Part shown: positions 1 through 64,000 of the stretch, piece after piece
Numbering within the stretch: position 1 is the stretch's first letter
How the letters are laid out: each line of letters starts with the position of its first letter
Origin: Syntrophus gentianae
GTDB lineage: Bacteria > Desulfobacterota > Syntrophia > Syntrophales > Syntrophaceae
DNA: 64,000 bases
Assembly: GCF_900109885.1 (NCBI RefSeq)
Contig: NZ_FOBS01000002.1
Location: 124,001 to 188,000 of the forward strand
Reading direction: 5' to 3'
Notes under the pieces: generated by a model
Told to the model about the DNA's origin: nothing
Database searches by the model: none
The model's input: the letters and a program-made list of their open reading frames with translations, nothing else
Position numbers and translations under genes: made by a program

Positions 1-70
1 TGAATACACAAGAATGCTTTTTCTCAAGACACTATGATTACCCGTAGTTCAGTATAAATATCAAATAGTT

Positions 71-97
71 GCGGCAAACAGCCGCTTTTTCGTTTTT
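71..97 (+). terminator. Rho-independent terminator of a gene left of the window
   Basis: A GCGGC/GCCGC stem with a 5-nt loop is followed directly by TTTTT and a second T-run. No plus-strand gene lies before it inside the window, so it probably ends a transcript that starts outside. Confidence 0.55.
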
Positions 98-185
98 CTT
101 TGGTTAATTCAATACCTTACGTAGTCTGTAAACATACTCGTGTTCCGTTTCGAGCAGCTTCCTTTTTTCAATTTCTCAGCAAATA

Positions 186-224
186 AAAAAGCCAGCCCGG
201 TTTTGCCCTGTGGCTGGCTTTTTA
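186..224 (-). terminator. Bidirectional-looking terminator after the kinase-like gene
   Basis: A 12-bp stem (AAAAAGCCAGCC / GGCTGGCTTTTT) with a 14-nt loop. Read on the minus strand it lies about 75 nt past the stop of the cytidylate-kinase-like gene and ends in a T-run. It also has a T-run on the plus strand. Confidence 0.7.
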
Positions 225-299
225 TGAAGAATATCAAGATTTTTTCTAATCTAGTTCAAGGGATCGCTCACATGGTTCTCTTCATCCACGACTCTCTAC

Positions 300-1124
300 C
301 TAGATCCCCCGGAAAGGCCATGAGCCGCGATAGTGAAGGTTGCATTTTATCGGAATGTTTCCGGCCATTTTCATAATCTCTTGTTCAATAAGCTTATGCT
401 GCTCCGGATTGCGCACCACCCCACTAACCACCAGGACTTCATCTTCCATTTCTATTTCCAGGGTGGGGACAAGAAAGCCGGGGGAGGTCATGATCTTTAC
501 CTTGATCCGGGTGGCCAGGGCTTTCATATCCAAAAGTTTCTGGGATTCTAGCGAATAAGCCTTCTCCCTTTCCAGAAGATCGTTTTTCAGGCTGCCGGCA
601 ATGGCATCCCAATCTTTCCTGCTCGTATCAACGACCCGGTCATATTCCGTGGGATCCGTCCAGTTGGCGCCCTCGACCTGCTGGATCGTCACCGCCATCT
701 CACGATCCGCCTTTCTCGCCATCATGGCCGCGATTTGCAGGCTCACCTCTTCCCGCTGCACAATTCGCTGCACCCTGGCTTCAAAAGGTGCGGTCATGAA
801 TACTCTCAGGGCATGGGGGATGTTTCTCAACAGAACATTGCCGCCCCGGGTCATCACCACAACATTGTTTCTCAGAGAATACTTCAAGATGATACTCTGA
901 CTGAAGGCGGCAAAGGCCAGGAAGGACCAGTCCGTCTGTTCCCATAATCCGGGGACGCCTTTACTGACTTCTTCAGCTATTCTCTTAAGTTCTCCCCCCG
1001 CCTTTTCCGCCTCTTCAAAGATCCTGTGCAGAGGGATGTATTCGTATCCCAGAAGGCTTGCAACAGCATGCCCGATTACCCCACCACCGCTCCCATACTG
1101 TTTGGTAATCGTCAGGATTGCCAT
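300..1124 (-). CDS. Cytidylate kinase-like family protein with C-terminal BON-like domain
   Basis: 274-aa soluble protein. The N-terminus (MAILTITKQYGSGGGVIG) is the glycine-rich nucleotide-binding start of the cytidylate-kinase-like family (PF13189 type), followed by the family's conserved stretch with MTRGGNVLL. The last ~50 residues (from FLVPTLEIE) look like a BON fold, which is not part of canonical Cmk. The reading frame opens five codons earlier at a TTG, but the ATG at 1124 is preceded by GAAGGA at normal spacing, so I start there. A paralogue of the same architecture lies at 4942-5757. The nucleotide substrate cannot be read from sequence; a canonical CMP kinase role is unproven. Confidence 0.8.
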   Translation of the reverse strand: MAILTITKQYGSGGGVIGHAVASLLGYEYIPLHRIFEEAEKAGGELKRIAEEVSKGVPGLWEQTDWSFLAFAAFSQSIILKYSLRNNVVVMTRGGNVLLRNIPHALRVFMTAPFEARVQRIVQREEVSLQIAAMMARKADREMAVTIQQVEGANWTDPTEYDRVVDTSRKDWDAIAGSLKNDLLEREKAYSLESQKLLDMKALATRIKVKIMTSPGFLVPTLEIEMEDEVLVVSGVVRNPEQHKLIEQEIMKMAGNIPIKCNLHYRGSWPFRGI

Positions 1125-1294
1125 AGGTCCTTCCTTCAAATCTGTTTTCCTTCAGACGTTAACGCCATCTTCCTCTTTACATCAATGAAAGAGGACCTCA
1201 CGTTCATATCCCATTCAGATTCCGGCACTTCACAGAATATCTATCCCGATGGATCTGCGTTTTCATGCACAGGTTCGAAGACCTTCTTTCCGGA

Positions 1295-2023
1295 TCAGGA
1301 GCGATGAATTTCCCCGGATTTCTCCGCCTGGGCGATTTTCCTTTTCTGCAGGAATTTCCCCACTGCGACTACACCCACAATGCAGACAATCTGGACAGCA
1401 TATTCCATCACAGCGTTGGGATGCAGCAACTCTTCGACAGCGGGATCCGTGATCATCATCTCACCGCCGACCCGACCGAGAATGGCCGCGCCAATGACGA
1501 TGATGATGGGATACTTGTCCATCAGGGTGGAAATGAGGTTGCTGGTAAAGATGATGATGGGGATACTTAAGCCCAATCCGAACAGCAACAGGAACATATT
1601 TCCCCCGGCAGCTCCGGCAACCCCCAGGACATTATCCAGCGACATGGTCAGATCGGCAATGATGATAATCTTGATTGCCTGCGCCAGGGTCGCGGTTGAT
1701 TCCCCTCCCTCTCCTTCCTCTTCACCGAGGAACAGCTTGGTGGCGATCCAGAGGATCAGGGCGCCGCCGATCAGCTTGAGATAGGGTACGTTCAGCAGCA
1801 TGGCAACGAAGAAAGTCAGGATAATCCTGAGGATAACGGCAGCCGCCGTTCCGAAAATAATGCCTTTTTGCCGCTGCTCCTTGTTCAGTCCGCGAACCGC
1901 CATGGCAATGAGCACAGCGTTGTCGCCGGACAGGATGATGTTGATAAAAACGATGTTCAACATCGCCAGTAAAAAGGGCATGGTCCATTCAATGTGAAAC
2001 GCGGTTGACCAATCTAAATTCAC
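1295..2023 (-). CDS. TerC family integral membrane protein
   Basis: 242-aa polytopic membrane protein of the TerC/YjbE family, members of which have been linked to metal (Mn2+) export and tellurium resistance. The family acidic motifs sit in predicted membrane helices: SGDNAVLIAMAVRGL near residue 32 and MSLDNVLGVAGAAGG near residue 128. Start is a GTG at 2023 with AAAGGAGA seven bases upstream. It is followed 170 nt downstream on the same strand by the kinase-like gene. I looked for a yybP-ykoY manganese riboswitch in the short upstream gap and saw none. The transported ion is not determinable here. Confidence 0.88.
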   Translation of the reverse strand: MNLDWSTAFHIEWTMPFLLAMLNIVFINIILSGDNAVLIAMAVRGLNKEQRQKGIIFGTAAAVILRIILTFFVAMLLNVPYLKLIGGALILWIATKLFLGEEEGEGGESTATLAQAIKIIIIADLTMSLDNVLGVAGAAGGNMFLLLFGLGLSIPIIIFTSNLISTLMDKYPIIIVIGAAILGRVGGEMMITDPAVEELLHPNAVMEYAVQIVCIVGVVAVGKFLQKRKIAQAEKSGEIHRS

Positions 2024-2048
2024 GCCTGTATCTCCTTTTCTTTAAATC

Positions 2049-2104
2049 AAAAAGGGCAAAGGTCGTTTCATTTCTTTCAATGAATCCTGATCTTTGCCCT
2101 TTTT
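2049..2104 (-). terminator. Terminator downstream of oadB
   Basis: A 12-bp inverted repeat (AAAAGGGCAAAG / CTTTGCCCTTTT) with a loop of about 30 nt lies 40 nt after the oadB stop and before terC. The minus-strand reading ends in a run of Ts, so it should separate the pump transcript from terC. Confidence 0.6.
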
Positions 2105-2145
2105 CTCCTTAGTTTCACCTTAGTAAATATGCAAAAGAATACGGC

Positions 2146-3306
2146 CTATCCCGGAATGACACCCATCCCTGCCAGCACGGAAAGCATAACCGCTGCGGCA
2201 ATGACCGAACCGATCTGACCGCCGGCATTGGCGCCCATGGCATGCATCAACAGGAAATTCCGTTTGTTCCACTTCTGCCCTTCCTTCTGCACGACCCGGG
2301 CAGCCATGGGGAAGGCCGAAATGCCCGCGGCGCCGATCAGAGGATTGACCTTACCGCCGGTCAACACGTACATCACCTTCCCGAAAAGGACACCGCAGAC
2401 GGTATCAAGGCAGATGGCCATGAAGCCCAGAGCCAGGATGACCAAGGTCTGCACCTTGATAAAGGCGATGCCCGACATGGTCGCCCCAACGGCCAATCCC
2501 AGAAACAGGGTCACCACGTTGGCGATCTCGTTCTCGGCGGCTCCCGTCAGGCGGCTCACCACGCCCGATTCCCGCATCAGGTTCCCCAGCATGATCGTCG
2601 CCAGCAACGGCAACCCCATTGGGGCGATCAACCCGCCCAGCACGGTAATCACCAGGGGGAAGAGAAGCTTGGTCGTCTTAGAAACCGGTTTGGCCTGGGA
2701 TTTCATGACCGTCTCCCGTTCCTTCTTCGACGTCAGCATCCTCATAATGGGCGGCTGCAGAACCGGAACCAGCGACATGTAAGAATAGGCCGCCACGGAA
2801 ACCGCCCCCAACAGCTGCGGGGCGTATTTCGAGGTGACGTAAATCGCCGTCGGGCCGTCACAGGCCCCGATAATCCCGATGGAAATCGCCTCCAGCTTGG
2901 GAAATCCCAGCGCCAGGGCCGTCAGCAGGGTAAGAAAAATCCCGAACTGCCCGGCCGCCCCCAACAGAAAGGTCGAAGGCTGTGCCAGTACGGGCCCGAA
3001 ATCCGTCATAGCGCCAATCCCGATAAAGATCAGCAGGGGGAACAACTCCGTACCCACCCCGGCATCATAAATCACCCGGATGAAACCCGCCTCCTCACCG
3101 GTATTCATGACATTCGAAAAGGGAATATTGACGAGAATGCACCCGAAAGCGATGGGAATCAACAGCATCGGCTCGCAGTCTTTCTTGATCCCCAGGTAAA
3201 GGAGAACGCCGCCGACAAGAATCATGATCACGTTACGCCAATCAATAAAAAGATGCTGAAAACCTACCGTAAGTCCGCCTAATCCATTAATAATTGCTTC
3301 GGCCAT
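2146..3306 (-). CDS. oadB: Sodium ion-translocating decarboxylase, beta subunit
   Basis: 386-aa membrane protein of the OadB/GcdB/MmdB family, the subunit that couples carboxybiotin decarboxylation to Na+ export. Matching features are the many hydrophobic helices, the pore-region stretch ISIGIIGACDGPTAIYV near residue 142 and the conserved end GQIGSVIAAAVMLSVLAGMG. Start is ATG 3306; its Shine-Dalgarno AGGAGG lies inside the last codons of the small gamma-type gene, three bases away. No alpha (carboxyltransferase) or biotin-carrier gene is present in the window, so the substrate (oxaloacetate, glutaconyl-CoA or methylmalonyl-CoA) is open. Confidence 0.92.
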   Translation of the reverse strand: MAEAIINGLGGLTVGFQHLFIDWRNVIMILVGGVLLYLGIKKDCEPMLLIPIAFGCILVNIPFSNVMNTGEEAGFIRVIYDAGVGTELFPLLIFIGIGAMTDFGPVLAQPSTFLLGAAGQFGIFLTLLTALALGFPKLEAISIGIIGACDGPTAIYVTSKYAPQLLGAVSVAAYSYMSLVPVLQPPIMRMLTSKKERETVMKSQAKPVSKTTKLLFPLVITVLGGLIAPMGLPLLATIMLGNLMRESGVVSRLTGAAENEIANVVTLFLGLAVGATMSGIAFIKVQTLVILALGFMAICLDTVCGVLFGKVMYVLTGGKVNPLIGAAGISAFPMAARVVQKEGQKWNKRNFLLMHAMGANAGGQIGSVIAAAVMLSVLAGMGVIPG

Positions 3307-3309
3307 TCT

Positions 3310-3447
3310 CTAATCCTCCTCCTTCTTGTACGGGAAGATCTTCCCCAGCGCGGTCATCACCAGGCTCATGATCCACAGGGTCAGAATGGTCCCCCCCATC
3401 CCGCAGACCAGCATCGTGACGCCAAAGGTCACATTATCCATCTGCAT
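3310..3447 (-). CDS. oadG: Small OadG-like gamma subunit of the sodium pump (45 aa)
   Basis: Short reading frame translating to MQMDNVTFGVTMLVCGMGGT, then ILTLWIMSLVMTALGKIF and a charged tail PYKKEED. It is one membrane helix with an N-terminus outside and a lysine/acidic tail inside, the layout of OadG gamma subunits, which anchor the pump complex. The start ATG has a strong AGGAGG nine bases upstream. The stop lies three bases before the oadB start, so the two are translationally coupled. It is shorter than typical OadG (about 80 aa), lacking the long C-terminal tail. Assignment rests on topology and position, not on a strong motif. Confidence 0.75.
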   Translation of the reverse strand: MQMDNVTFGVTMLVCGMGGTILTLWIMSLVMTALGKIFPYKKEED

Positions 3448-3653
3448 AAAAACACCTCCTAAAAAATATTATTCCAGCTTTCCAGCCGGCATACTGCCCG
3501 TATGAAAAGGAAAAAAATAATGGCACGGCCTGTTCATCCCACCGGGGATCCGATGAGCAAACGAAGAATCAAGAAAAACAATCACCAAGGGTACCCGTAG
3601 GTCACGATTAGCGAAGAACAGGGGAAAAGAGAAGATAAAAAGAATATAATAAA

Positions 3654-3676
3654 AGTATAAGCAAAATACTTATACT
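3654..3676. repeat. AT-rich inverted repeat, terminator or operator
   Basis: AGTATAAG (3654-3661) and CTTATACT (3669-3676) form 8-bp arms around a 7-nt spacer. The arm overlaps the stop codon of the PAS-LuxR gene. On the minus strand a T-rich tract follows, so it may terminate that transcript. It also lies in the 227-nt region upstream of oadG and could be a regulator site. Confidence 0.45.
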
Positions 3677-4688
3677 ATGGAAGGGAGAGGAGGTGAGTGC
3701 GCAGGTTGGTTTTTTTCTTGTTAAGACCGAGTTTTTTGCGGATATGATTCCGATGGAGGGCGACCGCCCCGGAACAGACATTCATCAGTTCCGCGATTTC
3801 CTTGGTTGTTTTTCCATCCTTGATCAGAGAAGCCACCTGAATCTCTCGGGGGGTAAGATTCAGGGAAGTGGATGTTAATTTCATCAGAAAGGATGAGATG
3901 ACTTCATTGAGGTGGGATTCCATGATACTCATGTAATTCGCCTGGGTGGCATCGAGAGCTGTCATTTTCAATTTATCCACGTAGGGAAGAACCATGCTTT
4001 TCACATTGGAAAGCACCTTTTCTTCAAGTTCATTTTTATCATCCTCCCTTTTCTTTAGGAGCACCGTAAGCGCCGTATTCAGTTCCTCAAGGTTTCGAGT
4101 TTTGATCTCCAATTCCGCATTGACCTTTTTAAGATCCGCCGTTCTTTCCTGAACACGGGCCTCCAGTTCTTCCAACGTCCTCTGCAGAAGCGCCTCTGCA
4201 TATTTACGCTGGGTAATGTCGTTGTTGATTTCCAGGATGGCCAGGGGTTTTTCCTGATCGTTGCGTCGCAGGGCCCAGCGGCTTTCCACCAGGACCGGAC
4301 TGCCGTCCCGCTGGGTCTGTGCCAGTTCACCTTCCCAGCGTCCCCGAATTACCAGATGTTCTTCGATTTCCTCCAGGCTCTTCGGGAAACGGGTCTTGAG
4401 CAGGGAATGGATATTTTTTCCCAGGACCTCCTCGCGACTCCAGCCGTATTTCTCCTCTGCTCCTTGATTCCAGAACAGAATGCGGTGCCTCATGTCCAGA
4501 ACCATGATCATATCCTCCGCCAGATCGAGCAACTCCGCCTGTTCACGGAGGGCTTCAGACTGCTTTTTCAGGATCTCGGCAGCAGCCTGATCCACCAGTT
4601 GGCCGGAATTCTCCTCGCCGTAGAATTGCTGATACAACGCATCATATTCCGTGATTTTTTCCTGACTCTTTCTTTTATCCTCAGCCAT
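3675..4688 (-). CDS. PAS domain LuxR-type transcriptional regulator
   Basis: 337-aa cytoplasmic regulator. Residues about 45-165 form a PAS domain (EDMIMVLDMRHRILFWNQGA, then a PAC end at ILEINNDITQRK). A coiled coil runs to about 235 (LEELEARVQERTADLKKVNA). The C-terminal 60 residues are a LuxR/FixJ helix-turn-helix (LTPREIQVASLIKDGKTTKEIA). It has no receiver domain, so the signal is probably sensed directly by PAS. Start ATG 4688 has GGAG nine bases upstream. It lies on the same strand just upstream of oadG-oadB and is divergent from the second kinase-like gene; either could be its target (inference). Confidence 0.85.
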   Translation of the reverse strand: MAEDKRKSQEKITEYDALYQQFYGEENSGQLVDQAAAEILKKQSEALREQAELLDLAEDMIMVLDMRHRILFWNQGAEEKYGWSREEVLGKNIHSLLKTRFPKSLEEIEEHLVIRGRWEGELAQTQRDGSPVLVESRWALRRNDQEKPLAILEINNDITQRKYAEALLQRTLEELEARVQERTADLKKVNAELEIKTRNLEELNTALTVLLKKREDDKNELEEKVLSNVKSMVLPYVDKLKMTALDATQANYMSIMESHLNEVISSFLMKLTSTSLNLTPREIQVASLIKDGKTTKEIAELMNVCSGAVALHRNHIRKKLGLNKKKTNLRTHLLSLP

Positions 4689-4750
4689 GCCTTATCTCCA
4701 CGATTGAATGCCGAAACACGCCTTCGATCCCCAGACCAAAAACTACACGT

Positions 4751-4766
4751 TTTGTCATAAGACAAA
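4751..4766. promoter_or_regulatory. Inverted repeat in the divergent regulator/kinase-like intergenic region
   Basis: TTTGTC-ATAA-GACAAA, a perfect 6-bp-arm dyad, followed at 4788-4799 by the palindrome TTCAATATTGAA. Both lie between the PAS-LuxR gene and the divergent kinase-like gene, where an operator for the adjacent regulator would be expected. No protein can be assigned. Confidence 0.35.
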
Positions 4767-4941
4767 TTGTTCCTGTATATTAAAGAATTCAATATTGAAA
4801 CTCAAAACAAACAGTCAGGAGTTCCCCCCGTAAACGGCTTATTGCTTGATCATTTGGAAAAAGTCCTTTATATGTGAAATAGGTTGTAGTAAAAGATTAT
4901 GCTTTTTTGAAAAGCAGACAAAGACTCAGAGGGAGGAAAGC

Positions 4942-5757
4942 ATGGCAATCTTGACCATTTCCAAGGAATTCGGCAGCGGTGGCACACAGATCGGACAGTC
5001 TGTCGCGAAACTTCTCAACTATGAATACATTCCCCTCAAACAAATTCATGCGGATGCCAAGCAGACGGGAAAGCAATGGGAGCGGGCCGCTGAAGATTAT
5101 GCCGGTGGCGCCTCCTCTCTGTGGGAACGATTCGACTGGTCCTTCATGGGCTTTGTTGCCCTGAGTCAAAGCTTTATCTTCAAGTACGCCATGAAGGACA
5201 ACGTGGTCATCATGGCCCGTGGTGGAAACGTCCTGATGCGTGACATTCCTTATTGCCTGAGAGTAAGGGTCACAGCTCCTTTTGAAAAACGGGTTGAAAC
5301 CGTCGCTATGCGGGAAGACATCTCCAAGGATCTGGCCCGTCTGATCGTAAAGAAGGCAGACCGGGAACTGACCAGCGCTCTGAATCAGATGTACGGCGAC
5401 GAATGGGATGATCCGGCAACCTTTGACTTCATTTTCAACACCGCACAGCAGAGCCTGGACGATGTGGCCAATGCGGTGAAGGACGCCTGCCTCAAGAAGG
5501 ATGTTTTCAAAACGGATGAAGCGGTGAAAGCGCTGCAGTTAAAAGCCAAGGCTTACGAAGTCAAGGCCGGCATTGCCACAGATCCGCATTTGCTTGTCCC
5601 CACTCTTGAAGTTGTCCCCCAGGGGGGAGGCCTCGTGGTTCGCGGCGTGGTTTCCAGTACGAAGGAGTACCACGGCGTCCAGGAAGAAGCGACCCGGTTG
5701 GCCGGATCTGTTCCGGTAACCTTCGATCTCCATTTCCGGGGGGAATTCAGGCGATAG
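4942..5757 (+). CDS. Cytidylate kinase-like family protein with BON-like tail (second paralogue)
   Basis: 271 aa, clearly paralogous to 300-1124. It shares the MAILTISKEFGSGGTQIG start, the MARGGNVLMRDIPYCLRV core and a C-terminal BON-like segment (LLVPTLEVVPQGGGLVVRGV). The frame is open 32 codons upstream, but ATG 4942 has GAGGGAGGAAAGC directly before it and matches the paralogue's start. It stands alone on the plus strand, opposite the PAS-LuxR regulator. The nucleotide-binding glycine stretch is intact, but the substrate is unknown. Confidence 0.8.
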   Translation: MAILTISKEFGSGGTQIGQSVAKLLNYEYIPLKQIHADAKQTGKQWERAAEDYAGGASSLWERFDWSFMGFVALSQSFIFKYAMKDNVVIMARGGNVLMRDIPYCLRVRVTAPFEKRVETVAMREDISKDLARLIVKKADRELTSALNQMYGDEWDDPATFDFIFNTAQQSLDDVANAVKDACLKKDVFKTDEAVKALQLKAKAYEVKAGIATDPHLLVPTLEVVPQGGGLVVRGVVSSTKEYHGVQEEATRLAGSVPVTFDLHFRGEFRR

Positions 5758-5987
5758 CCGCAAAGATTCCTTGAAAAACTTGCCGCCCCATGACAGATCG
5801 CCGCGCAAGAATGGATTTCCATGGGGCCTGACAGATAAGGGCCAGGCCTTTCAACCCCAAAGCGGGAGGGAAGGCCGGCCCTCACCATCGCTTTAAAAGA
5901 AAGATTCGAAGGGGACTTGCGAATAAGGCTGCCTTTGAAATTTCCCTTTCGAAACGATTTTCAAAAATCAGAATCATTATTCAAACC

Positions 5988-6136
5988 CTGATGGATACTG
6001 AGGAAGAGGGGTTAAAATCCCCCGCTGCCCCGCAGCCGTGATGGGAACGAACGCCAGAGAAAGCCACTGTCGGAAACAAATTCCGATGGGAAGGCTGGTC
6101 AGTAGGTCGCCCAAAGCCGGAAGACCGATCCATCGG
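5988..6136 (+). ncRNA. Cobalamin riboswitch 1
   Basis: The conserved elements appear in order: the AATCCCCCGCTGCCCCGCAGC segment (6017-6037), GCCACTG at 6063, GGGAAGG at 6088, and a B12 box AGCCGGAAGACC at 6115-6126 (consensus AGCCAGGAGACC). The ends close with a 9-bp P1 stem, 5988-5996 with 6128-6136 (one G-U). It precedes the corrinoid permease gene by about 180 nt. Members of this class bind adenosyl- or other cobalamins and shut off expression. Confidence 0.88.
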
Positions 6137-6239
6137 TAAGACTCGTGGGAGTTGGATCATGCAGACATTTTCATATTTTCCGTCCGTCCTTTCCTTTATC
6201 GGAAAAACACCTATTCTCCTTAAATTGCAATAAGTTCTT

Positions 6240-6303
6240 ATTGGTAACCCCTCGCGGCGGTTCGGCAAAGACACGAATCCGGAAACCAATTGAGGGGAGG
6301 GAG
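6240..6303 (+). promoter_or_regulatory. Candidate expression platform of riboswitch 1
   Basis: Two interleaved complementary pairs: ATTGGT (6240-6245) with ACCAAT (6285-6290), and CCCCTC (6248-6253) with GAGGGG (6292-6297). The second overlaps the purine-rich Shine-Dalgarno tract GGGAGGGAGG of the permease gene. They could be a pseudoknot or alternative states that hide the ribosome site. Inferred by eye. Confidence 0.35.
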
Positions 6304-6317
6304 GATATCGGATTTTT

Positions 6318-7358
6318 ATGACAGAATCAGTTGTCACCTTCAAGAAAGTGATCGAAGTGAGTCTGCTGCTCTTTTGGATCCTGCTGGCGGTCGCGGCGGT
6401 CTCTCTCCTTTGCGGTCCGGCGGAAACCGGATTGCTTGCGGATATACGCGAGGGGTTGAGGAGCGGGCGTTTTCCGGTACTTACGTTAAAACCGGAGGAT
6501 GTGACCATCCTGTTCTCCCTGCGCCTTCCCCGGATTCTCTTCGCCGGGCTCGTTGGGGCATCGCTGTCTGTCGCCGGTGTTATCTTTCAGGCTCTGCTTC
6601 GCAATCCCCTGGCCGACCCCTACATCCTGGGGATATCGGGGGGCTCCGCCCTGGGAGCAATTATCGGAATCTGCACCGGCCTGGGTTCTCTTCCCCTGGG
6701 CGTTCCACTGCCGGCCTTTCTGGGGGCCGCCGTCACGGTGTTCCTCGTCCTTGCGGCCGGTGGCCCGGAGAGGGGCTTTTCATCCGGAACCATGCTGCTG
6801 GCCGGTGTGATCGTGAATGCCTTTTTCTCCGCCCTCATCATGCTGGCCCTTGCACTCAGCAGTTCCACCGATCTCCAGAAAATCACCTTCTGGCTCATGG
6901 GAAATCTCAGTCTGGCCGGTTATTCCGAAATCCTGCTGACAGGACTGATCCTTCTGGCCGGCTTTTCCGTTGCCACACTCCACGCCCGCTCGATCAATCT
7001 GATGACCCTGGGTGAGGAAACAGCTCTCCATCTGGGCGTCAACCTGGGAAGGGCCCGGATTCTTCTTTTGATCTCCGGATCACTCCTGACGGCTGTGGCC
7101 GTGGCGTTCAGCGGCACAGTGGGCTTTGTGGGACTGATCATCCCTCACCTGATGCGGATGCTCCTGGGAGCGGATCACCGGCTCCTCCTTCCCGCATCCC
7201 TTCTCGTCGGTGCCTCCTTTTTGATCGCGGCGGACACCCTGGCCAGATCCGTCATCCCCGACATGGAACTGCCCGTGGGCGTGGTGACCGCCCTTTGCGG
7301 GTCCCCATATTTTCTTTATCTGTTGCGGAAAGGACGGTTTTCATCATGGTCCTTCTGA
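6318..7358 (+). CDS. btuC: FecCD-family ABC permease, corrinoid uptake
   Basis: 346-aa polytopic permease of the BtuC/FhuB/FecCD family with about ten hydrophobic helices. It has the conserved regions LRLPRILFAGLVGASLSVAGV near residue 66, LLRNPLADPYILGISGGSALG near 96 and GTVGFVGLIIPHLMRMLLGADH near 266. Substrate is inferred to be cobalamin from the upstream cobalamin riboswitch and the linked btuB-like receptor; by sequence alone it could import iron-siderophore. It overlaps the ATPase gene by 13 nt, implying translational coupling. The SD tract lies somewhat far (about 14 nt) from ATG 6318. Confidence 0.88.
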   Translation: MTESVVTFKKVIEVSLLLFWILLAVAAVSLLCGPAETGLLADIREGLRSGRFPVLTLKPEDVTILFSLRLPRILFAGLVGASLSVAGVIFQALLRNPLADPYILGISGGSALGAIIGICTGLGSLPLGVPLPAFLGAAVTVFLVLAAGGPERGFSSGTMLLAGVIVNAFFSALIMLALALSSSTDLQKITFWLMGNLSLAGYSEILLTGLILLAGFSVATLHARSINLMTLGEETALHLGVNLGRARILLLISGSLLTAVAVAFSGTVGFVGLIIPHLMRMLLGADHRLLLPASLLVGASFLIAADTLARSVIPDMELPVGVVTALCGSPYFLYLLRKGRFSSWSF

Positions 7359-8176
7359 ATCTCAAAAACGTCTCTTTTCGCTATGACGCCAATTGGGTTC
7401 TTCGAGACCTCTCCTGCGACGTGGCGCAGGGAGAATTTCTGGGGATTATCGGGCCCAACGGCTCGGGGAAAACCACACTGCTGCGAATCTGCAGTGGAAT
7501 TCTTGTTCCCGGCCGGGGAATGGTGGCCCTTGAGGGAAGGGATATCCGGAACATTCCGAGAAAGGCCCTGGCCAGGACGATGGCCTTTGTGGCTCAGGAT
7601 TCCCCGGAACTTTTCCATTTCAAGGTAAATGAATGTGTTCTCATGGGCCGGGCGCCCCATCTGGGACGTCTGCAATTCGAAAAGGAGCGGGACTTTGCCA
7701 TCACCCGACAGGCCATGGAGGCGACAGGCACCCTTCTCCTGGCCTCCCGGAATCTGGCAGATCTGAGCGGCGGAGAGAAAAAGCGGGTCCATATCGCCCG
7801 GGCACTGGCCCAGGAGCCGGAGATCCTCTTCCTTGACGAGTCCACGGCCTATCTGGACATGAAACACGCTACCGCCATTTTCGACCTGCTGAAAGCCCTG
7901 AACAGGGACCAGGGCCTGACGGTGATCATCGTGACCCACGACATCAACACGGCGGCTCTCTATTGCGACCGGCTCCTGATGATGCACCAGGGGAGCATTT
8001 TTGCAGAGGGACGCCCGGAAGAAATCATTACGGAAGCCAACATCCGGGAGGTGTACGAAACCCGGGTAACGATCGACCGCAATCCGGAAAACGGATTGCC
8101 GCGGATCTCATTATTGCCACAAAGTCTGTCAGATCCAAGGAAGCCGGTAAAAGCCGGCGCTGCCCCGCAACTGTAA
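7346..8176 (+). CDS. btuD: ABC transporter ATP-binding protein, corrinoid uptake
   Basis: 276-aa ATPase partner of the upstream permease. Walker A is GPNGSGKTT near residue 38, the signature is LSGGEKKR near 138, Walker B is ILFLDEST near 160, and the H-loop is in VTHDINTA. ATG 7346 lies within the end of the permease gene; earlier in-frame codons overlap the permease and lack homology to ABC proteins. The protein's last 17 residues (SLSDPRKPVKAGAAPQL) are encoded by the 5' half of the second cobalamin riboswitch. The stop codon TAA falls inside the conserved CAACTGTAA element, so the C-terminus is dictated by RNA structure rather than protein function. Confidence 0.9.
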   Translation: MVLLNLKNVSFRYDANWVLRDLSCDVAQGEFLGIIGPNGSGKTTLLRICSGILVPGRGMVALEGRDIRNIPRKALARTMAFVAQDSPELFHFKVNECVLMGRAPHLGRLQFEKERDFAITRQAMEATGTLLLASRNLADLSGGEKKRVHIARALAQEPEILFLDESTAYLDMKHATAIFDLLKALNRDQGLTVIIVTHDINTAALYCDRLLMMHQGSIFAEGRPEEIITEANIREVYETRVTIDRNPENGLPRISLLPQSLSDPRKPVKAGAAPQL

Positions 8177-8274
8177 ACGGCACAAAATCCACGGGATGCC
8201 ACTGAATTTCTCCGCAAATTCGGGAAGGCGTGGGAAATAGGCCAAGCCGTGAGCCAGGAGACTTATCTGACGGA
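8125..8274 (+). ncRNA. Cobalamin riboswitch 2, overlapping the 3' end of btuD
   Basis: A textbook match: GCCGGTAAAAGCCGGCGCTGCCCCGCAACTGTAA core from about 8143 (two adjoining segments), GCCACTG at 8197, GGGAAGGCG at 8222 and the B12 box GAGCCAGGAGAC at 8251-8262. The P1 stem is TCTGTCAGAT (8125-8134) with ATCTGACGGA (8265-8274), ten pairs with one G-U. The first 52 nt are also btuD coding sequence. Downstream, TTCCC-GAGG-GGGAA (8288-8301) abuts the receptor's Shine-Dalgarno AAGGAG, suggesting translational control. Confidence 0.95.
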
Positions 8275-8312
8275 TCAAATAACTTGATTCCCGAGGGGGA
8301 AAGGAGATGGGC

Positions 8313-10307
8313 ATGCATCACATATCTGCAGCAATTTTATCTGGGTTATTGATGGGCTGGGTATTTTTCTGCCCGCCGGTTCACAGTCAGGAAGCAAAGG
8401 GCACCGTGCCGATGGAAGAAATTGTCGTCACGGCAACGAGGGATACGGAAGAAATCCGTTCAGTGCCGGCCAACGTCAGCGTCATTACAGCCAAGGATAT
8501 CGAGGAATCAGGAGCCACCAGCCTCGTGGAGGTTTTACAGAAGCTTGAAGGCATCCAGGTCCGGACGTACAGCGGCAACCCATCCCAGGCCACCATTGAC
8601 CTCCGGGGCTTTGGCGGAGACAACCCTTCCGGTAAAACCCTGGTTCTGCTGGATGGCAAACGGCTGAACAATCCGGACATGAACGCCGTCAATTGGCTTC
8701 AGATTTCTCTCAGCAATATCGAAAAGGTCGAGGTCACCCGAGGCGCCGGAAGCGTCCTTTACGGGGATTCAGCCATCGCCGGGGTGATCAACATCATCAC
8801 GAAGAAGGGGGAGGGGAAGCCCGAAGTCTCCGCTTCGGTCATCGGAGGCAGTTACGGTCTTCACGCCGAGCAGGTGGGGATTCGCGGCTCGGAAGGGAAG
8901 GTTTCCTACGCCCTGAACGGGGAGAATTCAGGGATGCAGGGTTACCGGGATCGATCGAAGTATACTGCGCGGGGAGCGGGTCTCAATCTGGGCTACTCGG
9001 GCAGTGAGGTCTGGAACGCCTCTTTCGCCTTATCTTATAACCGTACGGACTTCGAGTTGCCCGGTTCCCTCACCAAGGCCCAATACGAAGCGGACCGGCG
9101 ACAGTCCGGCAACCCCGATGACGACGGAAAGAATCAAGACTTCCATACAAATCTAGGCCTGGAAGCCCACTTCGGCGATGCAGGGAGCTTCTCCATCCAG
9201 TTCCTCTACGGCGCCAAGGAGATCACCGCCAACTATCGGTCCATGTTTTCCTTCGCCAAGGTAAATCTGGACTCCTACGGGATCACGCCGCGCTATGTCC
9301 TGGAAAGGGATCTTTTCAACCACAAAAATAAACTCCTCTTCGGACTGGACTATTATGATGAAGAGCTGGATAAGGACGGCTTTCTGGATCGGGAACAGCA
9401 TTCACGGATCAACACCGCCGAATTGTCCCGGAAAAGCCTTGGGTTTTATGCCCGTAATGAACTGTACGTCCGGGAGGATCTGATCCTGGCCCTCGGTTAT
9501 CGAACGGAAAGGGCCAAAATTGAGGGAACGGAAAAGTTGACGGACGGAACGAAGGTCTTCGATGACGAGAAGACACATAAGGCTGAGGCTTTCGAATCGG
9601 CCCTGACATGGATGATCGGGAAAAAATCGAAGGTCTTTGCCAAGTATGCCACGGTGTTCCGCTACCCCTTCCTCGATGAACAGGCATCCTACTATTATGC
9701 CCCGTATGACTTCAATACGGATCTCGACAAGGAAAAAGGCAAGACCTACGAAGTTGGCACTAATCTGTTTCCCTTCCCCAATCTCTCCCTGGATCTGACC
9801 CTGTACCGGATCGATATGGAAGACGAAATCGCCCCGGATGCCAACTGGGTCAATCAGAATCTGGACAAAACCCGCCACGAGGGCATCGAACTGGGCGCCT
9901 CCTATCTCTGGGAGAAGGTGGCCAAGGTGTACGGACAGATGTCTTTCCGCAACTCGGAATTCCGCAACGGAGAAAATTCCGGAAAGGATGTGCCACTGGT
10001 ATCCAAAATACTGGGCAACGCCGGGGTTATTTTCTACCTTCCCTACAACCTGGAGCTGAACCCGGAGATCCGGTACGTCGGAGAGGCCTATCAAGGCGGG
10101 GACTTCAGCAACAGTGAAGAGAAGATTGACGATTATACCCTCTGCAATCTTTTCCTCTATTACCGGCCGGAACTGAAGACGCTGAAACTCTCCGTCTTCG
10201 CCGGCGTGGAAAATCTCACCGACGAGAAATCGGCCCTGATCTATTACAACGGCTACTATCCGCTGCCGGGAATAACCATGAAGGGCGGGATATCCCTGAA
10301 GTTTTAA
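8313..10307 (+). CDS. btuB: TonB-dependent outer-membrane receptor, probably for cobalamin
   Basis: 664-aa outer-membrane beta-barrel receptor. After a signal peptide ending near VHSQEA comes a TonB-box-like EEIVVTATR, then the plug domain (VPANVSVITAKDIEESGA; VEVTRGAGSVLYGDSAIAGV) and the barrel, ending in the typical aromatic C-terminus MKGGISLKF. An ATG at 8307 touches AAGGAG with no spacing, so ATG 8313 with six-base spacing is preferred. Control by the riboswitch directly upstream makes a corrinoid substrate likely. The gene is followed by the binding protein and TonB in the same direction. Confidence 0.9.
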   Translation: MHHISAAILSGLLMGWVFFCPPVHSQEAKGTVPMEEIVVTATRDTEEIRSVPANVSVITAKDIEESGATSLVEVLQKLEGIQVRTYSGNPSQATIDLRGFGGDNPSGKTLVLLDGKRLNNPDMNAVNWLQISLSNIEKVEVTRGAGSVLYGDSAIAGVINIITKKGEGKPEVSASVIGGSYGLHAEQVGIRGSEGKVSYALNGENSGMQGYRDRSKYTARGAGLNLGYSGSEVWNASFALSYNRTDFELPGSLTKAQYEADRRQSGNPDDDGKNQDFHTNLGLEAHFGDAGSFSIQFLYGAKEITANYRSMFSFAKVNLDSYGITPRYVLERDLFNHKNKLLFGLDYYDEELDKDGFLDREQHSRINTAELSRKSLGFYARNELYVREDLILALGYRTERAKIEGTEKLTDGTKVFDDEKTHKAEAFESALTWMIGKKSKVFAKYATVFRYPFLDEQASYYYAPYDFNTDLDKEKGKTYEVGTNLFPFPNLSLDLTLYRIDMEDEIAPDANWVNQNLDKTRHEGIELGASYLWEKVAKVYGQMSFRNSEFRNGENSGKDVPLVSKILGNAGVIFYLPYNLELNPEIRYVGEAYQGGDFSNSEEKIDDYTLCNLFLYYRPELKTLKLSVFAGVENLTDEKSALIYYNGYYPLPGITMKGGISLKF

Positions 10308-10354
10308 TTTGTTCGGATAGAGTTGGGAAAACCGGATTCAAAAGGGGAGAAGAA

Positions 10355-11293
10355 ATGATTGGCCACCGGGCAGCAAAAGGAATGTTCCATGTCGCATCCA
10401 TCCTGATGCTTCTGGCGGTTTTTTCCCCTGCCCAGGCAGGCACGGTGGTGGATGAAGCGGGAAGGCGCGTCTTCGTTCCCGCCTCCCCCCGGAGAATCGT
10501 TGCTCTGGCGCCCGACATCTCGGAGATTCTTTTTGCCCTGGGGCTGGAGAAGGAGATCGTGGGCGTCTCCCAATTCAGTGATTATCCCCCGGCGGCGAAG
10601 GCCAAACCGAAGGTGGGAAGTTATGTGCATCTCTCCCTGGAGCGAATCCTCGCCCTTTCCCCGGACCTGGTGATCGGGACCACCAATGGGAATCGGAGGG
10701 AAGCCGTAAACAAGCTGGAGAAGGCCGGACTGGCGGTCTACGTGACGAATCCGCAGAGATTCTCCGACATTTATCAAACCACCCTGAATCTCGGCAGGAT
10801 CACCGGACGGGAAGCCGCTGCCCGGCAACTGGTCGACACCATGAAAAAAAGGGCGGAGCGGATCATATCCCTGACGGCTTCCTGCCCAAAACCGAAAGTC
10901 TTTGTCCAGATCGATTCGAATCCCCTGGTTTCCGTGGGCCGGAATACCATTTATTCGGAATTGATCGCCATGGCCGGGGGGCAGAATATTGCGGCCCACG
11001 CCTTCGGGAAATATCCCCGCTACAGCATGGAATCCCTGATTTCGGAAAAACCCGAGGTCATCCTGTTGTCTTCCATGAGAGGTAAAGCCTTCCAGAAAGC
11101 AGACCTGGTATCCTGGAGCCGCTGGAAGGACATCCCGGCCGTGCGGAATTCGCGGATATATGTTGTGAACGCCGACCTGACGGATCGCTTTTCCCCGAGG
11201 ATCGTTCAGGGACTGGAGGAGATCGCCCGGATTCTTCACCCCGAACGGATGGAGTCGCAGGGACAGCAGGCAAAATCAGGCCGGAAGAAGTGA
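10355..11293 (+). CDS. btuF: Periplasmic corrinoid-binding protein of an ABC transporter
   Basis: 312-aa periplasmic binding protein of the BtuF/FepB cluster (Peripla_BP_2). The signal peptide ends at PAQA (residue ~28). The mature part starts TVVDEAGRRVFVPASPRRIV and has ALAPDISEILFALGLEKEIVG and FSDYPPAAKAKPKVGSYVHL, both characteristic of the family. It would hand corrinoid to the btuCD pair. Start ATG 10355 has GGGGAG six bases upstream. It ends overlapping the tonB GTG by four bases. Confidence 0.88.
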   Translation: MIGHRAAKGMFHVASILMLLAVFSPAQAGTVVDEAGRRVFVPASPRRIVALAPDISEILFALGLEKEIVGVSQFSDYPPAAKAKPKVGSYVHLSLERILALSPDLVIGTTNGNRREAVNKLEKAGLAVYVTNPQRFSDIYQTTLNLGRITGREAAARQLVDTMKKRAERIISLTASCPKPKVFVQIDSNPLVSVGRNTIYSELIAMAGGQNIAAHAFGKYPRYSMESLISEKPEVILLSSMRGKAFQKADLVSWSRWKDIPAVRNSRIYVVNADLTDRFSPRIVQGLEEIARILHPERMESQGQQAKSGRKK

Positions 11294-12186
11294 GTCGAGC
11301 GATGATGAAACAGGACCAGACGATTTCCATTCCACATCTCTTCTGGAAACCCACCATGCCGACCATCCCCGGAAAAGACTTCCTCTATGCCGGGATGGCA
11401 TCTCTTGTGGTGCACGGCTTGGCGATCCTGCTGGTCATCGCGGCCGGCGAGCCGTTCCCCGTTCCGGCAAGGATGGAACCCTCACCGGAACTGAAAGTTT
11501 CTCTGGTCGCCTTTTCGCCCTCCTTTCCTTCCCAGGCTTCGTCATCAAGCGTTCAGGGGGAAAAGTCAAAATCCGCTGGCGGGGGGAAGAAAAGGGAAAG
11601 CATCTCGATACAAGCTCCGCCGGAAAATTCGGCAGCAGGCGGACAGGCATCCGGAAGTCAGGCACGGAAAAAACCAGGAGAAACGCTTCTTTTCCCCGAT
11701 CCGATAGAAGCGGAGAAAAGAGTCCCCGTTCAGGAAAAAAAGATTTCAGCGCCGGCAGGTTCCGATCTGCAAACGGAAAAAATCGGGGCTGCCCCGCCTG
11801 CATCGTTTATGGAAGCTGGAAAGGGGCAGGGAAAAGAGGCGCTGGCCTCCGGTCACGGGCTTCAGAAAAGCGGCGGGCCGGCCGGTGAAGTCGGCCGGAC
11901 TTCCACCTTGACCGTTTCCCGTTATAAGCACACCCCTCCCCCCCTCTACCCGCAGGCAGCCCGACAGAAGGGATACGAAGGATTGGTTCTGATCTCCGTG
12001 GAGATCCTGGAAAATGGCACGCCAGGGCAACTGCTGGTCAAAAAGTCATCAGGATATGCAATCCTGGATCAGGCCGCCCTTTCAGCGGTGCGGAAATGGA
12101 AATTTGTCCCGGCAGAGAAGAATGATCTTCGAATCCGTTCCTGGGGGGATGTCCCCATCCGCTTTGTTCTTCAGGATGGCCGCTGA
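11290..12186 (+). CDS. tonB: TonB family energy-transducing protein
   Basis: 298 aa. One N-terminal membrane helix (about residues 35-52, SLVVHGLAILLVIAAGEPF) is followed by a low-complexity Lys/Ser/Pro/Glu periplasmic linker of about 140 residues. The C-terminal TonB domain includes PPPLYPQAARQKGYEGLVLI and ends with DQAALSAVRKWKFVPA. It transmits proton-motive energy from ExbB/ExbD (not in the window) to the receptor. The GTG at 11290 overlaps the btuF stop (GTGA), a coupling arrangement; ATG 11302/11305 are alternatives. It is probably dedicated to the neighbouring receptor, given its position. Confidence 0.85.
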   Translation: MSRAMMKQDQTISIPHLFWKPTMPTIPGKDFLYAGMASLVVHGLAILLVIAAGEPFPVPARMEPSPELKVSLVAFSPSFPSQASSSSVQGEKSKSAGGGKKRESISIQAPPENSAAGGQASGSQARKKPGETLLFPDPIEAEKRVPVQEKKISAPAGSDLQTEKIGAAPPASFMEAGKGQGKEALASGHGLQKSGGPAGEVGRTSTLTVSRYKHTPPPLYPQAARQKGYEGLVLISVEILENGTPGQLLVKKSSGYAILDQAALSAVRKWKFVPAEKNDLRIRSWGDVPIRFVLQDGR

Positions 12187-12317
12187 AGGGCGGCAGGGGT
12201 GTCTCTCCTTTTCCCGGGAAGACAAATTTACCAAGGGAAATCCGTCATTTTTCTTGACTTATCAGACCTGTTGCCGTTAAAGAGCCCCCTGAGCCCACCG
12301 GCTATTCCGGACAATCC

Positions 12318-13556
12318 ATGAAGACAAAGTCCCTCACCTTTATCAAATCTTACGGATTCAGCCTCCTGCTGCTCCTTTCCATTTCGATCGGATCCGGACT
12401 GGGGCTATTCCTCAAAAAGGATGCGGCCCTCCTCAAACCCCTGGGCGATATCTTCCTCAATCTCCTCTTCACCTCTCTGGTTCCCCTCGTGTTTTTTTCC
12501 ATCTCCTCGGCGGTGGCGGGGATGACCAACGGCCGGCGGCTGGGGAAAATTCTCTTTGCCATGCTGGCGGTCTTTACCCTGACCGGCATCGTGTCCTCGG
12601 TGCTCATGGTGATCGGGGTTTCAATTTTCCCCCCGGCAACGGGCGTTCATATCACCCTGCAATCCGCCGGAGACCTTCAAGCGTTGAACACGGCGGACCA
12701 GATCGTCAAGGCCTTCACCACCTCCGATTTTCCCGATGTCCTGTCGAAGAAGAACATGCTGGCCCTCATCCTCTTCGCCATTCTCGTCGGGCTGGCGACC
12801 TCCTCCCTGAAGGAGAAAGGCCGGGTTTTCGCCGATTTCCTGGCCTCGGCAAGCGACGTCATGATGAAGGTGATCGATCTGATCATGTATTACGCCCCAG
12901 TGGGCCTTTGCGCCTATTTCGCCTATCTGACGGGCGTTTTCGGTCCGGAGCTCCTGGGTTCCTACTTCCGGGCCATGACCCTCTATTACCCCCTGACGAT
13001 TTTCTATTTCTTTGCCGGCTTTTCAATTTACGCCTATCTCGCCGGGAAGGGTCCGGGGGTACGGACCTTCTGGAAAAACATTCTTCCCCCGGCCCTGACG
13101 GCCCTCGCCACGGGCAGCAGCGTCGCCGCCATTCCGCCCAATCTGGAGGCGGCCAACCAGAGCGGCGTCCCGAGGGACATCAGCGAACTCGTCATTCCCA
13201 TCGGCGCGACGATCCACATGGATGGTTCCTGTCTGGCGGCGGTCCTGAAGATCGCCTTCCTCTTCGGCATCTTCTCCCTGGACTTCTCCGGCACGGGGAC
13301 CCTCCTGACGGCGGTGGGCATCGCCCTGCTCAGCGGAATCGTCATGAGCGGGATTCCCGGCGGCGGCTTTATCGGCGAATTGCTCATCATCTCCCTTTAC
13401 GGCTTTCCCCTGGAGGCCTTTCCCATCATCTCCATGATCGGCGTTCTCGTCGATCCCCCGGCCACCCTGGTTAATTCAGCGGGCGACAATGTGTGCAGCA
13501 TGATCGTCGCCAGGATGCTCGGCGGGAAAAACTGGATGAAAGACGCCGATATTTAA
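12318..13556 (+). CDS. Dicarboxylate/amino acid:cation symporter (DAACS family)
   Basis: 412-aa polytopic transporter of the GltP/DctA family, which imports glutamate/aspartate or C4-dicarboxylates with Na+ or H+. Hallmarks are ATGSSVAAIPPNLEAANQSG (serine-rich re-entrant loop), ELVIPIGATIHMDGSCLAA and the C-terminal VDPPATLVNSAGDNVCSMIV. Start ATG 12318 has no strong Shine-Dalgarno. The 132-nt gap from tonB holds no obvious terminator. Which substrate is used cannot be told from the motifs seen here. Confidence 0.88.
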   Translation: MKTKSLTFIKSYGFSLLLLLSISIGSGLGLFLKKDAALLKPLGDIFLNLLFTSLVPLVFFSISSAVAGMTNGRRLGKILFAMLAVFTLTGIVSSVLMVIGVSIFPPATGVHITLQSAGDLQALNTADQIVKAFTTSDFPDVLSKKNMLALILFAILVGLATSSLKEKGRVFADFLASASDVMMKVIDLIMYYAPVGLCAYFAYLTGVFGPELLGSYFRAMTLYYPLTIFYFFAGFSIYAYLAGKGPGVRTFWKNILPPALTALATGSSVAAIPPNLEAANQSGVPRDISELVIPIGATIHMDGSCLAAVLKIAFLFGIFSLDFSGTGTLLTAVGIALLSGIVMSGIPGGGFIGELLIISLYGFPLEAFPIISMIGVLVDPPATLVNSAGDNVCSMIVARMLGGKNWMKDADI

Positions 13557-13570
13557 CCCTTTTATATCTC

Positions 13571-13599
13571 TTGACAATGCCGGCTGACTTACCTATAGT
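13571..13599 (+). promoter_or_regulatory. Sigma-70 promoter of carB
   Basis: TTGACA (13571-13576), a 17-bp spacer and TATAGT (13594-13599): a consensus -35 and one mismatch in the -10. A GCCCG-TGT-CGGGC hairpin followed by a short T-run (13602-13621) sits at the expected transcription start. It could be a terminator for the symporter gene or a 5'-end stabiliser. Confidence 0.75.
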
Positions 13600-13705
13600 C
13601 CGCCCGTGTCGGGCACATTTTTGTTTCCCATCCCGTTTTGTTGATACAAATCCGTATATCTTCAAACTGCCCCACAAATTCTTTTTTTTCAGGAGGATGC
13701 CCCTC

Positions 13706-16700
13706 ATGCCGAAACGCGACGATCTCAAAAAAATCATGATTATCGGTTCCGGGCCTATCGTCATCGGACAGGCCTGTGAATTTGACTATTCCGGCACCCA
13801 GGCCTGCAAGGCCCTGCGGAAACTCGGTTACGAAATTGTCCTGGTCAACTCCAATCCGGCCACAATCATGACGGACCCCGGAATGGCCGATGTCACCTAC
13901 ATCGAGCCCCTGAACGTCCAGTCCATGATTGAAATCATCGAAAATGAAAAACCCGACGCCATCCTCCCCAACCTCGGAGGGCAGACGGGATTGAACCTGA
14001 CGGCGGAACTGGCCAAGCTGGGAATCCTGGAAAAATACGGCGTCCAGGTTATCGGTGTTCAGGTGGATGCCATCGAGCGGGGCGAGGACCGGATCGCCTT
14101 CAAGGAAACCATGACCCGCCTGGGCATTGACATGCCGAAGAGTGAACCGGCCTATACCGTGGAGGATGCGGAAAAAATCGCCGCCGAACTCGGCTATCCC
14201 GTCGTTATCCGCCCGGCTTATACCATGGGCGGCACGGGGGGCGGCCTCGTCTATAATTCGGAAGAACTCCGGACCGTGGCCAGCCGCGGCATCTCGGCCA
14301 GCCGGGTAGGTCAGATCCTCGTTGAAGAGTCCGTTCTCGGCTGGGAGGAACTGGAACTGGAAGTCGTCCGCGACGAGAAGAACCAGATGATCACCGTCTG
14401 CTTCATCGAGAATGTCGACGCCATGGGCGTCCATACGGGAGATTCCTACTGCACGGCCCCCATGCTCACCATCGCCCCGGAACTCCAGGAGCGCCTCCAG
14501 AAATACTCCTATGCCATTGTGGAGGCCATCCAGGTCATCGGCGGGACGAACATCCAGTTCGCCCACAATCCGGAAACGGGCAGGGTCGTCATCATCGAGA
14601 TCAATCCCCGGACTTCCCGGTCTTCCGCCCTGGCCTCAAAGGCCACGGGGTTCCCCATCGCCCTGGTCTCCTCCCTGCTCGCGGGCGGACTGACCCTCGA
14701 CGAGATCCCCTACTGGCGGGAAGGAACCCTGGAGAAGTACACCCCCTGGGGCGATTATGTCGTGGTCAAGTTTTCCCGGTGGGACTTCGAGAAGTTCAAG
14801 GGCGCCGAGGACAAACTGGGCACCCAGATGCGCGCCGTGGGCGAGGTCATGAGCATCGGCAAGAATTACAAGGAGGCCCTCCAGAAGGCGATCCGCTCCC
14901 TGGAGAAGGGGCGCTACGGCCTCGGCTTCGTCAAGGACTTTCATGAAAGGAGTCTCGACGATCTGCTGGAGCGGCTCTCCGAACCTTCCAGCGAACGGCA
15001 GTTCATCATGTACGAGGCGATCCGCAAAGGCGCGGATCTCGATCTGCTTCATACCAAGACCCACATCAAACGCTGGTTTCTCGGACAGATGAAGGAACTG
15101 GTGGATCTCGAAGAAAAAGTTCTGCAATACAAAGGGAAAACCCTGCCCGATGATCTGCTGATCACGGCGAAGAAGGACGGCTTTGCGGACCGCTATCTTG
15201 CGCAGATCCTCGGCGTTCCGGAACCGGAGATCCGCAGGCAGCGAACCGCCCTGGGCGTCGTCGAGGCCTGGGAGCCCGTTCCCGTCAGCGGCGTGGAGAA
15301 CGCGGCCTACTACTACTCCACCTACAACGCCCCGGACAAAGTGGCGGTCAGCGACAGGAAGAAGATCATGGTTCTGGGCGGCGGCCCCAACCGCATCGGC
15401 CAGGGCATCGAATTCGACTACTGCTGCGTCCATGCGGCCTTCGCCATCCGGGACGCTGGTTACGAGTCCATCATGGTGAACTGCAACCCCGAAACCGTCT
15501 CGACGGATTACGACACCTCCGATAAACTCTATTTCGAACCCCTCACGGTGGAGGATGTTCTGAGCATCTACGAGAAGGAAAAACCGGAAGGGGTCATCGC
15601 CCAGTTCGGCGGCCAGACACCGCTGAACATCGCCGGAGAGCTGGAAAAGGCGGGGGTGCGGATCATCGGGACCTCGCCGGAAACCATCGACCTCGCCGAG
15701 GACCGGGATCGCTTCCGGAAGATGATGCGCAAGCTGGGAATCCCCATGCCGGAATCGGGAATGGCCAGCAATCTGGAGGAAGCCCTGGTTGTTGCCAACC
15801 GGATCGGCTACCCCCTCATGGTCCGTCCTTCCTACGTCCTGGGAGGCAGGGGCATGGAAATCGTCCATGACGAGGAGATGCTGAAGCGCTACGTGGCCGC
15901 GGCGGTGGGCGTCACGCCGGAGAGGCCCATCCTCATCGACAAGTTCCTGGAAAACGCCATCGAGGCCGAGGCCGACGCCATCTCCGATGGTACGGACGCC
16001 TTCGTCCCCGCCGTGATGGAACACATCGAGCTGGCAGGCATCCATTCCGGCGATTCCGCCTGTGTCATTCCGCCGATCAGCATCGCTCCCAAACATCTCG
16101 AAACGATCAACGAGTATACCCGGACCATCGCCATCGAATTCAAGGTGGTGGGCCTCATGAACATCCAGTACGCCATCGCCGACGATGTCGTCTACATCCT
16201 GGAAGCCAACCCCCGGGCCTCCCGGACCGTGCCCCTGGTCTCCAAGATCTGCAACATCTCCATGGCGCGGATCGCCACCCAGGTCATGCTGGGGAAGAAG
16301 CTGTCGGAACTCGACCTGTCCACCCGGACGATTCCCCACTTCGGCGTCAAGGAAGCGGTCTTCCCCTTCAACATGTTCCAGGAGGTCGACCCGGTTCTGG
16401 GGCCGGAGATGCGGTCCACCGGCGAGGTCCTCGGTCTGGCAGGCTCTTTCGGTCTGGCCTTCTTCAAGGCGGAGGAAGCGGCCCAGGCGGTTCTCCCCGG
16501 AGAAGGGACGGTCCTCCTGACGGTGGAGCCGAAGGACAAAGGCGGGATCCTCAGCGTCGCCAAGAAGTTTCAGGAACTGGGGTTCCGGCTCATCGCCACG
16601 AAGGGAACACAGCAGTACCTCGAGGAGCACGGCATCGCCGCCCAGGCGATCCTGAAGATGCACGAGGGACGGCCCAATATCGTCGACAGCATCAAAAACG

Positions 16701-16906
16701 GAGAAATCCAGCTCATCATCAACTCGCCGAGCGGCCGGACGAGCGCCTATGACGATTCCTACATCCGCAAGGCGGCGATCAAATACAGGATCCCCTATAT
16801 CACGACGATCGCGGCGGCGGCTGCGGCGGTCAAGGGAATCGCCGCGTTCCGGCAGGGCCATGGCCGGGCGAAGTCGCTACAGAGCTATCACAACGATATT
16901 AAATGA
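13706..16906 (+). CDS. carB: Carbamoyl-phosphate synthase large subunit
   Basis: 1066 aa, near the usual ~1070. It makes carbamoyl phosphate from ammonia (supplied by the small subunit), bicarbonate and two ATP for arginine and pyrimidines. It shows the two homologous ATP-grasp halves, each opening with a KKIMIIGSGPIVIGQ- or KKIMVLGGGPNRIGQ-type motif, and a C-terminal allosteric domain (GTVLLTVEPKDKGG, then GTQQYLEEHGI). Of two nearby ATGs, 13706 lies nine bases after AGGAGG, while 13697 touches it, so 13706 is chosen. carA is not adjacent. Confidence 0.97.
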   Translation: MPKRDDLKKIMIIGSGPIVIGQACEFDYSGTQACKALRKLGYEIVLVNSNPATIMTDPGMADVTYIEPLNVQSMIEIIENEKPDAILPNLGGQTGLNLTAELAKLGILEKYGVQVIGVQVDAIERGEDRIAFKETMTRLGIDMPKSEPAYTVEDAEKIAAELGYPVVIRPAYTMGGTGGGLVYNSEELRTVASRGISASRVGQILVEESVLGWEELELEVVRDEKNQMITVCFIENVDAMGVHTGDSYCTAPMLTIAPELQERLQKYSYAIVEAIQVIGGTNIQFAHNPETGRVVIIEINPRTSRSSALASKATGFPIALVSSLLAGGLTLDEIPYWREGTLEKYTPWGDYVVVKFSRWDFEKFKGAEDKLGTQMRAVGEVMSIGKNYKEALQKAIRSLEKGRYGLGFVKDFHERSLDDLLERLSEPSSERQFIMYEAIRKGADLDLLHTKTHIKRWFLGQMKELVDLEEKVLQYKGKTLPDDLLITAKKDGFADRYLAQILGVPEPEIRRQRTALGVVEAWEPVPVSGVENAAYYYSTYNAPDKVAVSDRKKIMVLGGGPNRIGQGIEFDYCCVHAAFAIRDAGYESIMVNCNPETVSTDYDTSDKLYFEPLTVEDVLSIYEKEKPEGVIAQFGGQTPLNIAGELEKAGVRIIGTSPETIDLAEDRDRFRKMMRKLGIPMPESGMASNLEEALVVANRIGYPLMVRPSYVLGGRGMEIVHDEEMLKRYVAAAVGVTPERPILIDKFLENAIEAEADAISDGTDAFVPAVMEHIELAGIHSGDSACVIPPISIAPKHLETINEYTRTIAIEFKVVGLMNIQYAIADDVVYILEANPRASRTVPLVSKICNISMARIATQVMLGKKLSELDLSTRTIPHFGVKEAVFPFNMFQEVDPVLGPEMRSTGEVLGLAGSFGLAFFKAEEAAQAVLPGEGTVLLTVEPKDKGGILSVAKKFQELGFRLIATKGTQQYLEEHGIAAQAILKMHEGRPNIVDSIKNGEIQLIINSPSGRTSAYDDSYIRKAAIKYRIPYITTIAAAAAAVKGIAAFRQGHGRAKSLQSYHNDIK

Positions 16907-16919
16907 GACTAGTTTGCCC

Positions 16920-18482
16920 ATGGGCAAAGAAAAAGAGGACAGGAACAACCGGAACGAAGCAGTTAAAACCTTTGATGACGGAACGGCCCCCGGTCTTTCC
17001 GTCGCCTTAAAGAAGGCGGAACAGCAGATCGAGCAGTTTCGGGAATCCGAACGGAAACTCAAAAAATCCCAGAGGATTCTCGTTGAGCTGACCGACCAGC
17101 TTACGGAGCGCGTCAAGGAATTAAACTGCCTCTATGAGATTTCAGGCATCATGGAGAAACAGGGCCTCACCCTGGAAGAGGCCCTGCAACAAACCGTGGA
17201 CGTCATCCCCAAAGCCTGGAAGTTTCCGGAAATTGCCTGCAGCCGGATTATCCTGGGCGATTTGGAATTTCAAAGCGCTTTTTTTTCGGAAACAAGCTGG
17301 AGACAAACGCAGCGAGTCCTTCTCCATGGCAAAGAGGCGGGTTTCCTGGATGTTTTTTACAGCGAGGTTCGACCGCAACAGGATGAAGGACCCTTTCTGA
17401 AGGAAGAGCGGAGCCTGATCAAGGGCATCGCGGAGCGAATCGGAGAAATGGTCGTCCGGAAACGGGCCGAGGAAGCTCTCCAGGAAAGTCAATCCCAGAA
17501 CAGGGCACTCCTCGACGCCATTCCCGACCTGATGTTTCAGGTTAATGAGGAGGGCGTCCTGCTCGGTTTCCATCAGGGGCAGTTTGATCTCACCCGGTTT
17601 ATTCCGCCTGACTTCCTGGGTCGGAACCTGTACGACATCGAGGAGATGAAATCGGTCCTGCCCCGCCGGCTGATCGACCAGGTCATGGCCTACGTGCGGC
17701 ATACCCTGGAAACAGGCGGGATTCAACTCTTTGAACAGAACATCCCTTTTTCAGAGGAACGTAAGGACTTTGAAGTCCGCATGGTTCCCTATCCTCCCAA
17801 AAACGTCCTGGCCATTGTCCGGGACATCACCCGCAGGAAGCGTCTTGAACGGGAGATCCTGGAAATCAGCGGCAGGGAGCAGCGGCGGATCGGACAGGAT
17901 CTCCATGACAGTCTGTGCCAGCATCTGGCGGGAATCGGATTCATGGGCAAGGTCCTCGAAAAGAAAATCGCCGAACATCGGGAACTGGAACCTGCCGACG
18001 TATCTGAAATTGTGGAGCTGATCGACCAGGCCATCACGATGACGCGAGGATTTGCCCGCGGCCTGAATCCGGTGAGGCTGGAAGCGGAGGGGTTTCGCAT
18101 GGCCCTTTGCTCGCTGGCCGGCAATGTGGAAAAGCTCTTCGGCATTTCCTGCCCGGTTCGTTACGAGGACAATATTCGAATTTTCGATCCGGCGGTGGCG
18201 ACACATCTCTATCGCATCGTGCAGGAGGCCCTGAACAACGCCATCAAGCACGGCAAGGCAGATACCGTCACGGTTGCCCTCCGGCAGCGGGAGGATGTCA
18301 TTGTCCTTTCCATTTCAGACAACGGCTGCGGCATCCGCAAAGCCGTCAATCAGGGAAAAGGCATGGGCCTGAATATCATGGAGTACCGCGCCTCCATGAT
18401 CGGGGCCTCACTGGAAATCGCCGATGGCGAGACGGGGGGGACAAGGGTGACCTGTTCCTTTACGAACCGTAGTGGAGATTGA
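16920..18482 (+). CDS. PAS-containing NarL-type sensor histidine kinase
   Basis: 520-aa cytoplasmic histidine kinase with no membrane helices. Order: N-terminal coiled coil (about 20-70), a GAF-like region (about 75-185), a PAS domain (about 200-310, ending ILAIVRDITRRKR by type), and a HisKA_3 dimerisation domain with phosphorylated His329 in GQDLHDSLCQHL. A HATPase domain follows, with VQEALNNAIKHG, SDNGCGI and GKGMGLNIM. The frame is open into carB, but the ATG at 16920 is the first sensible start after the carB stop. The response regulator follows six bases later, its obvious partner. Confidence 0.88.
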   Translation: MGKEKEDRNNRNEAVKTFDDGTAPGLSVALKKAEQQIEQFRESERKLKKSQRILVELTDQLTERVKELNCLYEISGIMEKQGLTLEEALQQTVDVIPKAWKFPEIACSRIILGDLEFQSAFFSETSWRQTQRVLLHGKEAGFLDVFYSEVRPQQDEGPFLKEERSLIKGIAERIGEMVVRKRAEEALQESQSQNRALLDAIPDLMFQVNEEGVLLGFHQGQFDLTRFIPPDFLGRNLYDIEEMKSVLPRRLIDQVMAYVRHTLETGGIQLFEQNIPFSEERKDFEVRMVPYPPKNVLAIVRDITRRKRLEREILEISGREQRRIGQDLHDSLCQHLAGIGFMGKVLEKKIAEHRELEPADVSEIVELIDQAITMTRGFARGLNPVRLEAEGFRMALCSLAGNVEKLFGISCPVRYEDNIRIFDPAVATHLYRIVQEALNNAIKHGKADTVTVALRQREDVIVLSISDNGCGIRKAVNQGKGMGLNIMEYRASMIGASLEIADGETGGTRVTCSFTNRSGD

Positions 18483-18488
18483 TTCAAA

Positions 18489-19139
18489 ATGACAAAAAAA
18501 CGGGTACTCATTGTCGATGATCATCCGATTCTCCGCAAGGGACTCTCTCTGCTCATCAATTCGGAGCCCGATCTGACGGTCGTTGCCGAGGCCGACAACG
18601 CCCAGCGGGCTCTGGAAAAGATCGAGGCGCATAAGCCCGACCTGCTCATTGTCGACATTTCCCTCCCCGGCATCGACGGCATCGAACTGATCAAAACGGT
18701 CAAACTGACCCATCGGGATCTCCCCGCGCTCGTGGTCTCCATGCACGATGAGTCTCTCTTTGCCGAACGGGCCCTCAGGGCGGGAGCCAGGGGATACATC
18801 ATGAAGCAGGAAGCCCTGGAGAAGGTGCTCGTGGCCATCCGCAGGGTTCTGGCCGGGGAAATCTTTGTGAGCGAGAAGATAGCCACCTCCATGCTGGAAA
18901 AAATGGTCTCGAGCGAGGACAGGGCCGTCAGCTCCCCGATCGATTTGTTGAGCAACCGGGAGCTGACCGTCTTCCGGATGATCGGTCAGGGGTACAAAAC
19001 CAGCCAGATCGCGGAAAAGCTGCATCTCAGCGTCAAAACCATCGAATCCTACCGCGCCCACATCAAGGAAAAACTGAAGCTGGCAGACGGCACGGATCTT
19101 CTCAAATACGCCATCCAGTGGGTACAGAGCACCCCATAG
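18489..19139 (+). CDS. NarL/FixJ-family response regulator
   Basis: 216 aa. Receiver domain residues 1-120 with acidic pocket Asp10/Asp11, phospho-acceptor Asp56 (LLIVDISLPGIDG), a conserved Ser/Thr in VVSMHD and Lys in GYIMKQEA. The C-terminal LuxR helix-turn-helix (about 150-210) has LSNRELTVFRMIGQGYKTSQ and HLSVKTIESYRAHIKEKL. It forms a two-gene operon with the kinase upstream. Targets unknown; the secreted CTERM gene 260 nt downstream is a candidate only by position. Confidence 0.92.
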   Translation: MTKKRVLIVDDHPILRKGLSLLINSEPDLTVVAEADNAQRALEKIEAHKPDLLIVDISLPGIDGIELIKTVKLTHRDLPALVVSMHDESLFAERALRAGARGYIMKQEALEKVLVAIRRVLAGEIFVSEKIATSMLEKMVSSEDRAVSSPIDLLSNRELTVFRMIGQGYKTSQIAEKLHLSVKTIESYRAHIKEKLKLADGTDLLKYAIQWVQSTP

Positions 19140-19401
19140 GCATTATTTGCAAAGCCTTACTCCATTTCCTTAGATAAAAATACCTGACTTCCCGTATTGC
19201 CTATCTGAAAAAATCTCGTATACTGCAGATGCTTGATATTTTTTCTATATTTCTTCCTGATAAAAAGAATCAAAGGAGGGGATAAAGAAACATCACAAGA
19301 AAAAGTATTAGGTTGGCAAAAGGCGACATAGTGCAAGAGGGTTGACCTTGCAGTTCAAACGGTTTACCAAGGTGATTTCGTTTTGTCGAAAGGAGGAAAG
19401 A

Positions 19402-19971
19402 ATGAAAAAGATTAAAGTTTTAGTGGTGACATTCCTGATGACTTTCATTATGGCCGGAATGGTGGCCAGCGCAAACGCGGGGCCGGTGTATATCAATTTG
19501 TCCACGCCTACCGTTGCATCAGGGGAAGAAACAAGTCAAGCTGAGATCAACACAATCATCCTTCCACTTATTTCCCCGGCGGTTGAGTTGTACAAAGATG
19601 AAGTGGGGTCAGAATCTGGGATGCTGGCCGGGTCTTATAAAACCACCTACACCTTCATGATGTCAGAACCCGAGGAGGCTGTAATAACATACACAGGGGG
19701 TACAATCGTTGGACCGACCGCTTATCTCCTTACGAAAGATGGCCTTGCGAATGATACGAACCCAGCTACTCACGCCTGGTACCTCTATAATTTGACAGCC
19801 TTGGGGTGGACCGGCGTGGAAGATATCACCATTACCGGGTTATGGCCGGACCAGGGAGCTTTCTCACATGTAACCCTTTACGGTACCCCTGTTCCCGTAC
19901 CCGCTGCGGCGTGGCTCCTCGGCAGCGGCATGTTGGGACTGCTTGGAATCAGGCGACGAATGAAAAAGTAA
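19402..19971 (+). CDS. Secreted VPLPA/PEP-CTERM-type protein
   Basis: 189 aa. The N-terminal signal peptide (KVLVVTFLMTFIMAGMVASA, cut after ANA) and the C-terminal tripartite sorting tail VPVPAAAWLLGSGMLGLLGI plus RRRMKK mark it as an exosortase-type substrate exported and processed at the cell envelope. The middle 130 residues have no family I recognise. Start ATG 19402 follows AGGAGGAAAG; the open frame 20 codons upstream lies before the Shine-Dalgarno and is not used. No exosortase gene is in the window. Confidence 0.85.
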   Translation: MKKIKVLVVTFLMTFIMAGMVASANAGPVYINLSTPTVASGEETSQAEINTIILPLISPAVELYKDEVGSESGMLAGSYKTTYTFMMSEPEEAVITYTGGTIVGPTAYLLTKDGLANDTNPATHAWYLYNLTALGWTGVEDITITGLWPDQGAFSHVTLYGTPVPVPAAAWLLGSGMLGLLGIRRRMKK

Positions 19972-20002
19972 AAACGTAACCTTCCACCAGCATGACAAAA
20001 TG

Positions 20003-20034
20003 AAAAAGGCAGGACCTAAAGGCCCTGCCTTTTT
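20003..20034 (+). terminator. Terminator after the first CTERM gene
   Basis: AAAAAGGCAGG / CCTGCCTTTTT, an 11-bp stem with a 10-nt loop; the 3' arm ends in TTTTT. It lies about 30 nt after the stop. Confidence 0.85.
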
Positions 20035-20040
20035 CATTTC

Positions 20041-20381
20041 CCGCAGTTTTCACGCACACCGAGGAACTCGTCAAATAACAGAACGGGCCGTTAGAATAAA
20101 TGCCATCTCATGGGTGCAGATCTTCGTCAGCACAGCATAGTAAAGGATGCACCCAGTCTGATATGTGCGCTGCATCTGTGCATCCTCAGCCAATGCCCGG
20201 AATTCCGTCACCAATGCTTCTCTTTAGTCCATCAGTAGCTACAGTTCCACGAAAACTTCGTCACGCCCTTACCGCCCTGTTCGAATCAATGTATAGCGCT
20301 TGAAATGAATCAAAATAAATTGTCATAAGATTTGCACGGCGCTTTCTTCACGAATAACATTTGAAGAAAGGGAGTCGCAAT
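20041..20381. other. 340-bp noncoding stretch with exclusive hairpins and a sigma-54-like site
   Basis: No convincing gene. GGGTGCA (20112-20118) can pair with TGCACCC (20148-20154). AGGATGCAC (20144-20152) can instead pair with GTGCATCCT (20178-20186), and the two pairings share bases and exclude each other. At 20320-20336, TTGTCA-N6-TTGCA has the exact spacing of a sigma-54 promoter (TTGGCA-N6-TTGCA) but lacks one G of the -24 GG. Confidence 0.4.
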
Positions 20382-21077
20382 ATGAAGATTGGGCGTATAT
20401 GGACATTTTTAGCGGCAGTGATGGTGGTTTGCGGTCTGGCAGGAGGGCAGGCGCAGGCCAGCATGATTACTTATAGCCTGGGAACTGCCTTTACCGGACA
20501 AGTTAATCCAAACTCTACACTTACATCCAACGGGTGGCTGATGGCGACCTTCGATGATGGAGGAACCTCCGGAAAGGTCACCTTAACCTTGACTTCCGGG
20601 CTCGGTGTGGCCAGTGAATTCATCAGCCAGGTGGACTTTAATGTGAATTCAGCCGTCGATCCGAGCAACCTGGCCATCAAATGGACGGGCGGAACCGCCA
20701 ACGGAATCGTCAAGAAGATCATCGCTCAAGATCAGAATGATCAAAGGGCCGGCGGCAGCCATGGTTATGACATCGAGCTGCAATTTAAAACCGCATCAGC
20801 AAACCGCTTTGATGGTGTCGGCGAAACCGTCATTCTTACGCTGACCGGCATTGGCCTTACCGCAGGAGATTTCGCCTGCTTGAACGCGGGAACCGGTGAC
20901 AGCGCACACATTGCCGCACACATTCAAGGTCTCGCTGCCAATTTGCCAGACCCGGAAGACTCTACATGGATCAAGGATTCGACCCCCGTCCCTCTTCCGG
21001 CAGCTGTCTGGCTGCTCGGCCCCGGTCTGCTGGGGCTGACGGTAATCAGAAGAAAGCGCAGCCTCTTAAAGGAATAA
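20382..21077 (+). CDS. Secreted VPLPA-CTERM protein
   Basis: 231 aa. Signal peptide (GRIWTFLAAVMVVCGLAGG, cut near AQA-S), a mature region with about 100 residues of beta-rich sequence similar in style to cohesin-like or surface beta-sandwich proteins (weak), and the sorting tail VPLPAAVWLLGPGLLGL followed by RRKR. The frame opens at TTG 20361, but the purine tract AAAGGGAG lies between that codon and ATG 20382 at proper spacing, so the ATG is the start. It is unlike the neighbouring CTERM proteins outside the tail. Confidence 0.82.
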   Translation: MKIGRIWTFLAAVMVVCGLAGGQAQASMITYSLGTAFTGQVNPNSTLTSNGWLMATFDDGGTSGKVTLTLTSGLGVASEFISQVDFNVNSAVDPSNLAIKWTGGTANGIVKKIIAQDQNDQRAGGSHGYDIELQFKTASANRFDGVGETVILTLTGIGLTAGDFACLNAGTGDSAHIAAHIQGLAANLPDPEDSTWIKDSTPVPLPAAVWLLGPGLLGLTVIRRKRSLLKE

Positions 21078-21100
21078 CCCCCCCTGAAAACAGGTATTCG

Positions 21101-21146
21101 GGCAAGAGGTGAGCCTTTGCAGACCATGCAGGGCTCACCTCTTGCC
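21101..21146 (+). terminator. Long perfect hairpin after the second CTERM gene
   Basis: GGCAAGAGGTGAGCC (21101-21115) pairs perfectly with 21132-21146. The loop contains TTTGCAGACCATGCA, which resembles the loop of the hairpin at 23053-23091. No long T-run follows, so it may be a processing or stability element as well as a terminator. Confidence 0.6.
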
Positions 21147-21358
21147 GGGAATCTTCAGCAGGATCAGGCGGATTTTTTCCGCCCCGCTCCTCTCTTCCCT
21201 TTCCCGCCTCCTCTGACCCAAAGCGCTCGTCCCAATCATTATCTCCCCTGAACCAGACAACCGCCGTTTTATGCTTCTTCCACAAATCTGAGAAATTCAA
21301 TCTCGATGGCTGACATGCCGGAGATTTCATCTTCAATAGAAATCCGACATTTCCGATA

Positions 21359-21387
21359 TTGATTTTTTTGAAATAAATTTATATAGA
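21359..21387 (+). promoter_or_regulatory. Promoter of the tandem CTERM pair
   Basis: TTGATT (21359-21364), a 17-bp spacer and TATAGA (21382-21387), in an AT-rich tract. The predicted start of transcription (about 21394) runs into the palindrome described next. Confidence 0.5.
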
Positions 21388-21395
21388 GTACAGTC

Positions 21396-21419
21396 TATGT
21401 GTGAACTTATTCACACATA
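21396..21419. promoter_or_regulatory. CRP-type operator palindrome
   Basis: TATGTGTGAA and TTCACACATA form perfect 10-bp arms around a 4-nt spacer. The centre contains TGTGA-N6-TCACA (21400-21415), the exact consensus core of CRP-family sites. It overlaps the predicted transcription start upstream of the CTERM gene at 21532, a position typical of repression. Confidence 0.65.
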
Positions 21420-21531
21420 ACGCAGGAAAAGAAAGGCAACGAGGGGTCTATCCAGGGGAGGGTTTGCGCTTCCTATTGGGCAGACAGTCGAATTCAAACT
21501 CCACGAATTCTTTATTTTAAGGAGGTGTTTC

Positions 21532-22137
21532 ATGAAAAAATCAGAGTCTTATAGCGCATTCAAAAGGAAAGGAATCTTTTTCGTCTGCCTGTTTTCTCTT
21601 CTTCTTTTCGCTTCCAATGCTTTTGCCGATCTGTACTCTTTCAACCTCATCTACGCCAATGCGGAGCTCAACGGCGGTGCGATGGACAATTACGCGACGG
21701 TGACGGTGAATCTGACCGCCGAAGATCAGGCAACGATCAACTTTGAAAGTCTCAACGATTACAGACTTCAGAACCGACTCGGCGTGCAGGTCAACGCCTT
21801 TGTTTTCGGCGTTTCGAACTGGACCGATGGAGACTTCGTAAATCAGAAGAATTTCAGTGAGTTCGGAGATTTTAATGTCTCCTTCGACAAAATAGGCAAG
21901 ATAACGTCTTTCAGTTTTAACGTAACGAATAACTCGACGAGCCATTGGACCCTGGCGGACCAGGTTCTGCGCATCAACGATTGGGGTTACCTGGCCGTCG
22001 CGCACATCGTCCCCCAGCAGGGCAATTCAGGCTACGCCGCCGGTGACGGCAGTGCTGTTCCTCTTCCGGGCGCCGTTTGGCTTCTCGGCAGCGGCCTGGT
22101 CGGCCTCGCGGCAATCCGCCGTCGTCGTGCCGCATGA
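21532..22137 (+). CDS. Secreted VPLPA-CTERM protein, tandem copy 1
   Basis: 201 aa. A signal peptide (FFVCLFSLLLFASNAFA), a mature domain beginning DLYSFNLIYANAELNGGAMD, and the tail VPLPGAVWLLGSGLVGLAAI plus RRRRAA. ATG 21532 has AAGGAGGT seven bases upstream. It is a duplicate of the gene at 22302, sharing the whole architecture, including a conserved LGVQVNAFVFGV segment and RINDWGY near the end. No enzyme motif seen; an extracellular or surface structural role is likely (inference). Confidence 0.85.
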   Translation: MKKSESYSAFKRKGIFFVCLFSLLLFASNAFADLYSFNLIYANAELNGGAMDNYATVTVNLTAEDQATINFESLNDYRLQNRLGVQVNAFVFGVSNWTDGDFVNQKNFSEFGDFNVSFDKIGKITSFSFNVTNNSTSHWTLADQVLRINDWGYLAVAHIVPQQGNSGYAAGDGSAVPLPGAVWLLGSGLVGLAAIRRRRAA

Positions 22138-22301
22138 TTTTTCCTTCCGCTCCATTTTATATCTTTAGGAGTAGCCGAAGGATCCGGCAGTGCAGGCTCT
22201 TTTTCTTCCTGATCTTTGCTTCACCTACCTCGCCTATCCTGACCGATTGAAATACAGTCGGTTTCAAACTCAAACAAATTTTTATTTTAAGGAGGTATTT
22301 A

Positions 22302-22949
22302 ATGAAAAGCTCAAATGATTGTCGGGGATTCAGCAGCAAGAGGATTTTTTTCGTCTGTCTCCTTTCTCTTCTCCTTTTCGCTTCCAATGCTTCTGCTGAT
22401 CTTTACTCTTACAACCTCATGTACGCCAGTCCGGAGCTCAACGGCGGCAAGACGTTCAATTACGGGATGGTGACGGTGAATCTGACTTCTCAGGATCACG
22501 CAACGATCACCTTTAAAAGCCGGGGCGCTTATTTGCTGGAAAACCGACTCGGTGTGCAGGTCAACGCCTTTCTGTTCGGCGTTACAAATCTGACGGAGGG
22601 AAGTTTTGTGGCACAGAAAAATTTCAGTGGCTTTGGCGATTTCAATGCCTCCTTCAGCGGCCTGAGCGACTTGACGTCTTATAGTTTCAACTTAACGAGA
22701 AAAAGTTATCTCAATGATAAAGGACATTGGACCTCGGCGGCTCAGGTTCTGCGCATCAACGATTGGGGTTATCAGGCTATTTCGCAAATCGACCCGGAGA
22801 CGGGCAACTCAGGCTATGCCGCCGCCTCTACCTACTTCATGGGGCGTGGCGTTCAAAGCATGAGCGCCGTTCCTCTTCCGGGTGCCGTCTGGCTTCTCGG
22901 CAGCGGCCTGGTCGGTCTCGCAGCCATCCGCCGTCGTCGTGCAGCATGA
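22302..22949 (+). CDS. Secreted VPLPA-CTERM protein, tandem copy 2
   Basis: 215 aa, clear duplicate of the preceding gene: signal peptide FFVCLLSLLLFASNASA, DLYSYNLMYASPELNGGKTF, LGVQVNAFLFGVTNLT, VLRINDWGYQAI and the identical tail VPLPGAVWLLGSGLVGLAAI. It differs by a short insertion before the tail (YFMGRGVQSMSA) and around residue 130. The Shine-Dalgarno block TTTATTTTAAGGAGGT is shared with copy 1, so the duplicated unit includes upstream and 3' sequence. No separate strong promoter was seen; read-through from copy 1 is plausible. Confidence 0.85.
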   Translation: MKSSNDCRGFSSKRIFFVCLLSLLLFASNASADLYSYNLMYASPELNGGKTFNYGMVTVNLTSQDHATITFKSRGAYLLENRLGVQVNAFLFGVTNLTEGSFVAQKNFSGFGDFNASFSGLSDLTSYSFNLTRKSYLNDKGHWTSAAQVLRINDWGYQAISQIDPETGNSGYAAASTYFMGRGVQSMSAVPLPGAVWLLGSGLVGLAAIRRRRAA

Positions 22950-23052
22950 TTTTTTCCTCTGTTCCATTTTATCGTTTTCGAAGAGTCGAAGGAACCGGTC
23001 CTGCGGGTTTTTTCTCTTCCTACCTCTGCTTCGCATATCCTGACTGATTAAC

Positions 23053-23091
23053 CGATGGAAGCTTTTGCTGACCATGCAAAGGCTTCCATCG
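23053..23091 (+). terminator. 16-bp hairpin after the tandem CTERM pair
   Basis: CGATGGAAGCTTTTGC (23053-23068) pairs with 23076-23091 (one G-U) around a TGACCAT loop. The loop-proximal TTTGCTGACCATGCA matches the hairpin at 21101-21146 almost exactly. No strong T-run follows. Confidence 0.55.
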
Positions 23092-23230
23092 TTGGATATT
23101 GCACCACTTCCTTTGACTACGGCGTATCCTGACGCAACTTTCCAGCCTTTACAAAACCGCCCAATCCTCCTTTCATAAAGCGATTCGAGGAGATTCCATC
23201 CGTTCTGACCTGACTTCCCTTTTTTGGTTT

Positions 23231-24728
<1,498 letters not shown>

Positions 24729-24810
24729 TCCCAATTTCATATCAAGGCACGGGCTGTCTTTAATCCGCTTCGTGCAAGGGAGAGCCGCTTTTAACATTTC
24801 CTGTCTTTAC

Positions 24811-24855
24811 AAGGAGCGCTTGCCGGAGACCTCGGTCATCCGGCAAGCGCTCCTT
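24811..24855 (+). terminator. Terminator of gdhA
   Basis: AAGGAGCGCTTGCCGGA pairs perfectly (17 bp) with 24839-24855 around an 11-nt loop, followed by TCTTTTT. A clear intrinsic terminator, about 80 nt after the gene. Confidence 0.9.
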
Positions 24856-25127
24856 TCTTTTTCCCTCCTCATACCGAGTTTTATTCAAAAGAGAACAAGG
24901 CGGCGAGGAACCGACAACGAAACCAGCCCAGTTATCCGAAGAAAGGCAACTTGGTGTCATTCACCAAGACACAAATCGGTAAATAAGTTACCTGATCCAA
25001 AGAAATATGTCTGTTTATGCTCATGGAAATGTGGTATTTTTCAACTTTATTGCCAGTATAGAAATTATTTTTTATCGGCAGTTAACATTTACGATCAGCA
25101 CCGGAGCAATCTATCAGGGAAATCCAT

Positions 25128-27494
25128 ATGGACAGACAAGACCAGAAGTACCAGGCACTGATCGGAGAAAATACCGATTTGAAGCGGAAAATCCGGGAAT
25201 TGGAAAACTTCCGGACGGAACGGCAGAAAATGGACGATGCCCTTTTGGAAAACGAAGCCACCTATCGCATGATCGCGGAAAACACTGCGGACATTATCCG
25301 TATCCTGGATATGGACCTGCGGTGCACCTATATCAGCCCCTCTGTTTTACGAATCCGTGACCTCACCATTGAGGAGGCGTCAAAACAAACCCTCAACGAG
25401 ATATTTCCCCTGGAATCCCTGAAACATATTCGGGATGTCTTCAAGGAAGAGTTGAAGCTGGAAGCCACCGGAACGGCAGATCCAGACAGATTTCGAACCG
25501 TGGAAACGGAAGTGTATAAAAAGGACGGCTCTCGAATCTGGATGGAGATCGTCTTTTCCTTTTTGCGGAACAGAAACGGCAAGCTCATCGGGATTCTGAG
25601 CGTGTCCCGGGACATCACTCAACGCAAGGCCGCGGAGGTTGCTCTCAGGGAAAGCGAGGAAAAGTTCCGCGCCCTGGTGGAGAACAGTCGCGATATGATC
25701 ATGCGTTTTGATCGGAACCACCGCTACCTTTATGTCAACCCGGCGATAGCGGAGCTGAGTGGAATCCCTGCCGGTGAATTTCCGGGAAAAACAGATGAAG
25801 AACTGGGGTTTCCGAAAAATATCTGCCCCGGTTGGCACGAAGAACTCGAGCAGTCTTTTCGCTCCGGACAGGTCCATCGCCTGGAATTCCTTCACCCCGA
25901 TGGTCGATGGATCGACTGGATGTTTATGCCCGAGGGAGACTCATCCGGGCAGGTCACGGCGGTCATCACATCGGCTCGCGATATTACTGAACCCAAAAAG
26001 AATGAAGCCCTGCTGAGTTCCCTGTTTCAGGCCGCCCCACTCGCCGTCTATGTAGCCGACGGGGATAGACTGCTGATCAAAGTCAATGATTATGCCTGTG
26101 AGACCTTTGGGTATCCACCGGAGGAAATGTTGGACCGAAATTCCCGCTTCCTCTTTTTCAGCGATGAAGATTACACCGAAGCAGGGAAGACGATTTTTTC
26201 ATCAGATTCCGCGACAAAAGAGTTTCGAATGAGGAGAAAGAACGGAGAGGAAATCTGGGCTCTGATCAACAGATCCTATCTCAACGGCAGGGACGCTTCC
26301 GCGGGATTCATCGTCATCGTGCAGGATATCACAGCCCGCAAAGCCCTTGAAGACCAACTCCGGCAGGTCCAGAAGATGGAGGCCATCGGCCAGCTGGCCG
26401 GCGGCATAGCCCATGACTTTAACAACATATTGCAGGCCATCCTGGGTTATACCCAGATGCTGATGCTTTCCCTCGCACCGGAGGATAAGAACCGCGCCAC
26501 GTTGAGGGAGGTGGAAAAGGCCGGAGAGAAAGCGGCGGTGCTGACCCGCCAATTGCTTGCCTTCAGCAGACGGCAGGAACTTCAACTCGGGCCGCTTGAC
26601 TTGAACCGGACCATCGATGATCTGATGAAGATGCTCCATCGTCTGATCGGCGAAAACATCGAGTTGACGCTATTGCCCGGTCAGGATTTATGGATGGTGC
26701 ACGCCGACGCCGGGCAGATGGAACAGGTCATCATCAATCTCTGCGTCAATGCCAGGGACGCCATGCCCAAGGGAGGGCGCCTTTCCATTGAAACCAGGAA
26801 TGTCCAGTTCGGTGACGATTTCTGCGCCGGGCATGAATGGGCAAGGCCGGGCAGGTACGTACAGCTGAGCATTGCCGATTCAGGATGCGGCATGGATCAG
26901 GAGACGAAAAGCAGGATATTCGAGCCTTTTTTTACCACGAAAGAAGAGGGGCGCGGTACGGGTTTGGGCCTCGCTACCGTTTATGGCATCGTGCGGCAGC
27001 ATGACGGAATGATCCATGTCGCCAGCGAAACAGGAAAAGGTTCCGAATTCAGCATCTATCTGCCAATCACCGAACGTACGGAAGGAGAACTCCTGGCAGA
27101 AACCCGGGAACCTGTTCCGGGAGGTCATGAGACCATTCTCCTGGCTGAAGACGACGAGCCTCTCCGTTTTCTCGCCACGGAAATTCTCAAACTGGCCGGC
27201 TACCGTGTTCTTGCTGCCGTCGATGGCGAGGATGCCATGCGTTTGTACCGGGAGCATGAAAAAGAGATTGATCTTTTGCTGATGGATGTTGTGATGCCCC
27301 GGAAGAGCGGTTTTGTCGTTCTTGATGAACTTCGCACCGCCCGTCCGGATATCCGTTGTCTTTTCATGAGTGGATACAGCCAAAATGCCAAACAAACGGA
27401 CCTCATCCTCAAGCAGGGATACCAGCTGATCAGGAAACCATTCAACAGCTCGGACTTATTGAGAATCGTGCGAAAGGAGCTGGATCGCTCCTAG
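25128..27494 (+). CDS. Hybrid sensor histidine kinase 1 (3 PAS, HK, receiver)
   Basis: 788-aa cytoplasmic hybrid kinase without membrane helices. Order: short coiled coil (5-40), PAS module A (about 42-165), PAS C (177-290), PAS D (296-405), HisKA with phospho-His429 in [15 protein letters not shown], HATPase (about 530-650; [32 protein letters not shown]) and a C-terminal receiver (about 670-788; acidic AEDDEP, acceptor Asp in LLLMDVVMPRKSG, FMSGYS, IRKPF). It is the first of three tandem paralogues. Upstream 270 nt separate it from the gdhA terminator. No separate output regulator is linked. Confidence 0.92.
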   Translation: MDRQDQKYQALIGENTDLKRKIRELENFRTERQKMDDALLENEATYRMIAENTADIIRILDMDLRCTYISPSVLRIRDLTIEEASKQTLNEIFPLESLKHIRDVFKEELKLEATGTADPDRFRTVETEVYKKDGSRIWMEIVFSFLRNRNGKLIGILSVSRDITQRKAAEVALRESEEKFRALVENSRDMIMRFDRNHRYLYVNPAIAELSGIPAGEFPGKTDEELGFPKNICPGWHEELEQSFRSGQVHRLEFLHPDGRWIDWMFMPEGDSSGQVTAVITSARDITEPKKNEALLSSLFQAAPLAVYVADGDRLLIKVNDYACETFGYPPEEMLDRNSRFLFFSDEDYTEAGKTIFSSDSATKEFRMRRKNGEEIWALINRSYLNGRDASAGFIVIVQDITARKALEDQLRQVQKMEAIGQLAGGIAHDFNNILQAILGYTQMLMLSLAPEDKNRATLREVEKAGEKAAVLTRQLLAFSRRQELQLGPLDLNRTIDDLMKMLHRLIGENIELTLLPGQDLWMVHADAGQMEQVIINLCVNARDAMPKGGRLSIETRNVQFGDDFCAGHEWARPGRYVQLSIADSGCGMDQETKSRIFEPFFTTKEEGRGTGLGLATVYGIVRQHDGMIHVASETGKGSEFSIYLPITERTEGELLAETREPVPGGHETILLAEDDEPLRFLATEILKLAGYRVLAAVDGEDAMRLYREHEKEIDLLLMDVVMPRKSGFVVLDELRTARPDIRCLFMSGYSQNAKQTDLILKQGYQLIRKPFNSSDLLRIVRKELDRS

Positions 27495-27642
27495 CTGCCG
27501 ATCCGGAGACCATCGCTCATGACCACTGACATATGAAAGTGTTAAAATAAAGACGGTTTTTTCTTGTTGCAAATCTTGCTGATTCCGCGAACTTCCCTTC
27601 TCCTCCGGCAGAAGTGGGAGCATCGAGCCGTAAGGGTGGCAC

Positions 27643-30399
27643 ATGAAGATACAAGATAAGGTACAGGATAAGGAATGTCAGCAGCTCAGGGATGAAATCC
27701 GCACCTTGAAGCAGGATATTCAAGATTTGAAACGGTCCAACAGGGAACTCCAGGACAGCAACAAAGCCCTCCTGGAAAGCGAGTCGAAATATCGATTCAT
27801 CACCGACCATACCGCGGAAATTATCCGCGTTATGGATGCGGATATGCGGTGCATCTATGTAAGCCCATCCGTTTTTCAAATCCGCGGCGTTACCGTTGAA
27901 GAGGCGATACAAGAAACCTTCGCGCATTTTGTTTCTCCGGCATCCAATCAACTCATCCTGTCGATCTTCGCGGAAGAGAAGGCACGGGACACCGCCGGAG
28001 CGACCGATTCCAACAGGGTCAGAACCTTTGAAGCGGAAGTATACAGAAAGGATGGTTCTCTTCTCTGGATGGAGGTCAGTTTTTCCGTTGTCCGGAACAA
28101 AAGCGGCGAGTTCGGCGGAGTGGTCACGGTAGCGCGGGATATCAGCAAGCGAAAAAAGCTGGAAGAGGAATTGAAAACGTCGGAGCAGAGCCTCCGCACG
28201 ATTTTTGACAATACCCATGATGCCATCTTTATCCATGACCTTGAAGGGCGAATCCTGGACTGCAACCAGAAGATGCTGGATTTATACGGAGTCACTCGAG
28301 AACAGGCCCTTTCGATGCATATTCTCCACAATTTTTCATCCGCGGACAACGATCTGAAACAGGAGGCGGATCGATGGGACCGGGTCATGAATGGGGAAAC
28401 GATCACCTTTGAATGGAAGGCGAAACGGCCAAACGACGGCTCCGTTTTCGATGTCGATGTCGCCCTCAAACGGATCGATCTGGACAGCGGCCCGGTCGTC
28501 CTGTCCAATGTCCGGGATATCACCCAGCGTAAAGCCGCGGAGGCCGCTCTGCGGGAAAGCGAGGAGAAGTTCCGCGCCCTGGTGGAGAACAGTCGCGATG
28601 CCATCATGCGCGTCGATCGAGACCACCGCTACATTTATATGAATCCCGTGGTAGAGCAGATATCCGGAATCCCCCCCGAGGCCTATTTAGGCAAGACCTT
28701 TGAAGAGATGGGATACCCTCAGGAACTCTGCACGCACTGGCACGAAATGGCGGAACGGATTATTACCTCCGGGGAGGTCATCCGTATGGAGTTCCAGCTT
28801 CCCACTGGACAGTGGATCGATCAGATTTCCATTCCGGAAAAAGACGCCTCCGGACAGGTCACCGCCATCACCGCTGCAGGACGTGACATTACAGAAAGCA
28901 AACAGAACGCACTCCTGTTTCAAACCCTCTTCGATCTGACGCCCCTCGCCATCTGTGTCGCCGACGGGAGCAGGATCTTTACGCAGGTCAATGACTTTGC
29001 CGTGATGACCTTTGGTTATCCCCGGATAGAGATGATCGGCCGCAGCCCCCGTTTCCTCTATTGCAGCGATGAGGACTACGAGGCGGCGGGGAAGGCGCTG
29101 TACTCGGCAGACGAAGCGATACAACAGTTCCGGATGAGGCGAAAGAATGGAGAGGAAATATTGGTCTTGCTCAACCGTTCCTACCTTAACGGCACGGACG
29201 CGTCCGCCGGATCGATTGTCGTCCTGCAGGATATCACAGCCCGGAAAGCCCTTGAGGAACAACTGCGTCAGGCCCAGAAGATGGAAGCCATCGGCCAACT
29301 GGCAGGGGGGCTGGCCCATGACTTCAATAATATTTTACAGGCCATCCTGGGTTATACCCAGATGATTCTCCTTTCCCTCGAACCGGGGGACAGGAATCGC
29401 GGTAAGCTGGAGCAGGTCGCCAAGGCCGGAGAGAAAGCGGCCGTACTGATCCGCCAATTGCTTGCCTTCAGTCGGCGGCAGGTGCTTCAACTCGGTCCGC
29501 TGGACTTGAACTCAACCATCGAGGATCTGATAAAGATGCTTCACCGCCTGATCGGCGAACACATCGATCTGCACCTCAAACCAGGCGCTGCGTTATGGAC
29601 GGTGAACGCCGACCGGAGCCAGATGGAACAGGTGATCATCAATCTCTGTATCAATGCCCGGGATGCCATGCCCGAGGGGGGACGACTTAGCATTGAAACG
29701 CGGAACATCCAGCTCGACGATGACTATTGCGCCCGGAATGACTGGGCGAAACCGGGGCGGTATGTACAGTTGAGCATTATGGATTCCGGCTGCGGCATGG
29801 ACCCGGAAACGAAGAACAAAATCTTCGATCCCTTTTTTACCACCAAGGATCAGGGACAGGGAACCGGCCTCGGACTGGCAACCGTCTACGGCATCGTTCG
29901 TCAGCACGAGGGAATGATCCATGTCTACAGTGAACCCGGCAAAGGTTCCCTGTTCAGCATCTACCTGCCGGTCACCGAACGGACGAAAGATGAGACGATC
30001 GAGGAACCGCAGGAACCTGCTCCGGGAGGTCACGAGACCGTTCTCCTGGCGGAGGACGATGATCTCCTCCGTTTTCTTGCCACGGAAATTCTCAATCTGG
30101 CCGGCTACCGCGTGCTTGCCGCCGTCAATGGCGAGGATGCCTTGCGCTTGTATCGGGATCATGCGCACGAGGTCGATCTGTTGCTGACGGACGTCTTGAT
30201 GCCCAAAAAAAGCGGCCGCGCCGTCTATGATGAAATCCACGCCGAGAATCCGAATATCCGGTGTCTTTTTATGAGCGGCTACAGCGAAAACGCCGTGCAC
30301 ACCAACTTTATTCTCGATAAGGGATTGCACTTGATCCAGAAGCCATTCAAGGCTTCAGATTTACTGAGATTACTGCGCCAGGAGCTGGATCGTTCCTGA
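27643..30399 (+). CDS. Hybrid sensor histidine kinase 2 (4 PAS, HK, receiver)
   Basis: 918 aa, 130 longer than its neighbours because it carries four PAS modules: A (about 45-165, FITDHTAEIIRVMDADMRCI), B (about 180-300, [20 protein letters not shown]), C (about 307-420) and D (about 427-535). HisKA (His about 559, [20 protein letters not shown]), HATPase ([23 protein letters not shown]) and receiver (AEDDDL, LLTDVLMPKKSG, FMSGYSENA, QKPFKA) follow. All catalytic residues are present. Start ATG 27643 follows a weak AAGGGTGG. It contains every module found in either neighbour. Confidence 0.92.
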   Translation: MKIQDKVQDKECQQLRDEIRTLKQDIQDLKRSNRELQDSNKALLESESKYRFITDHTAEIIRVMDADMRCIYVSPSVFQIRGVTVEEAIQETFAHFVSPASNQLILSIFAEEKARDTAGATDSNRVRTFEAEVYRKDGSLLWMEVSFSVVRNKSGEFGGVVTVARDISKRKKLEEELKTSEQSLRTIFDNTHDAIFIHDLEGRILDCNQKMLDLYGVTREQALSMHILHNFSSADNDLKQEADRWDRVMNGETITFEWKAKRPNDGSVFDVDVALKRIDLDSGPVVLSNVRDITQRKAAEAALRESEEKFRALVENSRDAIMRVDRDHRYIYMNPVVEQISGIPPEAYLGKTFEEMGYPQELCTHWHEMAERIITSGEVIRMEFQLPTGQWIDQISIPEKDASGQVTAITAAGRDITESKQNALLFQTLFDLTPLAICVADGSRIFTQVNDFAVMTFGYPRIEMIGRSPRFLYCSDEDYEAAGKALYSADEAIQQFRMRRKNGEEILVLLNRSYLNGTDASAGSIVVLQDITARKALEEQLRQAQKMEAIGQLAGGLAHDFNNILQAILGYTQMILLSLEPGDRNRGKLEQVAKAGEKAAVLIRQLLAFSRRQVLQLGPLDLNSTIEDLIKMLHRLIGEHIDLHLKPGAALWTVNADRSQMEQVIINLCINARDAMPEGGRLSIETRNIQLDDDYCARNDWAKPGRYVQLSIMDSGCGMDPETKNKIFDPFFTTKDQGQGTGLGLATVYGIVRQHEGMIHVYSEPGKGSLFSIYLPVTERTKDETIEEPQEPAPGGHETVLLAEDDDLLRFLATEILNLAGYRVLAAVNGEDALRLYRDHAHEVDLLLTDVLMPKKSGRAVYDEIHAENPNIRCLFMSGYSENAVHTNFILDKGLHLIQKPFKASDLLRLLRQELDRS

Positions 30400-30439
30400 C
30401 CGCCGCTCCTGAGGAGCATCCCCAGCACAAAGGAAGCCT

Positions 30440-32806
30440 ATGAACGCACAAGACACGGATTATCAGGAACTTATCGAAGAAATCTCCAGATTGAGACAAA
30501 AAAACGAGGACCTGGAGCGGCTTTTAGCAGAGCGTCCATCCATCGACAACATGCTCCGTGAGAGCGAAGAGAGATTGAGGACATCGGACCAGGCCCTCCG
30601 CACGATTTTTGACAACACCCATGACGCGATTTTTATCTTTGACCTCAACGGACGGATCCGGGACTGCAACCAGAGAATGCTGGACCTATACGGCGTTACA
30701 AGGGAACAGGCCCTGTCGATGCATATCCTCCACGATTTTTCCTCACCGGACAACCAGATGGATCAGGAGCCGGATCGCTGGGACCGGGTCATGAAGGGGG
30801 AAATGATCACCTTTGAATGGAAGGCGATGCGGCCCAACGACGGCTCCGTTTTCGATGTTGAAGTAGCTCTCAAACGGATCGATCTGGACAGCGGCCCGGT
30901 CATCCTCTCCAATGTCCGGGATATCACCCAGCAAAAAGCCGCCGAGGGCGCTCTGCGGGAAAGCGAGGAGGCGTTCCGCGCCCTGGTGGAGCACAGTCCC
31001 GATGCGATCCTCCGCCTTGACCGAAACCATCGCTACCTCTATGCCAATGCCGTCTCAGAGGAACATACCGGGATCCCCCCCGAGGGATTTCTCGGCAAGA
31101 CCTTTGAAGATTTAGGGCTTCCCGAGGAATTGTGCTCCCAGTGGCACGAGTCCGTTGAGCGGATTTTTCTTTCCGGAAAGATTGAACGCAGTCAATACCA
31201 GCTTCCCAATGGCTTGTGGATCGATCTGATCCGTATCCCGGAAAAGGACGCTTTCGGGCAGGTCAAGGCCGTCATGAGCGCAGCGCGTGACATCACCAAA
31301 AGCAAAGAAAACGAAATCCTGTTCCAAAGTCTGTTCCATTCGGCGCCCCTGGCCATCATCGCCGTCGATGAAAACAGGATCTTGACACAAGCCAACGACA
31401 ATAACTATGTGACCCTCGGTTATCGGCCGGAAGAGATGGTTGGACGCAACACTCGTTTCCTCTATTTCAGCGATGAAGACTACCAGGCGTCAGGACAATC
31501 GCTGAGCTCAGCGGATTTCACACCCAAGGAGGTCCGGCTGAGGCGGAAAGATGGAGAACCAGCCTGGCTTCTGATGACCCGGTCGTATCTGAACGGCAGG
31601 GACGCGTCCGCCGGAATGATCGTCGCCTCGCAGGACATCACGGCCCGCAAGGCCCTTGAAGAGCAGCTGCGCCAGGCCCAGAAGATGGAGGCCATCGGCC
31701 AGCTGGCCGGGGGCGTGGCCCATGACTTCAACAACATTTTGCAGGCCATCCTCGGCTATACCCAGATGATTCTCCTTTCCCTCGGACCCGATGACGAGAA
31801 TCGCGGCAAGCTGGAACAGGTCGCCAAGGCCGGAGAAAAAGCGGCGGCGCTGACCCGACAGCTGCTTGCCTTCAGCCGGCGTCAGGTGCTTCACCTCGGT
31901 CCGCTGGACTTGAATTCGACCATCGATGACCTGACAAAGATGCTCCACCGCCTCATCGGCGAAGACATTGAGTTGATTTTTCTCCCGGACTCCGCGTTAT
32001 GGACGGTGAACGCCGACCGGAGCCAGATGGAACAGGTGATCATCAATCTCTGCATCAACGCCCGGGATGCCATGCCCGAGGGGGGACGACTGACCATTGA
32101 AACTCGAAACATCCAGTTCGATGATGACGATCGCGCCCGTTATGACTGGGCGAAACCGGGCCGGTATGCCCAGCTGAACATTACGGATACCGGCTGCGGC
32201 ATGGACCTGGATACGAGGAGCAAGATCTTCGATCCCTTTTATACCACCAAGGAACAGGGGAAGGGGACCGGTCTCGGCCTGGCGACCGTCTACGGCATCG
32301 TTCGGCAGCACGAGGGGATGATCCATGTCTACAGCGAACTCGGGCAAGGGTCCCTGTTCAGCATCTACCTGCCCATCACCGAACGGACGGAAGAAAAAAC
32401 CCTTGTGGAACCGCAGGGACCTGCCCCGGGAGGTCACGAGACCATACTCCTGGCAGAGGACGACGAGCCCCTCCGTTTTCTTGCCGAGGAAATTCTCAAA
32501 ATGGCCGGCTACCATGTCCTTGCCGCCGTCGACGGCGAGGATGCCTTGCGCGTGTACCGGGAACATGCCCAAGAGGTCGATCTGCTGCTGACGGATCTCG
32601 TGATGCCCAAGAAAAGCGGCAGAGCCGTCTATGAGGAGATTCGCGCCCAAAACCCCGATATCCGTTGTCTTTTCATGAGTGGATACAGCGAAAAGGCCGC
32701 GCACCCGAACTTTGTTCTCGATGAGGGATTCCATCTGATCCAGAAGCCCTTCAAGGCCGCAGATCTGCTGAAAACCCTGCGTCAGGAGCTGGATCGTCCC
32801 TCATAA
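30440..32806 (+). CDS. Hybrid sensor histidine kinase 3 (3 PAS, HK, receiver)
   Basis: 788 aa. Coiled coil (about 8-45), PAS B (about 50-170, [20 protein letters not shown]), C (about 178-290), D (about 297-405), HisKA (His about 428, [20 protein letters not shown]), HATPase ([28 protein letters not shown]) and receiver ([33 protein letters not shown]). It begins 40 nt after copy 2 with AAAGGAAGCC before ATG 30440 and is closest to copy 2 over most of its length. Lacking module A, it presumably responds to a different combination of signals (inference). Confidence 0.92.
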
Positions 32807-32927
32807 TATCGAATTGCTTTCATAACTGTTTTCCTCCCATTCCCTCCGAATTCTTCGTCAATCTCCCTTCTGCAAAAATATTTCGATATGTCACAAATGT
32901 CATAACATATTGATTCTACAGAAGTTA

Positions 32928-32957
32928 TTGACACAGAGAAAATAAATAGCTATAGGG
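32928..32957 (+). promoter_or_regulatory. Promoter of the formate dehydrogenase operon
   Basis: TTGACA (32928-32933), an 18-bp spacer and TATAGG (32952-32957). Upstream, ATATGT and ACATAT (32885-32910) bracket a direct repeat ATGTCA-CAA-ATGTCA, a possible activator site. The leader to fdhA is about 180 nt with no further structure that I could identify. Confidence 0.6.
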
Positions 32958-33141
32958 TGACTTCAATTTAGATAATAGAATTATGGGTAGCAATCCAACA
33001 TTGTGCACTCCGATCCGCCTGTTCTAAAGAGAGCCTCCATGGACGGCGGACACTGGGTGTTGCCGGAAACGGCAGCGCCTCCCGGATTTGGGAAGGAGAA
33101 AGCGATGAAAGGGGATTATATATCGAAAGGAGTTTAGGGTC

Positions 33142-36100
33142 ATGGATGTAAGCAGAAGAGGATTCCTGAAGATTGCCGGCGGCACCCTCGCAGCCGGCGG
33201 CATCGGCTTCAGGCCTTCATTGGCGCATGCTGAACCGTTGAAAATCCAGTATGGCAAAGAAACCACAACGATCTGTCCATACTGTTCCGTGGGATGCAGC
33301 ATCATCGTCACAACACGGAAAGGGAAAGTGATCAACACGGAGGGCGATCCGGACAGTCCCATCAATCGTGGTTCCCTCTGCACCAAAGGCGGGTCCATCT
33401 ATCAGTTGTCGGCCAATGAAAACCGTCTCGGCAAACCCCTTTACCGGGCCCCTTACGCCACGGAATGGAAAGAGGTGGACTGGGAGTGGACGCTGGAACG
33501 GATTGCGGAAAATATCAAAAAAAGCCGCGACAAGAGCTTCCGGGCAACCAATGACAAGGGCGAGGTGGTAAACCGGACGGAAGGAATCGCTTCCGTCGGC
33601 AGCGCTGCCATCGACAATGAAGAGTGTTTCGTGCACCAAAAATTTCTGCGGGGGTTAGGTCTGGTCTATATTGAACACCAGGCCCGTATTTGACACAGCC
33701 CAACTGTACCGGCTCTGGGAGAGTCGTTCGGACGCGGCGCAATGACGAATCACTGGATCGATATCCGGAACAGTGATGTAATTTTAATCATGGGCAGCAA
33801 CCCTGCCTCCAACCATCCCGTCGCCTTCAAGTGGATCACCGCCGCCATGGAAAAAGGGGCCAAGGTGATCTGCGTAGACCCACGGTTCACGCAGTCGGCG
33901 GCGAAGTCCCATGTCTACGCCCCTCTCCGCTCGGGGACGGACATCGCTTTCCTCGGCGGAATGATCAAGTACATTATTGAAAACAAGCTCTACTTCGAGG
34001 AGTACGTCAAGAACTACACCAATGCCTCCTTCCTCGTGAATCCCGATTTCAAGCTCCCCGGCGACAACAACGGCGTCTTCTCGGGGCTGACGGACGGGAA
34101 GTACGACAAGGCCACCTGGTCGTACCAGACCGAAGGGGACGGGCTGATCAAGAAGGATCCCACACTTCAGGATCCCAACTGCGTCTTCCAGCTCCTGAAA
34201 AAGCACTATTCCCGCTACACCCCGGAAATCGTCAACAAGATCACGGGGACGCCGGTTGACAAACTCATCGAGGTCTACAAGCTCTACGGTTCGACAGGAA
34301 CGCCGGACCGGGCAGGCAACGAGCTCTATGCCATGGGCTGGACCCAGCATACCATCGGCACCCAGAATATCCGGACCATGTGCATCATCCAGCTCCTCCT
34401 GGGCAACATGGGCATCCCCGGCGGCGGCGTCCAGGCCATGCGTGGCGAGTCCAACGTTCAGGGCTCCACGGATCACGGGCTGCTGTTCCACATCTGGCCC
34501 GGTTATCTCAGCACGCCCAAGGCGTCTCTGGCGACCCTGGCGGCGTACAACGAAAAAGAGACCCCGACAACCAAGGAACCCAACAGCCTCAACTGGCAGA
34601 AGAACAAACCCAAGTATGTGGCAAGTTTCCTTCGGGCCATGTACGGGACGAACGCTACCCTGGACGAGGCCTACAACCTCCTTCCCAAAATCGACGACGG
34701 GGCCAACTACTCCTGGCTCAACCTCTTCGATCAGATGTACAAGGGAAAGTTCACGGGTTTCTTCGCCTGGGGAATGAACCCCGCGTGCAGCGGCGCCCAT
34801 TCCAACAAGGTCCGCCAGGCCATGGCGAAACTGGACTGGGTGGTCAATGTCAATCTCTTCGACAATGAAACCGGCTCGTTCTGGCGCGGTCCGGGCATGG
34901 ATCCCAAAAAGATCAAGACGGAAGTCTTCATGCTGCCCTGTTGCGCCTCCATCGAGAAGGAAGGGAGCATCATCAACAGCGGCCGTTGGAACCAGTGGCG
35001 CTACAAGGCCGTCGACGCCCCGGGCGTGGCCCTGCCCGACGGTGACATCACCTCGGAGATCTACTTCAAGGTGAAGGAACTTTACGAAAAGGAAGGCGGC
35101 CCCCACAAGGAGGCCCTCACGAAGCTGACCTGGAACTACGGCACGAAGACCTTCTCCGGACATTTCCATTTCGATCCCCATGCCGTGGCCAAGGAAATCA
35201 ACGGCTTCTTTCTCGAAGACAAAACGGTGGAAAATCCCACGAAGAAGGGTGAGATGAAGGAGTTCAAGAAGGGCGATCCCGTGCCGACTTTTGCCTGGCT
35301 GCAGGATGACGGCTCCACGTCCTCCGGATGCTGGGTCTACTGCGGCTCCTATGCCGACAAGGGCAACATGTCAGCCCGCCGCGACGGGAAGAAAGACCCG
35401 ACGGGCATCGGCCTCTACCCCGAGTGGGCATGGGCCTGGCCGGTCAACAGACGGATTATCTATAACGGCGCCTCCGTCGATCCGACGGGGAAGCCCTGGA
35501 GTGCAAAGAAAACAGTCATCAAGTGGACCGGCGACAAGTGGGTCGGCGATGTCCCGGACGGCGTGGGCGATCCCGGGTCCGGAAGGCCTCCCTTCATCAT
35601 GAAACCCGACGGCGTGGCGAGTCTCTTCGGTCCGGGTCTGGCGGACGGCCCCTTCCCCGAGCATTACGAACCTCTGGAGTGCCCGGTGGAGAAAAACCTT
35701 CTGTCCCCCCAGAAGAGCAACCCGACCATCAAGCGGTTCGACAAACCCGGCGTCGGTTCCGATATGGACAAGTATTCCGGCATCGATTCCTGCGATCCGA
35801 AATACCCCTTCATTTGTGCGACCTACCGCATCAGCGAGCACTGGCAGACCGGTCTCCAGACCCGGTGGTGCCCCTGGCTCTCCGAGATGCAGCCGGAAAT
35901 GTGGTGCGAAATGAGCAAAGAACTGGCGAAAGAGCGGGGCATTGCCAACGGCGACATAGTCATCGTCAGCTCCCCTCGGGGCCAGGTGGAGTGTGTGGCC
36001 ATCGTCACACCCCGTTTCAAACCGTTCAACATCAACGGAAACATTCTCCATGAGGTCGGCATCCCCTGGCATTTCGGGTGGATTACGACAAAGGATCGGC

Positions 36101-36237
36101 CTTACAACCCCGGCGACAAGAAGGCGGAGGTCTTCACAAAGGGCGATGCGGCCAATCTCCTGGTGCCGACGATCGGGGACGCCAACACGACGATTCCCGA
36201 AAGCAAGGCCTTCATGGTTAATGTGGTCAAGAAGTAA
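33142..36237 (+). CDS. fdhA: Formate dehydrogenase, selenocysteine-containing catalytic subunit
   Basis: One 1031-aa protein read through UGA at 33691-33693 as selenocysteine 184. The sequence on both sides (YIEHQARI-Sec-HSPTVPALGESFGRGAM) is the FDH-N/FDH-H active site, and the frame is unbroken. Tat signal with RR at 5-6 (SRRGFLKIAGG) cut near AHA-30; [4Fe-4S] ligands Cys45, Cys48, Cys52, Cys80; then the molybdopterin domains and a C-terminal MPT-binding domain. Length matches FdnG (1015 aa). It oxidises formate in the periplasm and passes electrons to FdhB/FdhC. A reader ignoring Sec sees a 183-aa fragment and an 831-aa fragment; that split is not real. Confidence 0.95.
33691..33730 (+). 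promoter_or_regulatory. UGA-Sec codon and candidate SECIS hairpin
   Basis: The UGA is followed 20 nt later by GGCTCT (33711-33716), loop GGG, AGAGTC (33720-33725), a 6-bp stem with one G-U. Bacterial SECIS elements place an apical stem-loop at this distance, within the coding sequence, to recruit SelB. Structure inferred by eye. Confidence 0.7.
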
Positions 36238-36251
36238 GGGGGTGAGCAAAG

Positions 36252-37046
36252 ATGGCTGAATATGCAAAACTTATCGACGTATCGAAATGTACCGGCTGCC
36301 GCGGTTGCCAACTTGCCTGCAAGCAATGGAATTCCCAGCCGGCAAAGCAGACGGAAAATTACGGGACCTATCAGAATCCCCCCGACCTTCAGGCCAATAC
36401 CTGGACGCTGATCCGTTTCCAGGAAGTCGAAGACAAGGGAGGCAAAGTCAAGTGGCTCTTCCGCAAAGACGGCTGCATGCACTGCACGGACGCTGCCTGT
36501 GTCAAGGTCTGCCCCAGCGGCGCCCTTCACACGACGGAGGTGGGAACGGTAGCTCTGAATCGGGAACTTTGTATCGGGTGCAAGGAGTGCGTTTCGGCGT
36601 GCCCCTTCAACATCCCCCGCTATGACCGCAAGACCGATAAGGTCTACAAATGCGACCTCTGCCTGAGCCGTATCAAGGCAGACCTCATCCCGGCCTGCGC
36701 CAAGGCGTGTCCCACGGGGGCCATCACCTTTGGAGAAAAGGACAAGATGGTCAAGAAGGCCTATGCCCGGGTCAAAGAACTAGGCGGTGACGCCAGCGTT
36801 TACGGAGACAAGTTCGTAGGCGGCACCCATGTCATGTATGTCCTGGACGAAAAGCCGGAGGTCTATGAGCATCTGCCGAAGAACCCGAGCGTGCCGCTCT
36901 CCGTCATTCTCTGGAAGGACATCCTCAAGCCTCTGAGCCTCCTGGCTGCCGGCGGCGTCATTGCCGGTTCGTTCCTGCATTACATTATCCACGGGCCCAA
37001 ACTGCCTGATGAGGAGTCGGGTCAAGAAACGAAGGGAGGGGAATAA
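36252..37046 (+). CDS. fdhB: Formate dehydrogenase iron-sulfur subunit
   Basis: 264 aa, FDH-N beta-type electron-transfer subunit. Four ferredoxin-type clusters are seen: CTGCRGCQLACKQWN near residue 14, CMHCTDAACVKVCPSGA near 78, CIGCKECVSACPFNIP near 109 and CDLCLSRI...CAKACPTGA near 135. A single C-terminal membrane helix (LSLLAAGGVIAGSFLHYII) anchors it with the cytochrome subunit. It follows fdhA by 14 nt with GGGGTGAG as ribosome site. Electrons pass from the molybdopterin subunit to heme b of FdhC. Confidence 0.93.
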   Translation: MAEYAKLIDVSKCTGCRGCQLACKQWNSQPAKQTENYGTYQNPPDLQANTWTLIRFQEVEDKGGKVKWLFRKDGCMHCTDAACVKVCPSGALHTTEVGTVALNRELCIGCKECVSACPFNIPRYDRKTDKVYKCDLCLSRIKADLIPACAKACPTGAITFGEKDKMVKKAYARVKELGGDASVYGDKFVGGTHVMYVLDEKPEVYEHLPKNPSVPLSVILWKDILKPLSLLAAGGVIAGSFLHYIIHGPKLPDEESGQETKGGE

Positions 37047-37048
37047 CC

Positions 37049-37720
37049 ATGAGAAAAGGATTAATTCAGGCCACGGACTCCTTTGAGCGGATCGTCCACT
37101 GGAGTCTGGCCGTTTCGTGCCTCATCCTGTGCCTGTCGGGGCTGGGAATGATGTTCCATTCCCTGAATTTTCTCGGAACGCCCTTCGGCGGGCTGAAATC
37201 GTTGAAATACATCCACAATTTAACGGCGCTCTTCTTTCTTCTGGCGCTGGTCTTCACCGTCCGCATGTGGTGGAAAGAGGCGGGAATCTTTGTCTTTCCC
37301 GAAGACCTGGACTGGATCAAATGCGCCGGCGGTTATCTGTGGCATGTGGACAAGGTGCCCGAAGTGGGCAAATACAATCCCGGCCAGAAGATGTTCTTCC
37401 TGGTTGTGGCGGGCGGCGGGGCGGCCATGATCTTCTCCGGACTGATCATGCTCTTTCCCCTGAACATCCCAGCCATGATCGTCCGGCTGATGTATCTGGT
37501 CCACGCGGCCGGCTTCGTGGCGATCTTCGCCTTCTTTTTCATCCACCTCTACCTGGGAACGGTGGGCTCTCCCGGATCGCTGCCGGCCATGATGACCGGC
37601 TGGGTGACGCGCCCCTGGCTGAAGAAGCAGCACGCCAAGTGGCTTCATGAGATGGAGGAAGACGGGACGCTCATCGTTTACGGCGAAGAGAAACCCTCTT
37701 CCCACGGCCACGGCCATTAA
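37049..37720 (+). CDS. fdhC: Formate dehydrogenase cytochrome b556 (gamma) subunit
   Basis: 223-aa membrane protein with four helices, homologous to FdnI/FdoI. Conserved features include FERIVHWSLAVSCLILCLSG (heme-ligand His in helix 1), KYIHNLTALFFLLALVF in helix 2 and HAAGFVAIFAFFFIHLYLG in the last helix. It would carry electrons to the quinone pool. It starts two bases after fdhB with GGGAGGGG upstream, the last gene of the operon before a terminator. The C-terminus is His-rich (SSHGHGH). Confidence 0.92.
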   Translation: MRKGLIQATDSFERIVHWSLAVSCLILCLSGLGMMFHSLNFLGTPFGGLKSLKYIHNLTALFFLLALVFTVRMWWKEAGIFVFPEDLDWIKCAGGYLWHVDKVPEVGKYNPGQKMFFLVVAGGGAAMIFSGLIMLFPLNIPAMIVRLMYLVHAAGFVAIFAFFFIHLYLGTVGSPGSLPAMMTGWVTRPWLKKQHAKWLHEMEEDGTLIVYGEEKPSSHGHGH

Positions 37721-37752
37721 CCGTTTAACTCTCTTTAAATAACCATACAACC

Positions 37753-37790
37753 AAAGGGGACCTGCCCTCAAAAGCAGGCCCCCTTTCGCT
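37753..37790 (+). terminator. Terminator of fdhABC
   Basis: AAAGGGGACCTGC pairs with GCAGGCCCCCTTT (one mismatch) around a 7-8-nt loop, about 35 nt after the fdhC stop. Confidence 0.75.
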
Positions 37791-38188
37791 TTCCGGTGTC
37801 CGCACCAGCATCCTGTCCGTCAGATCCCTGCATTCCCATTCCGGAAAACTCCGATTCTGAATAAAATCGCTCATCCGACGGGGGCATCCGTCTCGGGGAT
37901 TGCCTCATCACGATGGAATGATCCTGTTCAGGTACTCCAACTTTTCTGATCCGCCTGAAGAATAATCTTATTCGCTTTCACTGTCCTCCGTCCCATAGTT
38001 TTTGCGTCTATTTCCTCCCGACCGTCCCCTTGTTACCCCTTGCGGGACCTGTGCAAAAACCTCACAGACCGGCTCATTCAAACATTGCCCTTAATCCAGG
38101 ATGTTACACGATGGGAAAGATACCGTATGAGCTGACAGGGAACACATTCCCGCTGAGATGCGACGGGAGAAAAGGATGGAGGTTTCAA
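37791..38188. other. 400-bp intergenic region without a recognisable gene
   Basis: An open frame covers 38030-38188 in front of the next gene but has no ribosome site and no protein-like composition. I see no RNA gene or repeat here. Confidence 0.5.
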
Positions 38189-38842
38189 ATGTCTATGAAA
38201 AAAATTTGGCGTGTTTTAAAGTACATTCTTTCCATTGGCTTACTCTTGTTTATAGTCCTTGTCGGAGTAGGCTGGTACTCTTACCATGAAAATGAGACCG
38301 CACGAAAGAACTCCGCTTTCATTCAGTCGCTGGAACGGACCGAACAGAACCACGGTGATGTTATCAAGCTCCTGTTCGAGGGCCTGACGAAGGTCGATGA
38401 CAAGGATGCACAACTCGTAACGGCCTGGCTGAAAAAACGTCAAAACCGCGGGGAACAACCCTACCTTTATTTGATCGGCATCTACTCAGGATTACAGAGC
38501 AACCAGAGAAGCAAGCTGCACGGACTGGAATATCTCGCCAAGGCAGCCCTTGTATACAGAGTTGATGCGGCAAAGTGCGGCGATCCCTCGGCAAACCAGG
38601 CCGTTCCAATTCTCGAAAGTTCGCTTGGAGTGAACCTGATCCGAAACAATCTAAAGAATCACCCGGAAATGAGAAAGAAAATCATTCTCAGTGCCCTCGA
38701 TTATGAAGAGAAAAGTTATCCACGACCCGCCCCCCTGTGGATATGTGCTCATGGCATGGGCTATGGCAATCCTGCTCCTGGGGAAAATGATTTTCAGGCC
38801 CATCGACAGAAAACACGGGCTCAATTTGAAAGCTGGTTTTGA
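38189..38842 (+). CDS. Membrane-anchored protein of unknown function
   Basis: 217 aa. One N-terminal membrane helix (about 13-33, YILSIGLLLFIVLVGVGW) then a soluble, probably periplasmic region rich in charged residues with helical character and no motif I recognise. ATG 38189 has GGAGG seven bases upstream; the open frame 53 codons further upstream lacks a ribosome site. Codon use resembles its neighbours. It is isolated between the fdh terminator and the UPF0251 gene, which is 92 nt downstream. The C-terminal part (PAPLWICAHGMGYGNPAP) looks slightly different in style, but I see no frameshift. Confidence 0.65.
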   Translation: MSMKKIWRVLKYILSIGLLLFIVLVGVGWYSYHENETARKNSAFIQSLERTEQNHGDVIKLLFEGLTKVDDKDAQLVTAWLKKRQNRGEQPYLYLIGIYSGLQSNQRSKLHGLEYLAKAALVYRVDAAKCGDPSANQAVPILESSLGVNLIRNNLKNHPEMRKKIILSALDYEEKSYPRPAPLWICAHGMGYGNPAPGENDFQAHRQKTRAQFESWF

Positions 38843-38934
38843 GGGAACTATTACCTGAAAAGGCAAGCGGACCTTTATTAAGGTTGCCCGATTATCGCCT
38901 TGACTAATTATGGTCATATGCTTATAAATAACTC

Positions 38935-39213
38935 ATGACAAGGCCGAAGAAATCCAGGTGCATCGCCTGCAACCCGCACAGCCTCTATTTCAAACCCAGG
39001 GGAATCCCTTTGGCAGATCTGGAAGAATCCGTCCTCCACATGGATGAACTGGAGGCACTGCGGCTTGCCGATGTGGAGGGTCTCTACCATGAGGAAGCCG
39101 CTTTGCACATGAAGGTATCCCGGGCAACCTTCGGGCGTGTTTTGAGCGAAGCAAGGCACAAGGTTGCCGAGGCGATCCTTCAGGGCAGGGCCTTGAGAAT
39201 CGAAAAAGAATAA
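38935..39213 (+). CDS. UPF0251 (DUF134) family DNA-binding protein
   Basis: 92 aa. It begins with the family signature PKKSRCIACNP, with Cys9 and Cys12, then the MDELEALRLADVEGLYHEEA segment and a sigma-70 region 4-like helix-turn-helix (AALHMKVSRATFGRVLSEAR). Members are regarded as regulators and are often found next to NifX/NifB-like proteins, as here (22 nt to the next gene). No Shine-Dalgarno of note before ATG 38935. The target is unknown, probably the downstream gene (inference). Confidence 0.88.
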   Translation: MTRPKKSRCIACNPHSLYFKPRGIPLADLEESVLHMDELEALRLADVEGLYHEEAALHMKVSRATFGRVLSEARHKVAEAILQGRALRIEKE

Positions 39214-39235
39214 GGAAGAAAAAGGAGATCAGGAA

Positions 39236-39613
39236 ATGAAGGTATGTTTTGCCGTTTTGAAGGATGAAGGCGTTGAAAGCGCGGTTTACAATCACTTTGG
39301 ATCCGCCCCCGCCTTTGTCATGGTGGATACGGAAACCTCGGGAGCGGAAACCATCCAGAACCAGGACAAAAACCACATCCACGGCGCCTGCAATCCCGTG
39401 ATGGCCCTCGGCGGACGGAATGTCGACGCCGTGGTGGTCGGCGGCATCGGGGCCGGCGCGCTGCGGAAGCTCAACGCGGAAGGGATCGTGGTCTATGGTT
39501 CTCTGGCAAGGACCGTCAAGGAAAATCTTGAGCTTCTCAGCGAAGGCCGTCTTCCCCAGCTCTCTGTTCAACATGCCTGCCAGGGCCACGCGGGGGGCTG
39601 CGGCCACCATTAG
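39236..39613 (+). CDS. NifX/NifB-type dinitrogenase iron-molybdenum cofactor domain protein
   Basis: 125 aa. The fold of the NifB/NifX/VnfY small-protein family: MKVCFAVLKDEGVESAVYNH at the start, HFGSAPAFVMVDTE, GGRNVDAVVVGGIGAGAL and a Cys/His-rich tail (HACQGHAGGCGHH) that could bind metal. No nitrogenase genes are present. Members outside nif clusters handle iron-sulfur or metal clusters of unknown kind. Good ribosome site (AAGGAGATCAGGAA). Forms an operon with the UPF0251 gene upstream. Confidence 0.88.
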   Translation: MKVCFAVLKDEGVESAVYNHFGSAPAFVMVDTETSGAETIQNQDKNHIHGACNPVMALGGRNVDAVVVGGIGAGALRKLNAEGIVVYGSLARTVKENLELLSEGRLPQLSVQHACQGHAGGCGHH

Positions 39614-39655
39614 TTTTAAAGCCAACCCTGAATTTTTACAGATTTCGTCAATTCC

Positions 39656-41656
39656 ATGGGAATCGCAGCAGACATCATCATTATCGTTCTCGCCTCTTTG
39701 CTCGGCGGTCTGGTGGCGAAACTCTGCCGGCAGCCGCTGATCCTGGGCTACATCCTGGCCGGTGTCTTCATCGGACCACATACCGGCGGTATTACGGTAT
39801 CCAACGTCCAGGACATCGAAAAACTGGCCGAGATCGGCGTGGCCCTGCTGCTCTTTGCCCTGGGGCTGGAATTCTCCCTTCAGGAGCTGAAACCCGTCCG
39901 GAGAATCGCCCTTCTGGGAACTCCCCTTCAGATTCTTTTAACGGCAGGCTTCGGCTTCGCCATCGGCTCCTGGCAGGGATGGGACTGGGAAACCTCCCTC
40001 TGGTTCGGGGCCCTGATTTCCCTTTCGAGCACGATGGTGATCCTGAAGACCCTCATGAGTCAGGGCTGGATGGGAACGCTTTCCAGCCGGGTCATGATCG
40101 GGATGCTCATCGTTCAGGATCTGGCCGTCGTTCCGATGATGATTATCCTGCCCCAACTGAGTCATCCGGAAACCGGGTTGCCCCTCCTGGTCCTGTCCCT
40201 CCTGAAGGCGGCTGTTTTTCTCCTGCTGATGATCTTTCTGGGCACACAGCTCATTCCCCGGCTTCTGCGGCGAATTGCCGGATGGAACTCCCGGGAACTG
40301 TTCCTTCTCTCCACGATCGCCCTTGGCCTGGGCATCGGCTATGGGACCTACCTCTTCGGTCTCTCTTTCGCCTTCGGCGCCTTTGTGGCGGGAATGGTTC
40401 TCAGCGAGTCGGATTATGGACATCAGGCCTTGAGTGAAATTATCCCTCTGCGGGATGTCTTCAGCCTGCTCTTCTTTGCCTCCGTGGGCATGCTTCTGGA
40501 TCCGGCTTTTTTATGGTCGCACTTGAAAATCCTCTTGATCCTTACGGCCCTGGTGATCCTCGGCAAGGGGCTCATCTTTGCGGGCCTGAGCCGATTGTTC
40601 GCCTACCGCAACGTCGTCCCCCTGGCCGTCGGTCTGGGACTCTTCCAGGTGGGCGAGTTCTCTTTTGTCCTCGCCCAGGTGGGTTTGAAAACGAATTCAA
40701 TCAGCGCCGACCTTTATTCTCTGGTCTTGACCCTCACCGTTGCCACCATGTTTCTGACCCCTTTCCTCTCCAACCTGACCTCGCCGATCTATTCCTTCTT
40801 TCGAGCCCGGTCGAAACAGGAGCCTTTGCAGACCATCAACCTGCCCGATTCCGGCCTGTCGAATCACGTGGTCATTGCGGGGGGCGGTCAGGTCGGTCTG
40901 AACATCGCCAGAATCCTGCATCGCTTTGGCGTCGACTTTGTGGTCATCGAGATCGACTTTCACCGCTTTGAGCAGTTGAAAGCCTTGAGTTTCCCGGCCA
41001 TTTTCGGCGATGCCGGCCAACCGGTCGTCCTGGAGGCGCCGCAGATCCGCCAGGCAAAGCTGCTGCTCATCACCATCCCCTCCGCCATTGTTTCGCAAAC
41101 GATTGCGGCTCATGCCCATGCCCTTCATCCCGAACTGAAGATCTTTGCCCGGGCGATCAGCATCGAGCATATGAAAGACCTCCATTCCCGGGGTGTCTAC
41201 GAAGTGGTGCAGCCGGAGTTCGAGGCCAGCCTGGAGTTTGCCCGTCAAGCCCTGCTGCATTTCCGGATTGCCCCGGATAAGGTCCTCTCCTTTCTGGACG
41301 CGATCCGCTATGAGCTTTATGCGCCCCTTTACGATACCCACGATTCATACCGGACGCTTTCTCAGCTTCAAAGCGCCTCCCGGTTACTGGAACTGAACTG
41401 GATCGAGCTGCCCGGGAAAAGCCTTCCGGTCGGCCGTACCATCAGGGAGTTGCAGATTCGCAGCCTGACCGGTGTTTCCGTCGTTGCCGTCATCCGGGGA
41501 AAGACCCTTCATCCGAATCCCGCTCCGGATTTTTCCTTCCAGGACCTGGATCTGGTCGGCATCCTGGGCGATGCCGACCAGATGCAGAGCTTCGCCGACT
41601 GGCTAAAGGGAAACCCGACGGGAGCGAATACAGGCCCTGCCCCGGACTCTCCCTGA
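39656..41656 (+). CDS. Monovalent cation:proton antiporter-2 family protein (KefB-like)
   Basis: 666-aa antiporter of the CPA2 family. About 12 membrane helices to residue 390 ([45 protein letters not shown]) are followed by a TrkA-N (RCK) domain from about residue 400 with the NAD-binding motif [20 protein letters not shown], and a TrkA-C domain from about 575. It exchanges K+ or Na+ for H+ under nucleotide control of the RCK domain. Start ATG 39656 is 42 nt after the NifX-type gene. The glutathione regulation typical of KefB/KefC cannot be confirmed. Confidence 0.9.
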
Positions 41657-41878
41657 GGGATACACTCAGATCCATCTTGATATTTCCTTCCTCCCGCTTT
41701 TATTCGCTCTCCAGATTGACACGCTTCTTGCAAAGTTTCGCCGGCAGGTAATGACAACACGGAAATTCAACAGTTTCACCCCCTGATTTCTTAAACGATG
41801 ACACCACCTGGAAAAGGCACTCTCTTTCCAGCAGATTTTAATCTTATTCCGCGAATAGACAAGGAGGCAACGGGAAAG

Positions 41879-43867
41879 ATGGCATTAGACAAAAACATGA
41901 GGATTATCCTGGCTGAAGACGGCGGCACCATGCGGAAAATGGAAGTCCGGATACTGAATCAGATCGGTTTTGAAAATATCGCGGCCTGCCAGGATGGCGT
42001 CGAAGCCATGCGGGAACTCGAATCGGCCGGAGAAGCCAGTCTGGTCATCTCTGACTGGAACATGCCGAACAAAAACGGCATGGAACTTCTGCAGGAGATG
42101 CGCGCCGATCAACGCTTTGCCTCTATTCCCTTCATCATGGCGACTGGTCAGGGCGACAAGCAGTATGTGGCCCAGGCCATGGAAGCCGGGGCCAATGGCG
42201 TTGTCGCCAAACCGTTTTCACCCGATGAGTTGAAAAGTCTTATTGAGCAGATTTTTGGTGTTGCTCAGGAAAAATCCGTCCCCCCTGTGCCGGCGGGCCT
42301 GGAAACGGATACCCAGGGAAAGCCGATCCTCAAGGTGGCGCACATCCAGATCACGGACCACCTGGCGCTGGGCGTCATGAAATCGTTGATCCATACGCAT
42401 CAGGCAGAATCCCGCACCTTTACTCTGGAAACGGTCTGTATGCCGAACTGGAACCGCGTCCAATCTGCGCTGGAGACCGGAGAGGTCAACGCCGCCTTTA
42501 TTCTGGCCCCCATTGCCATGGACCTCTTCAATTACGGAACGCCGATCCGTCTCGTCCTGTTTGCCCACCGCAACGGCAGCATCATGGTCCGCAGCAAGAC
42601 AGGCCAGTATGGAAAAATCCAGCAACAGTTTTTCAAACACCGGACCTTCTACATCCCTCACAAGATGTCCATTCATCACATGCTGGCCCATAAATATTTC
42701 TCGGAGATGGGCCTGAAGCCGGGAATGGCCGGAGGCGGCGCCGTCAATCTTCTCCTCGACGTCGTGGCGCCGGTCAATATGCCGGAATTTCTGGCGGATA
42801 ACCCCAGTTCCTGCGGATTCATGGTTGCCGAACCCATCGGCTCACGTGCGATCGCCTCGGGGATTGCCGAACGCCAGTTCCTTTCCGGGGAGATGTGGGC
42901 CAATCATCCCTGCTGCGTCGTCGTGTTTCGTCAGGAATTCCTTGACCAGCATCCGGAAGCGGTCCATGAGTTCACCCGGATTCTCGTCCAGGCAGGTCAG
43001 TTTATTCATCAGGAACCGGAAAAGGCATCAGAAATCGCCGTCTCCTTCCTCGATCCCGAAGGGAAACTGGGGTTGAAGGCCCCCTTGATCCGTCAGGTCC
43101 TTTCCGAACCGATGGGCATTAAAACGGATGACCTGTATCCATCCATTGAAGATCTCGATATTATTCAACGCTATATGAATGAGAACATGAATATCGGATC
43201 GCTGATCGACTTGAACTCCTTTGTGGATTTAAGATTCGCTCAAGCAGCCTGTCCGGATAGAATTCGGGACGCTGCAGCGCAGCTCGACTCATCCGAAACC
43301 GCTACGGGAACCGTATCCGAAGGAAGGAAGGAACGGGAGGACTCCAGAACGGAGCTCAAGATCAAATCCCTCAATACCTCATCAGCCCGGGAGGGCAAAT
43401 ACCTGGTCTTTCAACTGGCGGATGAACGGTACGGCGTTTCCGTGATGGACGTCAGAGAGATCATTCAGATGCGGAGAATTACCTTCGTCCCCAATATGCC
43501 GGGTTTTTACAAAGGAACCATCAATCTGCGCGGAAAGGTCATTCCCGTCACGGATCTGCGTCTGACTCTGGGAATGGCTCCCATCGATTACGATGACCGT
43601 ACCTGCATCATCATTCTTGAAATGGCCGGCGCCACGGGTTCGACCCTGGTAGGGGTCACCATGGATGCCGCCGTGGAAGTGCTGGACATTCAGGAGGATA
43701 AAATTCAGGACACGCCTTATTTCGGAGAACGGGTCAACACCAGTTTTATCACCGGTCTGGCCAGGACCAACAACAAGACCACGACCCTGCTGGATATTGA
43801 CAAGCTCTACGGCGCCGACAGCGTAATATTTAATGCTCCGGCCGCCAACGCTCAGGCCCTTTGTTGA
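41879..43867 (+). CDS. Receiver / nitrate-binding-protein-like / CheW fusion
   Basis: 662 aa, no signal peptide or membrane helix, so cytoplasmic. Residues 1-127 form a CheY-type receiver (Glu13/Asp14 pocket, acceptor Asp59, Thr89, Lys111). Residues about 150-450 resemble the substrate-binding protein of ABC nitrate/sulfonate transporters (NMT1/NrtA type: KVAHIQITDHLALGVMKSLI, MPNWNRVQSALETGEVNAAF). Residues about 500-662 are a CheW domain (EGKYLVFQLADERYGVSVMD, VPNMPGFYKGTINLRGKVIP). The ATG at 41798 lacks a ribosome site; 41879 has AAGGAGG. A binding fold inside the cytoplasm bolted between chemotaxis domains is unusual; the ligand is unknown. Confidence 0.82.
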   Translation: MALDKNMRIILAEDGGTMRKMEVRILNQIGFENIAACQDGVEAMRELESAGEASLVISDWNMPNKNGMELLQEMRADQRFASIPFIMATGQGDKQYVAQAMEAGANGVVAKPFSPDELKSLIEQIFGVAQEKSVPPVPAGLETDTQGKPILKVAHIQITDHLALGVMKSLIHTHQAESRTFTLETVCMPNWNRVQSALETGEVNAAFILAPIAMDLFNYGTPIRLVLFAHRNGSIMVRSKTGQYGKIQQQFFKHRTFYIPHKMSIHHMLAHKYFSEMGLKPGMAGGGAVNLLLDVVAPVNMPEFLADNPSSCGFMVAEPIGSRAIASGIAERQFLSGEMWANHPCCVVVFRQEFLDQHPEAVHEFTRILVQAGQFIHQEPEKASEIAVSFLDPEGKLGLKAPLIRQVLSEPMGIKTDDLYPSIEDLDIIQRYMNENMNIGSLIDLNSFVDLRFAQAACPDRIRDAAAQLDSSETATGTVSEGRKEREDSRTELKIKSLNTSSAREGKYLVFQLADERYGVSVMDVREIIQMRRITFVPNMPGFYKGTINLRGKVIPVTDLRLTLGMAPIDYDDRTCIIILEMAGATGSTLVGVTMDAAVEVLDIQEDKIQDTPYFGERVNTSFITGLARTNNKTTTLLDIDKLYGADSVIFNAPAANAQALC

Positions 43868-44002
43868 CGGCCGCACTAACCGAGTCTCTTCACTGAAGAA
43901 TGATCCTATCTTTATGGGAAAGCGTTTGATTTATCCGTACTGATGATCTAAAAAGGTCCCCAGGATTATTGCTGAAATGTCTTGGTCATACTGGGGAACC
44001 GG

Positions 44003-46543
44003 ATGTCAAATAAAGAAGCTACTGCCCGTATCAAAATCAACAAGCTGCTCGAAGCGGCAGGCTGGCGCTTCTTCCCGGAAGGGAGCGCACCCGCCAACAT
44101 CCGTCTTGAACCCAGCGTGACGATCAAATCATCCGATCTGGAAGCCCTTGGCAAGAACTTCGAGAAGACAGGCAAGGGCTTCATCGATTTTCTGCTCTTA
44201 GACACGAAAGGCTTCCCGCTTCTCGTCCTTGAGGCCAAATCGGAGGACAAAAACCCGCTCGTCGGCAAGGAGCAGGCCCGCAAATACGCCAAGTCCCAGA
44301 ACTGCCGCTTCGTCATCCTCTCCAACGGCAACCTGCACTACTTCTGGGATCTGGAGCGCGGCAATCCTTACATCATCACGTCTTTCCCGACACCGGACTC
44401 GTTGACCGGGTACCGGAAAGTTTCACCTAATCCGGATCGCCTCAGCGAAGACCAGGTCGGCGACGACTACATTGTCCTGACACAGCGCCCCAACTACTCA
44501 TCCGAAGCGGCATGGAAGAACGAGGCCGAACGCCCCGGCTACATCCAGGCCAACAAGCTCCGCTTTCTGCGGCCTTACCAGTTGAGGGCGATCCATGCCC
44601 TGCAACGGGCCGTGAAAGACGGTAAAGACCGTTTCCTTTTCGAGATGGCCACAGGCACCGGCAAGACACTCGCGGCCGCCGCCGTCATCAAGCTCTTCCT
44701 CCGTTCGGGCAACGCCCGGCGCGTGCTGTTTCTGGTGGATCGCCTCGAACTGGAGGATCAGGCCAAGAAGGCCTTTGCAGCGCTGCTGTCTGCCGACTTC
44801 CAGACGGTGATCTACAAGGAGAACCGGGACGACTGGCGGCGGGCGGAAATCGTTGTCACCACGGTGCAGTCGCTCCTCTTCAACAACAAGTACCAGCGGC
44901 TCTTTTCGCCGACCGATTTCGACTTGGTCATTTCCGACGAAGCCCACCGCTCCATCGGCGGCAACGCCCGCGCCGTCTTCGACTACTTCATCGGTTACAA
45001 GCTCGGCCTTACCGCCACGCCCCGCGATTACCTCAAGCGGTTCGATAAGGCCAACCCCGCCACCCGCGACCCGCGTGAAGCAGAGCGCCGACTGCTGCTG
45101 GACACCTATCGCACCTTCGGCTGCGAGAACAGCCAGCCCACCTACCGCTACTCGCTGCTCGACGGCGTGAAGGAAGGCTTCCTGATCAACCCCACCGTGG
45201 TGGATGCCCGCACCGAAATCACCACGGAACTCCTTTCCGAAAAGGGCTTCGTCGCCTCCTTTTCCGACGATGCCGGCGAAGACCGGGAGGAGGCCTACAA
45301 GCAGCGTGAATTCGAGAAGCGTTTCTTCGCCGACGCCACCAACCAGCTCTTCTGCAAGACCTTTCTGGAAAACGCCCTGCGCGATCCGGTCAGCGGGGAG
45401 ATGGGCAAATCCATCATCTTCGCGGTCAGCCAGAACCACGCCGCCAAGCTGGCACAGATCCTCAACTCGATGGCCGACCGCATGTTCCCCGGCAAATACC
45501 AGTCCGACTTCGCCGTACAGGTCACCTCGCAGATCCCCGACGCCCAGCTGTTCACCATCAACTTCAGCAACAACAACCTGCTCGGTTCGGCTAACTTCCT
45601 GCCGGCCTACAAGACCAGCAAGGCCCGCGTCTGCGTCACCGTCGGCATGATGACCACCGGCTACGATTGCACCGACCTCCTCAATCTCGGTCTTTTCCGG
45701 CCCATCTTTTCGCCCACGGACTTCATCCAGATCAAAGGACGCGGCACCCGCAGACACAACTTCCTGGAGCAGCTCTTTGACGAGAACATCAAGGAAGGCG
45801 TGACGCGGCCGCAGAAGACCGCCTTCAAGCTCTTCGACTTCTTCGCCACCTGCGAATACTTCGAGGAAAAATTCAAATACGATGAGGTGATCAAGCTGCC
45901 CCGGCCGCAGGGAAAAGGCCGCGATGACGGCGGAGACACCGGCCCGGTAACACCTGGAGGCATCTACGCGTATCCGGGAGCGGACATCCTCGAGATGATC
46001 AAGGAAGAGACCATCGGCCTTAACGGCATGAAGATCGACCGCATGTTCTTCGAGAAATTCGAAGACACCGTGCGCGAGAACGAGATGATCGCCGCCGCCG
46101 TCGAGTCAGGACAGTGGGATCGCGTCATCGATTATGTGAACCGCGAGGTCTTCGATAAACCTGAGGAGTACTACACCCTCGACAAGCTGCGTAAAGCCGC
46201 CGCCGTGGACCGCCGCCTGACCCTGCGCGAAATCCTCGAAAAAATCTTCGGCCTCATCCCGCGCTTCAAGTCCAAGGACGAACAGCTGGAAGAGGAGTTT
46301 GCCAAATTCGTCGCCGACACCAAGCCCGAAGAGGCCGAGGCCATCCCGGCCATCAAGACCTACTTCAAGGCCTACGTCACCAGCGACCAGGTGCGCCACA
46401 TCATCGAGAGCCGCCAGTTCACCGATCTGGCCACCAACCCGGTCTTTTCCACCCGCGACTTCCGCGCCGTCCCGGAGAAGTACCGCACGCTCATTCCTGA
46501 ATACATCAAGGACTACGTCTCCTTGAACCAGTTCGCCGCATAG
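44003..46543 (+). CDS. hsdR: Type I restriction enzyme R subunit
   Basis: 846 aa, apparently complete. The N-terminal nuclease domain holds the PD-(D/E)XK-like LLVLEAKSED with a QARKYA motif downstream. Helicase motifs include Walker A MATGTGKTLAAAAVIKLF near residue 215, DEAHRSIGG near 312 and a motif VI-like KGRGTRRHNF near 579. A C-terminal EcoEI-type R domain follows (SFGL-free, ending in SLNQFAA). ATG 44003 is preferred over an upstream in-frame TTG. With no functional HsdM/HsdS in the window, the enzyme cannot form a normal restriction complex here. Third positions are markedly C-rich versus neighbours, hinting at transfer. Confidence 0.9.
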   Translation: MSNKEATARIKINKLLEAAGWRFFPEGSAPANIRLEPSVTIKSSDLEALGKNFEKTGKGFIDFLLLDTKGFPLLVLEAKSEDKNPLVGKEQARKYAKSQNCRFVILSNGNLHYFWDLERGNPYIITSFPTPDSLTGYRKVSPNPDRLSEDQVGDDYIVLTQRPNYSSEAAWKNEAERPGYIQANKLRFLRPYQLRAIHALQRAVKDGKDRFLFEMATGTGKTLAAAAVIKLFLRSGNARRVLFLVDRLELEDQAKKAFAALLSADFQTVIYKENRDDWRRAEIVVTTVQSLLFNNKYQRLFSPTDFDLVISDEAHRSIGGNARAVFDYFIGYKLGLTATPRDYLKRFDKANPATRDPREAERRLLLDTYRTFGCENSQPTYRYSLLDGVKEGFLINPTVVDARTEITTELLSEKGFVASFSDDAGEDREEAYKQREFEKRFFADATNQLFCKTFLENALRDPVSGEMGKSIIFAVSQNHAAKLAQILNSMADRMFPGKYQSDFAVQVTSQIPDAQLFTINFSNNNLLGSANFLPAYKTSKARVCVTVGMMTTGYDCTDLLNLGLFRPIFSPTDFIQIKGRGTRRHNFLEQLFDENIKEGVTRPQKTAFKLFDFFATCEYFEEKFKYDEVIKLPRPQGKGRDDGGDTGPVTPGGIYAYPGADILEMIKEETIGLNGMKIDRMFFEKFEDTVRENEMIAAAVESGQWDRVIDYVNREVFDKPEEYYTLDKLRKAAAVDRRLTLREILEKIFGLIPRFKSKDEQLEEEFAKFVADTKPEEAEAIPAIKTYFKAYVTSDQVRHIIESRQFTDLATNPVFSTRDFRAVPEKYRTLIPEYIKDYVSLNQFAA

Positions 46544-46558
46544 CGTAAAGGAGAAAAC

Positions 46559-46909
46559 ATGGGCAAGAGCAGCAAAACCACCATTGAAGTACAGGGTACC
46601 GCTATCACGGTGCTGTCCCAGAAAGAAAAGTATTTCATTTGCCTCACGGACATAGCACGTGTCAAGAACTCCGACCGCTCCGACGACCTTGTGCGCAACT
46701 GGATCAGAAACCGTAACACAGTTGAATTTCTAAGCATTTGGGAGAAGCTAAACAATCCTGATTTTAATTCCGTCGAATTCGACGGAATTAAAATGCTGGC
46801 TGGGCTGAACAGCCCGCAAAGCGACCGCCTCAAACGCCTCAATGAAATCGCCATTCGTCAGATGCAGATACTCACCGCAACGCCCGCGCTGAAACAAATC
46901 AAGGAATAA
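46559..46909 (+). CDS. KilA-N domain protein with internal deletion
   Basis: 116 aa, less than half the usual ~250-300. It keeps the KilA-N DNA-binding start (ICLTDIARVKNSDRSDDLVR, NWIRNRNTVEFLSIWEKLNN) and ends in the family's usual C-terminal stretch (PQSDRLKRLNEIAIRQMQIL), but the middle is missing; the join lies near AGLNSPQSD. The frame is intact, with a good AAAGGAGAAAAC before ATG 46559. Composition is AT-richer than hsdR and hsdM around it. KilA-N cargo genes are common inside type I restriction loci. A perfect palindrome spans 46761-46794. Confidence 0.75.
   Translation: MGKSSKTTIEVQGTAITVLSQKEKYFICLTDIARVKNSDRSDDLVRNWIRNRNTVEFLSIWEKLNNPDFNSVEFDGIKMLAGLNSPQSDRLKRLNEIAIRQMQILTATPALKQIKE
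46761..46794. repeat. Perfect 34-bp palindrome inside the KilA-N gene
   Basis: The sequence equals its own reverse complement over all 34 bp, with an EcoRI-type GAATTC at the centre and ATTTTAATTCCGTC as its arm. It lies within the coding sequence (FNSVEFDGIKM). As RNA it could form a 15-bp-plus hairpin; as DNA it could be a binding site or cruciform. Confidence 0.9.
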
Positions 46910-46917
46910 TCATCACC

Positions 46918-47784
46918 ATGCTCGACACCGACACCAAACGCCGCATCGATACCGCCCGCGATATTCTCGTGGGCAAGGTGCCCGATCCCAAGAGCCAGGT
47001 CGAGCAGATCACCATTGCCCTGATTTATAAGTTCATGGACGACATGGACGCCGAAAGTGAGGAGTACGGCGGCCAGCGCAAGTTCTTCGCCAATGGGTTT
47101 GCCCGCTACGGCTGGGCCAAACTCATGCGCTCCGGCCTGGGCGGCCACGAGACCCTGAACCTCTATGCCGAGGCCATCGCCAAGATGCCGGAGGACCCCG
47201 GCATTCCGCCGCTCTTCCGCGACATCTTCAAGAACGCCTATCTACCCTACCGCGACCCGGAAACGCTCAAGATGTTCCTCAAGATCATCGACGAGTTCAA
47301 CTACGACCACAGCGAGCACCTTGGCGACGCCGGACAGTTCCGCACTCCGCGCCACATCATCGATTTCATGGTCGAAATCACCGACCCGAAGAAGACCGAA
47401 ACCGTGCTTGATCCGGCCTGCGGCACCGCCGGGTTCCTGATCTCCTCCTACAGGCACATCCTGAAGGCCAACACCGACGCCAAAGGCAATACCACCCTGA
47501 CACCGGACGAAAAGGGCCGTCGGGTAAAAAACTTCAAGGGCTACGACATCTCGCCCGACATGGTGCGCCTGTCGCTGGTCAACCTGTACCTGCACGACTT
47601 TCCCGACCCGCACATCGCCGAGTACGACACCCTCTCCACGCAGCAAGCCATTGTCGCCGAGATCGAGGCCGAGCAAGCACTGGTCGCCGCCAACCACGAA
47701 TTGATCGTCCGCTTTGAGAAGAAGATCCAAACCACCCTCGCCCGCGTCTGGGGGGAGGACGAACCGGACCCGGCGGAGGCGTGA
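46918..47784 (+). pseudogene. hsdM: Internally deleted type I methyltransferase subunit (hsdM remnant)
   Basis: 288 aa; full HsdM proteins are 480 or more. The N-terminal helical domain (LDTDTKRRIDTARDILVGKV) and SAM motif I (DPACGTAGFL near residue 166) are present, up to IAEYDTLS near 241. The sequence then jumps to a C-terminal coiled-coil tail (QQAIVAEIEAEQALVAANHE...ARVWGEDE) that belongs at the end of HsdM or M-S proteins. The catalytic NPPF motif and everything between are absent, so it cannot methylate DNA. The deletion is in frame. No hsdS follows. Confidence 0.85.
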
Positions 47785-47933
47785 GCCAGGGAAGACGTTA
47801 CGGAGCTGGGAAGTTACCTGCCGCTATCCTTACAAGACCTATCCTGATGGCGGAACCATCCTCGCTTCATCCTAAGGAATACCACCGGATGGAAAGGATC
47901 GATATTGAGCTGTAATAACCGGGAAGGAATCTG

Positions 47934-48614
47934 ATGTATCAACTCGTGCTGGTCCGTCATGGACAAAGCGTCTGGAATCGGGACCATCTCTTTGCGGGTT
48001 GGACGGATGTGGATCTGACGGCAAAGGGCGCCGGGGAAGCCAGGGCGGTCGGGAAGCTGCTCAAGCAGCAGGGACTGACCTTCAATATCGCCTTTACCTC
48101 GCTCCTGAAGCGGGCGATCCGAACCTCGTGGATTCTCCTCGATGAAATGGATCTTCTGTGGATTCCGGTCATCCGCGACTGGCGGCTCAATGAACGCCAT
48201 TACGGGGCTCTTCAGGGACTCAATAAAGCCAGACTTGCCGAGGAATACGGGGAAAAGCAGGTGAAAAACTGGCGACGCGGCTTCGATGTCCGCCCGCCGG
48301 CGCTGACTGAGAACGATCCGCGTTTTCCGGGGCATGACCGTCGCTATCGGGACATCCCCCGGCAGCAACTTCCCACAGGGGAATCGTTGCGGGATACCGT
48401 GGAGCGACTCCTGCCGGCCTGGAACAACCTCATCATGCCGGCCATCCGGAGGGAGCAGCAGGTCCTGATCGTCGCCCACGAGAACAGCCTCCGGGCTCTG
48501 GTCAAAGTCCTCGAAGAGATATCCGACACGGATATCTCCGATCTCGACATTCCCAGGGGAATCCCTCGGATCTATGAACTGGACCGGTCGCTGAAAGTCG
48601 TCCGTAAATCCTGA
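47934..48614 (+). CDS. gpmA: 2,3-bisphosphoglycerate-dependent phosphoglycerate mutase
   Basis: 226 aa. Interconverts 3- and 2-phosphoglycerate in glycolysis/gluconeogenesis. The phospho-histidine motif is LVRHGQSVWN (His9; usually RHGES), followed by FAGWTDVDLT, the substrate-binding LNERHYGALQG and the second-histidine motif VAHENSLRAL (usually AHGNSLR). Family length is 230-250. The two small changes are in positions that tolerate variation. ATG 47934 follows GGAAGGAATCT. It converges on the glycerate kinase gene, which makes 2-phosphoglycerate, a metabolic neighbour. Confidence 0.93.
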   Translation: MYQLVLVRHGQSVWNRDHLFAGWTDVDLTAKGAGEARAVGKLLKQQGLTFNIAFTSLLKRAIRTSWILLDEMDLLWIPVIRDWRLNERHYGALQGLNKARLAEEYGEKQVKNWRRGFDVRPPALTENDPRFPGHDRRYRDIPRQQLPTGESLRDTVERLLPAWNNLIMPAIRREQQVLIVAHENSLRALVKVLEEISDTDISDLDIPRGIPRIYELDRSLKVVRKS

Positions 48615-48663
48615 AACAGGCCTTTCTCGAATGAGAGGGGATGGCCCCGTCTGACGACCGCGG

Positions 48664-49980
48664 TCAAAATCCCTTTCTTCCAACCAGCAGGATGACGATA
48701 TCCATGACATTAGTTCCTGTCGGACCGGTGCGGATCAGTCCCCCGGTCTGCTCGAAAAATCGGGAAGAGTCATTCCGCTCCAGGTAGTCATCGATGGATA
48801 AACCCATTTCCTGAGCGCGCTTCCAACCGGCGGCATCGGCCAGAGCCCCGGCGGCCTCCGTATTGCCGTCGATCCCGTCCGTCCCGGCGCTCAGCAGAAG
48901 CAGTCCGTCGCGGCTTCCGATTTCCTGCAAAGCCGCGAGGCAGAGTTCCTGATTCCGTCCACCCTCCCCGCTTCCCCGGACGGTCACGGTCGTCTCTCCG
49001 CCGAAAAGCAGACAGACCGGGGGCTCCGAAGGTTTTCTTTCCTTCAGGATTTCCCGGCCGATGGCGATGAGGGACTTCGCAACGGCGCGCGCTTCTCCCT
49101 CCAGGCGGGATGTCAGAATATAGGCTTTCATTCCCAGGGATTCCGCTTGCTCCTTTGCTTTTTTCAGGGTTTTTCGATTCGTGCCGATCAAAAGATGATT
49201 GATGCGGGGATTGGCTTCCTTCGGGGTGTCTTCACCTTCCCCGGCGCGCCCTCTTTCCACCAGGGTTCGAACGGCTGCAGGAATCTTTTCCCACAGGTTG
49301 TACCGGGACAGGATATCACAGACGTCCGCATAACTTGACCGGTCCCGATAAAGCGGGGCGGAACCGATGGTCTCCAGATCGTCGCCGATGACGTCGGAGA
49401 TGACCAGAACGACGCCTCGCGCCTTCGTCCTTCTCCCCAGCCGGCCGCCCTTGAGGAGGGAGAGATGCTTTCTCACCACATTCATCCCGGCGATCGGCGC
49501 TCCCGCCCGAAGGAGGAGCTGCGACATGTCCTGAAGATCTTGAAGGCTGAGCGGAGGGATCGGCTTTTCGATCAGGGCGGAACTCCCGCCAGACAGAAGG
49601 TAGATAAAGAAATCGTCTTCCGACAGTCCCGCAAGACCCTGCATCAACATGTCCGCGGCAATAACACTTCGGGCATCGGGAACGGGATGAGCGCCGACAA
49701 CCACGCGAATCCGGTCCAGTTCGGCTTCAACGTTGGATACCACCAGCCCGCCAGCGATACGGTCTCCCAAAAGCTCCGTCACCGCCTTTGCCGAACCCAC
49801 GGACGCCTTGCCACTGCCAAAGACGAATAGCCCCCCCCCCCTGGCAAGAGGGTACCGTTGATCCCCGACTATGAGATCATTTTCCTCCAGCTTCAGGGTT
49901 TCCCGGATCAGCGTCTCCGGAAGCACCGCCTTCAACGCATCGGAATAGATCTCAAGGGCTGTTTGTCGATCGTTCATCAT
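48664..49980 (-). CDS. Glycerate 2-kinase (MOFRL family)
   Basis: 438 aa. Phosphorylates glycerate to 2-phosphoglycerate (GckA/TtuD type). N-terminal kinase domain with GSGKASVGSAKAV near residue 53, HPVPDARSVIAADMLMQGL, the GGSSALIEKP loop near 131; C-terminal MOFRL domain with LFGGETTVTVRGSGEGGRNQ and SAGTDGIDGNTEAAGALAD, both hallmark stretches. A second ATG immediately follows the first (49977). Last gene of the minus-strand trehalose/GH15 cluster, or independent. Product feeds the enzyme encoded by the convergent gpmA. Confidence 0.93.
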   Translation of the reverse strand: MMNDRQTALEIYSDALKAVLPETLIRETLKLEENDLIVGDQRYPLARGGGLFVFGSGKASVGSAKAVTELLGDRIAGGLVVSNVEAELDRIRVVVGAHPVPDARSVIAADMLMQGLAGLSEDDFFIYLLSGGSSALIEKPIPPLSLQDLQDMSQLLLRAGAPIAGMNVVRKHLSLLKGGRLGRRTKARGVVLVISDVIGDDLETIGSAPLYRDRSSYADVCDILSRYNLWEKIPAAVRTLVERGRAGEGEDTPKEANPRINHLLIGTNRKTLKKAKEQAESLGMKAYILTSRLEGEARAVAKSLIAIGREILKERKPSEPPVCLLFGGETTVTVRGSGEGGRNQELCLAALQEIGSRDGLLLLSAGTDGIDGNTEAAGALADAAGWKRAQEMGLSIDDYLERNDSSRFFEQTGGLIRTGPTGTNVMDIVILLVGRKGF

Positions 49981-50032
49981 GAATCCCCGCCCTTATTTCG
50001 TTCTTTTCCCGGCATCAGGGAAACAGGAACGT

Positions 50033-50830
50033 CTACGGAGGACCATACGGCTCAAAGGGAATCCCGCCCGGATAGAGATTTTTCAAGCTTACCATCCGGC
50101 CAAGCAGGTCGGACATCTCTTTCTGGTCTTTCAGACAGTAAGCCGCCAGGCTCGATCCTTCGCAGCCAACCCGGATTCCGAGGATGGAATCATGATCCAG
50201 ACGAAACACATCCTCATCGGTGGCATCGTCTCCCACAAACAGCGCCTTGGGACACCCGGTGTGACGCATGATCTGCAAGAGCGCCTCCCCTTTACGGGGC
50301 GCTTCGGCCGGCAGGAGATTTTCAACACATTTGCCAGGAATCCTCTTGGGAAACGGCTTCAATTGTCCTATGACCTCAAGAATATTCATCACCGCCGCCT
50401 CTTGATTCGATGTCCTGCGGTAATGCACCGACAAAGTCATCCCCTTATTTTCAATTAAAATGCCGCTTTCGGAAGCGAGCGGCAGAAACCTCTCCAACTG
50501 CTTCTGCCATTTTATGCACTGCCCGCGGAATTCCTCTTCCTGCTTTTCTCTGCCGGGCAGCCCTTCCGCGCCGTGATTTCCAATCAGAAAGCGAGGCGTA
50601 AAGCCGAGATGATTCCGGGCATCGGTGCGGGAACGTCCGCTGATGATGGCAACGGTTGCCATCCGGTTCAGATCTATCAATTTTTCTTTTGTTTCCTTTG
50701 GAATTTCAATCCGGGCGGGATCGGCAACAATCGGCGCCAGCGTGCCATCCAGGTCGAAGGCGAACAGGGTGGAGCGATCAACAAAAGAGCGGAGCGCTGC
50801 CTGGCCGGTTTCGCTGAACAGATAGATCAT
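50033..50830 (-). CDS. otsB: Trehalose-6-phosphate phosphatase
   Basis: 265 aa, HAD-superfamily phosphatase. HAD motif I is LFAFDLDGTLAPIV with nucleophile Asp near residue 25, motif II is VAIISGRSR, and later FVGDDATDEDVFR provides the acidic motif IV. Removes phosphate from trehalose-6-phosphate made by the adjacent OtsA, completing trehalose synthesis. It follows otsA by 13 nt and starts with GGGGG before ATG 50830. Trehalose would serve as compatible solute or stress protectant. Confidence 0.93.
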   Translation of the reverse strand: MIYLFSETGQAALRSFVDRSTLFAFDLDGTLAPIVADPARIEIPKETKEKLIDLNRMATVAIISGRSRTDARNHLGFTPRFLIGNHGAEGLPGREKQEEEFRGQCIKWQKQLERFLPLASESGILIENKGMTLSVHYRRTSNQEAAVMNILEVIGQLKPFPKRIPGKCVENLLPAEAPRKGEALLQIMRHTGCPKALFVGDDATDEDVFRLDHDSILGIRVGCEGSSLAAYCLKDQKEMSDLLGRMVSLKNLYPGGIPFEPYGPP

Positions 50831-50843
50831 CGGATTCCCCCAG

Positions 50844-53081
50844 TCATGAAGAGTGATTGATGCGCATCGCCAATTTTTCCCTCTGCCTTATGCGGGCGGC
50901 ATCAAGAAGCATCCGTCCGGCCCAGCGGTAAATGTTGAAATCACGCACCAGAGTCCGCATGCTGGACATCCGCTCCCGCTGCTCGAAGTCGGGCATGTAA
51001 AGAGCCTGGTACAAAGCGTCGGCGGTTTGCTCAATGTGATAGGGATTGACGATAAGCGCTTCGTGAAGTTCGTGCGCTGCCCCTGTGAACCGGCTCAATA
51101 CCAGCACCCCCTGCTCGTCATCGCGGGCCGCGACAAATTCCTTGGCCACCAGATTCATTCCATCGTGAAGGCTGGTTACCATGCAGACATCCGCCGCCCG
51201 GTAATAACGGTTGACCTCCTCAGGGTCATGGTATTCCGCCTTGAGGCAGATCGGCTGCCAGGATCCTGTCGAGAATCGCCCATTGATGCGGGCGGCCAGG
51301 TCGCGGACTTGATCTTCAAAAGCCCGATAATCCTCCAGAACCGAGCGGGTCGGGGCCGCAATCTGGATAAACGTGAAACGGCCCGCCATCTCCGGATGGC
51401 GCTTGAGCATGCTTTCCACCGCCCGGAAGCGTTCCAGAATTCCCTTCGTGTAGTCCTGCCGGTCCACACCCAGCCCGATCAGGTGGTCGGCGGCAAGGCC
51501 CAGAGAACTGCGCACCGCATTTCGGCACTCGAGCACCGTAGGTTGCGTCTCCTGCCAGGGGGATGGCCACTGAATCGAGATGGGGTAGCTTTCCACCATG
51601 GTCAGATTTCCATCCCGGGAGATCGTGGACGATTCGTGATCAATCCGGGTTTCCAGGCAGCGGTCCACGGTTTCCAGAAAATTCTTGCAGTGGAAAGGCG
51701 TGTGAAAACCGAGGATGGTGCTGCCGAGCAGTCCTTTCAACAGTTCCTCATGCCAGGGGCAGATGCCGAAGGACTCAGGGTTGGGCCAGGGAATATGCCA
51801 GAAGGTGATAATGGTCGCCTTCGGGAGCGTTTTGCGGATCATCTTCGGCAGAAGGGCGAAATGGTAGTCCTGCACGAGGACCACCGGATCGTCGCTGGCG
51901 GCTTCCTCCGTCACCGCATCGGCAACACGCTGGTTAATGGCGGTATACTGCTTCCAGTCACTGGAGCGGAAAATCGGGCGCACGTGAGCAATGTGACACA
52001 GAGGCCAGAGTCCCTCATTGGCGAACCCGAAGTAATACCCGTTCTCCTCTTCCCTGGTGAGCCAGAAGCGCCTCAGCGTGTATTCCGGCTGTTCGGGCGG
52101 TACCTGAACCCGGTCATGACGGTCCACGGTTTCCCGATCGGCGCTGCCGCTTCCATGGGCGATCCATGTGCCGGAGCAGGCCCGCATGACGGGTTCCACG
52201 GCCGTAACCAGGCCGCTTGCCGGACGGTGGACCTCAATCCGTTCACTGTTTTTGATGTGAATGTACGGTTCGCGGTTCGAAACAACGATGATCCGCTCTC
52301 CGGCAAGCTGGCGATGCAGCAGTTTGCGGAGAGAATCGGGACTCCAGGTGATGGTGGCATCGTCGGCGAATCGGCGTTCGAAATCAAGCGTCCTCAGGAG
52401 GGTCCGCAAATCCCCGACAAGGGGCTGCATCTCCGAAGCGACCGCCGGCCGGGCGAAGGGCTTGAGTATCCCCTCTCCCCGAAGCATGGCCCGCACACCC
52501 GCCATCCAGCCGCGCCAGCTCAGGTAAGCGACGAACACCGTGATTCCGGAGATAACAACGCCGAGAAGGATAAAAAACATGATAATGTATTTGCGGGTAT
52601 CGGCGCTGCGGCGTTCGACAAAACTCATGTCGTGAACGAGAATCAGCGAACCGCTTTGCACCCCTTCCTGCTCCACGGGGTAAAGGGCAACGTGGACCGC
52701 CCCCTTGGTAAGCCGTTGAACCGGGTTGGTCCCCTTTTTCTGCGATGGCTCCGAAGGACAGCCAAGGGATTCCGGGAAGTTTGGCGTCCGGTAAAGCAGC
52801 TTGCCATTGCCGCTGCAGAAACCGAGGGCCATCAATCGCTCATCCTGAATGACCCGAAGCAGCAGGGCGTTGATTCTGGCCTTGTTCCCCTGCCGGAGAA
52901 GCTCCGCCAACGGCTCCTGCAGGGTATTGGCAATCAGCCGGGAGCGGATATCCATATCCCGGACGAACCAGTGGAGGGTCAATTGATCCACCAGCGGCAC
53001 CACCGCATAGGCCAGCAGGGTCAACGCGACGACCAGGGGAAGAATAAAACGCAGAGACAAACGCAGGGAACGGAAAGGCAT
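50844..53081 (-). CDS. otsA: Trehalose-6-phosphate synthase fused to an N-terminal membrane sensor-like region
   Basis: 745 aa. The C-terminal ~480 residues (from about 262, [16 protein letters not shown]) are a GT20 glycosyltransferase with [27 protein letters not shown] and [16 protein letters not shown], which makes trehalose-6-phosphate from UDP- or ADP-glucose and glucose-6-phosphate. Ahead of it, two membrane helices (about 11-32 and 165-187) bracket a ~130-residue extracytoplasmic domain, the layout of sensor kinases, followed by a HAMP-like linker. Typical OtsA is soluble and near 470 aa. A GAGGAGGTGACC site precedes ATG 53081. Confidence 0.9.
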
Positions 53082-53099
53082 TTTTTTCAGGTCACCTCC

Positions 53100-54890
53100 T
53101 CAGAATGCGGCATCCCAGCGTTTGCTGAGACGGATGGCGGAATGGATCAGGCCGACCATACTGTAGGTCTGGACAAAGTTGCCCCACTGTTCGCCGGTCC
53201 TCACGTCGAGATGCTCGGCGAAAAGACCGTGGCGGTTGTGACGCGACAACAGGTTTTCAAAGAGCTGCCGGGCTTCGTCATTGCGTCCCAGGGCCACGAG
53301 GGCATGGATATACCAGTAGGTACAGACGATGAAGGCATTCTCGGGAGCACCAAAGTCATCCTCCTCGACGTAACGGAAAATGTAGTCCCCATGGCGCAAT
53401 TCCCGTTCAATTGCCGCGACGGTTGCGGCAAAGCGAAAATCGTCTGCGGTAAGAAAGCCCACGTCATGCATCAGCAGCAGGCTGGCATCCAGAGAATCTC
53501 CCTCGAAGGCGGCCGTGAAGGCTTTCTTATGGTCATTCCAGGCGCGGGCACAGACGGCGGCGTGGATCAATTCCGCCTGCGCTTTCCAGTATGCCTCACG
53601 CTCCGAGAGACCGAGGCGCGCAGCGATCTTTGCCAGACGATCACAGGCAGCCCAGCACATGACAGCGGAGAACGTGTGAATCCGTTTGGTCCCGCGCAGT
53701 TCCCACAATCCCGCATCCGGCTGGTCATGGACCTGAATGGCGGTTTCTCCCAGCGGTTCGAGCCGATGGAAGAGCGCCGCATCCCCCCGGCGGATAAGCC
53801 GCTGATCGAAGAAAACGTGGGTTACCGCCAGAATCACAGAGCCGTACACATCATGCTGGATTTGCTCATAGGCCTGGTTTCCCACCCGCACCGGCCCCAT
53901 TCCGCGATAGCCTGCGAGCGTCTCAATCTTTCGCTCCTCAAGATACTTCTGCCCATCGATGCCATAGACGGGCTGGATACGTCCACCAGAGGATCCTGCA
54001 ACAACGTTGACAAGATATCTGAGATAGCGTTCCATCGTGCGGGTCGCGCTGAGACGATTCAAGGCGTTGACCACAAAGTACGCATCACGGAGCCAGCAGT
54101 ACCGGTAATCCCAGTTCCGCCCGGAGTCAGGGGCTTCGGGAACGGACGTGGTCATGGCTGCAACGATGGCCCCGGTATCATCAAAGGCGTTGAGTTTCAG
54201 GGTAATGGCTGCACGAATGACTTCATCCTGCCACTCAAAGGGAATGCCCAGATCATGCACCCAGTCATGCCAGTAACCAATTGTTTCTACAAGAAATCTG
54301 CGCGCCAGTTCCGAAATGGGTTCTGATATCGTTTCATCCATGCCGAAGATAAGCGTCACCTGGTCTTCCAGGAAAAAGGGAAGCTCCTGAAGAATCGTGG
54401 TAATGGAGGCATCGGTGGTAAGACGAAGCACCCAGTCGGGTGATACGTAGCGGATATGGTGGCTTCCGTATGTGATATCACACGCTTCCCGTCCATAATC
54501 GTAGGTTGGGCGGACACAGATCCGGATGAAAGGGGTTCCCTGCAGACGCCTGACCTGCCTGACCAGCATCATGGGCGTGAACATCCGCCCGTGCTGACGA
54601 AAACGAGGGACAAAGTCGGTGATTTCGATCACCCCTCCCTGCGTATCGGTGAAGCGCGTAACCAGAACAGCGGTGTTGGACAGATAGCTCTGTTCCGTCC
54701 TGATCTGCTCAAGCAGTTCAATGGAGCAATAGCCTTTTCCTGAACCGGTCTCGTGTTCCTGCAGCAGGGAGTTGAACACCGGATCGCCGTCGAAACGGGG
54801 GAGGCAGTACCAGACGATCTCAGCGGCGGAATCGATCAGGGCGCCGACTTGACAATTGCCGATTAACCCAAGGTCCAGAGAACTGTTCAT
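53100..54890 (-). CDS. Glycoside hydrolase family 15 protein (glucoamylase/trehalase-like)
   Basis: 596 aa. N-terminal start LDLGLIGNCQVGALIDSAAE and IVWYCLPRFDGDPVFNSLL is the TGA/GH15-like domain common in bacterial glucoamylase-like proteins; the (alpha/alpha)6 barrel includes NWDYRYCWLRDAYFVVNAL and WKAQAELIHAAV, the former holding conserved catalytic residues. Located immediately upstream of otsA, it may hydrolyse trehalose or maltodextrin; GH15 trehalases exist, but the specificity is unproven. ATG 54890 has GGAG; the stop lies 18 nt before otsA, so they form an operon with otsB. Confidence 0.88.
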   Translation of the reverse strand: MNSSLDLGLIGNCQVGALIDSAAEIVWYCLPRFDGDPVFNSLLQEHETGSGKGYCSIELLEQIRTEQSYLSNTAVLVTRFTDTQGGVIEITDFVPRFRQHGRMFTPMMLVRQVRRLQGTPFIRICVRPTYDYGREACDITYGSHHIRYVSPDWVLRLTTDASITTILQELPFFLEDQVTLIFGMDETISEPISELARRFLVETIGYWHDWVHDLGIPFEWQDEVIRAAITLKLNAFDDTGAIVAAMTTSVPEAPDSGRNWDYRYCWLRDAYFVVNALNRLSATRTMERYLRYLVNVVAGSSGGRIQPVYGIDGQKYLEERKIETLAGYRGMGPVRVGNQAYEQIQHDVYGSVILAVTHVFFDQRLIRRGDAALFHRLEPLGETAIQVHDQPDAGLWELRGTKRIHTFSAVMCWAACDRLAKIAARLGLSEREAYWKAQAELIHAAVCARAWNDHKKAFTAAFEGDSLDASLLLMHDVGFLTADDFRFAATVAAIERELRHGDYIFRYVEEDDFGAPENAFIVCTYWYIHALVALGRNDEARQLFENLLSRHNRHGLFAEHLDVRTGEQWGNFVQTYSMVGLIHSAIRLSKRWDAAF

Positions 54891-54902
54891 TCCAAATCTC
54901 CT

Positions 54903-57638
54903 TCAGAGCATGGCCGCTGATATCACAGCGCTGCCGGAAGCCTTACTGTTTCCTCTCCTCCGGCGCGTGAACTTCTTCTCGATTCCCACGATCAGCATCA
55001 CCAGGATTGCCGCCGCCAGAATACGCAGCCATGACTCGATCCCGATGGGCTTGCTATGGAATGCGACGTTCATAACCGGCGCATAGGTAAACAGGAGCTG
55101 CAGACCCACCATGACGGCGAACCCGCCGAAGATCCAGGGGTTGGAAAAGAATCCCACTTCAAAAACGGATTTCGTCAACGACCGGCAGTTGAAAAGATAA
55201 AAAAGCTCCACCATCACAATCACATTGACGGCCACCGTCCGCGCCTCAGCCGTACCCGCTCCCGCGGCCAACTCCCATTCAAAGAGCCCGAAGGCCCCGA
55301 GCAGCATCAAACCTGATACGAGAAGAATCCTTCGCGCCAGCATCCGGGTCAGGATGGGCTCCGTAGGCACACGAGGCGGACGATCCATGATGCCCGGTTC
55401 CTTGGGTTCGAAGACAAGCGTCAGGCCGATCAGAACGGCCGTCGTCATATTGATCCAGAGGATCTGGACGGCAAGGATGGGCAGCACAACCCCCAGGAAA
55501 ACGGCGGCTAGAATGACCAATCCTTCACCGATATTGGTGGGCAGCGTCCAGACGATGAATTTGGTGAGATTGTCAAAGGTTCCGCGTCCCTCCTCTACGG
55601 CGGCCTCGATGGAGGCGAAGTTGTCGTCCGTGAGCACCATGTCCGCGGCCTCCTTGGCAACCTCGGTGCCGGTGATGCCCATGGCAATGCCGATATCGGC
55701 GCGCTTCAACGCGGGGGCATCGTTGACCCCGTCTCCGGTCATGGCCACAATCTGCCCGCGGACCTGCAGCGCCTCCACCAGGCGAAGTTTCTGCTCCGGA
55801 GCCACCCGGGCGTACACGGAGACCTCTTCTACGGTTTCCAGCAGTTCCGAATCGGTCATTTCGGCCAGTTCCCGGCCGGTCAGAACCTTTTCCCCATGGG
55901 CGAGCCCGATCTTACGGGCAATGGCCGAAGCCGTAACGGCATGGTCGCCGGTGATCATCTTGACGCGGACCCCGGCGCTGTGGCAGTTTTTGACCGCCTC
56001 CACCGCTTCGGCCCGGGGCGGATCGATCATGCCCTGCAAGCCCAGAAAAGTCATTCCCTCCGCCACATCCTCATGGGAAATTCTTTTTTTTCCTTCCGGA
56101 AGCTCCATTCGGGAAAAGGCCAGGACCCGCAGCCCCTTGGCGGCCATCGCCTCCACGGTCTCCAGAATTCCGTCTGCATCAAGCTTCAACGGCTCCCCTT
56201 CGGAAGAAAGAGCTGAATGGCATCTGATCAGGATGGACTCCACCGAACCCTTGGCGTACACGACGGGATTCTCCTCCGGGACGCTATGGAGGGTGGCCAT
56301 GTACTGATGCTGGGATTCAAAGGGAATCGTATCGAGGCGCGGCAGCTTTTTCGACTCCTCCTGGCCGGAAAGCCCGCCTTTGGCGGCTGCGGCGAGCAAA
56401 GCGCCCTCCGTGGGATCCCCCTCGACGATCCAGCGGCCCTCCTTCTCCACAAGAACACTGTCATTGCACAGCAGGCCGCACCGGAGGCATTCCTCAAGAG
56501 CGACGGGAAGATTGCGAAGGGCAGCTCCATCCGGGGTCAGGATCCCGCCGGCAGGCGCGTAGCCCCCGCCGGTCACGGTATACAGATCCGGACCCGCCAG
56601 GATCTCCTGGACGGTCATCTGGTTTTCCGTGAGCGTCCCGGTCTTGTCCGAACAGATCACGGTCGTACTGCCCAGCGTCTCCACGGCGGGGAGCTTGCGG
56701 ATGATGGCCCTTTTCCGTGCCATACGGGCCACACCGATGGCCAGGGTGATGGTCATGGCGGCGGGCAACCCCTCGGGAATGGCGCCCACGGCCAGGGCCA
56801 CGGAAGCCATGAACATCTCCAGAGCGCTCTGGCCGCGGAGAAGACCGACGCCGAAAGTGACAACTGCCAGGGACAGGATAACATAGAGCAGAACCTTGCT
56901 GAACGCGGCGATTTTCCTGAGTAGAGGGGTCTCCAGTTCCTCCGTGGCGGAAAGGAGCTCGGAAATCTTCCCCACCTCCGTGGCGTCGCCGATGGCAACG
57001 ATGATGCCCATACCCTGGCCATAGGTCACCAGGGATGATCCGTAAACCATGTTTCTCCTGTCCGCCAGGATCGTATCGTGAGGCAGGGTCCTGCTGCACT
57101 TCTGCACGGCCACGGACTCTCCCGTGAGGGCCGATTCGTCGACCTGAAGGTCACGGGCTGATATCAGGCGCAGATCGGCAGGCGCCTTGTCCCCGGACTG
57201 CAGAAGGACAATGTCGCCGGGAACCACCTCCACCGAAGAAATTCGCCGCTTTTCTCCGGAGCGCAGGACGGTTGCTTCGGTGACCATGGTCCGGGCAAGG
57301 GCCTCCATGGCCTTGACGGCCTTGGATTCCTGGAGAAAACCGATCAGGGCATTGACGAGCACCACCCCGAAGATGACTCCCGCATCGACCCACTCCCGAA
57401 GCAGGAGGGTGATCAGGGTGGCGGCCAGAAGGATGTAAACCAGTGGCTGGTGAAACTGGAGGAAAAAGCGGAGCAGGGGCCCTCTGCCCTTTTTCGTCGT
57501 CAGGACATTGGAGCCGAAGTGTTCCCGGCGGTGATTGACTTCAAAGAGATCAAGACCTCCTTCAGGATTGCCGTCCAGGAGATCGATCACTTCCTCAGCC
57601 GGGAGATAATGCCAGTGCCGCCCAATCAGGTTTTCCAT
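54903..57638 (-). CDS. P-type cation-transporting ATPase (P2-type)
   Basis: 911 aa. N-terminal cation-ATPase domain, TGES actuator motif at 172-175, ALAVGAIPEGLPAAMTITLA in helix 4, phosphorylated Asp331 in CSDKTGTLTENQ, the hinge GDGVNDAPALK and six C-terminal helices. These mark a P2A/P2B-like pump; Ca2+, Na+ or K+ are possible. It starts with ATG 57638 after GGAGAG, and ends 12 nt before the GH15 start; co-transcription with the trehalose genes is possible. A second pump of the same class lies upstream on the same strand. Confidence 0.9.
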   Translation of the reverse strand: MENLIGRHWHYLPAEEVIDLLDGNPEGGLDLFEVNHRREHFGSNVLTTKKGRGPLLRFFLQFHQPLVYILLAATLITLLLREWVDAGVIFGVVLVNALIGFLQESKAVKAMEALARTMVTEATVLRSGEKRRISSVEVVPGDIVLLQSGDKAPADLRLISARDLQVDESALTGESVAVQKCSRTLPHDTILADRRNMVYGSSLVTYGQGMGIIVAIGDATEVGKISELLSATEELETPLLRKIAAFSKVLLYVILSLAVVTFGVGLLRGQSALEMFMASVALAVGAIPEGLPAAMTITLAIGVARMARKRAIIRKLPAVETLGSTTVICSDKTGTLTENQMTVQEILAGPDLYTVTGGGYAPAGGILTPDGAALRNLPVALEECLRCGLLCNDSVLVEKEGRWIVEGDPTEGALLAAAAKGGLSGQEESKKLPRLDTIPFESQHQYMATLHSVPEENPVVYAKGSVESILIRCHSALSSEGEPLKLDADGILETVEAMAAKGLRVLAFSRMELPEGKKRISHEDVAEGMTFLGLQGMIDPPRAEAVEAVKNCHSAGVRVKMITGDHAVTASAIARKIGLAHGEKVLTGRELAEMTDSELLETVEEVSVYARVAPEQKLRLVEALQVRGQIVAMTGDGVNDAPALKRADIGIAMGITGTEVAKEAADMVLTDDNFASIEAAVEEGRGTFDNLTKFIVWTLPTNIGEGLVILAAVFLGVVLPILAVQILWINMTTAVLIGLTLVFEPKEPGIMDRPPRVPTEPILTRMLARRILLVSGLMLLGAFGLFEWELAAGAGTAEARTVAVNVIVMVELFYLFNCRSLTKSVFEVGFFSNPWIFGGFAVMVGLQLLFTYAPVMNVAFHSKPIGIESWLRILAAAILVMLIVGIEKKFTRRRRGNSKASGSAVISAAML

Positions 57639-57997
57639 GATTCATCTCTCCATACTGCAGCCGAAAACAGCGTATGCAGGTTTTTTTCCAACATCCTGCA
57701 TGGATTTCATACCGCACTGAAGACAGGCTCCGGAACCGGATAGCGAAGCTTAAAGATTCGTCTGCGCCAAATCGTGAACATCACATTAGGAAGAGAATTC
57801 CTTAAAGATTTCTTAATGTGCTTGGTTAATATACAGACAGCAATCTTATAAATCAACTTTCATATGCCTTTCCTCCTGTGCCGGCCACTTGCCGAAAATG
57901 TGTCAGCCTGCGACAATCCAAATAACCATCGGTAGGGATGCAACTCAGATCAAATTTTCAATGATTTAAAATTCTCGCAGTGATGAAGAGGGTTGCC
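57639..57997. other. 360-bp AT-rich gap between two P-type ATPase genes
   Basis: Probably carries the promoter of the downstream ATPase gene (57638). I see no gene, RNA or convincing palindrome; the minus strand between 57770 and 57850 is AT-rich enough for a promoter but no hexamers stand out. Confidence 0.4.
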
Positions 57998-60643
57998 TCA
58001 ACGGCTAAGGACCAGATGCTTCCTGGTTTCCTCACCGAAGAACAGAAGAAGGGCAAAGGGGAGCAGAATAAACCAGGTTGCCGGGGGCAGGGGGTGGGTT
58101 GCGAAGATTCTGTTGCCGAACGGAGAATAGACGATGAAGAGCTGGAGGCAGAGTTCGAAAGCTATGCCGATGAAGATGAACCGGTTCGAAAAAAATCCCA
58201 GGCTCAGCACGGACTCATTCGCGGATCGGCAGGCAAAGACGTTGCCGATCTGGACGATGATGATCGCGGTCAGGCACGCCGTCGTTGCCTGGAGATAGAG
58301 GACATTATTCAGCGGCAGCAGCGTCCCCCATGTCCAGCCCCCTCCATACAGGACATAGAAGAACCCGAACATGCAGGCGGCCGCCTCGATCGGCCCCAGG
58401 AAGAGGTAGGCGCGGGAAAGGACCGAAAAATTGAGGAGTCTCTCGTTCCGGCTCCTGGGCGGCTGCTTCATGACCGCCGGGGTCGGTTTTTCCGTGCCGA
58501 GGGCCAGGGCCGGGAGCATGTCCGTGCCGAGGTCGACCGCCAAAATCTGCATGATCGTCAGCGGCAGGGGTATCCGCAGCAGGATGTAAGCGAGGAAGGG
58601 TACGGCCTCCGGAATGTTTGAAGCGAAGATGTAGGTGATGAATTTTCGAATATTGTCATAGACCGTCCGGCCTTCTTCAACGGCATTTACGATGGTCGCA
58701 AAATTATCATCCAGCAGAATCATGTCCGAGGCCTCTTTCGCGACATCGGTTCCCGAGATGCCCATGGCGATGCCGATATCCGCCTTTTTAAGTGCCGGCG
58801 CATCATTGACGCCGTCACCGGTCACGGCAACCCATTGTCCTTCCTCCTGAAGGATCGAGACGACCCTCATCTTGTGCTTCGGCGCCATCCGCGCAAAGAG
58901 AATCTCCCTGGCGGCGAGCTTTTTCCGCAGTTCCCGGTCATCCATTTTCAGGAACTCCGGTCCTTCAATCACGATCGGGTCGCCTTTCACCAGGCCGATC
59001 TCACGGGCAATGGCAACGGCGGTGCGGCTGCCATCTCCTGTAATCACGATGACCTTGATGCCGGCCTCATGGCATTTTCGGATGGCCTCCGGCACTTCAG
59101 GCCGAGGCGGGTCTTCGAGTCCGATCAGACCGGCAAAAACAAAATCTTTTTCCAAAGAAAAAGGATCGGCGGGAAGGGAGTCAGAAAGATTTTTTTTATA
59201 GGCGAAGGCCAGAACCCTCAACCCTTTGTCCATAAGGGAAGAATAGGCATCCAATGCGCTTTCGCGCGAGGCCTCCTCCATTTTTTGCTCGACGCCATTC
59301 GTCAAGAATCGGCTGCACAGAGGCAGAATGCTCTCCATGGCCCCTTTCGAAAAGACATATTCCGCATTACCGACTCGATGTACGGTTGTCATCCTCTTCC
59401 GGTCGGAGTCAAAGGGGATCTCAAAGATGCGTTGCGCACTCAGATCGCCCAGGCTTTCCCTGCCAAGCCGCAGAAGGGCCGTCTCGGTGGGATCCCCCAG
59501 ATATTCATTGTCGGCAAACCGGGCATTGTTGCAGAAAAGGGCCGTCTGCATCAGGGGATCATCAGCCTGTGCCCGAAAATCTTTGGCATCGAGAATTGAG
59601 CCGTCTTTCCATATTTTTTCAGCAGTCATTCGATTCTGGGTCAGCGTGCCGGTTTTGTCGGTGCAGATCACGGATACACAACCCAGCGTCTCCGCAGAGG
59701 AGAGATTCTTGATCAAGGCCTTCCGCTTCGCCATTCTCTGACTGGCCATGGCCAGGGAAAGGGTAACGGTGGGCAGCATGCCCTCGGGGATGAGGGCGAC
59801 GGTGATGCCGATGGCAAAGATGAAATTGTTCCAGAAATCCCTGCCGATGGCGAATCCCAGGGCAAAGAAGAAGATGCCGACCAGGGCGGCGATGGTCGCC
59901 ACGAGGCGCGTTGCCTTGACGATCTCCTTCTGGAGCGGGCTGAGATCCGGCTGAACCGTGCTCGTCAGGTGGGCGATCCGCCCGAATTCCGTCCCCATCC
60001 CCGTCGCAAAGACCAGCGCTTTCCCCGAACCACTCGTAACGGTTGTTCCGGCAAAGACAATATTGGGGCTGTCCAGAAGTTCACCCTGAACAGGCAGAGA
60101 ATTCCGAAGACTGGCCTCGGACTCTCCCGTCAGCGAAGCGTTATTGACCTTAAGCATGGCGCCTTCGATCAGGCGCGCGTCGGCTGGGATCCGGTCTCCT
60201 TCGGACAAAAGGATAATATCCCCCGGCACGACCTCGCGCGACGGGACTTTCCGCTCTTTTCCCTCCCGGACTATCTGCACATAAAAGGGCAGGAGCTTTT
60301 TCAGGGCCTCCAGGGCTTTCTCCGCACGGTATTCCTGGATAAAGGTGAAGACGGCATTGATCATAATGACGCCGATGATGGCAAAACCGAGCGTGGCCAT
60401 GTCCTCGCCGGGATGGAGATAATCCGAGAGAAAGGCAAGCCCTGCACCAACCCAGAGGAGTAAGGCCAGGAAATGGGTAAACTGCCGAAAAAATCGAATC
60501 GCCAGGGAAGTTCTCCGCACTTCCCGGATCTCATTGAAGCCGCTTTCCGAAAGCCTTTTCGCCGCTTCTGCTTCGGGAAGGCCGTTTTCCGAGCTGACGA
60601 GGGCCCGAAGGGCCTCCTCTTTCGAAAGGCTGTTAATCTTCAT
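57998..60643 (-). CDS. P-type cation-transporting ATPase (second, P2-type)
   Basis: 881 aa. Actuator TGES at 172-175, helix-4 ALIPEGMLPTVTLSLAMA, phospho-Asp329 in CTDKTGTLTQNRM, hinge GDGVNDAPALK, GISGTDVAKEASDMILLDDN and a C-terminal six-helix domain. It resembles, but is not a recent copy of, the ATPase at 54903-57638. The ATG at 60643 overlaps the stop of the universal stress protein gene by 11 nt, so the two are translationally coupled. Ion specificity unknown. Confidence 0.9.
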   Translation of the reverse strand: MKINSLSKEEALRALVSSENGLPEAEAAKRLSESGFNEIREVRRTSLAIRFFRQFTHFLALLLWVGAGLAFLSDYLHPGEDMATLGFAIIGVIMINAVFTFIQEYRAEKALEALKKLLPFYVQIVREGKERKVPSREVVPGDIILLSEGDRIPADARLIEGAMLKVNNASLTGESEASLRNSLPVQGELLDSPNIVFAGTTVTSGSGKALVFATGMGTEFGRIAHLTSTVQPDLSPLQKEIVKATRLVATIAALVGIFFFALGFAIGRDFWNNFIFAIGITVALIPEGMLPTVTLSLAMASQRMAKRKALIKNLSSAETLGCVSVICTDKTGTLTQNRMTAEKIWKDGSILDAKDFRAQADDPLMQTALFCNNARFADNEYLGDPTETALLRLGRESLGDLSAQRIFEIPFDSDRKRMTTVHRVGNAEYVFSKGAMESILPLCSRFLTNGVEQKMEEASRESALDAYSSLMDKGLRVLAFAYKKNLSDSLPADPFSLEKDFVFAGLIGLEDPPRPEVPEAIRKCHEAGIKVIVITGDGSRTAVAIAREIGLVKGDPIVIEGPEFLKMDDRELRKKLAAREILFARMAPKHKMRVVSILQEEGQWVAVTGDGVNDAPALKKADIGIAMGISGTDVAKEASDMILLDDNFATIVNAVEEGRTVYDNIRKFITYIFASNIPEAVPFLAYILLRIPLPLTIMQILAVDLGTDMLPALALGTEKPTPAVMKQPPRSRNERLLNFSVLSRAYLFLGPIEAAACMFGFFYVLYGGGWTWGTLLPLNNVLYLQATTACLTAIIIVQIGNVFACRSANESVLSLGFFSNRFIFIGIAFELCLQLFIVYSPFGNRIFATHPLPPATWFILLPFALLLFFGEETRKHLVLSR

Positions 60644-61472
60644 GGCGCGGCTTCAGGATGATGAGGTCGCAAGGCGTCTCTCTCAGAACCTGCTCGACCG
60701 GATTGCCCTTGAGCAGGGATGCCAGGAGACTCCGCTCGCTTGCCCCCATGATGACGAGGTCATGCCTTTTTGCAAAGGCCTCGATCGTGATGTTCCGGGC
60801 GATCCTGCCAGGCAGGTGCTTCCCTTCATGTTCGATATCCTGCTGCTTGAGGTACTTCATGAACTGCTCGATATCCTTTGACATGCGCTCTTCCCATTCC
60901 GGAGGGGTGAGGTGGATCTCTCCGGAAAAGATCTGTTCCATGGGTTTGGGCGAATGGAAGACATAAACCTTTGCCCCGAATGACTTTGCCATCGATGTGA
61001 CAAAAGCGGCCCGTTCCCGGACATGATTGATCCTTGCCTTGACCGGAACGAGGATCCTTTTGGGGCGTATTCTGCCGAAATGCACAACCCGCACAAGGGC
61101 AACGGAGCAGGGAAGTTTCAGAGACAGACTCCGAGCCACCGTTCCGGCATAGAACCTTTTTTCCAGATCCTCTCTCCGTGTTGAGGCAAAGACCATCCCG
61201 ATCTTTTCCCGACGTACGATTTTCTCGATCTCACGAACGGCATTCCCTGTCGCCGCAATGCTTTCCGCCTGGATATTTCGTTCCAGGGCCTCACCAAAAA
61301 GCCGCTGGATGGCCTCCTCGGCGGCATGGCGGTCACGCGGGGGCATGCCTTCCTCAGCGACAAAGCAGATGTAGAATTTGGCACGAAGCTCCTGTGCAAG
61401 GTTCAGGGCGTAGCGCGCCGTCACCTCGGAATTCAGATGCTCATTGACTGCGGCAAGGATCTTTTTATACAT
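60633..61472 (-). CDS. Tandem universal stress protein (UspA family)
   Basis: 279 aa, two Usp units: the first from MYKKILAAVNEHLNSEVTAR to about 140, the second from about 146 (RPKRILVPVKARINHVRERA) with the ATP-binding-type GASERSLLASLLKGN near the end. I chose ATG 61472, which gives a typical Usp start; the open frame continues 22 codons upstream without homology. No strong ribosome site. Coupled to the downstream P-type ATPase, suggesting the stress protein serves or regulates the pump (inference). Confidence 0.85.
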   Translation of the reverse strand: MYKKILAAVNEHLNSEVTARYALNLAQELRAKFYICFVAEEGMPPRDRHAAEEAIQRLFGEALERNIQAESIAATGNAVREIEKIVRREKIGMVFASTRREDLEKRFYAGTVARSLSLKLPCSVALVRVVHFGRIRPKRILVPVKARINHVRERAAFVTSMAKSFGAKVYVFHSPKPMEQIFSGEIHLTPPEWEERMSKDIEQFMKYLKQQDIEHEGKHLPGRIARNITIEAFAKRHDLVIMGASERSLLASLLKGNPVEQVLRETPCDLIILKPRHED

Positions 61473-62190
61473 GACTCGAATAGAATCGCCCTGAAAAAAA
61501 ATCGTTCTCCCCGGTTCCTTGAAGATTTTCGAACACAAACGGCCCAGCCGGGATTCAATATCCCCTTGAAAACAACCCCTCCACGGGAGATATTCCCAGA
61601 AATGCAGGCCGGAGCTGATCTACTTAACCCGCCCTTTCTCCAACTCAAAAAACTGTTTTAATTTTACTCGCCAATAACAACGTTTTCTATAAGAAATGTG
61701 ATCCTCCGGTTTGCCCCCCCCGATACAAGCAAATCAAGCAGGTCATCGGTCGTATCGAGACCTCTTCAGGCATCCGGGATTTCCTCTTCCGGATATTTCC
61801 GGATATCTAGGCCCAAGTCATTTAAAAAGATACGGACTGACAGTTTATGACCAACATTTTATTCCAGATGGCTAGGGAATATTACGCCTAAACCTTAACG
61901 ATAAAATAAGGACTTTCAGGTATTGACCTATTTGTAAAGCTTTGTTTAAGTATTGCTAGAATGAGTAAAGTTTTGTCTTCCGGATCGTTCAATACTGCGC
62001 TTTAAAAAAATTCATTCAAAAGAAGAAAACAGCAGAAAGGAGGTGTTCCACCGAAGCGGCAAGGGGCTGTGTGCGCAAGAGAAAATGCATCGGCCTCAGG
62101 CACCGGACGGGTTCGTAACCGTCGGTGATCATGGTGAAGGGGATCACGTTTGTAACATTGTAACATCTATCAAATAAGGAGGGTCTATCC
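61473..62190. other. 700-bp noncoding region with a structured leader before the CTERM gene
   Basis: No gene recognised. The first 500 bp are AT-rich and should hold promoters in both directions. From 62037 the leader has AAGGAGG, GGCAA, GCAAGAG, a GGGTT-CGT-AACC hairpin inside a larger ACCGG...CGGT stem (62101-62128) and GGTGAT, the same order of short blocks as before the CTERM gene at 19402. The function is unknown. Confidence 0.4.
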
Positions 62191-62733
62191 ATGAAAAGTG
62201 CGAAATTGTTTTTAATCGGCCTTGTCGTCTTGCTCTTCGCAAGTTCAGGCCACGCCATGATATGGAACTGGTCATTCAGTACCGAGGCAGGTACCTTTAC
62301 AACAGACGGCACCGGCACACCAGGCTGGTACAATGTATCGGACTTCTCAGTCACCAGCACCGGTATGGGCGCCACAATCGGCAGCTGGTCCGGAAGCCAG
62401 TATGCCGCTTCCGGATACTCTACCGAAACACCCTATAAGTTTCAATGGGATGGCTCAGCCGTGGTAAAATGGGATTCCGCCGGAAGTAACTCGTTCGATT
62501 GGCTGGTATTCAAGGACCTGGCGCAGCCTTATTACTATTTCTTCGGATGGGAAACGGGCAACTTCAATACGGTAGATCAGGCAGCATATTATTATGAATA
62601 CGGCAGCGTTAGTCAACCATCCTATCACGTTGATGTCGACCAGGGGGGCGTCGTGCCCATTCCCGGAGCGATTCTTCTCTTTGCTCCCGGTCTTGCCGGT
62701 CTGATTGCAGTGAGGAGACGGCTCAAGGTGTAG
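62191..62733 (+). CDS. Secreted PEP-CTERM-type protein
   Basis: 180 aa. Signal peptide (KLFLIGLVVLLFASSG, cut after GHA), an aromatic- and Ser/Thr/Gly-rich mature region (WNWSFSTEAGTFTTDGTGTP, YYYFFGWETGNFN) and a sorting tail VPIPGAILLFAPGLAGLIAV plus RRRLKV. Start ATG 62191 follows AAGGAGGGTC. No relative in the window outside the tail; an extracellular structural protein is likely (inference). Confidence 0.82.
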   Translation: MKSAKLFLIGLVVLLFASSGHAMIWNWSFSTEAGTFTTDGTGTPGWYNVSDFSVTSTGMGATIGSWSGSQYAASGYSTETPYKFQWDGSAVVKWDSAGSNSFDWLVFKDLAQPYYYFFGWETGNFNTVDQAAYYYEYGSVSQPSYHVDVDQGGVVPIPGAILLFAPGLAGLIAVRRRLKV

Positions 62734-62755
62734 ACGTTGAATCGATATCAAAGAA

Positions 62756-62794
62756 GGCAGGGTCAATTGCAGGGTCAGTTGACCCTGTCTTTTA
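62756..62794 (+). terminator. Terminator of the CTERM gene at 62191
   Basis: CAGGGTCAA (62758-62766) pairs with TTGACCCTG (62779-62787) around a 12-nt loop, followed by TCTTTTAT. Confidence 0.8.
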
Positions 62795-62907
62795 TGTACA
62801 GCCGGTAGAGGCTCATACCGAGTTGCATTCAACTGGAGGTCCAGCGTAGTCGGGTCGTTATCCAACCCATTATCAGAACAACGTCAGATTATGCCAGGAG
62901 GTGGAAA

Positions 62908-63696
62908 ATGAAAACTCCGAAAATGTCTGTTAGGTGTATCATGGCAGCGATCGTTTTAACTTTTCTGATGGCTTTCCCAGGCGGAGTCATGGCAAGCCCG
63001 CAATTTTCCCTTCAGACAAAGAGCGATTGGAAAACCGCCCTGGATGAGGGGAAAATAACCCCGGTGACCAGCTATTATGACGCTCTGGGAGCGCATTATG
63101 GAACCCTTGACGTTGATTTTATCCAGGTCACGCCAAGACTTTATGCCCTGGATGACGCAGAATCCGGCGGTTTAGGCGATGGATTGTTGATGACCTGGGG
63201 CAATGGCGCAAGTAATTTACCTCAGGTTGCTTCATGGCAGTACAATTACCCCGTTGATCCGAACCTGGCAGGGACGAAACTCAATTTCACGATTATGCCT
63301 CCCCCGGGGATACTGAGTGTTTCGCTGACGATTAACGATGCGGCGGGTGGGTGGATTTCCTGGGATTGGAATGTAACCCCTCCAGGCGGCCAAGGACCTC
63401 TGTTCACCGGCGTAAAGACTGCGCTTACCATCGATCCGAATATCTTTGCCCCTCAGGGAGCTTCTTCCTTTGCCGTGGCGGGATTTAATCCGGCTATTGC
63501 AACGACGATCCAAGCCGATGAGCTTGCCTTCGGGGCAAACCAGTGGACCCTGTTTCCTCCTGTCCCTGTCGTCGGCGGGGCACAGCCCTGGAACTATTGG
63601 AGTCAAGTCAGTGTCGTTCCCATTCCACCCAGCGTTCTCCTGCTTGGGGCTGGTCTGCTCGGCGTTGCAGGTTTGAGACGGAAATTGAACAAGTAA
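62908..63696 (+). CDS. Secreted PEP-CTERM-type protein
   Basis: 262 aa. Signal peptide (CIMAAIVLTFLMAFPGGVMA), a mature region beginning SPQFSLQTKSDWKTALDEGK, and a tail VPIPPSVLLLGAGLLGVAGL plus RRKLNK. Start ATG 62908 follows CAGGAGGTGG. The mature part has beta-strand-like alternation but no family I can name. Same strand as the previous CTERM gene but separated by a terminator. Confidence 0.82.
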   Translation: MKTPKMSVRCIMAAIVLTFLMAFPGGVMASPQFSLQTKSDWKTALDEGKITPVTSYYDALGAHYGTLDVDFIQVTPRLYALDDAESGGLGDGLLMTWGNGASNLPQVASWQYNYPVDPNLAGTKLNFTIMPPPGILSVSLTINDAAGGWISWDWNVTPPGGQGPLFTGVKTALTIDPNIFAPQGASSFAVAGFNPAIATTIQADELAFGANQWTLFPPVPVVGGAQPWNYWSQVSVVPIPPSVLLLGAGLLGVAGLRRKLNK

Positions 63697-63712
63697 AATG
63701 CTTTCTGCAGCA

Positions 63713-63761
63713 ACGAAAGTTAAGAGGCAGGGTCGACATAACTCTGCCTCTTCTCTTTCGT
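63713..63761 (+). terminator. Terminator of the CTERM gene at 62908
   Basis: AAGAGGCAG (63722-63730) with CTGCCTCTT (63744-63752), extended outside by ACGAAAG (63713-63719) with CTTTCGT (63755-63761). No strong T-run. Confidence 0.65.
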
Positions 63762-63861
63762 GACTAGTTGACGATTACAGTGACTCCCTGCAGTCTGGAA
63801 ATTCGAGGACAGCGGCCATTTCGATATCTTATGCCTTGATCACGGCAGAATTCCAGGGATT

Positions 63862-64000
63862 TCAAGCATTTTTGGCCGTGTTCTTCTCGACCCAGGCCGC
63901 AAAAGTCTCCATAAACTTGACCAGAAACCCACGGGTCCCCTCATTGGCAATCTTTCCCTCCCCGTCGAACAGCTGCGCTGCACCACCGATGTAAGCCTCG
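63862..64000 (-). CDS. NADPH-dependent FMN reductase-like protein, C-terminal part only
   Basis: The minus strand encodes the last ~45 residues of a gene that runs off the right edge: AYIGGAAQLFDGEGKIANEG, then TRGFLVKFMETFAAWVEK and a stop (TGA at 63862-63864). YIGGAAQLFD with the following NE-TR-FL pattern is the end of ChrR/NADPH-dependent FMN reductases. Too short to name further; the 5' part is outside the window. Confidence 0.75.
   Translation of the reverse strand, partial: EAYIGGAAQLFDGEGKIANEGTRGFLVKFMETFAAWVEKNTAKNA

What the first reader, a model, noticed from the sequence alone, without database searches (positions are those of the whole stretch)
25128..32806. Three tandem hybrid kinases built from shuffled PAS modules
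Copies carry PAS modules A-C-D, A-B-C-D and B-C-D in front of nearly the same kinase-receiver core. Copy 2 is the union of the others, so copies 1 and 3 look like module losses (or copy 2 a recombinant). The kinases could heterodimerise and integrate signals.
Basis: seen in the sequence. Interest (0 to 1): 0.55.

Follow-up and report, generated by a model that had tools for sequence, protein, structure and literature searches.

The report
Mosaic PAS-array hybrid kinases in Syntrophus
Three neighbouring sensor-kinase genes in a Syntrophus bacterium belong to a small family in which whole sensing modules are lost, doubled or replaced, and in which the shared output half has in some copies been recombined independently of the sensing half.

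Summary
K1 (25128-27494), K2 (27643-30399) and K3 (30440-32806) are open, cytosolic-looking hybrid kinases with PAS arrays A-C-D, A-B-C-D and B-C-D before a shared HisKA-HATPase-REC core. A, B, C and D are four PAS lineages. Four more paralogs (K4-K7) lie elsewhere in the genome and five relatives in two congeners; the single-contig congener has no close member.

ABCD is the likely ancestor: it recurs at two other loci here and in a congener, and with a doubled C in another. K1 shows an in-frame A/C junction at a 10-bp sequence shared by K2's A and B ends. K3 looks like a K2 relative without A. But K2 is not a K1 x K3 recombinant: its A and C are sisters of those in the kinase behind the same GDH gene in a congener. 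K2's HK-REC core is not. In two within-genome pairs synonymous divergence falls 2.2- and 3.4-fold across the core; no between-genome pair comes near that. So cores recombine between paralogs (gene conversion or core replacement). Inside the window this is shown only weakly: K1/K3 exceeds background, K2/K3 and K1/K2 do not. An empty site in a congener and a Moco riboswitch argue against dedicated formate-dehydrogenase control. Ligands and output are unknown.

The parts
25128..27494 (+). K1: hybrid histidine kinase, PAS A-C-D, HisKA-HATPase, REC
25242..25619 (+). K1 PAS A (not the sister of K2 A)
25608..25617 (+). K1 A/C junction CGGGACATCA: A-type sequence to the left, B-C-linker-type sequence to the right
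25620..25988 (+). K1 PAS C
25989..26333 (+). K1 PAS D
26334..27119 (+). K1 HisKA-HATPase core
27120..27485 (+). K1 receiver domain
27643..30399 (+). K2: hybrid histidine kinase, PAS A-B-C-D, HisKA-HATPase, REC
27769..28146 (+). K2 PAS A (sister of A in the GDH-linked kinase of G002)
28147..28524 (+). K2 PAS B (sister of K3 B)
28525..28893 (+). K2 PAS C (sister of C in the GDH-linked kinase of G002)
28894..29238 (+). K2 PAS D (placement differs between DNA and protein trees)
29239..30024 (+). K2 HisKA-HATPase core (sister of K3 core)
30025..30390 (+). K2 receiver domain
30440..32806 (+). K3: hybrid histidine kinase, PAS B-C-D, HisKA-HATPase, REC
30551..30928 (+). K3 PAS B
30929..31297 (+). K3 PAS C
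31298..31642 (+). K3 PAS D
31643..32428 (+). K3 HisKA-HATPase core
32429..32794 (+). K3 receiver domain
24862..32880 (.). block that is absent between GDH and fdn in congener G001, where 336 bp without detected kinase similarity lies instead
24811..24855 (+). perfect 17-bp inverted repeat behind the GDH gene (terminator-like); the kinase block begins just after it
   Evidence: the T-rich tail is visible

Best explanation
The three genes belong to a family of cytosolic PAS-array hybrid histidine kinases, found here only in Syntrophus, that descends from a PAS A-B-C-D kinase. Shown by sequence: whole PAS units come and go at the junctions between units (B missing in K1, A missing in K3, C doubled in two congener kinases, A replaced by PocR-PAS-PAS in K7, with K7's last added PAS also before B in K6). 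Also shown for some copies: the HisKA-HATPase-REC core has a history separate from the sensors. Inferred: the agent is homologous recombination between paralogs, that is in-frame deletion between similar PAS ends and gene conversion or core replacement. Inferred function: each protein is a dimer that reads several cytoplasmic signals through stacked PAS domains, sets autophosphorylation of the HDFNN histidine, and passes phosphate through its own receiver to a separate HPt or regulator shared by the family. Recombination would keep that output common while inputs diversify.
For: PAS types A-D are four separate sets. ABCD is present in K4 and K5 and in a frame-split G001 kinase syntenic with K4; A-B-C'-C-D in two G002 kinases. 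In K1, sequence left of CGGGACATCA resembles the A end and sequence right of it the B-C linker; K2's A-B and B-C junctions share the exact 10-mer CGGGATATCA at that place. Sensors keep locus orthology: K2 with G2a (kinase behind GDH in G002) for A (100/99) and C (92/91) (100/99 and 99/95 in protein). The core does not: K2+G2a is rejected for HK DNA (AU p=2e-73) and REC DNA (6e-7) and for HK-REC protein (2.9e-6), while the G2a, G2b and G2c cores group at 100/100. Synonymous divergence pS, sensors against core: G2a/G2b 0.640 against 0.186, K6/K7 0.486 against 0.219, each with 0 of 2000 shuffles as large. The drop averages 0.098 in 23 within-genome pairs and 0.042 in 32 between-genome pairs; the largest between-genome drop is 0.127, and 3 of 23 within-genome pairs exceed it (G2a/G2b, K6/K7, K1/K3). 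The G2a/G2b change falls near residues 640-653 of the G2a frame, at the end of PAS D. Catalytic H, N and G-box residues and REC D and K are at least 90% conserved in 13 rows.
Against: In the window the core signal is weak: K1/K3 1 of 2000 shuffles, K2/K3 34 of 2000 with a drop (0.106) inside the between-genome range, K1/K2 419 of 2000; a C+D against core contrast for K2/K3 is stronger (44 of 20000) but post hoc. 26 of 32 between-genome pairs also show a drop, and two of them are nominally significant (K5/G1b 8 and K7/G1a 31 of 2000), so a mild synonymous constraint in the core is likely. Of the 18 clade tests, 7 did not reject (B twice, D twice, and HK or REC three times), and none was corrected for multiple testing or named before the trees were seen. 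K4 and its syntenic G001 kinase give no conflict: A supports them, and the core does not reject them (p=0.36 in HK DNA, 0.11 in protein). D gives conflicting placements for K2 (DNA with K3 89/92; protein with G2a 82/89). G001 and G002 are fragmented (170 and 580 contigs) and G002 has 6% contamination. Which part moved, core or sensors, is not resolved. No partner gene is linked, so the common output is inferred.
Confidence: 0.65

Rival explanations
1. Plain tandem duplication of one ABCD kinase followed by deletion of B in copy 1 and A in copy 3, with no exchange; core similarity simply reflects purifying selection.
For: K2 and K3 agree in B, D (DNA) and core; the junctions fit deletions; K1+K2+K3 cores form a weakly supported group (75/91 in protein; HK DNA 85/88); the K2/K3 and K1/K2 synonymous drops are within background.
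Against: A rejects K1+K2 as sisters (AU p=0.001) and C rejects K1+K2+K3 (p=0.033). Synonymous sites, not only amino acids, drop across the core in G2a/G2b and K6/K7. Sensors of K2 pair with another genome while its core does not.
Confidence: 0.25
2. Copy 2 is a recombinant that united the A of copy 1 with the B-C-D of copy 3.
For: K2 and K3 share B and core as closest relatives.
Against: K2's A is sister to G2a's A (100/99), K1+K2 for A is rejected (p=0.001), K2+K3 for C is rejected marginally (p=0.047). ABCD occurs at other loci and genomes.
Confidence: 0.04
3. The kinases are a dedicated formate or molybdate sensing system for the formate dehydrogenase operon directly downstream.
For: K3 ends 335 bp before the fdnG frame, same strand.
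Against: G001 has GDH and fdn next to each other without the kinases. G003 has GDH and fdn far apart and no close kinase. The fdn leader holds a Moco/W riboswitch (65.5 bits).
Confidence: 0.05
4. Assembly artefact: repeated kinase cores were misjoined or collapsed.
For: Four of the five congener contigs with family kinases end in or close to one (G001 C148; G002 C220, C245, C102), and K6 runs into a contig end.
Against: The copies in the window differ at 35-70% of synonymous sites in each shared module and lie on a 242-kb contig. Misjoining would swap partners but would not create three similar but distinct cores in G002.
Confidence: 0.03

Closest known systems
CckA-type PAS-HK-REC hybrid kinases (PDB 5idm; 5idj)
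   Same: Best solved relatives of the core: residues 541-779 match 5idj (named only 'Histidine kinase' in the answer) at E 2e-57, and 5idm, named CckA, at 4e-35. That 5idj is CckA too, and the CckA domain layout, are recalled.
   Different: Three to four PAS units; no transmembrane-like segment by hydropathy (maximum 1.2-1.5 over 19 residues against 2.3 for the neighbouring cytochrome). CckA partner genes were not searched.
Lineage-specific expansion and input-domain shuffling of histidine kinases
   Same: Paralogs made by duplication carry different input domains. [quoted passage not shown]
   Different: That paper takes direct shuffling between proteins as unlikely and names gene conversion only as a possibility. 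Here a junction sequence, synonymous profiles and conflicting domain trees point to exchange between kinase paralogs.
Neighbouring PAS hybrid kinase in the same genomes (L026 13702-16212 and its G001 counterpart)
   Same: PAS-PAS-PAS-HK-REC, next to K4 in conserved order.
   Different: 33-37% identical to K1-K3; 75% identical to its G001 counterpart.

Membership tests
PAS-containing hybrid histidine kinases (HisKA, HATPase_c, REC) | HisKA with phospho-acceptor His, HATPase_c, C-terminal REC | tested here: met
   Pfam above cut-off for all three domains in K1, K2 and K3; His, Asn, Gly-box and REC residues at least 90% conserved in 13 rows
PAS-containing hybrid histidine kinases (HisKA, HATPase_c, REC) | PAS input domains | tested here: met
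CckA | core closest to CckA among solved structures | tested here: inconclusive
   second-best match 5idm is named CckA; the best, 5idj, is named only 'Histidine kinase'
CckA | acts through ChpT/CtrA in the cell-cycle relay | not tested
   no search for ChpT or CtrA was made; not filed as CckA
Gene families under concerted evolution (gene conversion) | paralogs within a genome more alike than positional orthologs, at synonymous sites, in a bounded tract | tested here: met
   G2a/G2b and K6/K7 core against sensors; K2/G2a conflict
Gene families under concerted evolution (gene conversion) | same, for K1-K3 in the window | tested here: inconclusive
   K1/K3 1 of 2000 and above the between-genome range; K2/K3 34 of 2000 but inside that range; K1/K2 419 of 2000
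Mobile element | terminal repeats, transposase or integrase with the block | tested here: not met
   the two flanks share no exact repeat over 8 bp, direct or inverted, which is the shuffled average; no transposase or integrase among the Pfam-scanned neighbours, though several had no Pfam match at all

The most novel reading that the evidence does not exclude
Syntrophus runs an evolving repertoire of sensor kinases: one HK-REC output is kept common across scattered loci by repeated gene conversion that stops at the last PAS, while PAS units upstream are deleted, doubled and replaced at repeated linkers. All members would feed one relay, so new input combinations are created without rewiring.
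Probability: 0.28. Interest if true: 0.62.

Novelty: new variant of a known kind. Interest (0 to 1): 0.4.

Why it matters
How histidine kinases gain new inputs without losing their partner is a standing question in two-component evolution. This family offers natural module deletions, a doubled module and core exchanges among close relatives, with one breakpoint at the end of the last PAS before the DHp. That makes domain shuffling between paralogs directly testable and marks junctions that nature tolerates, which is useful for engineering chimeric sensors.

Tried and rejected
K2 as a recombinant of K1 and K3: rejected by the A tree. Formate-dehydrogenase control: argued against by the empty site in G001, the separate genes in G003 and the Moco riboswitch. 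Mobile element: no shared repeats at the block ends (one search looked at each flank alone) and no mobility gene among the scanned neighbours. Kinase remnant in the G001 gap: best blastx E 0.61. A linked partner: five HPt matches in the genome, all on contigs other than those of K1-K7. Distant family members: a pattern-based genome-contig scan gave one Syntrophus contig and two weak unrelated hits; in 155 genomes of the order five passed 1e-130, three of them Syntrophus and two at 36-37% identity (in which only the best 5 candidates per genome were scored); (60 relatives, up to 15 candidates each, 1e-120) G048 also matched, at 50% identity over residues 501-917. Nothing outside the order was searched with the genome search. 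Literature searches for gene conversion or concerted evolution in histidine kinases, for domain shuffling and two-component evolution and for Syntrophus kinases (44) gave no listing that describes this pattern; I saw listings with abstract beginnings, and passages of PMC4603909 only.

Rows dropped or cut: G1bc_D (frame-broken) was left out of the D trees and the PAS tree, but its usable codons are in the pS counts; K6_E was left out of the PAS tree; K7n_B was cut to 97 codons. The shuffle figures printed for pairs with unlike N-termini include misaligned parts and are not used; replace them. No fold search was run with the K2 model.
Full report
What is there. The window lies at 124001-188000 of a 242-kb contig of a 3.7-Mb genome in 71 contigs. 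A congener record is named Syntrophus sp., and contig G002:C220 has the same length and match as that record, so the genus is Syntrophus by inference. K1 (25128-27494), K2 (27643-30399) and K3 (30440-32806) are read in one direction with gaps of 148 and 40 bp. Each has PAS domains, HisKA, HATPase_c and a C-terminal receiver, no stop inside and no transmembrane-like stretch by hydropathy. The AlphaFold2 model of K2 (13 rows, mean pLDDT 79, pTM 0.36) starts with a long helix, then four PAS-like repeats joined by helices, the two-helix DHp, the ATPase and the receiver. The domain order is sound; with that pTM the overall pose is not.

Modules. Splitting at the conserved PAS-end motif gives A-C-D, A-B-C-D and B-C-D. 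In a tree of 42 modules each of A, B, C and D is one lineage. Its bootstrap had not fully settled, and the tool warned of long-branch joins, in part involving the two K7-only PAS units. The finding would have been refuted by unrelated modules; it is not.

The family. The genome holds four more close paralogs: K4 on contig C5 (67% identity to K2 over its full length), K5 on C20 (59%), K6 on C45 and K7 on C2. K4 and K5 are A-B-C-D. K7 carries PocR-PAS-PAS before B and is frame-split inside B. K6 runs off a contig end but carries the same preceding PAS (74% identity over 198 shared residues that also include B). Congener G001 has two members: L013 (G1a), and one split over two frames in L030 (G1b). 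The L030 kinase is syntenic with K4: two further kinases and the gene between are conserved at 75-79%. Congener G002 has three: L031 (G2a), L032 (G2b) and the partial L033 (G2c). L031 and L032 carry a doubled C module, A-B-C'-C-D. C' groups with the C of K6 and of L013 as a 125-residue subtype (100/98; 100/97). The single-contig congener G003 has no match better than E 2e-78. Among 155 genomes of the order, five passed 1e-130: this genome, G001, G002 and two at 36-37% identity (only the best 5 candidates per genome were scored).

Where the block sits. G001 has GDH and the fdn operon side by side; window 24862-32880 is replaced there by 336 bp with no detected kinase similarity. The block begins just after the terminator-like repeat of GDH. 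In G002 a family kinase (G2a) also follows GDH (95% identical) directly. So this site was occupied before the two lineages split, or was filled twice. Whether G001 lost the block or never had it is open. The block's flanks share no repeat beyond chance.

How copies 1 and 3 arose. ABCD at three loci here and in a congener makes ABCD the likely ancestor. At K1's A/C junction the left side is A-type and the right side B-C-linker-type; the switch lies in CGGGACATCA, and K2's two junctions share CGGGATATCA at that spot. This fits an in-frame deletion between similar PAS ends, and equally an exchange with the same outcome. K3 begins with an N-terminal coil and then B, whose nearest relative is K2's B (99/96). 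K1 is probably not a trimmed K2: for A, K1+K2 is rejected (p=0.001), and K1+K2+K3 is rejected for C (p=0.033). Where K1's modules belong instead is not settled, as DNA and protein trees differ.

Sensors and core have different histories in part of the family. K2's A and C pair with those of G2a, the kinase at the same site in G002 (100/99 and 92/91; 100/99 and 99/95 in protein). The cores do not: K2 goes with K3, and the three G002 cores go together, with K2+G2a rejected in DNA and in protein (p=2.9e-6). D is undecided. Of the 18 clade tests, 11 rejected at 0.05 and 7 did not; they were not corrected for number. Synonymous divergence separates recombination from selection. G2a/G2b show 0.640 in sensors and 0.186 in the core, and the change falls at the end of PAS D. 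K6/K7 show 0.486 and 0.219. K1/K3 show 0.660 and 0.473; K2/K3 0.455 and 0.349; K1/K2 0.557 and 0.515. Background: the drop is positive in 26 of 32 between-genome pairs (mean 0.042, largest 0.127) and in 23 of 23 within-genome pairs (mean 0.098). Two between-genome pairs are nominally significant, K5/G1b (8 of 2000) and K7/G1a (31 of 2000). Core exchange is therefore strong for two pairs, moderate for K1/K3, and not above background for K2/K3 and K1/K2. A post hoc contrast of C+D against the core in K2/K3 gives 44 of 20000. The syntenic pair K4/G1b shows no conflict and a drop of only 0.015. L013 does conflict: a flanking gene is 92% identical to K7's neighbour, but its D goes with K4 (99/97) and its core rejects K7 (p=0.0005).

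How it likely works. Established for the families (recalled): PAS stacks change the DHp dimer through connecting helices, the ATPase phosphorylates the DHp histidine, and phosphate moves to the receiver and often on to an HPt. Here the catalytic residues are conserved and no partner gene is linked; the genome has five HPt matches, one in a 128-residue open frame. DHp identity is 82-93% among K1, K2 and K3 and 75-93% among K1-K7, so shared partners and mixed dimers are plausible but untested. I consider a common relay with diversified inputs most likely, at about even odds.

Verdict. The kinases are of a known kind. What is unusual is a readable record of module loss, module doubling and core exchange among paralogs. 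A myxobacterial survey (PMC4603909, passages read) treats domain shuffling as rare and gene conversion as a possibility only. My searches listed no paper describing it for histidine kinases, in a library that lacks most subscription papers.

Noticed in passing
32996-33114: Moco/tungsten riboswitch (RF01055, 65.5 bits, full length) directly upstream of the formate dehydrogenase operon.
   Followed up: partly
33142-36237: Formate dehydrogenase alpha subunit split by an in-frame TGA at 33691-33693, probably selenocysteine; the reading through it is continuous. An FeS subunit and a cytochrome b561 family protein follow.
   Followed up: partly
21532-22949: Two neighbouring secreted-looking proteins, 64% identical, with a C-terminal VPLPGAVWLLGSGLVGLAAIRRRR tail that looks like a PEP-CTERM/VPLPA sorting signal (label recalled; no Pfam match).
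   Followed up: no
L029:8874-12580 and L030:4196-6974: Two family kinases are frame-split in their assemblies (in PAS B and in PAS D); pseudogenes, phase variation or sequence errors were not told apart.
   Followed up: no
PAS C modules, e.g. 28525-28893: A Cys is present in 12 of 13 C modules and a His four residues on in 10 of 13 (LCxxWHE); possibly a cofactor or metal site, untested (read from the alignment).
   Followed up: no
L033:3282-3543: Stretch 78% identical to the window's riboswitch and fdnG start (32998-33258) lies behind a partial family kinase in G002, before a different flavin/FeS protein.
   Followed up: no

Follow-up and report, generated by a model that had tools for sequence, protein, structure and literature searches.

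In the stretch of Syntrophus gentianae DNA analysed here (64,000 nt, hereafter the window), one gene joins a CheY-type receiver (REC), an NMT1_2/NrtA-type solute-binding domain and a CheW adaptor, and this three-part protein is real and recurs across the sulfate-reducer phylum. We propose that it is probably a cytosolic ligand sensor that CheW docks in chemoreceptor arrays and that CheA can phosphorylate. This would be an apparently undescribed route for feeding an intracellular signal into chemotaxis.

Domain layout and genomic setting of the fusion gene

The fusion is encoded in a single frame, which is free of stops from 41798 to its stop codon at 43867 (Table 1). The ATG at 41879 is taken as the right start because AAGGAGG precedes it by 11 nt. 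The original prediction had described a CheY-like receiver with all key residues, an NMT1/NrtA-like fold and a CheW adaptor in one cytoplasmic protein without signal peptide, and each of these features was borne out. Pfam matches exceeded the curated cut-offs for REC (E 1.1e-24), NMT1_2 (PF13379; residues 147-387, E 4.4e-24) and CheW (E 4.8e-32), and a PF09084 match scored below its cut-off. The nearest solved sequences were CheY for the receiver, CheW for the C-terminal domain and 3un6 for the middle. There is no signal peptide and, since the receiver occupies the N-terminus, the binding domain is not exported and stays cytoplasmic; the protein agrees with the PF13379 family in profile and fold and departs from it in export. 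A full-length model (mean pLDDT 70, pTM 0.59) does not firmly give the arrangement of the domains.

Table 1. Features of the fusion gene and its upstream region in the window.
Feature	Position	Strand	Basis
Whole gene, REC-NMT1_2-CheW fusion, 662 aa	41879..43867	+	Pfam profiles; start backed by AAGGAGG
Ribosome-binding site AAGGAGG	41861..41867	+	Read directly
CheY-type receiver, residues 9-122, active-site residues intact	41903..42244	+	Pfam PF00072; closest solved chains CheY
NMT1_2/NrtA-type binding domain, residues about 147-460, cytosolic	42317..43258	+	PF13379; AlphaFold2; structure matches
Variable linker, low confidence, residues 461-503	43259..43387	+	Mean identity 0.13; pLDDT <50 at 462-502
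CheW adaptor domain, residues 507-643, NLRGKVIP motif	43397..43807	+	Pfam PF01584; CheW structures matched
Sigma-54-like site TGACACGCTTCTTGCA, one mismatch	41717..41732	+	6 sites vs 8.4 expected (window, up to 2 mismatches)

Conservation was examined in 24 fusions. The receiver retains the full residue set of an active CheY-type receiver, namely the acidic pair E13/D14, the phospho-acceptor D59, T89 and K111, all invariant, and L550 and R551 of the CheW domain are likewise invariant. Mean identity to the window protein was highest for the binding domain (0.59), followed by REC (0.48) and CheW (0.44), and both linkers are free to vary (0.21 for the first; second in Table 1).

The neighbours of the gene in the window are an antiporter and a restriction remnant, not che genes, and no NMT1-type ABC operon lies alongside. 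A sigma-54 promoter for the fusion gene was rejected, as there is a single one-mismatch site and the window contains no more such sites than expected by chance. Within 41500-44100, neither a coding-strand sigma-70-like site nor a terminator-like site was found. The type I restriction remnant (43982-47784, +) comprises an EcoAI-like HsdR, a KilA-N protein and an HsdM-like frame of 288 aa, whose match to the N6_Mtase profile breaks off at position 133 of 311; no HsdS was seen between it and a phosphoglycerate-mutase-like frame at about 47934-48614. Elsewhere in the window, a formate dehydrogenase-N alpha subunit (33064-36237, +) contains an in-frame TGA whose context (IEHQARIUHSPT) is of the selenocysteine type. 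With TGA read as U, it has 1057 aa and scores far above the TIGR01553 cut-off; the open-reading-frame list puts its start too late (33742), and the beta and gamma subunits follow at 36252-37720.

Relatives and descent of the fusion family

One other fusion (65% identical) was present among the 155 genomes of the host's class. A scan of 84,980 species genomes gave 27 close relatives, all Desulfobacterales-type or 'Deltaproteobacteria', plus one weak planctomycete match. Among 395 sampled genomes of the phylum, 21 contained fusion-sized frames (645-734 aa, E <1e-120; one of the 21, ended by its contig, is only 420 aa), and a second set of scores belonged to binding-protein frames of 320-570 aa (E >1e-85). 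The plasmid matches listed were transporter-type proteins with 23-28% identity, none covering 80% of the query. Because the same fusion was found in many independent genomes, it is not an assembly artefact.

When relatives were examined by Blast with the three domains, REC-NMT1-CheW was found in about 25 distinct proteins and REC-NMT1 alone in 17. The parts might have been two genes in relatives; instead, the former proteins carry all three domains in a single frame. No split pair was seen: the CheW-less relatives are a nested clade without CheW as a neighbouring gene. One gene encodes a tandem duplication, REC-NMT1-REC-NMT1-CheW (1205 aa, L036:5497-9114), with CheX and CheY-like genes downstream.

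In a maximum-likelihood tree, all REC-bearing forms were one clade (support 100/100) and the CheW-less forms were one Desulfobacteraceae clade (100/100) nested among CheW-bearing forms, which makes the full fusion the most likely ancestral form. Support is just 93/65 at the innermost nesting fork but 98/89 at the next fork outward, so loss of the CheW domain in the nested clade is the likelier reading. Downstream of a Desulfatibacillum fusion lies a stand-alone cytosolic NMT1_2 protein (306 aa, L033:8102-9022 = L090:10392-11312). It matches the window domain with E about 1e-80 and sits at the base of the cytosolic group in the tree, and is possibly a relic of the pre-fusion sensor.

Fold and candidate pocket of the binding domain

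The AlphaFold2 model of the middle domain, built with 26 relatives as input, reached a mean pLDDT of 86.6 and a pTM of 0.87, and the domain is confidently predicted to be a complete binding-protein fold. The closest structure was 3un6 (Z 35.0, 289 residues, 2.1 A; Foldseek, VIA-align), an ABC binding component from Staphylococcus aureus with zinc in the solved structure. NrtA (Z 34.2) and CmpA (Z 33.9) came next, together with the C-terminal cytosolic domains of CmpC and NrtC (Z 31-33, with 32 for CmpC), with taurine, sulfonate and Thi5-like proteins behind (Z 21-27). In agreement, a profile search with the domain returned 3un6 first, then CmpC/NrtC and NrtA. Absence of a binding-protein fold in this region had been a possible outcome, and a strong match was obtained instead.

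Thi5, MqnD and DszB have the same fold (Z about 19-24) and the invariant His and Cys residues described below could be catalytic, which would suit an enzyme-like NMT1/Thi5-type protein and not a sensor. We consider this highly improbable, since 3un6, NrtA, CmpA and the CmpC/NrtC domains are much closer matches (Z 31-35) and it is with binding proteins that the motifs are shared. It is also unlikely that the domain serves only as a structural spacer, or is a dead remnant, in a protein that is mainly a CheV-like adaptor and phosphate sink. Such a role would fit the intact REC and CheW domains, the same two that CheV unites (PMC4742279). However, the binding domain is the best-conserved part of the protein (69 of 312 positions invariant in the 24 fusions), its fold is complete, and the CheW-less clade retains it together with REC.

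Invariant positions in the 24 fusions include A154-H161 (AHIQITDH), W191, H230, I259-P260-H261, S264 and H266, as well as V316-P319 (VAEP), W340 and H343-P344-C345-C346 (W..HPCC). From these, ITDH, W191, H230, IPH..S.H, VAEP and W..HPCC are candidate pocket residues. The nitrate/bicarbonate group (NrtA/CmpA/CmpC) has a Lys in the motif W..HP.K, which contacts nitrate in NrtA. In the fusion this position is Cys346, which aligns with the Lys of HPGK in CmpC and is invariant. Secreted binding proteins that adjoin Ni-CO dehydrogenase genes (TIGR01702; L103, L108) share ITDH, IP..S.H, VAEP and W..H.CC. Inoue and colleagues reported that NitT/TauT transporters occur with clade B Ni-CODH, pointed out the homology to 3UN6 and suggested a role in metal import (PMC6344411). 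The predicted pocket resembles those of Ni-CO-dehydrogenase-operon binding proteins and zinc-bound 3UN6, not those of nitrate binders. Nitrate is disfavoured as ligand because HPCC replaces HP.K, and the motifs, CODH-protein-like in the fusion and HPGK in CmpC, point no further than to a metal or metal-linked ligand as a lead. That an internal metal ion or metal-linked ligand is read phylum-wide by a binding protein of ABC type, moved into the cytoplasm and built into the array, with CheA feedback via its own receiver, is a tentative and rather doubtful extension.

Chemotaxis context, proposed role and known systems

Chemotaxis input is usually ascribed to chemoreceptors, with CheW seen as a passive linker. 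The fusion protein would instead act as a chemosensory input module that is soluble and cytoplasmic. Inside the cell, its NrtA-type domain would close on a small ligand while its CheW domain is seated in the CheW/CheA rings of the chemoreceptor array, and the ligand-dependent conformation, passed through the linkers, would alter CheA kinase activity. Swimming would then follow an internal metabolite or ion besides outside chemicals. CheA may also phosphorylate the CheY-type receiver, which would then serve in feedback or as a sink for phosphate, as has been suggested for CheV. We infer docking in the array, phosphorylation by CheA, ligand binding and the direction of the response. Coupling to arrays and tuning by phosphorylation are suggested by the invariant catalytic residues, the cheD, cheX, cheY and MCP neighbours and the co-occurrence with CheA.

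Chemotaxis genes adjoin several relatives. A CheD gene lies upstream of one fusion (L028), CheX genes follow two (L032 and L036) and a CheY gene precedes another (L035/L087). Directly upstream of the fusion in L097 is an MCP gene whose product has a Cache sensor plus a zinc-binding CZB domain. The CheA dimerisation domain was found in 20/21 fusion genomes vs 10/22 others (Fisher p 0.0006; controls not kinship-matched), with no CheA found in the remaining fusion genome, G128. The host genome encodes CheA, CheB, CheR, two CheD-like genes, CheY genes and seven MCPs, along with four separate CheW proteins and two CheW matches of CheA size; its che cluster adjoins motor-type genes, and the window fusion gene is apart from it. 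This separation, the absence of a CheA match in G128 and the lack of CheW in the Desulfobacteraceae clade count against a sensor in the array.

The CheW-less form in Desulfotignum, Desulfobacula and Desulfamplus belongs to an NMT1-type ABC operon with ATPase and permease, which holds two further NMT1_2 proteins, one secreted and one cytosolic. This arrangement, and the precedent of CmpC and NrtC, which bear such domains as cytosolic transporter regulators (PMC11349869), would suit a transport or metabolism sensor whose main output is the ABC importer or gene expression via the receiver, with CheW secondary. We judge this improbable, as the CheW-less clade is nested among CheW-bearing forms, its operons still adjoin cheD (L044 and L045) and no such operon flanks the window gene. 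In the operons examined, the CheW-less REC-NMT1 gene is directly followed by one for a conserved 215-290 aa protein (KITDPDVIKNGE...; L045:6954-7802, L044:6937-7641, L050:6967-7740); neither of the two tested matched a Pfam family at E 0.01.

Separately, a secreted NMT1_2 protein (L105:6884-7900, genome G170) lies within a complete cheR-cheW-mcp-cheA-cheB cluster encoding CheR-TPR, a double CheW, an MCP, CheA with receiver and CheB. It is a possible periplasmic partner of the cluster's MCP and, as a secreted relative in a che cluster, ties such binding proteins to chemosensory operons outside the fusion too.

Returning to the proposed array-docked sensor, several known systems share parts of its design. 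CheV, like the fusion, is a soluble protein that unites a CheW adaptor with a CheA-type receiver (PMC4742279), but CheV has CheW then receiver and no further domain, whereas the fusion starts with the receiver and separates the two by a 310-residue binding domain. NasS is a cytosolic NrtA-like sensor that works with the receiver protein NasT (PMC3795266). That pairing recurs in the fusion; however, NasS-NasT are two proteins with a nitrate/nitrite ligand and an RNA-binding ANTAR output, and the fusion is one chain with a different pocket and CheW as output domain (no ANTAR match in Pfam). The regulatory domains of CmpC and NrtC are likewise NrtA-type cytosolic regulators, but are joined to an ABC ATPase and carry the HPGK Lys where the fusion has Cys (HPCC). 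3UN6 and the Ni-CODH-associated NitT/TauT proteins are the best structural and sequence match, sharing IT, IP..S.H, VAEP and CC, but are exported transporter components, in contrast to the cytosolic and fused family.

The nearest precedent in kind is CheWS of Treponema denticola, described as a CheW-CheR-like intracellular SAM sensor anchored to arrays (PMC10653840). Both proteins join CheW to a soluble, intracellular small-molecule sensor domain without export signal, and array anchoring is known for CheWS. The CheWS sensor, from a spirochete, has a CheR-like and not an NrtA-type fold, and no receiver is described in it. We group the fusion with these CheW-fused cytosolic sensors, and outside CheV by order and content. 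The original prediction could name no described protein with this domain order, and we found no paper on REC-NMT1_2-CheW. It may be one of the 30 CheW architectures in Pfam that Muok and colleagues counted as unstudied, 12 of which have input domains (PMC10653840); CheW-fused intracellular sensors as such do exist, as CheWS shows, which tempers the claim. The binding-protein fold, whose cytosolic sensor uses known to date lie in transport and gene regulation, would here serve as a cytosolic motility sensor, and this family would make it testable whether bacteria steer, via the array itself, by the level of internal solutes. After the characterised CheWS, it would be a second, unrelated sensor fold on CheW, with a built-in receiver, across an anaerobic phylum.
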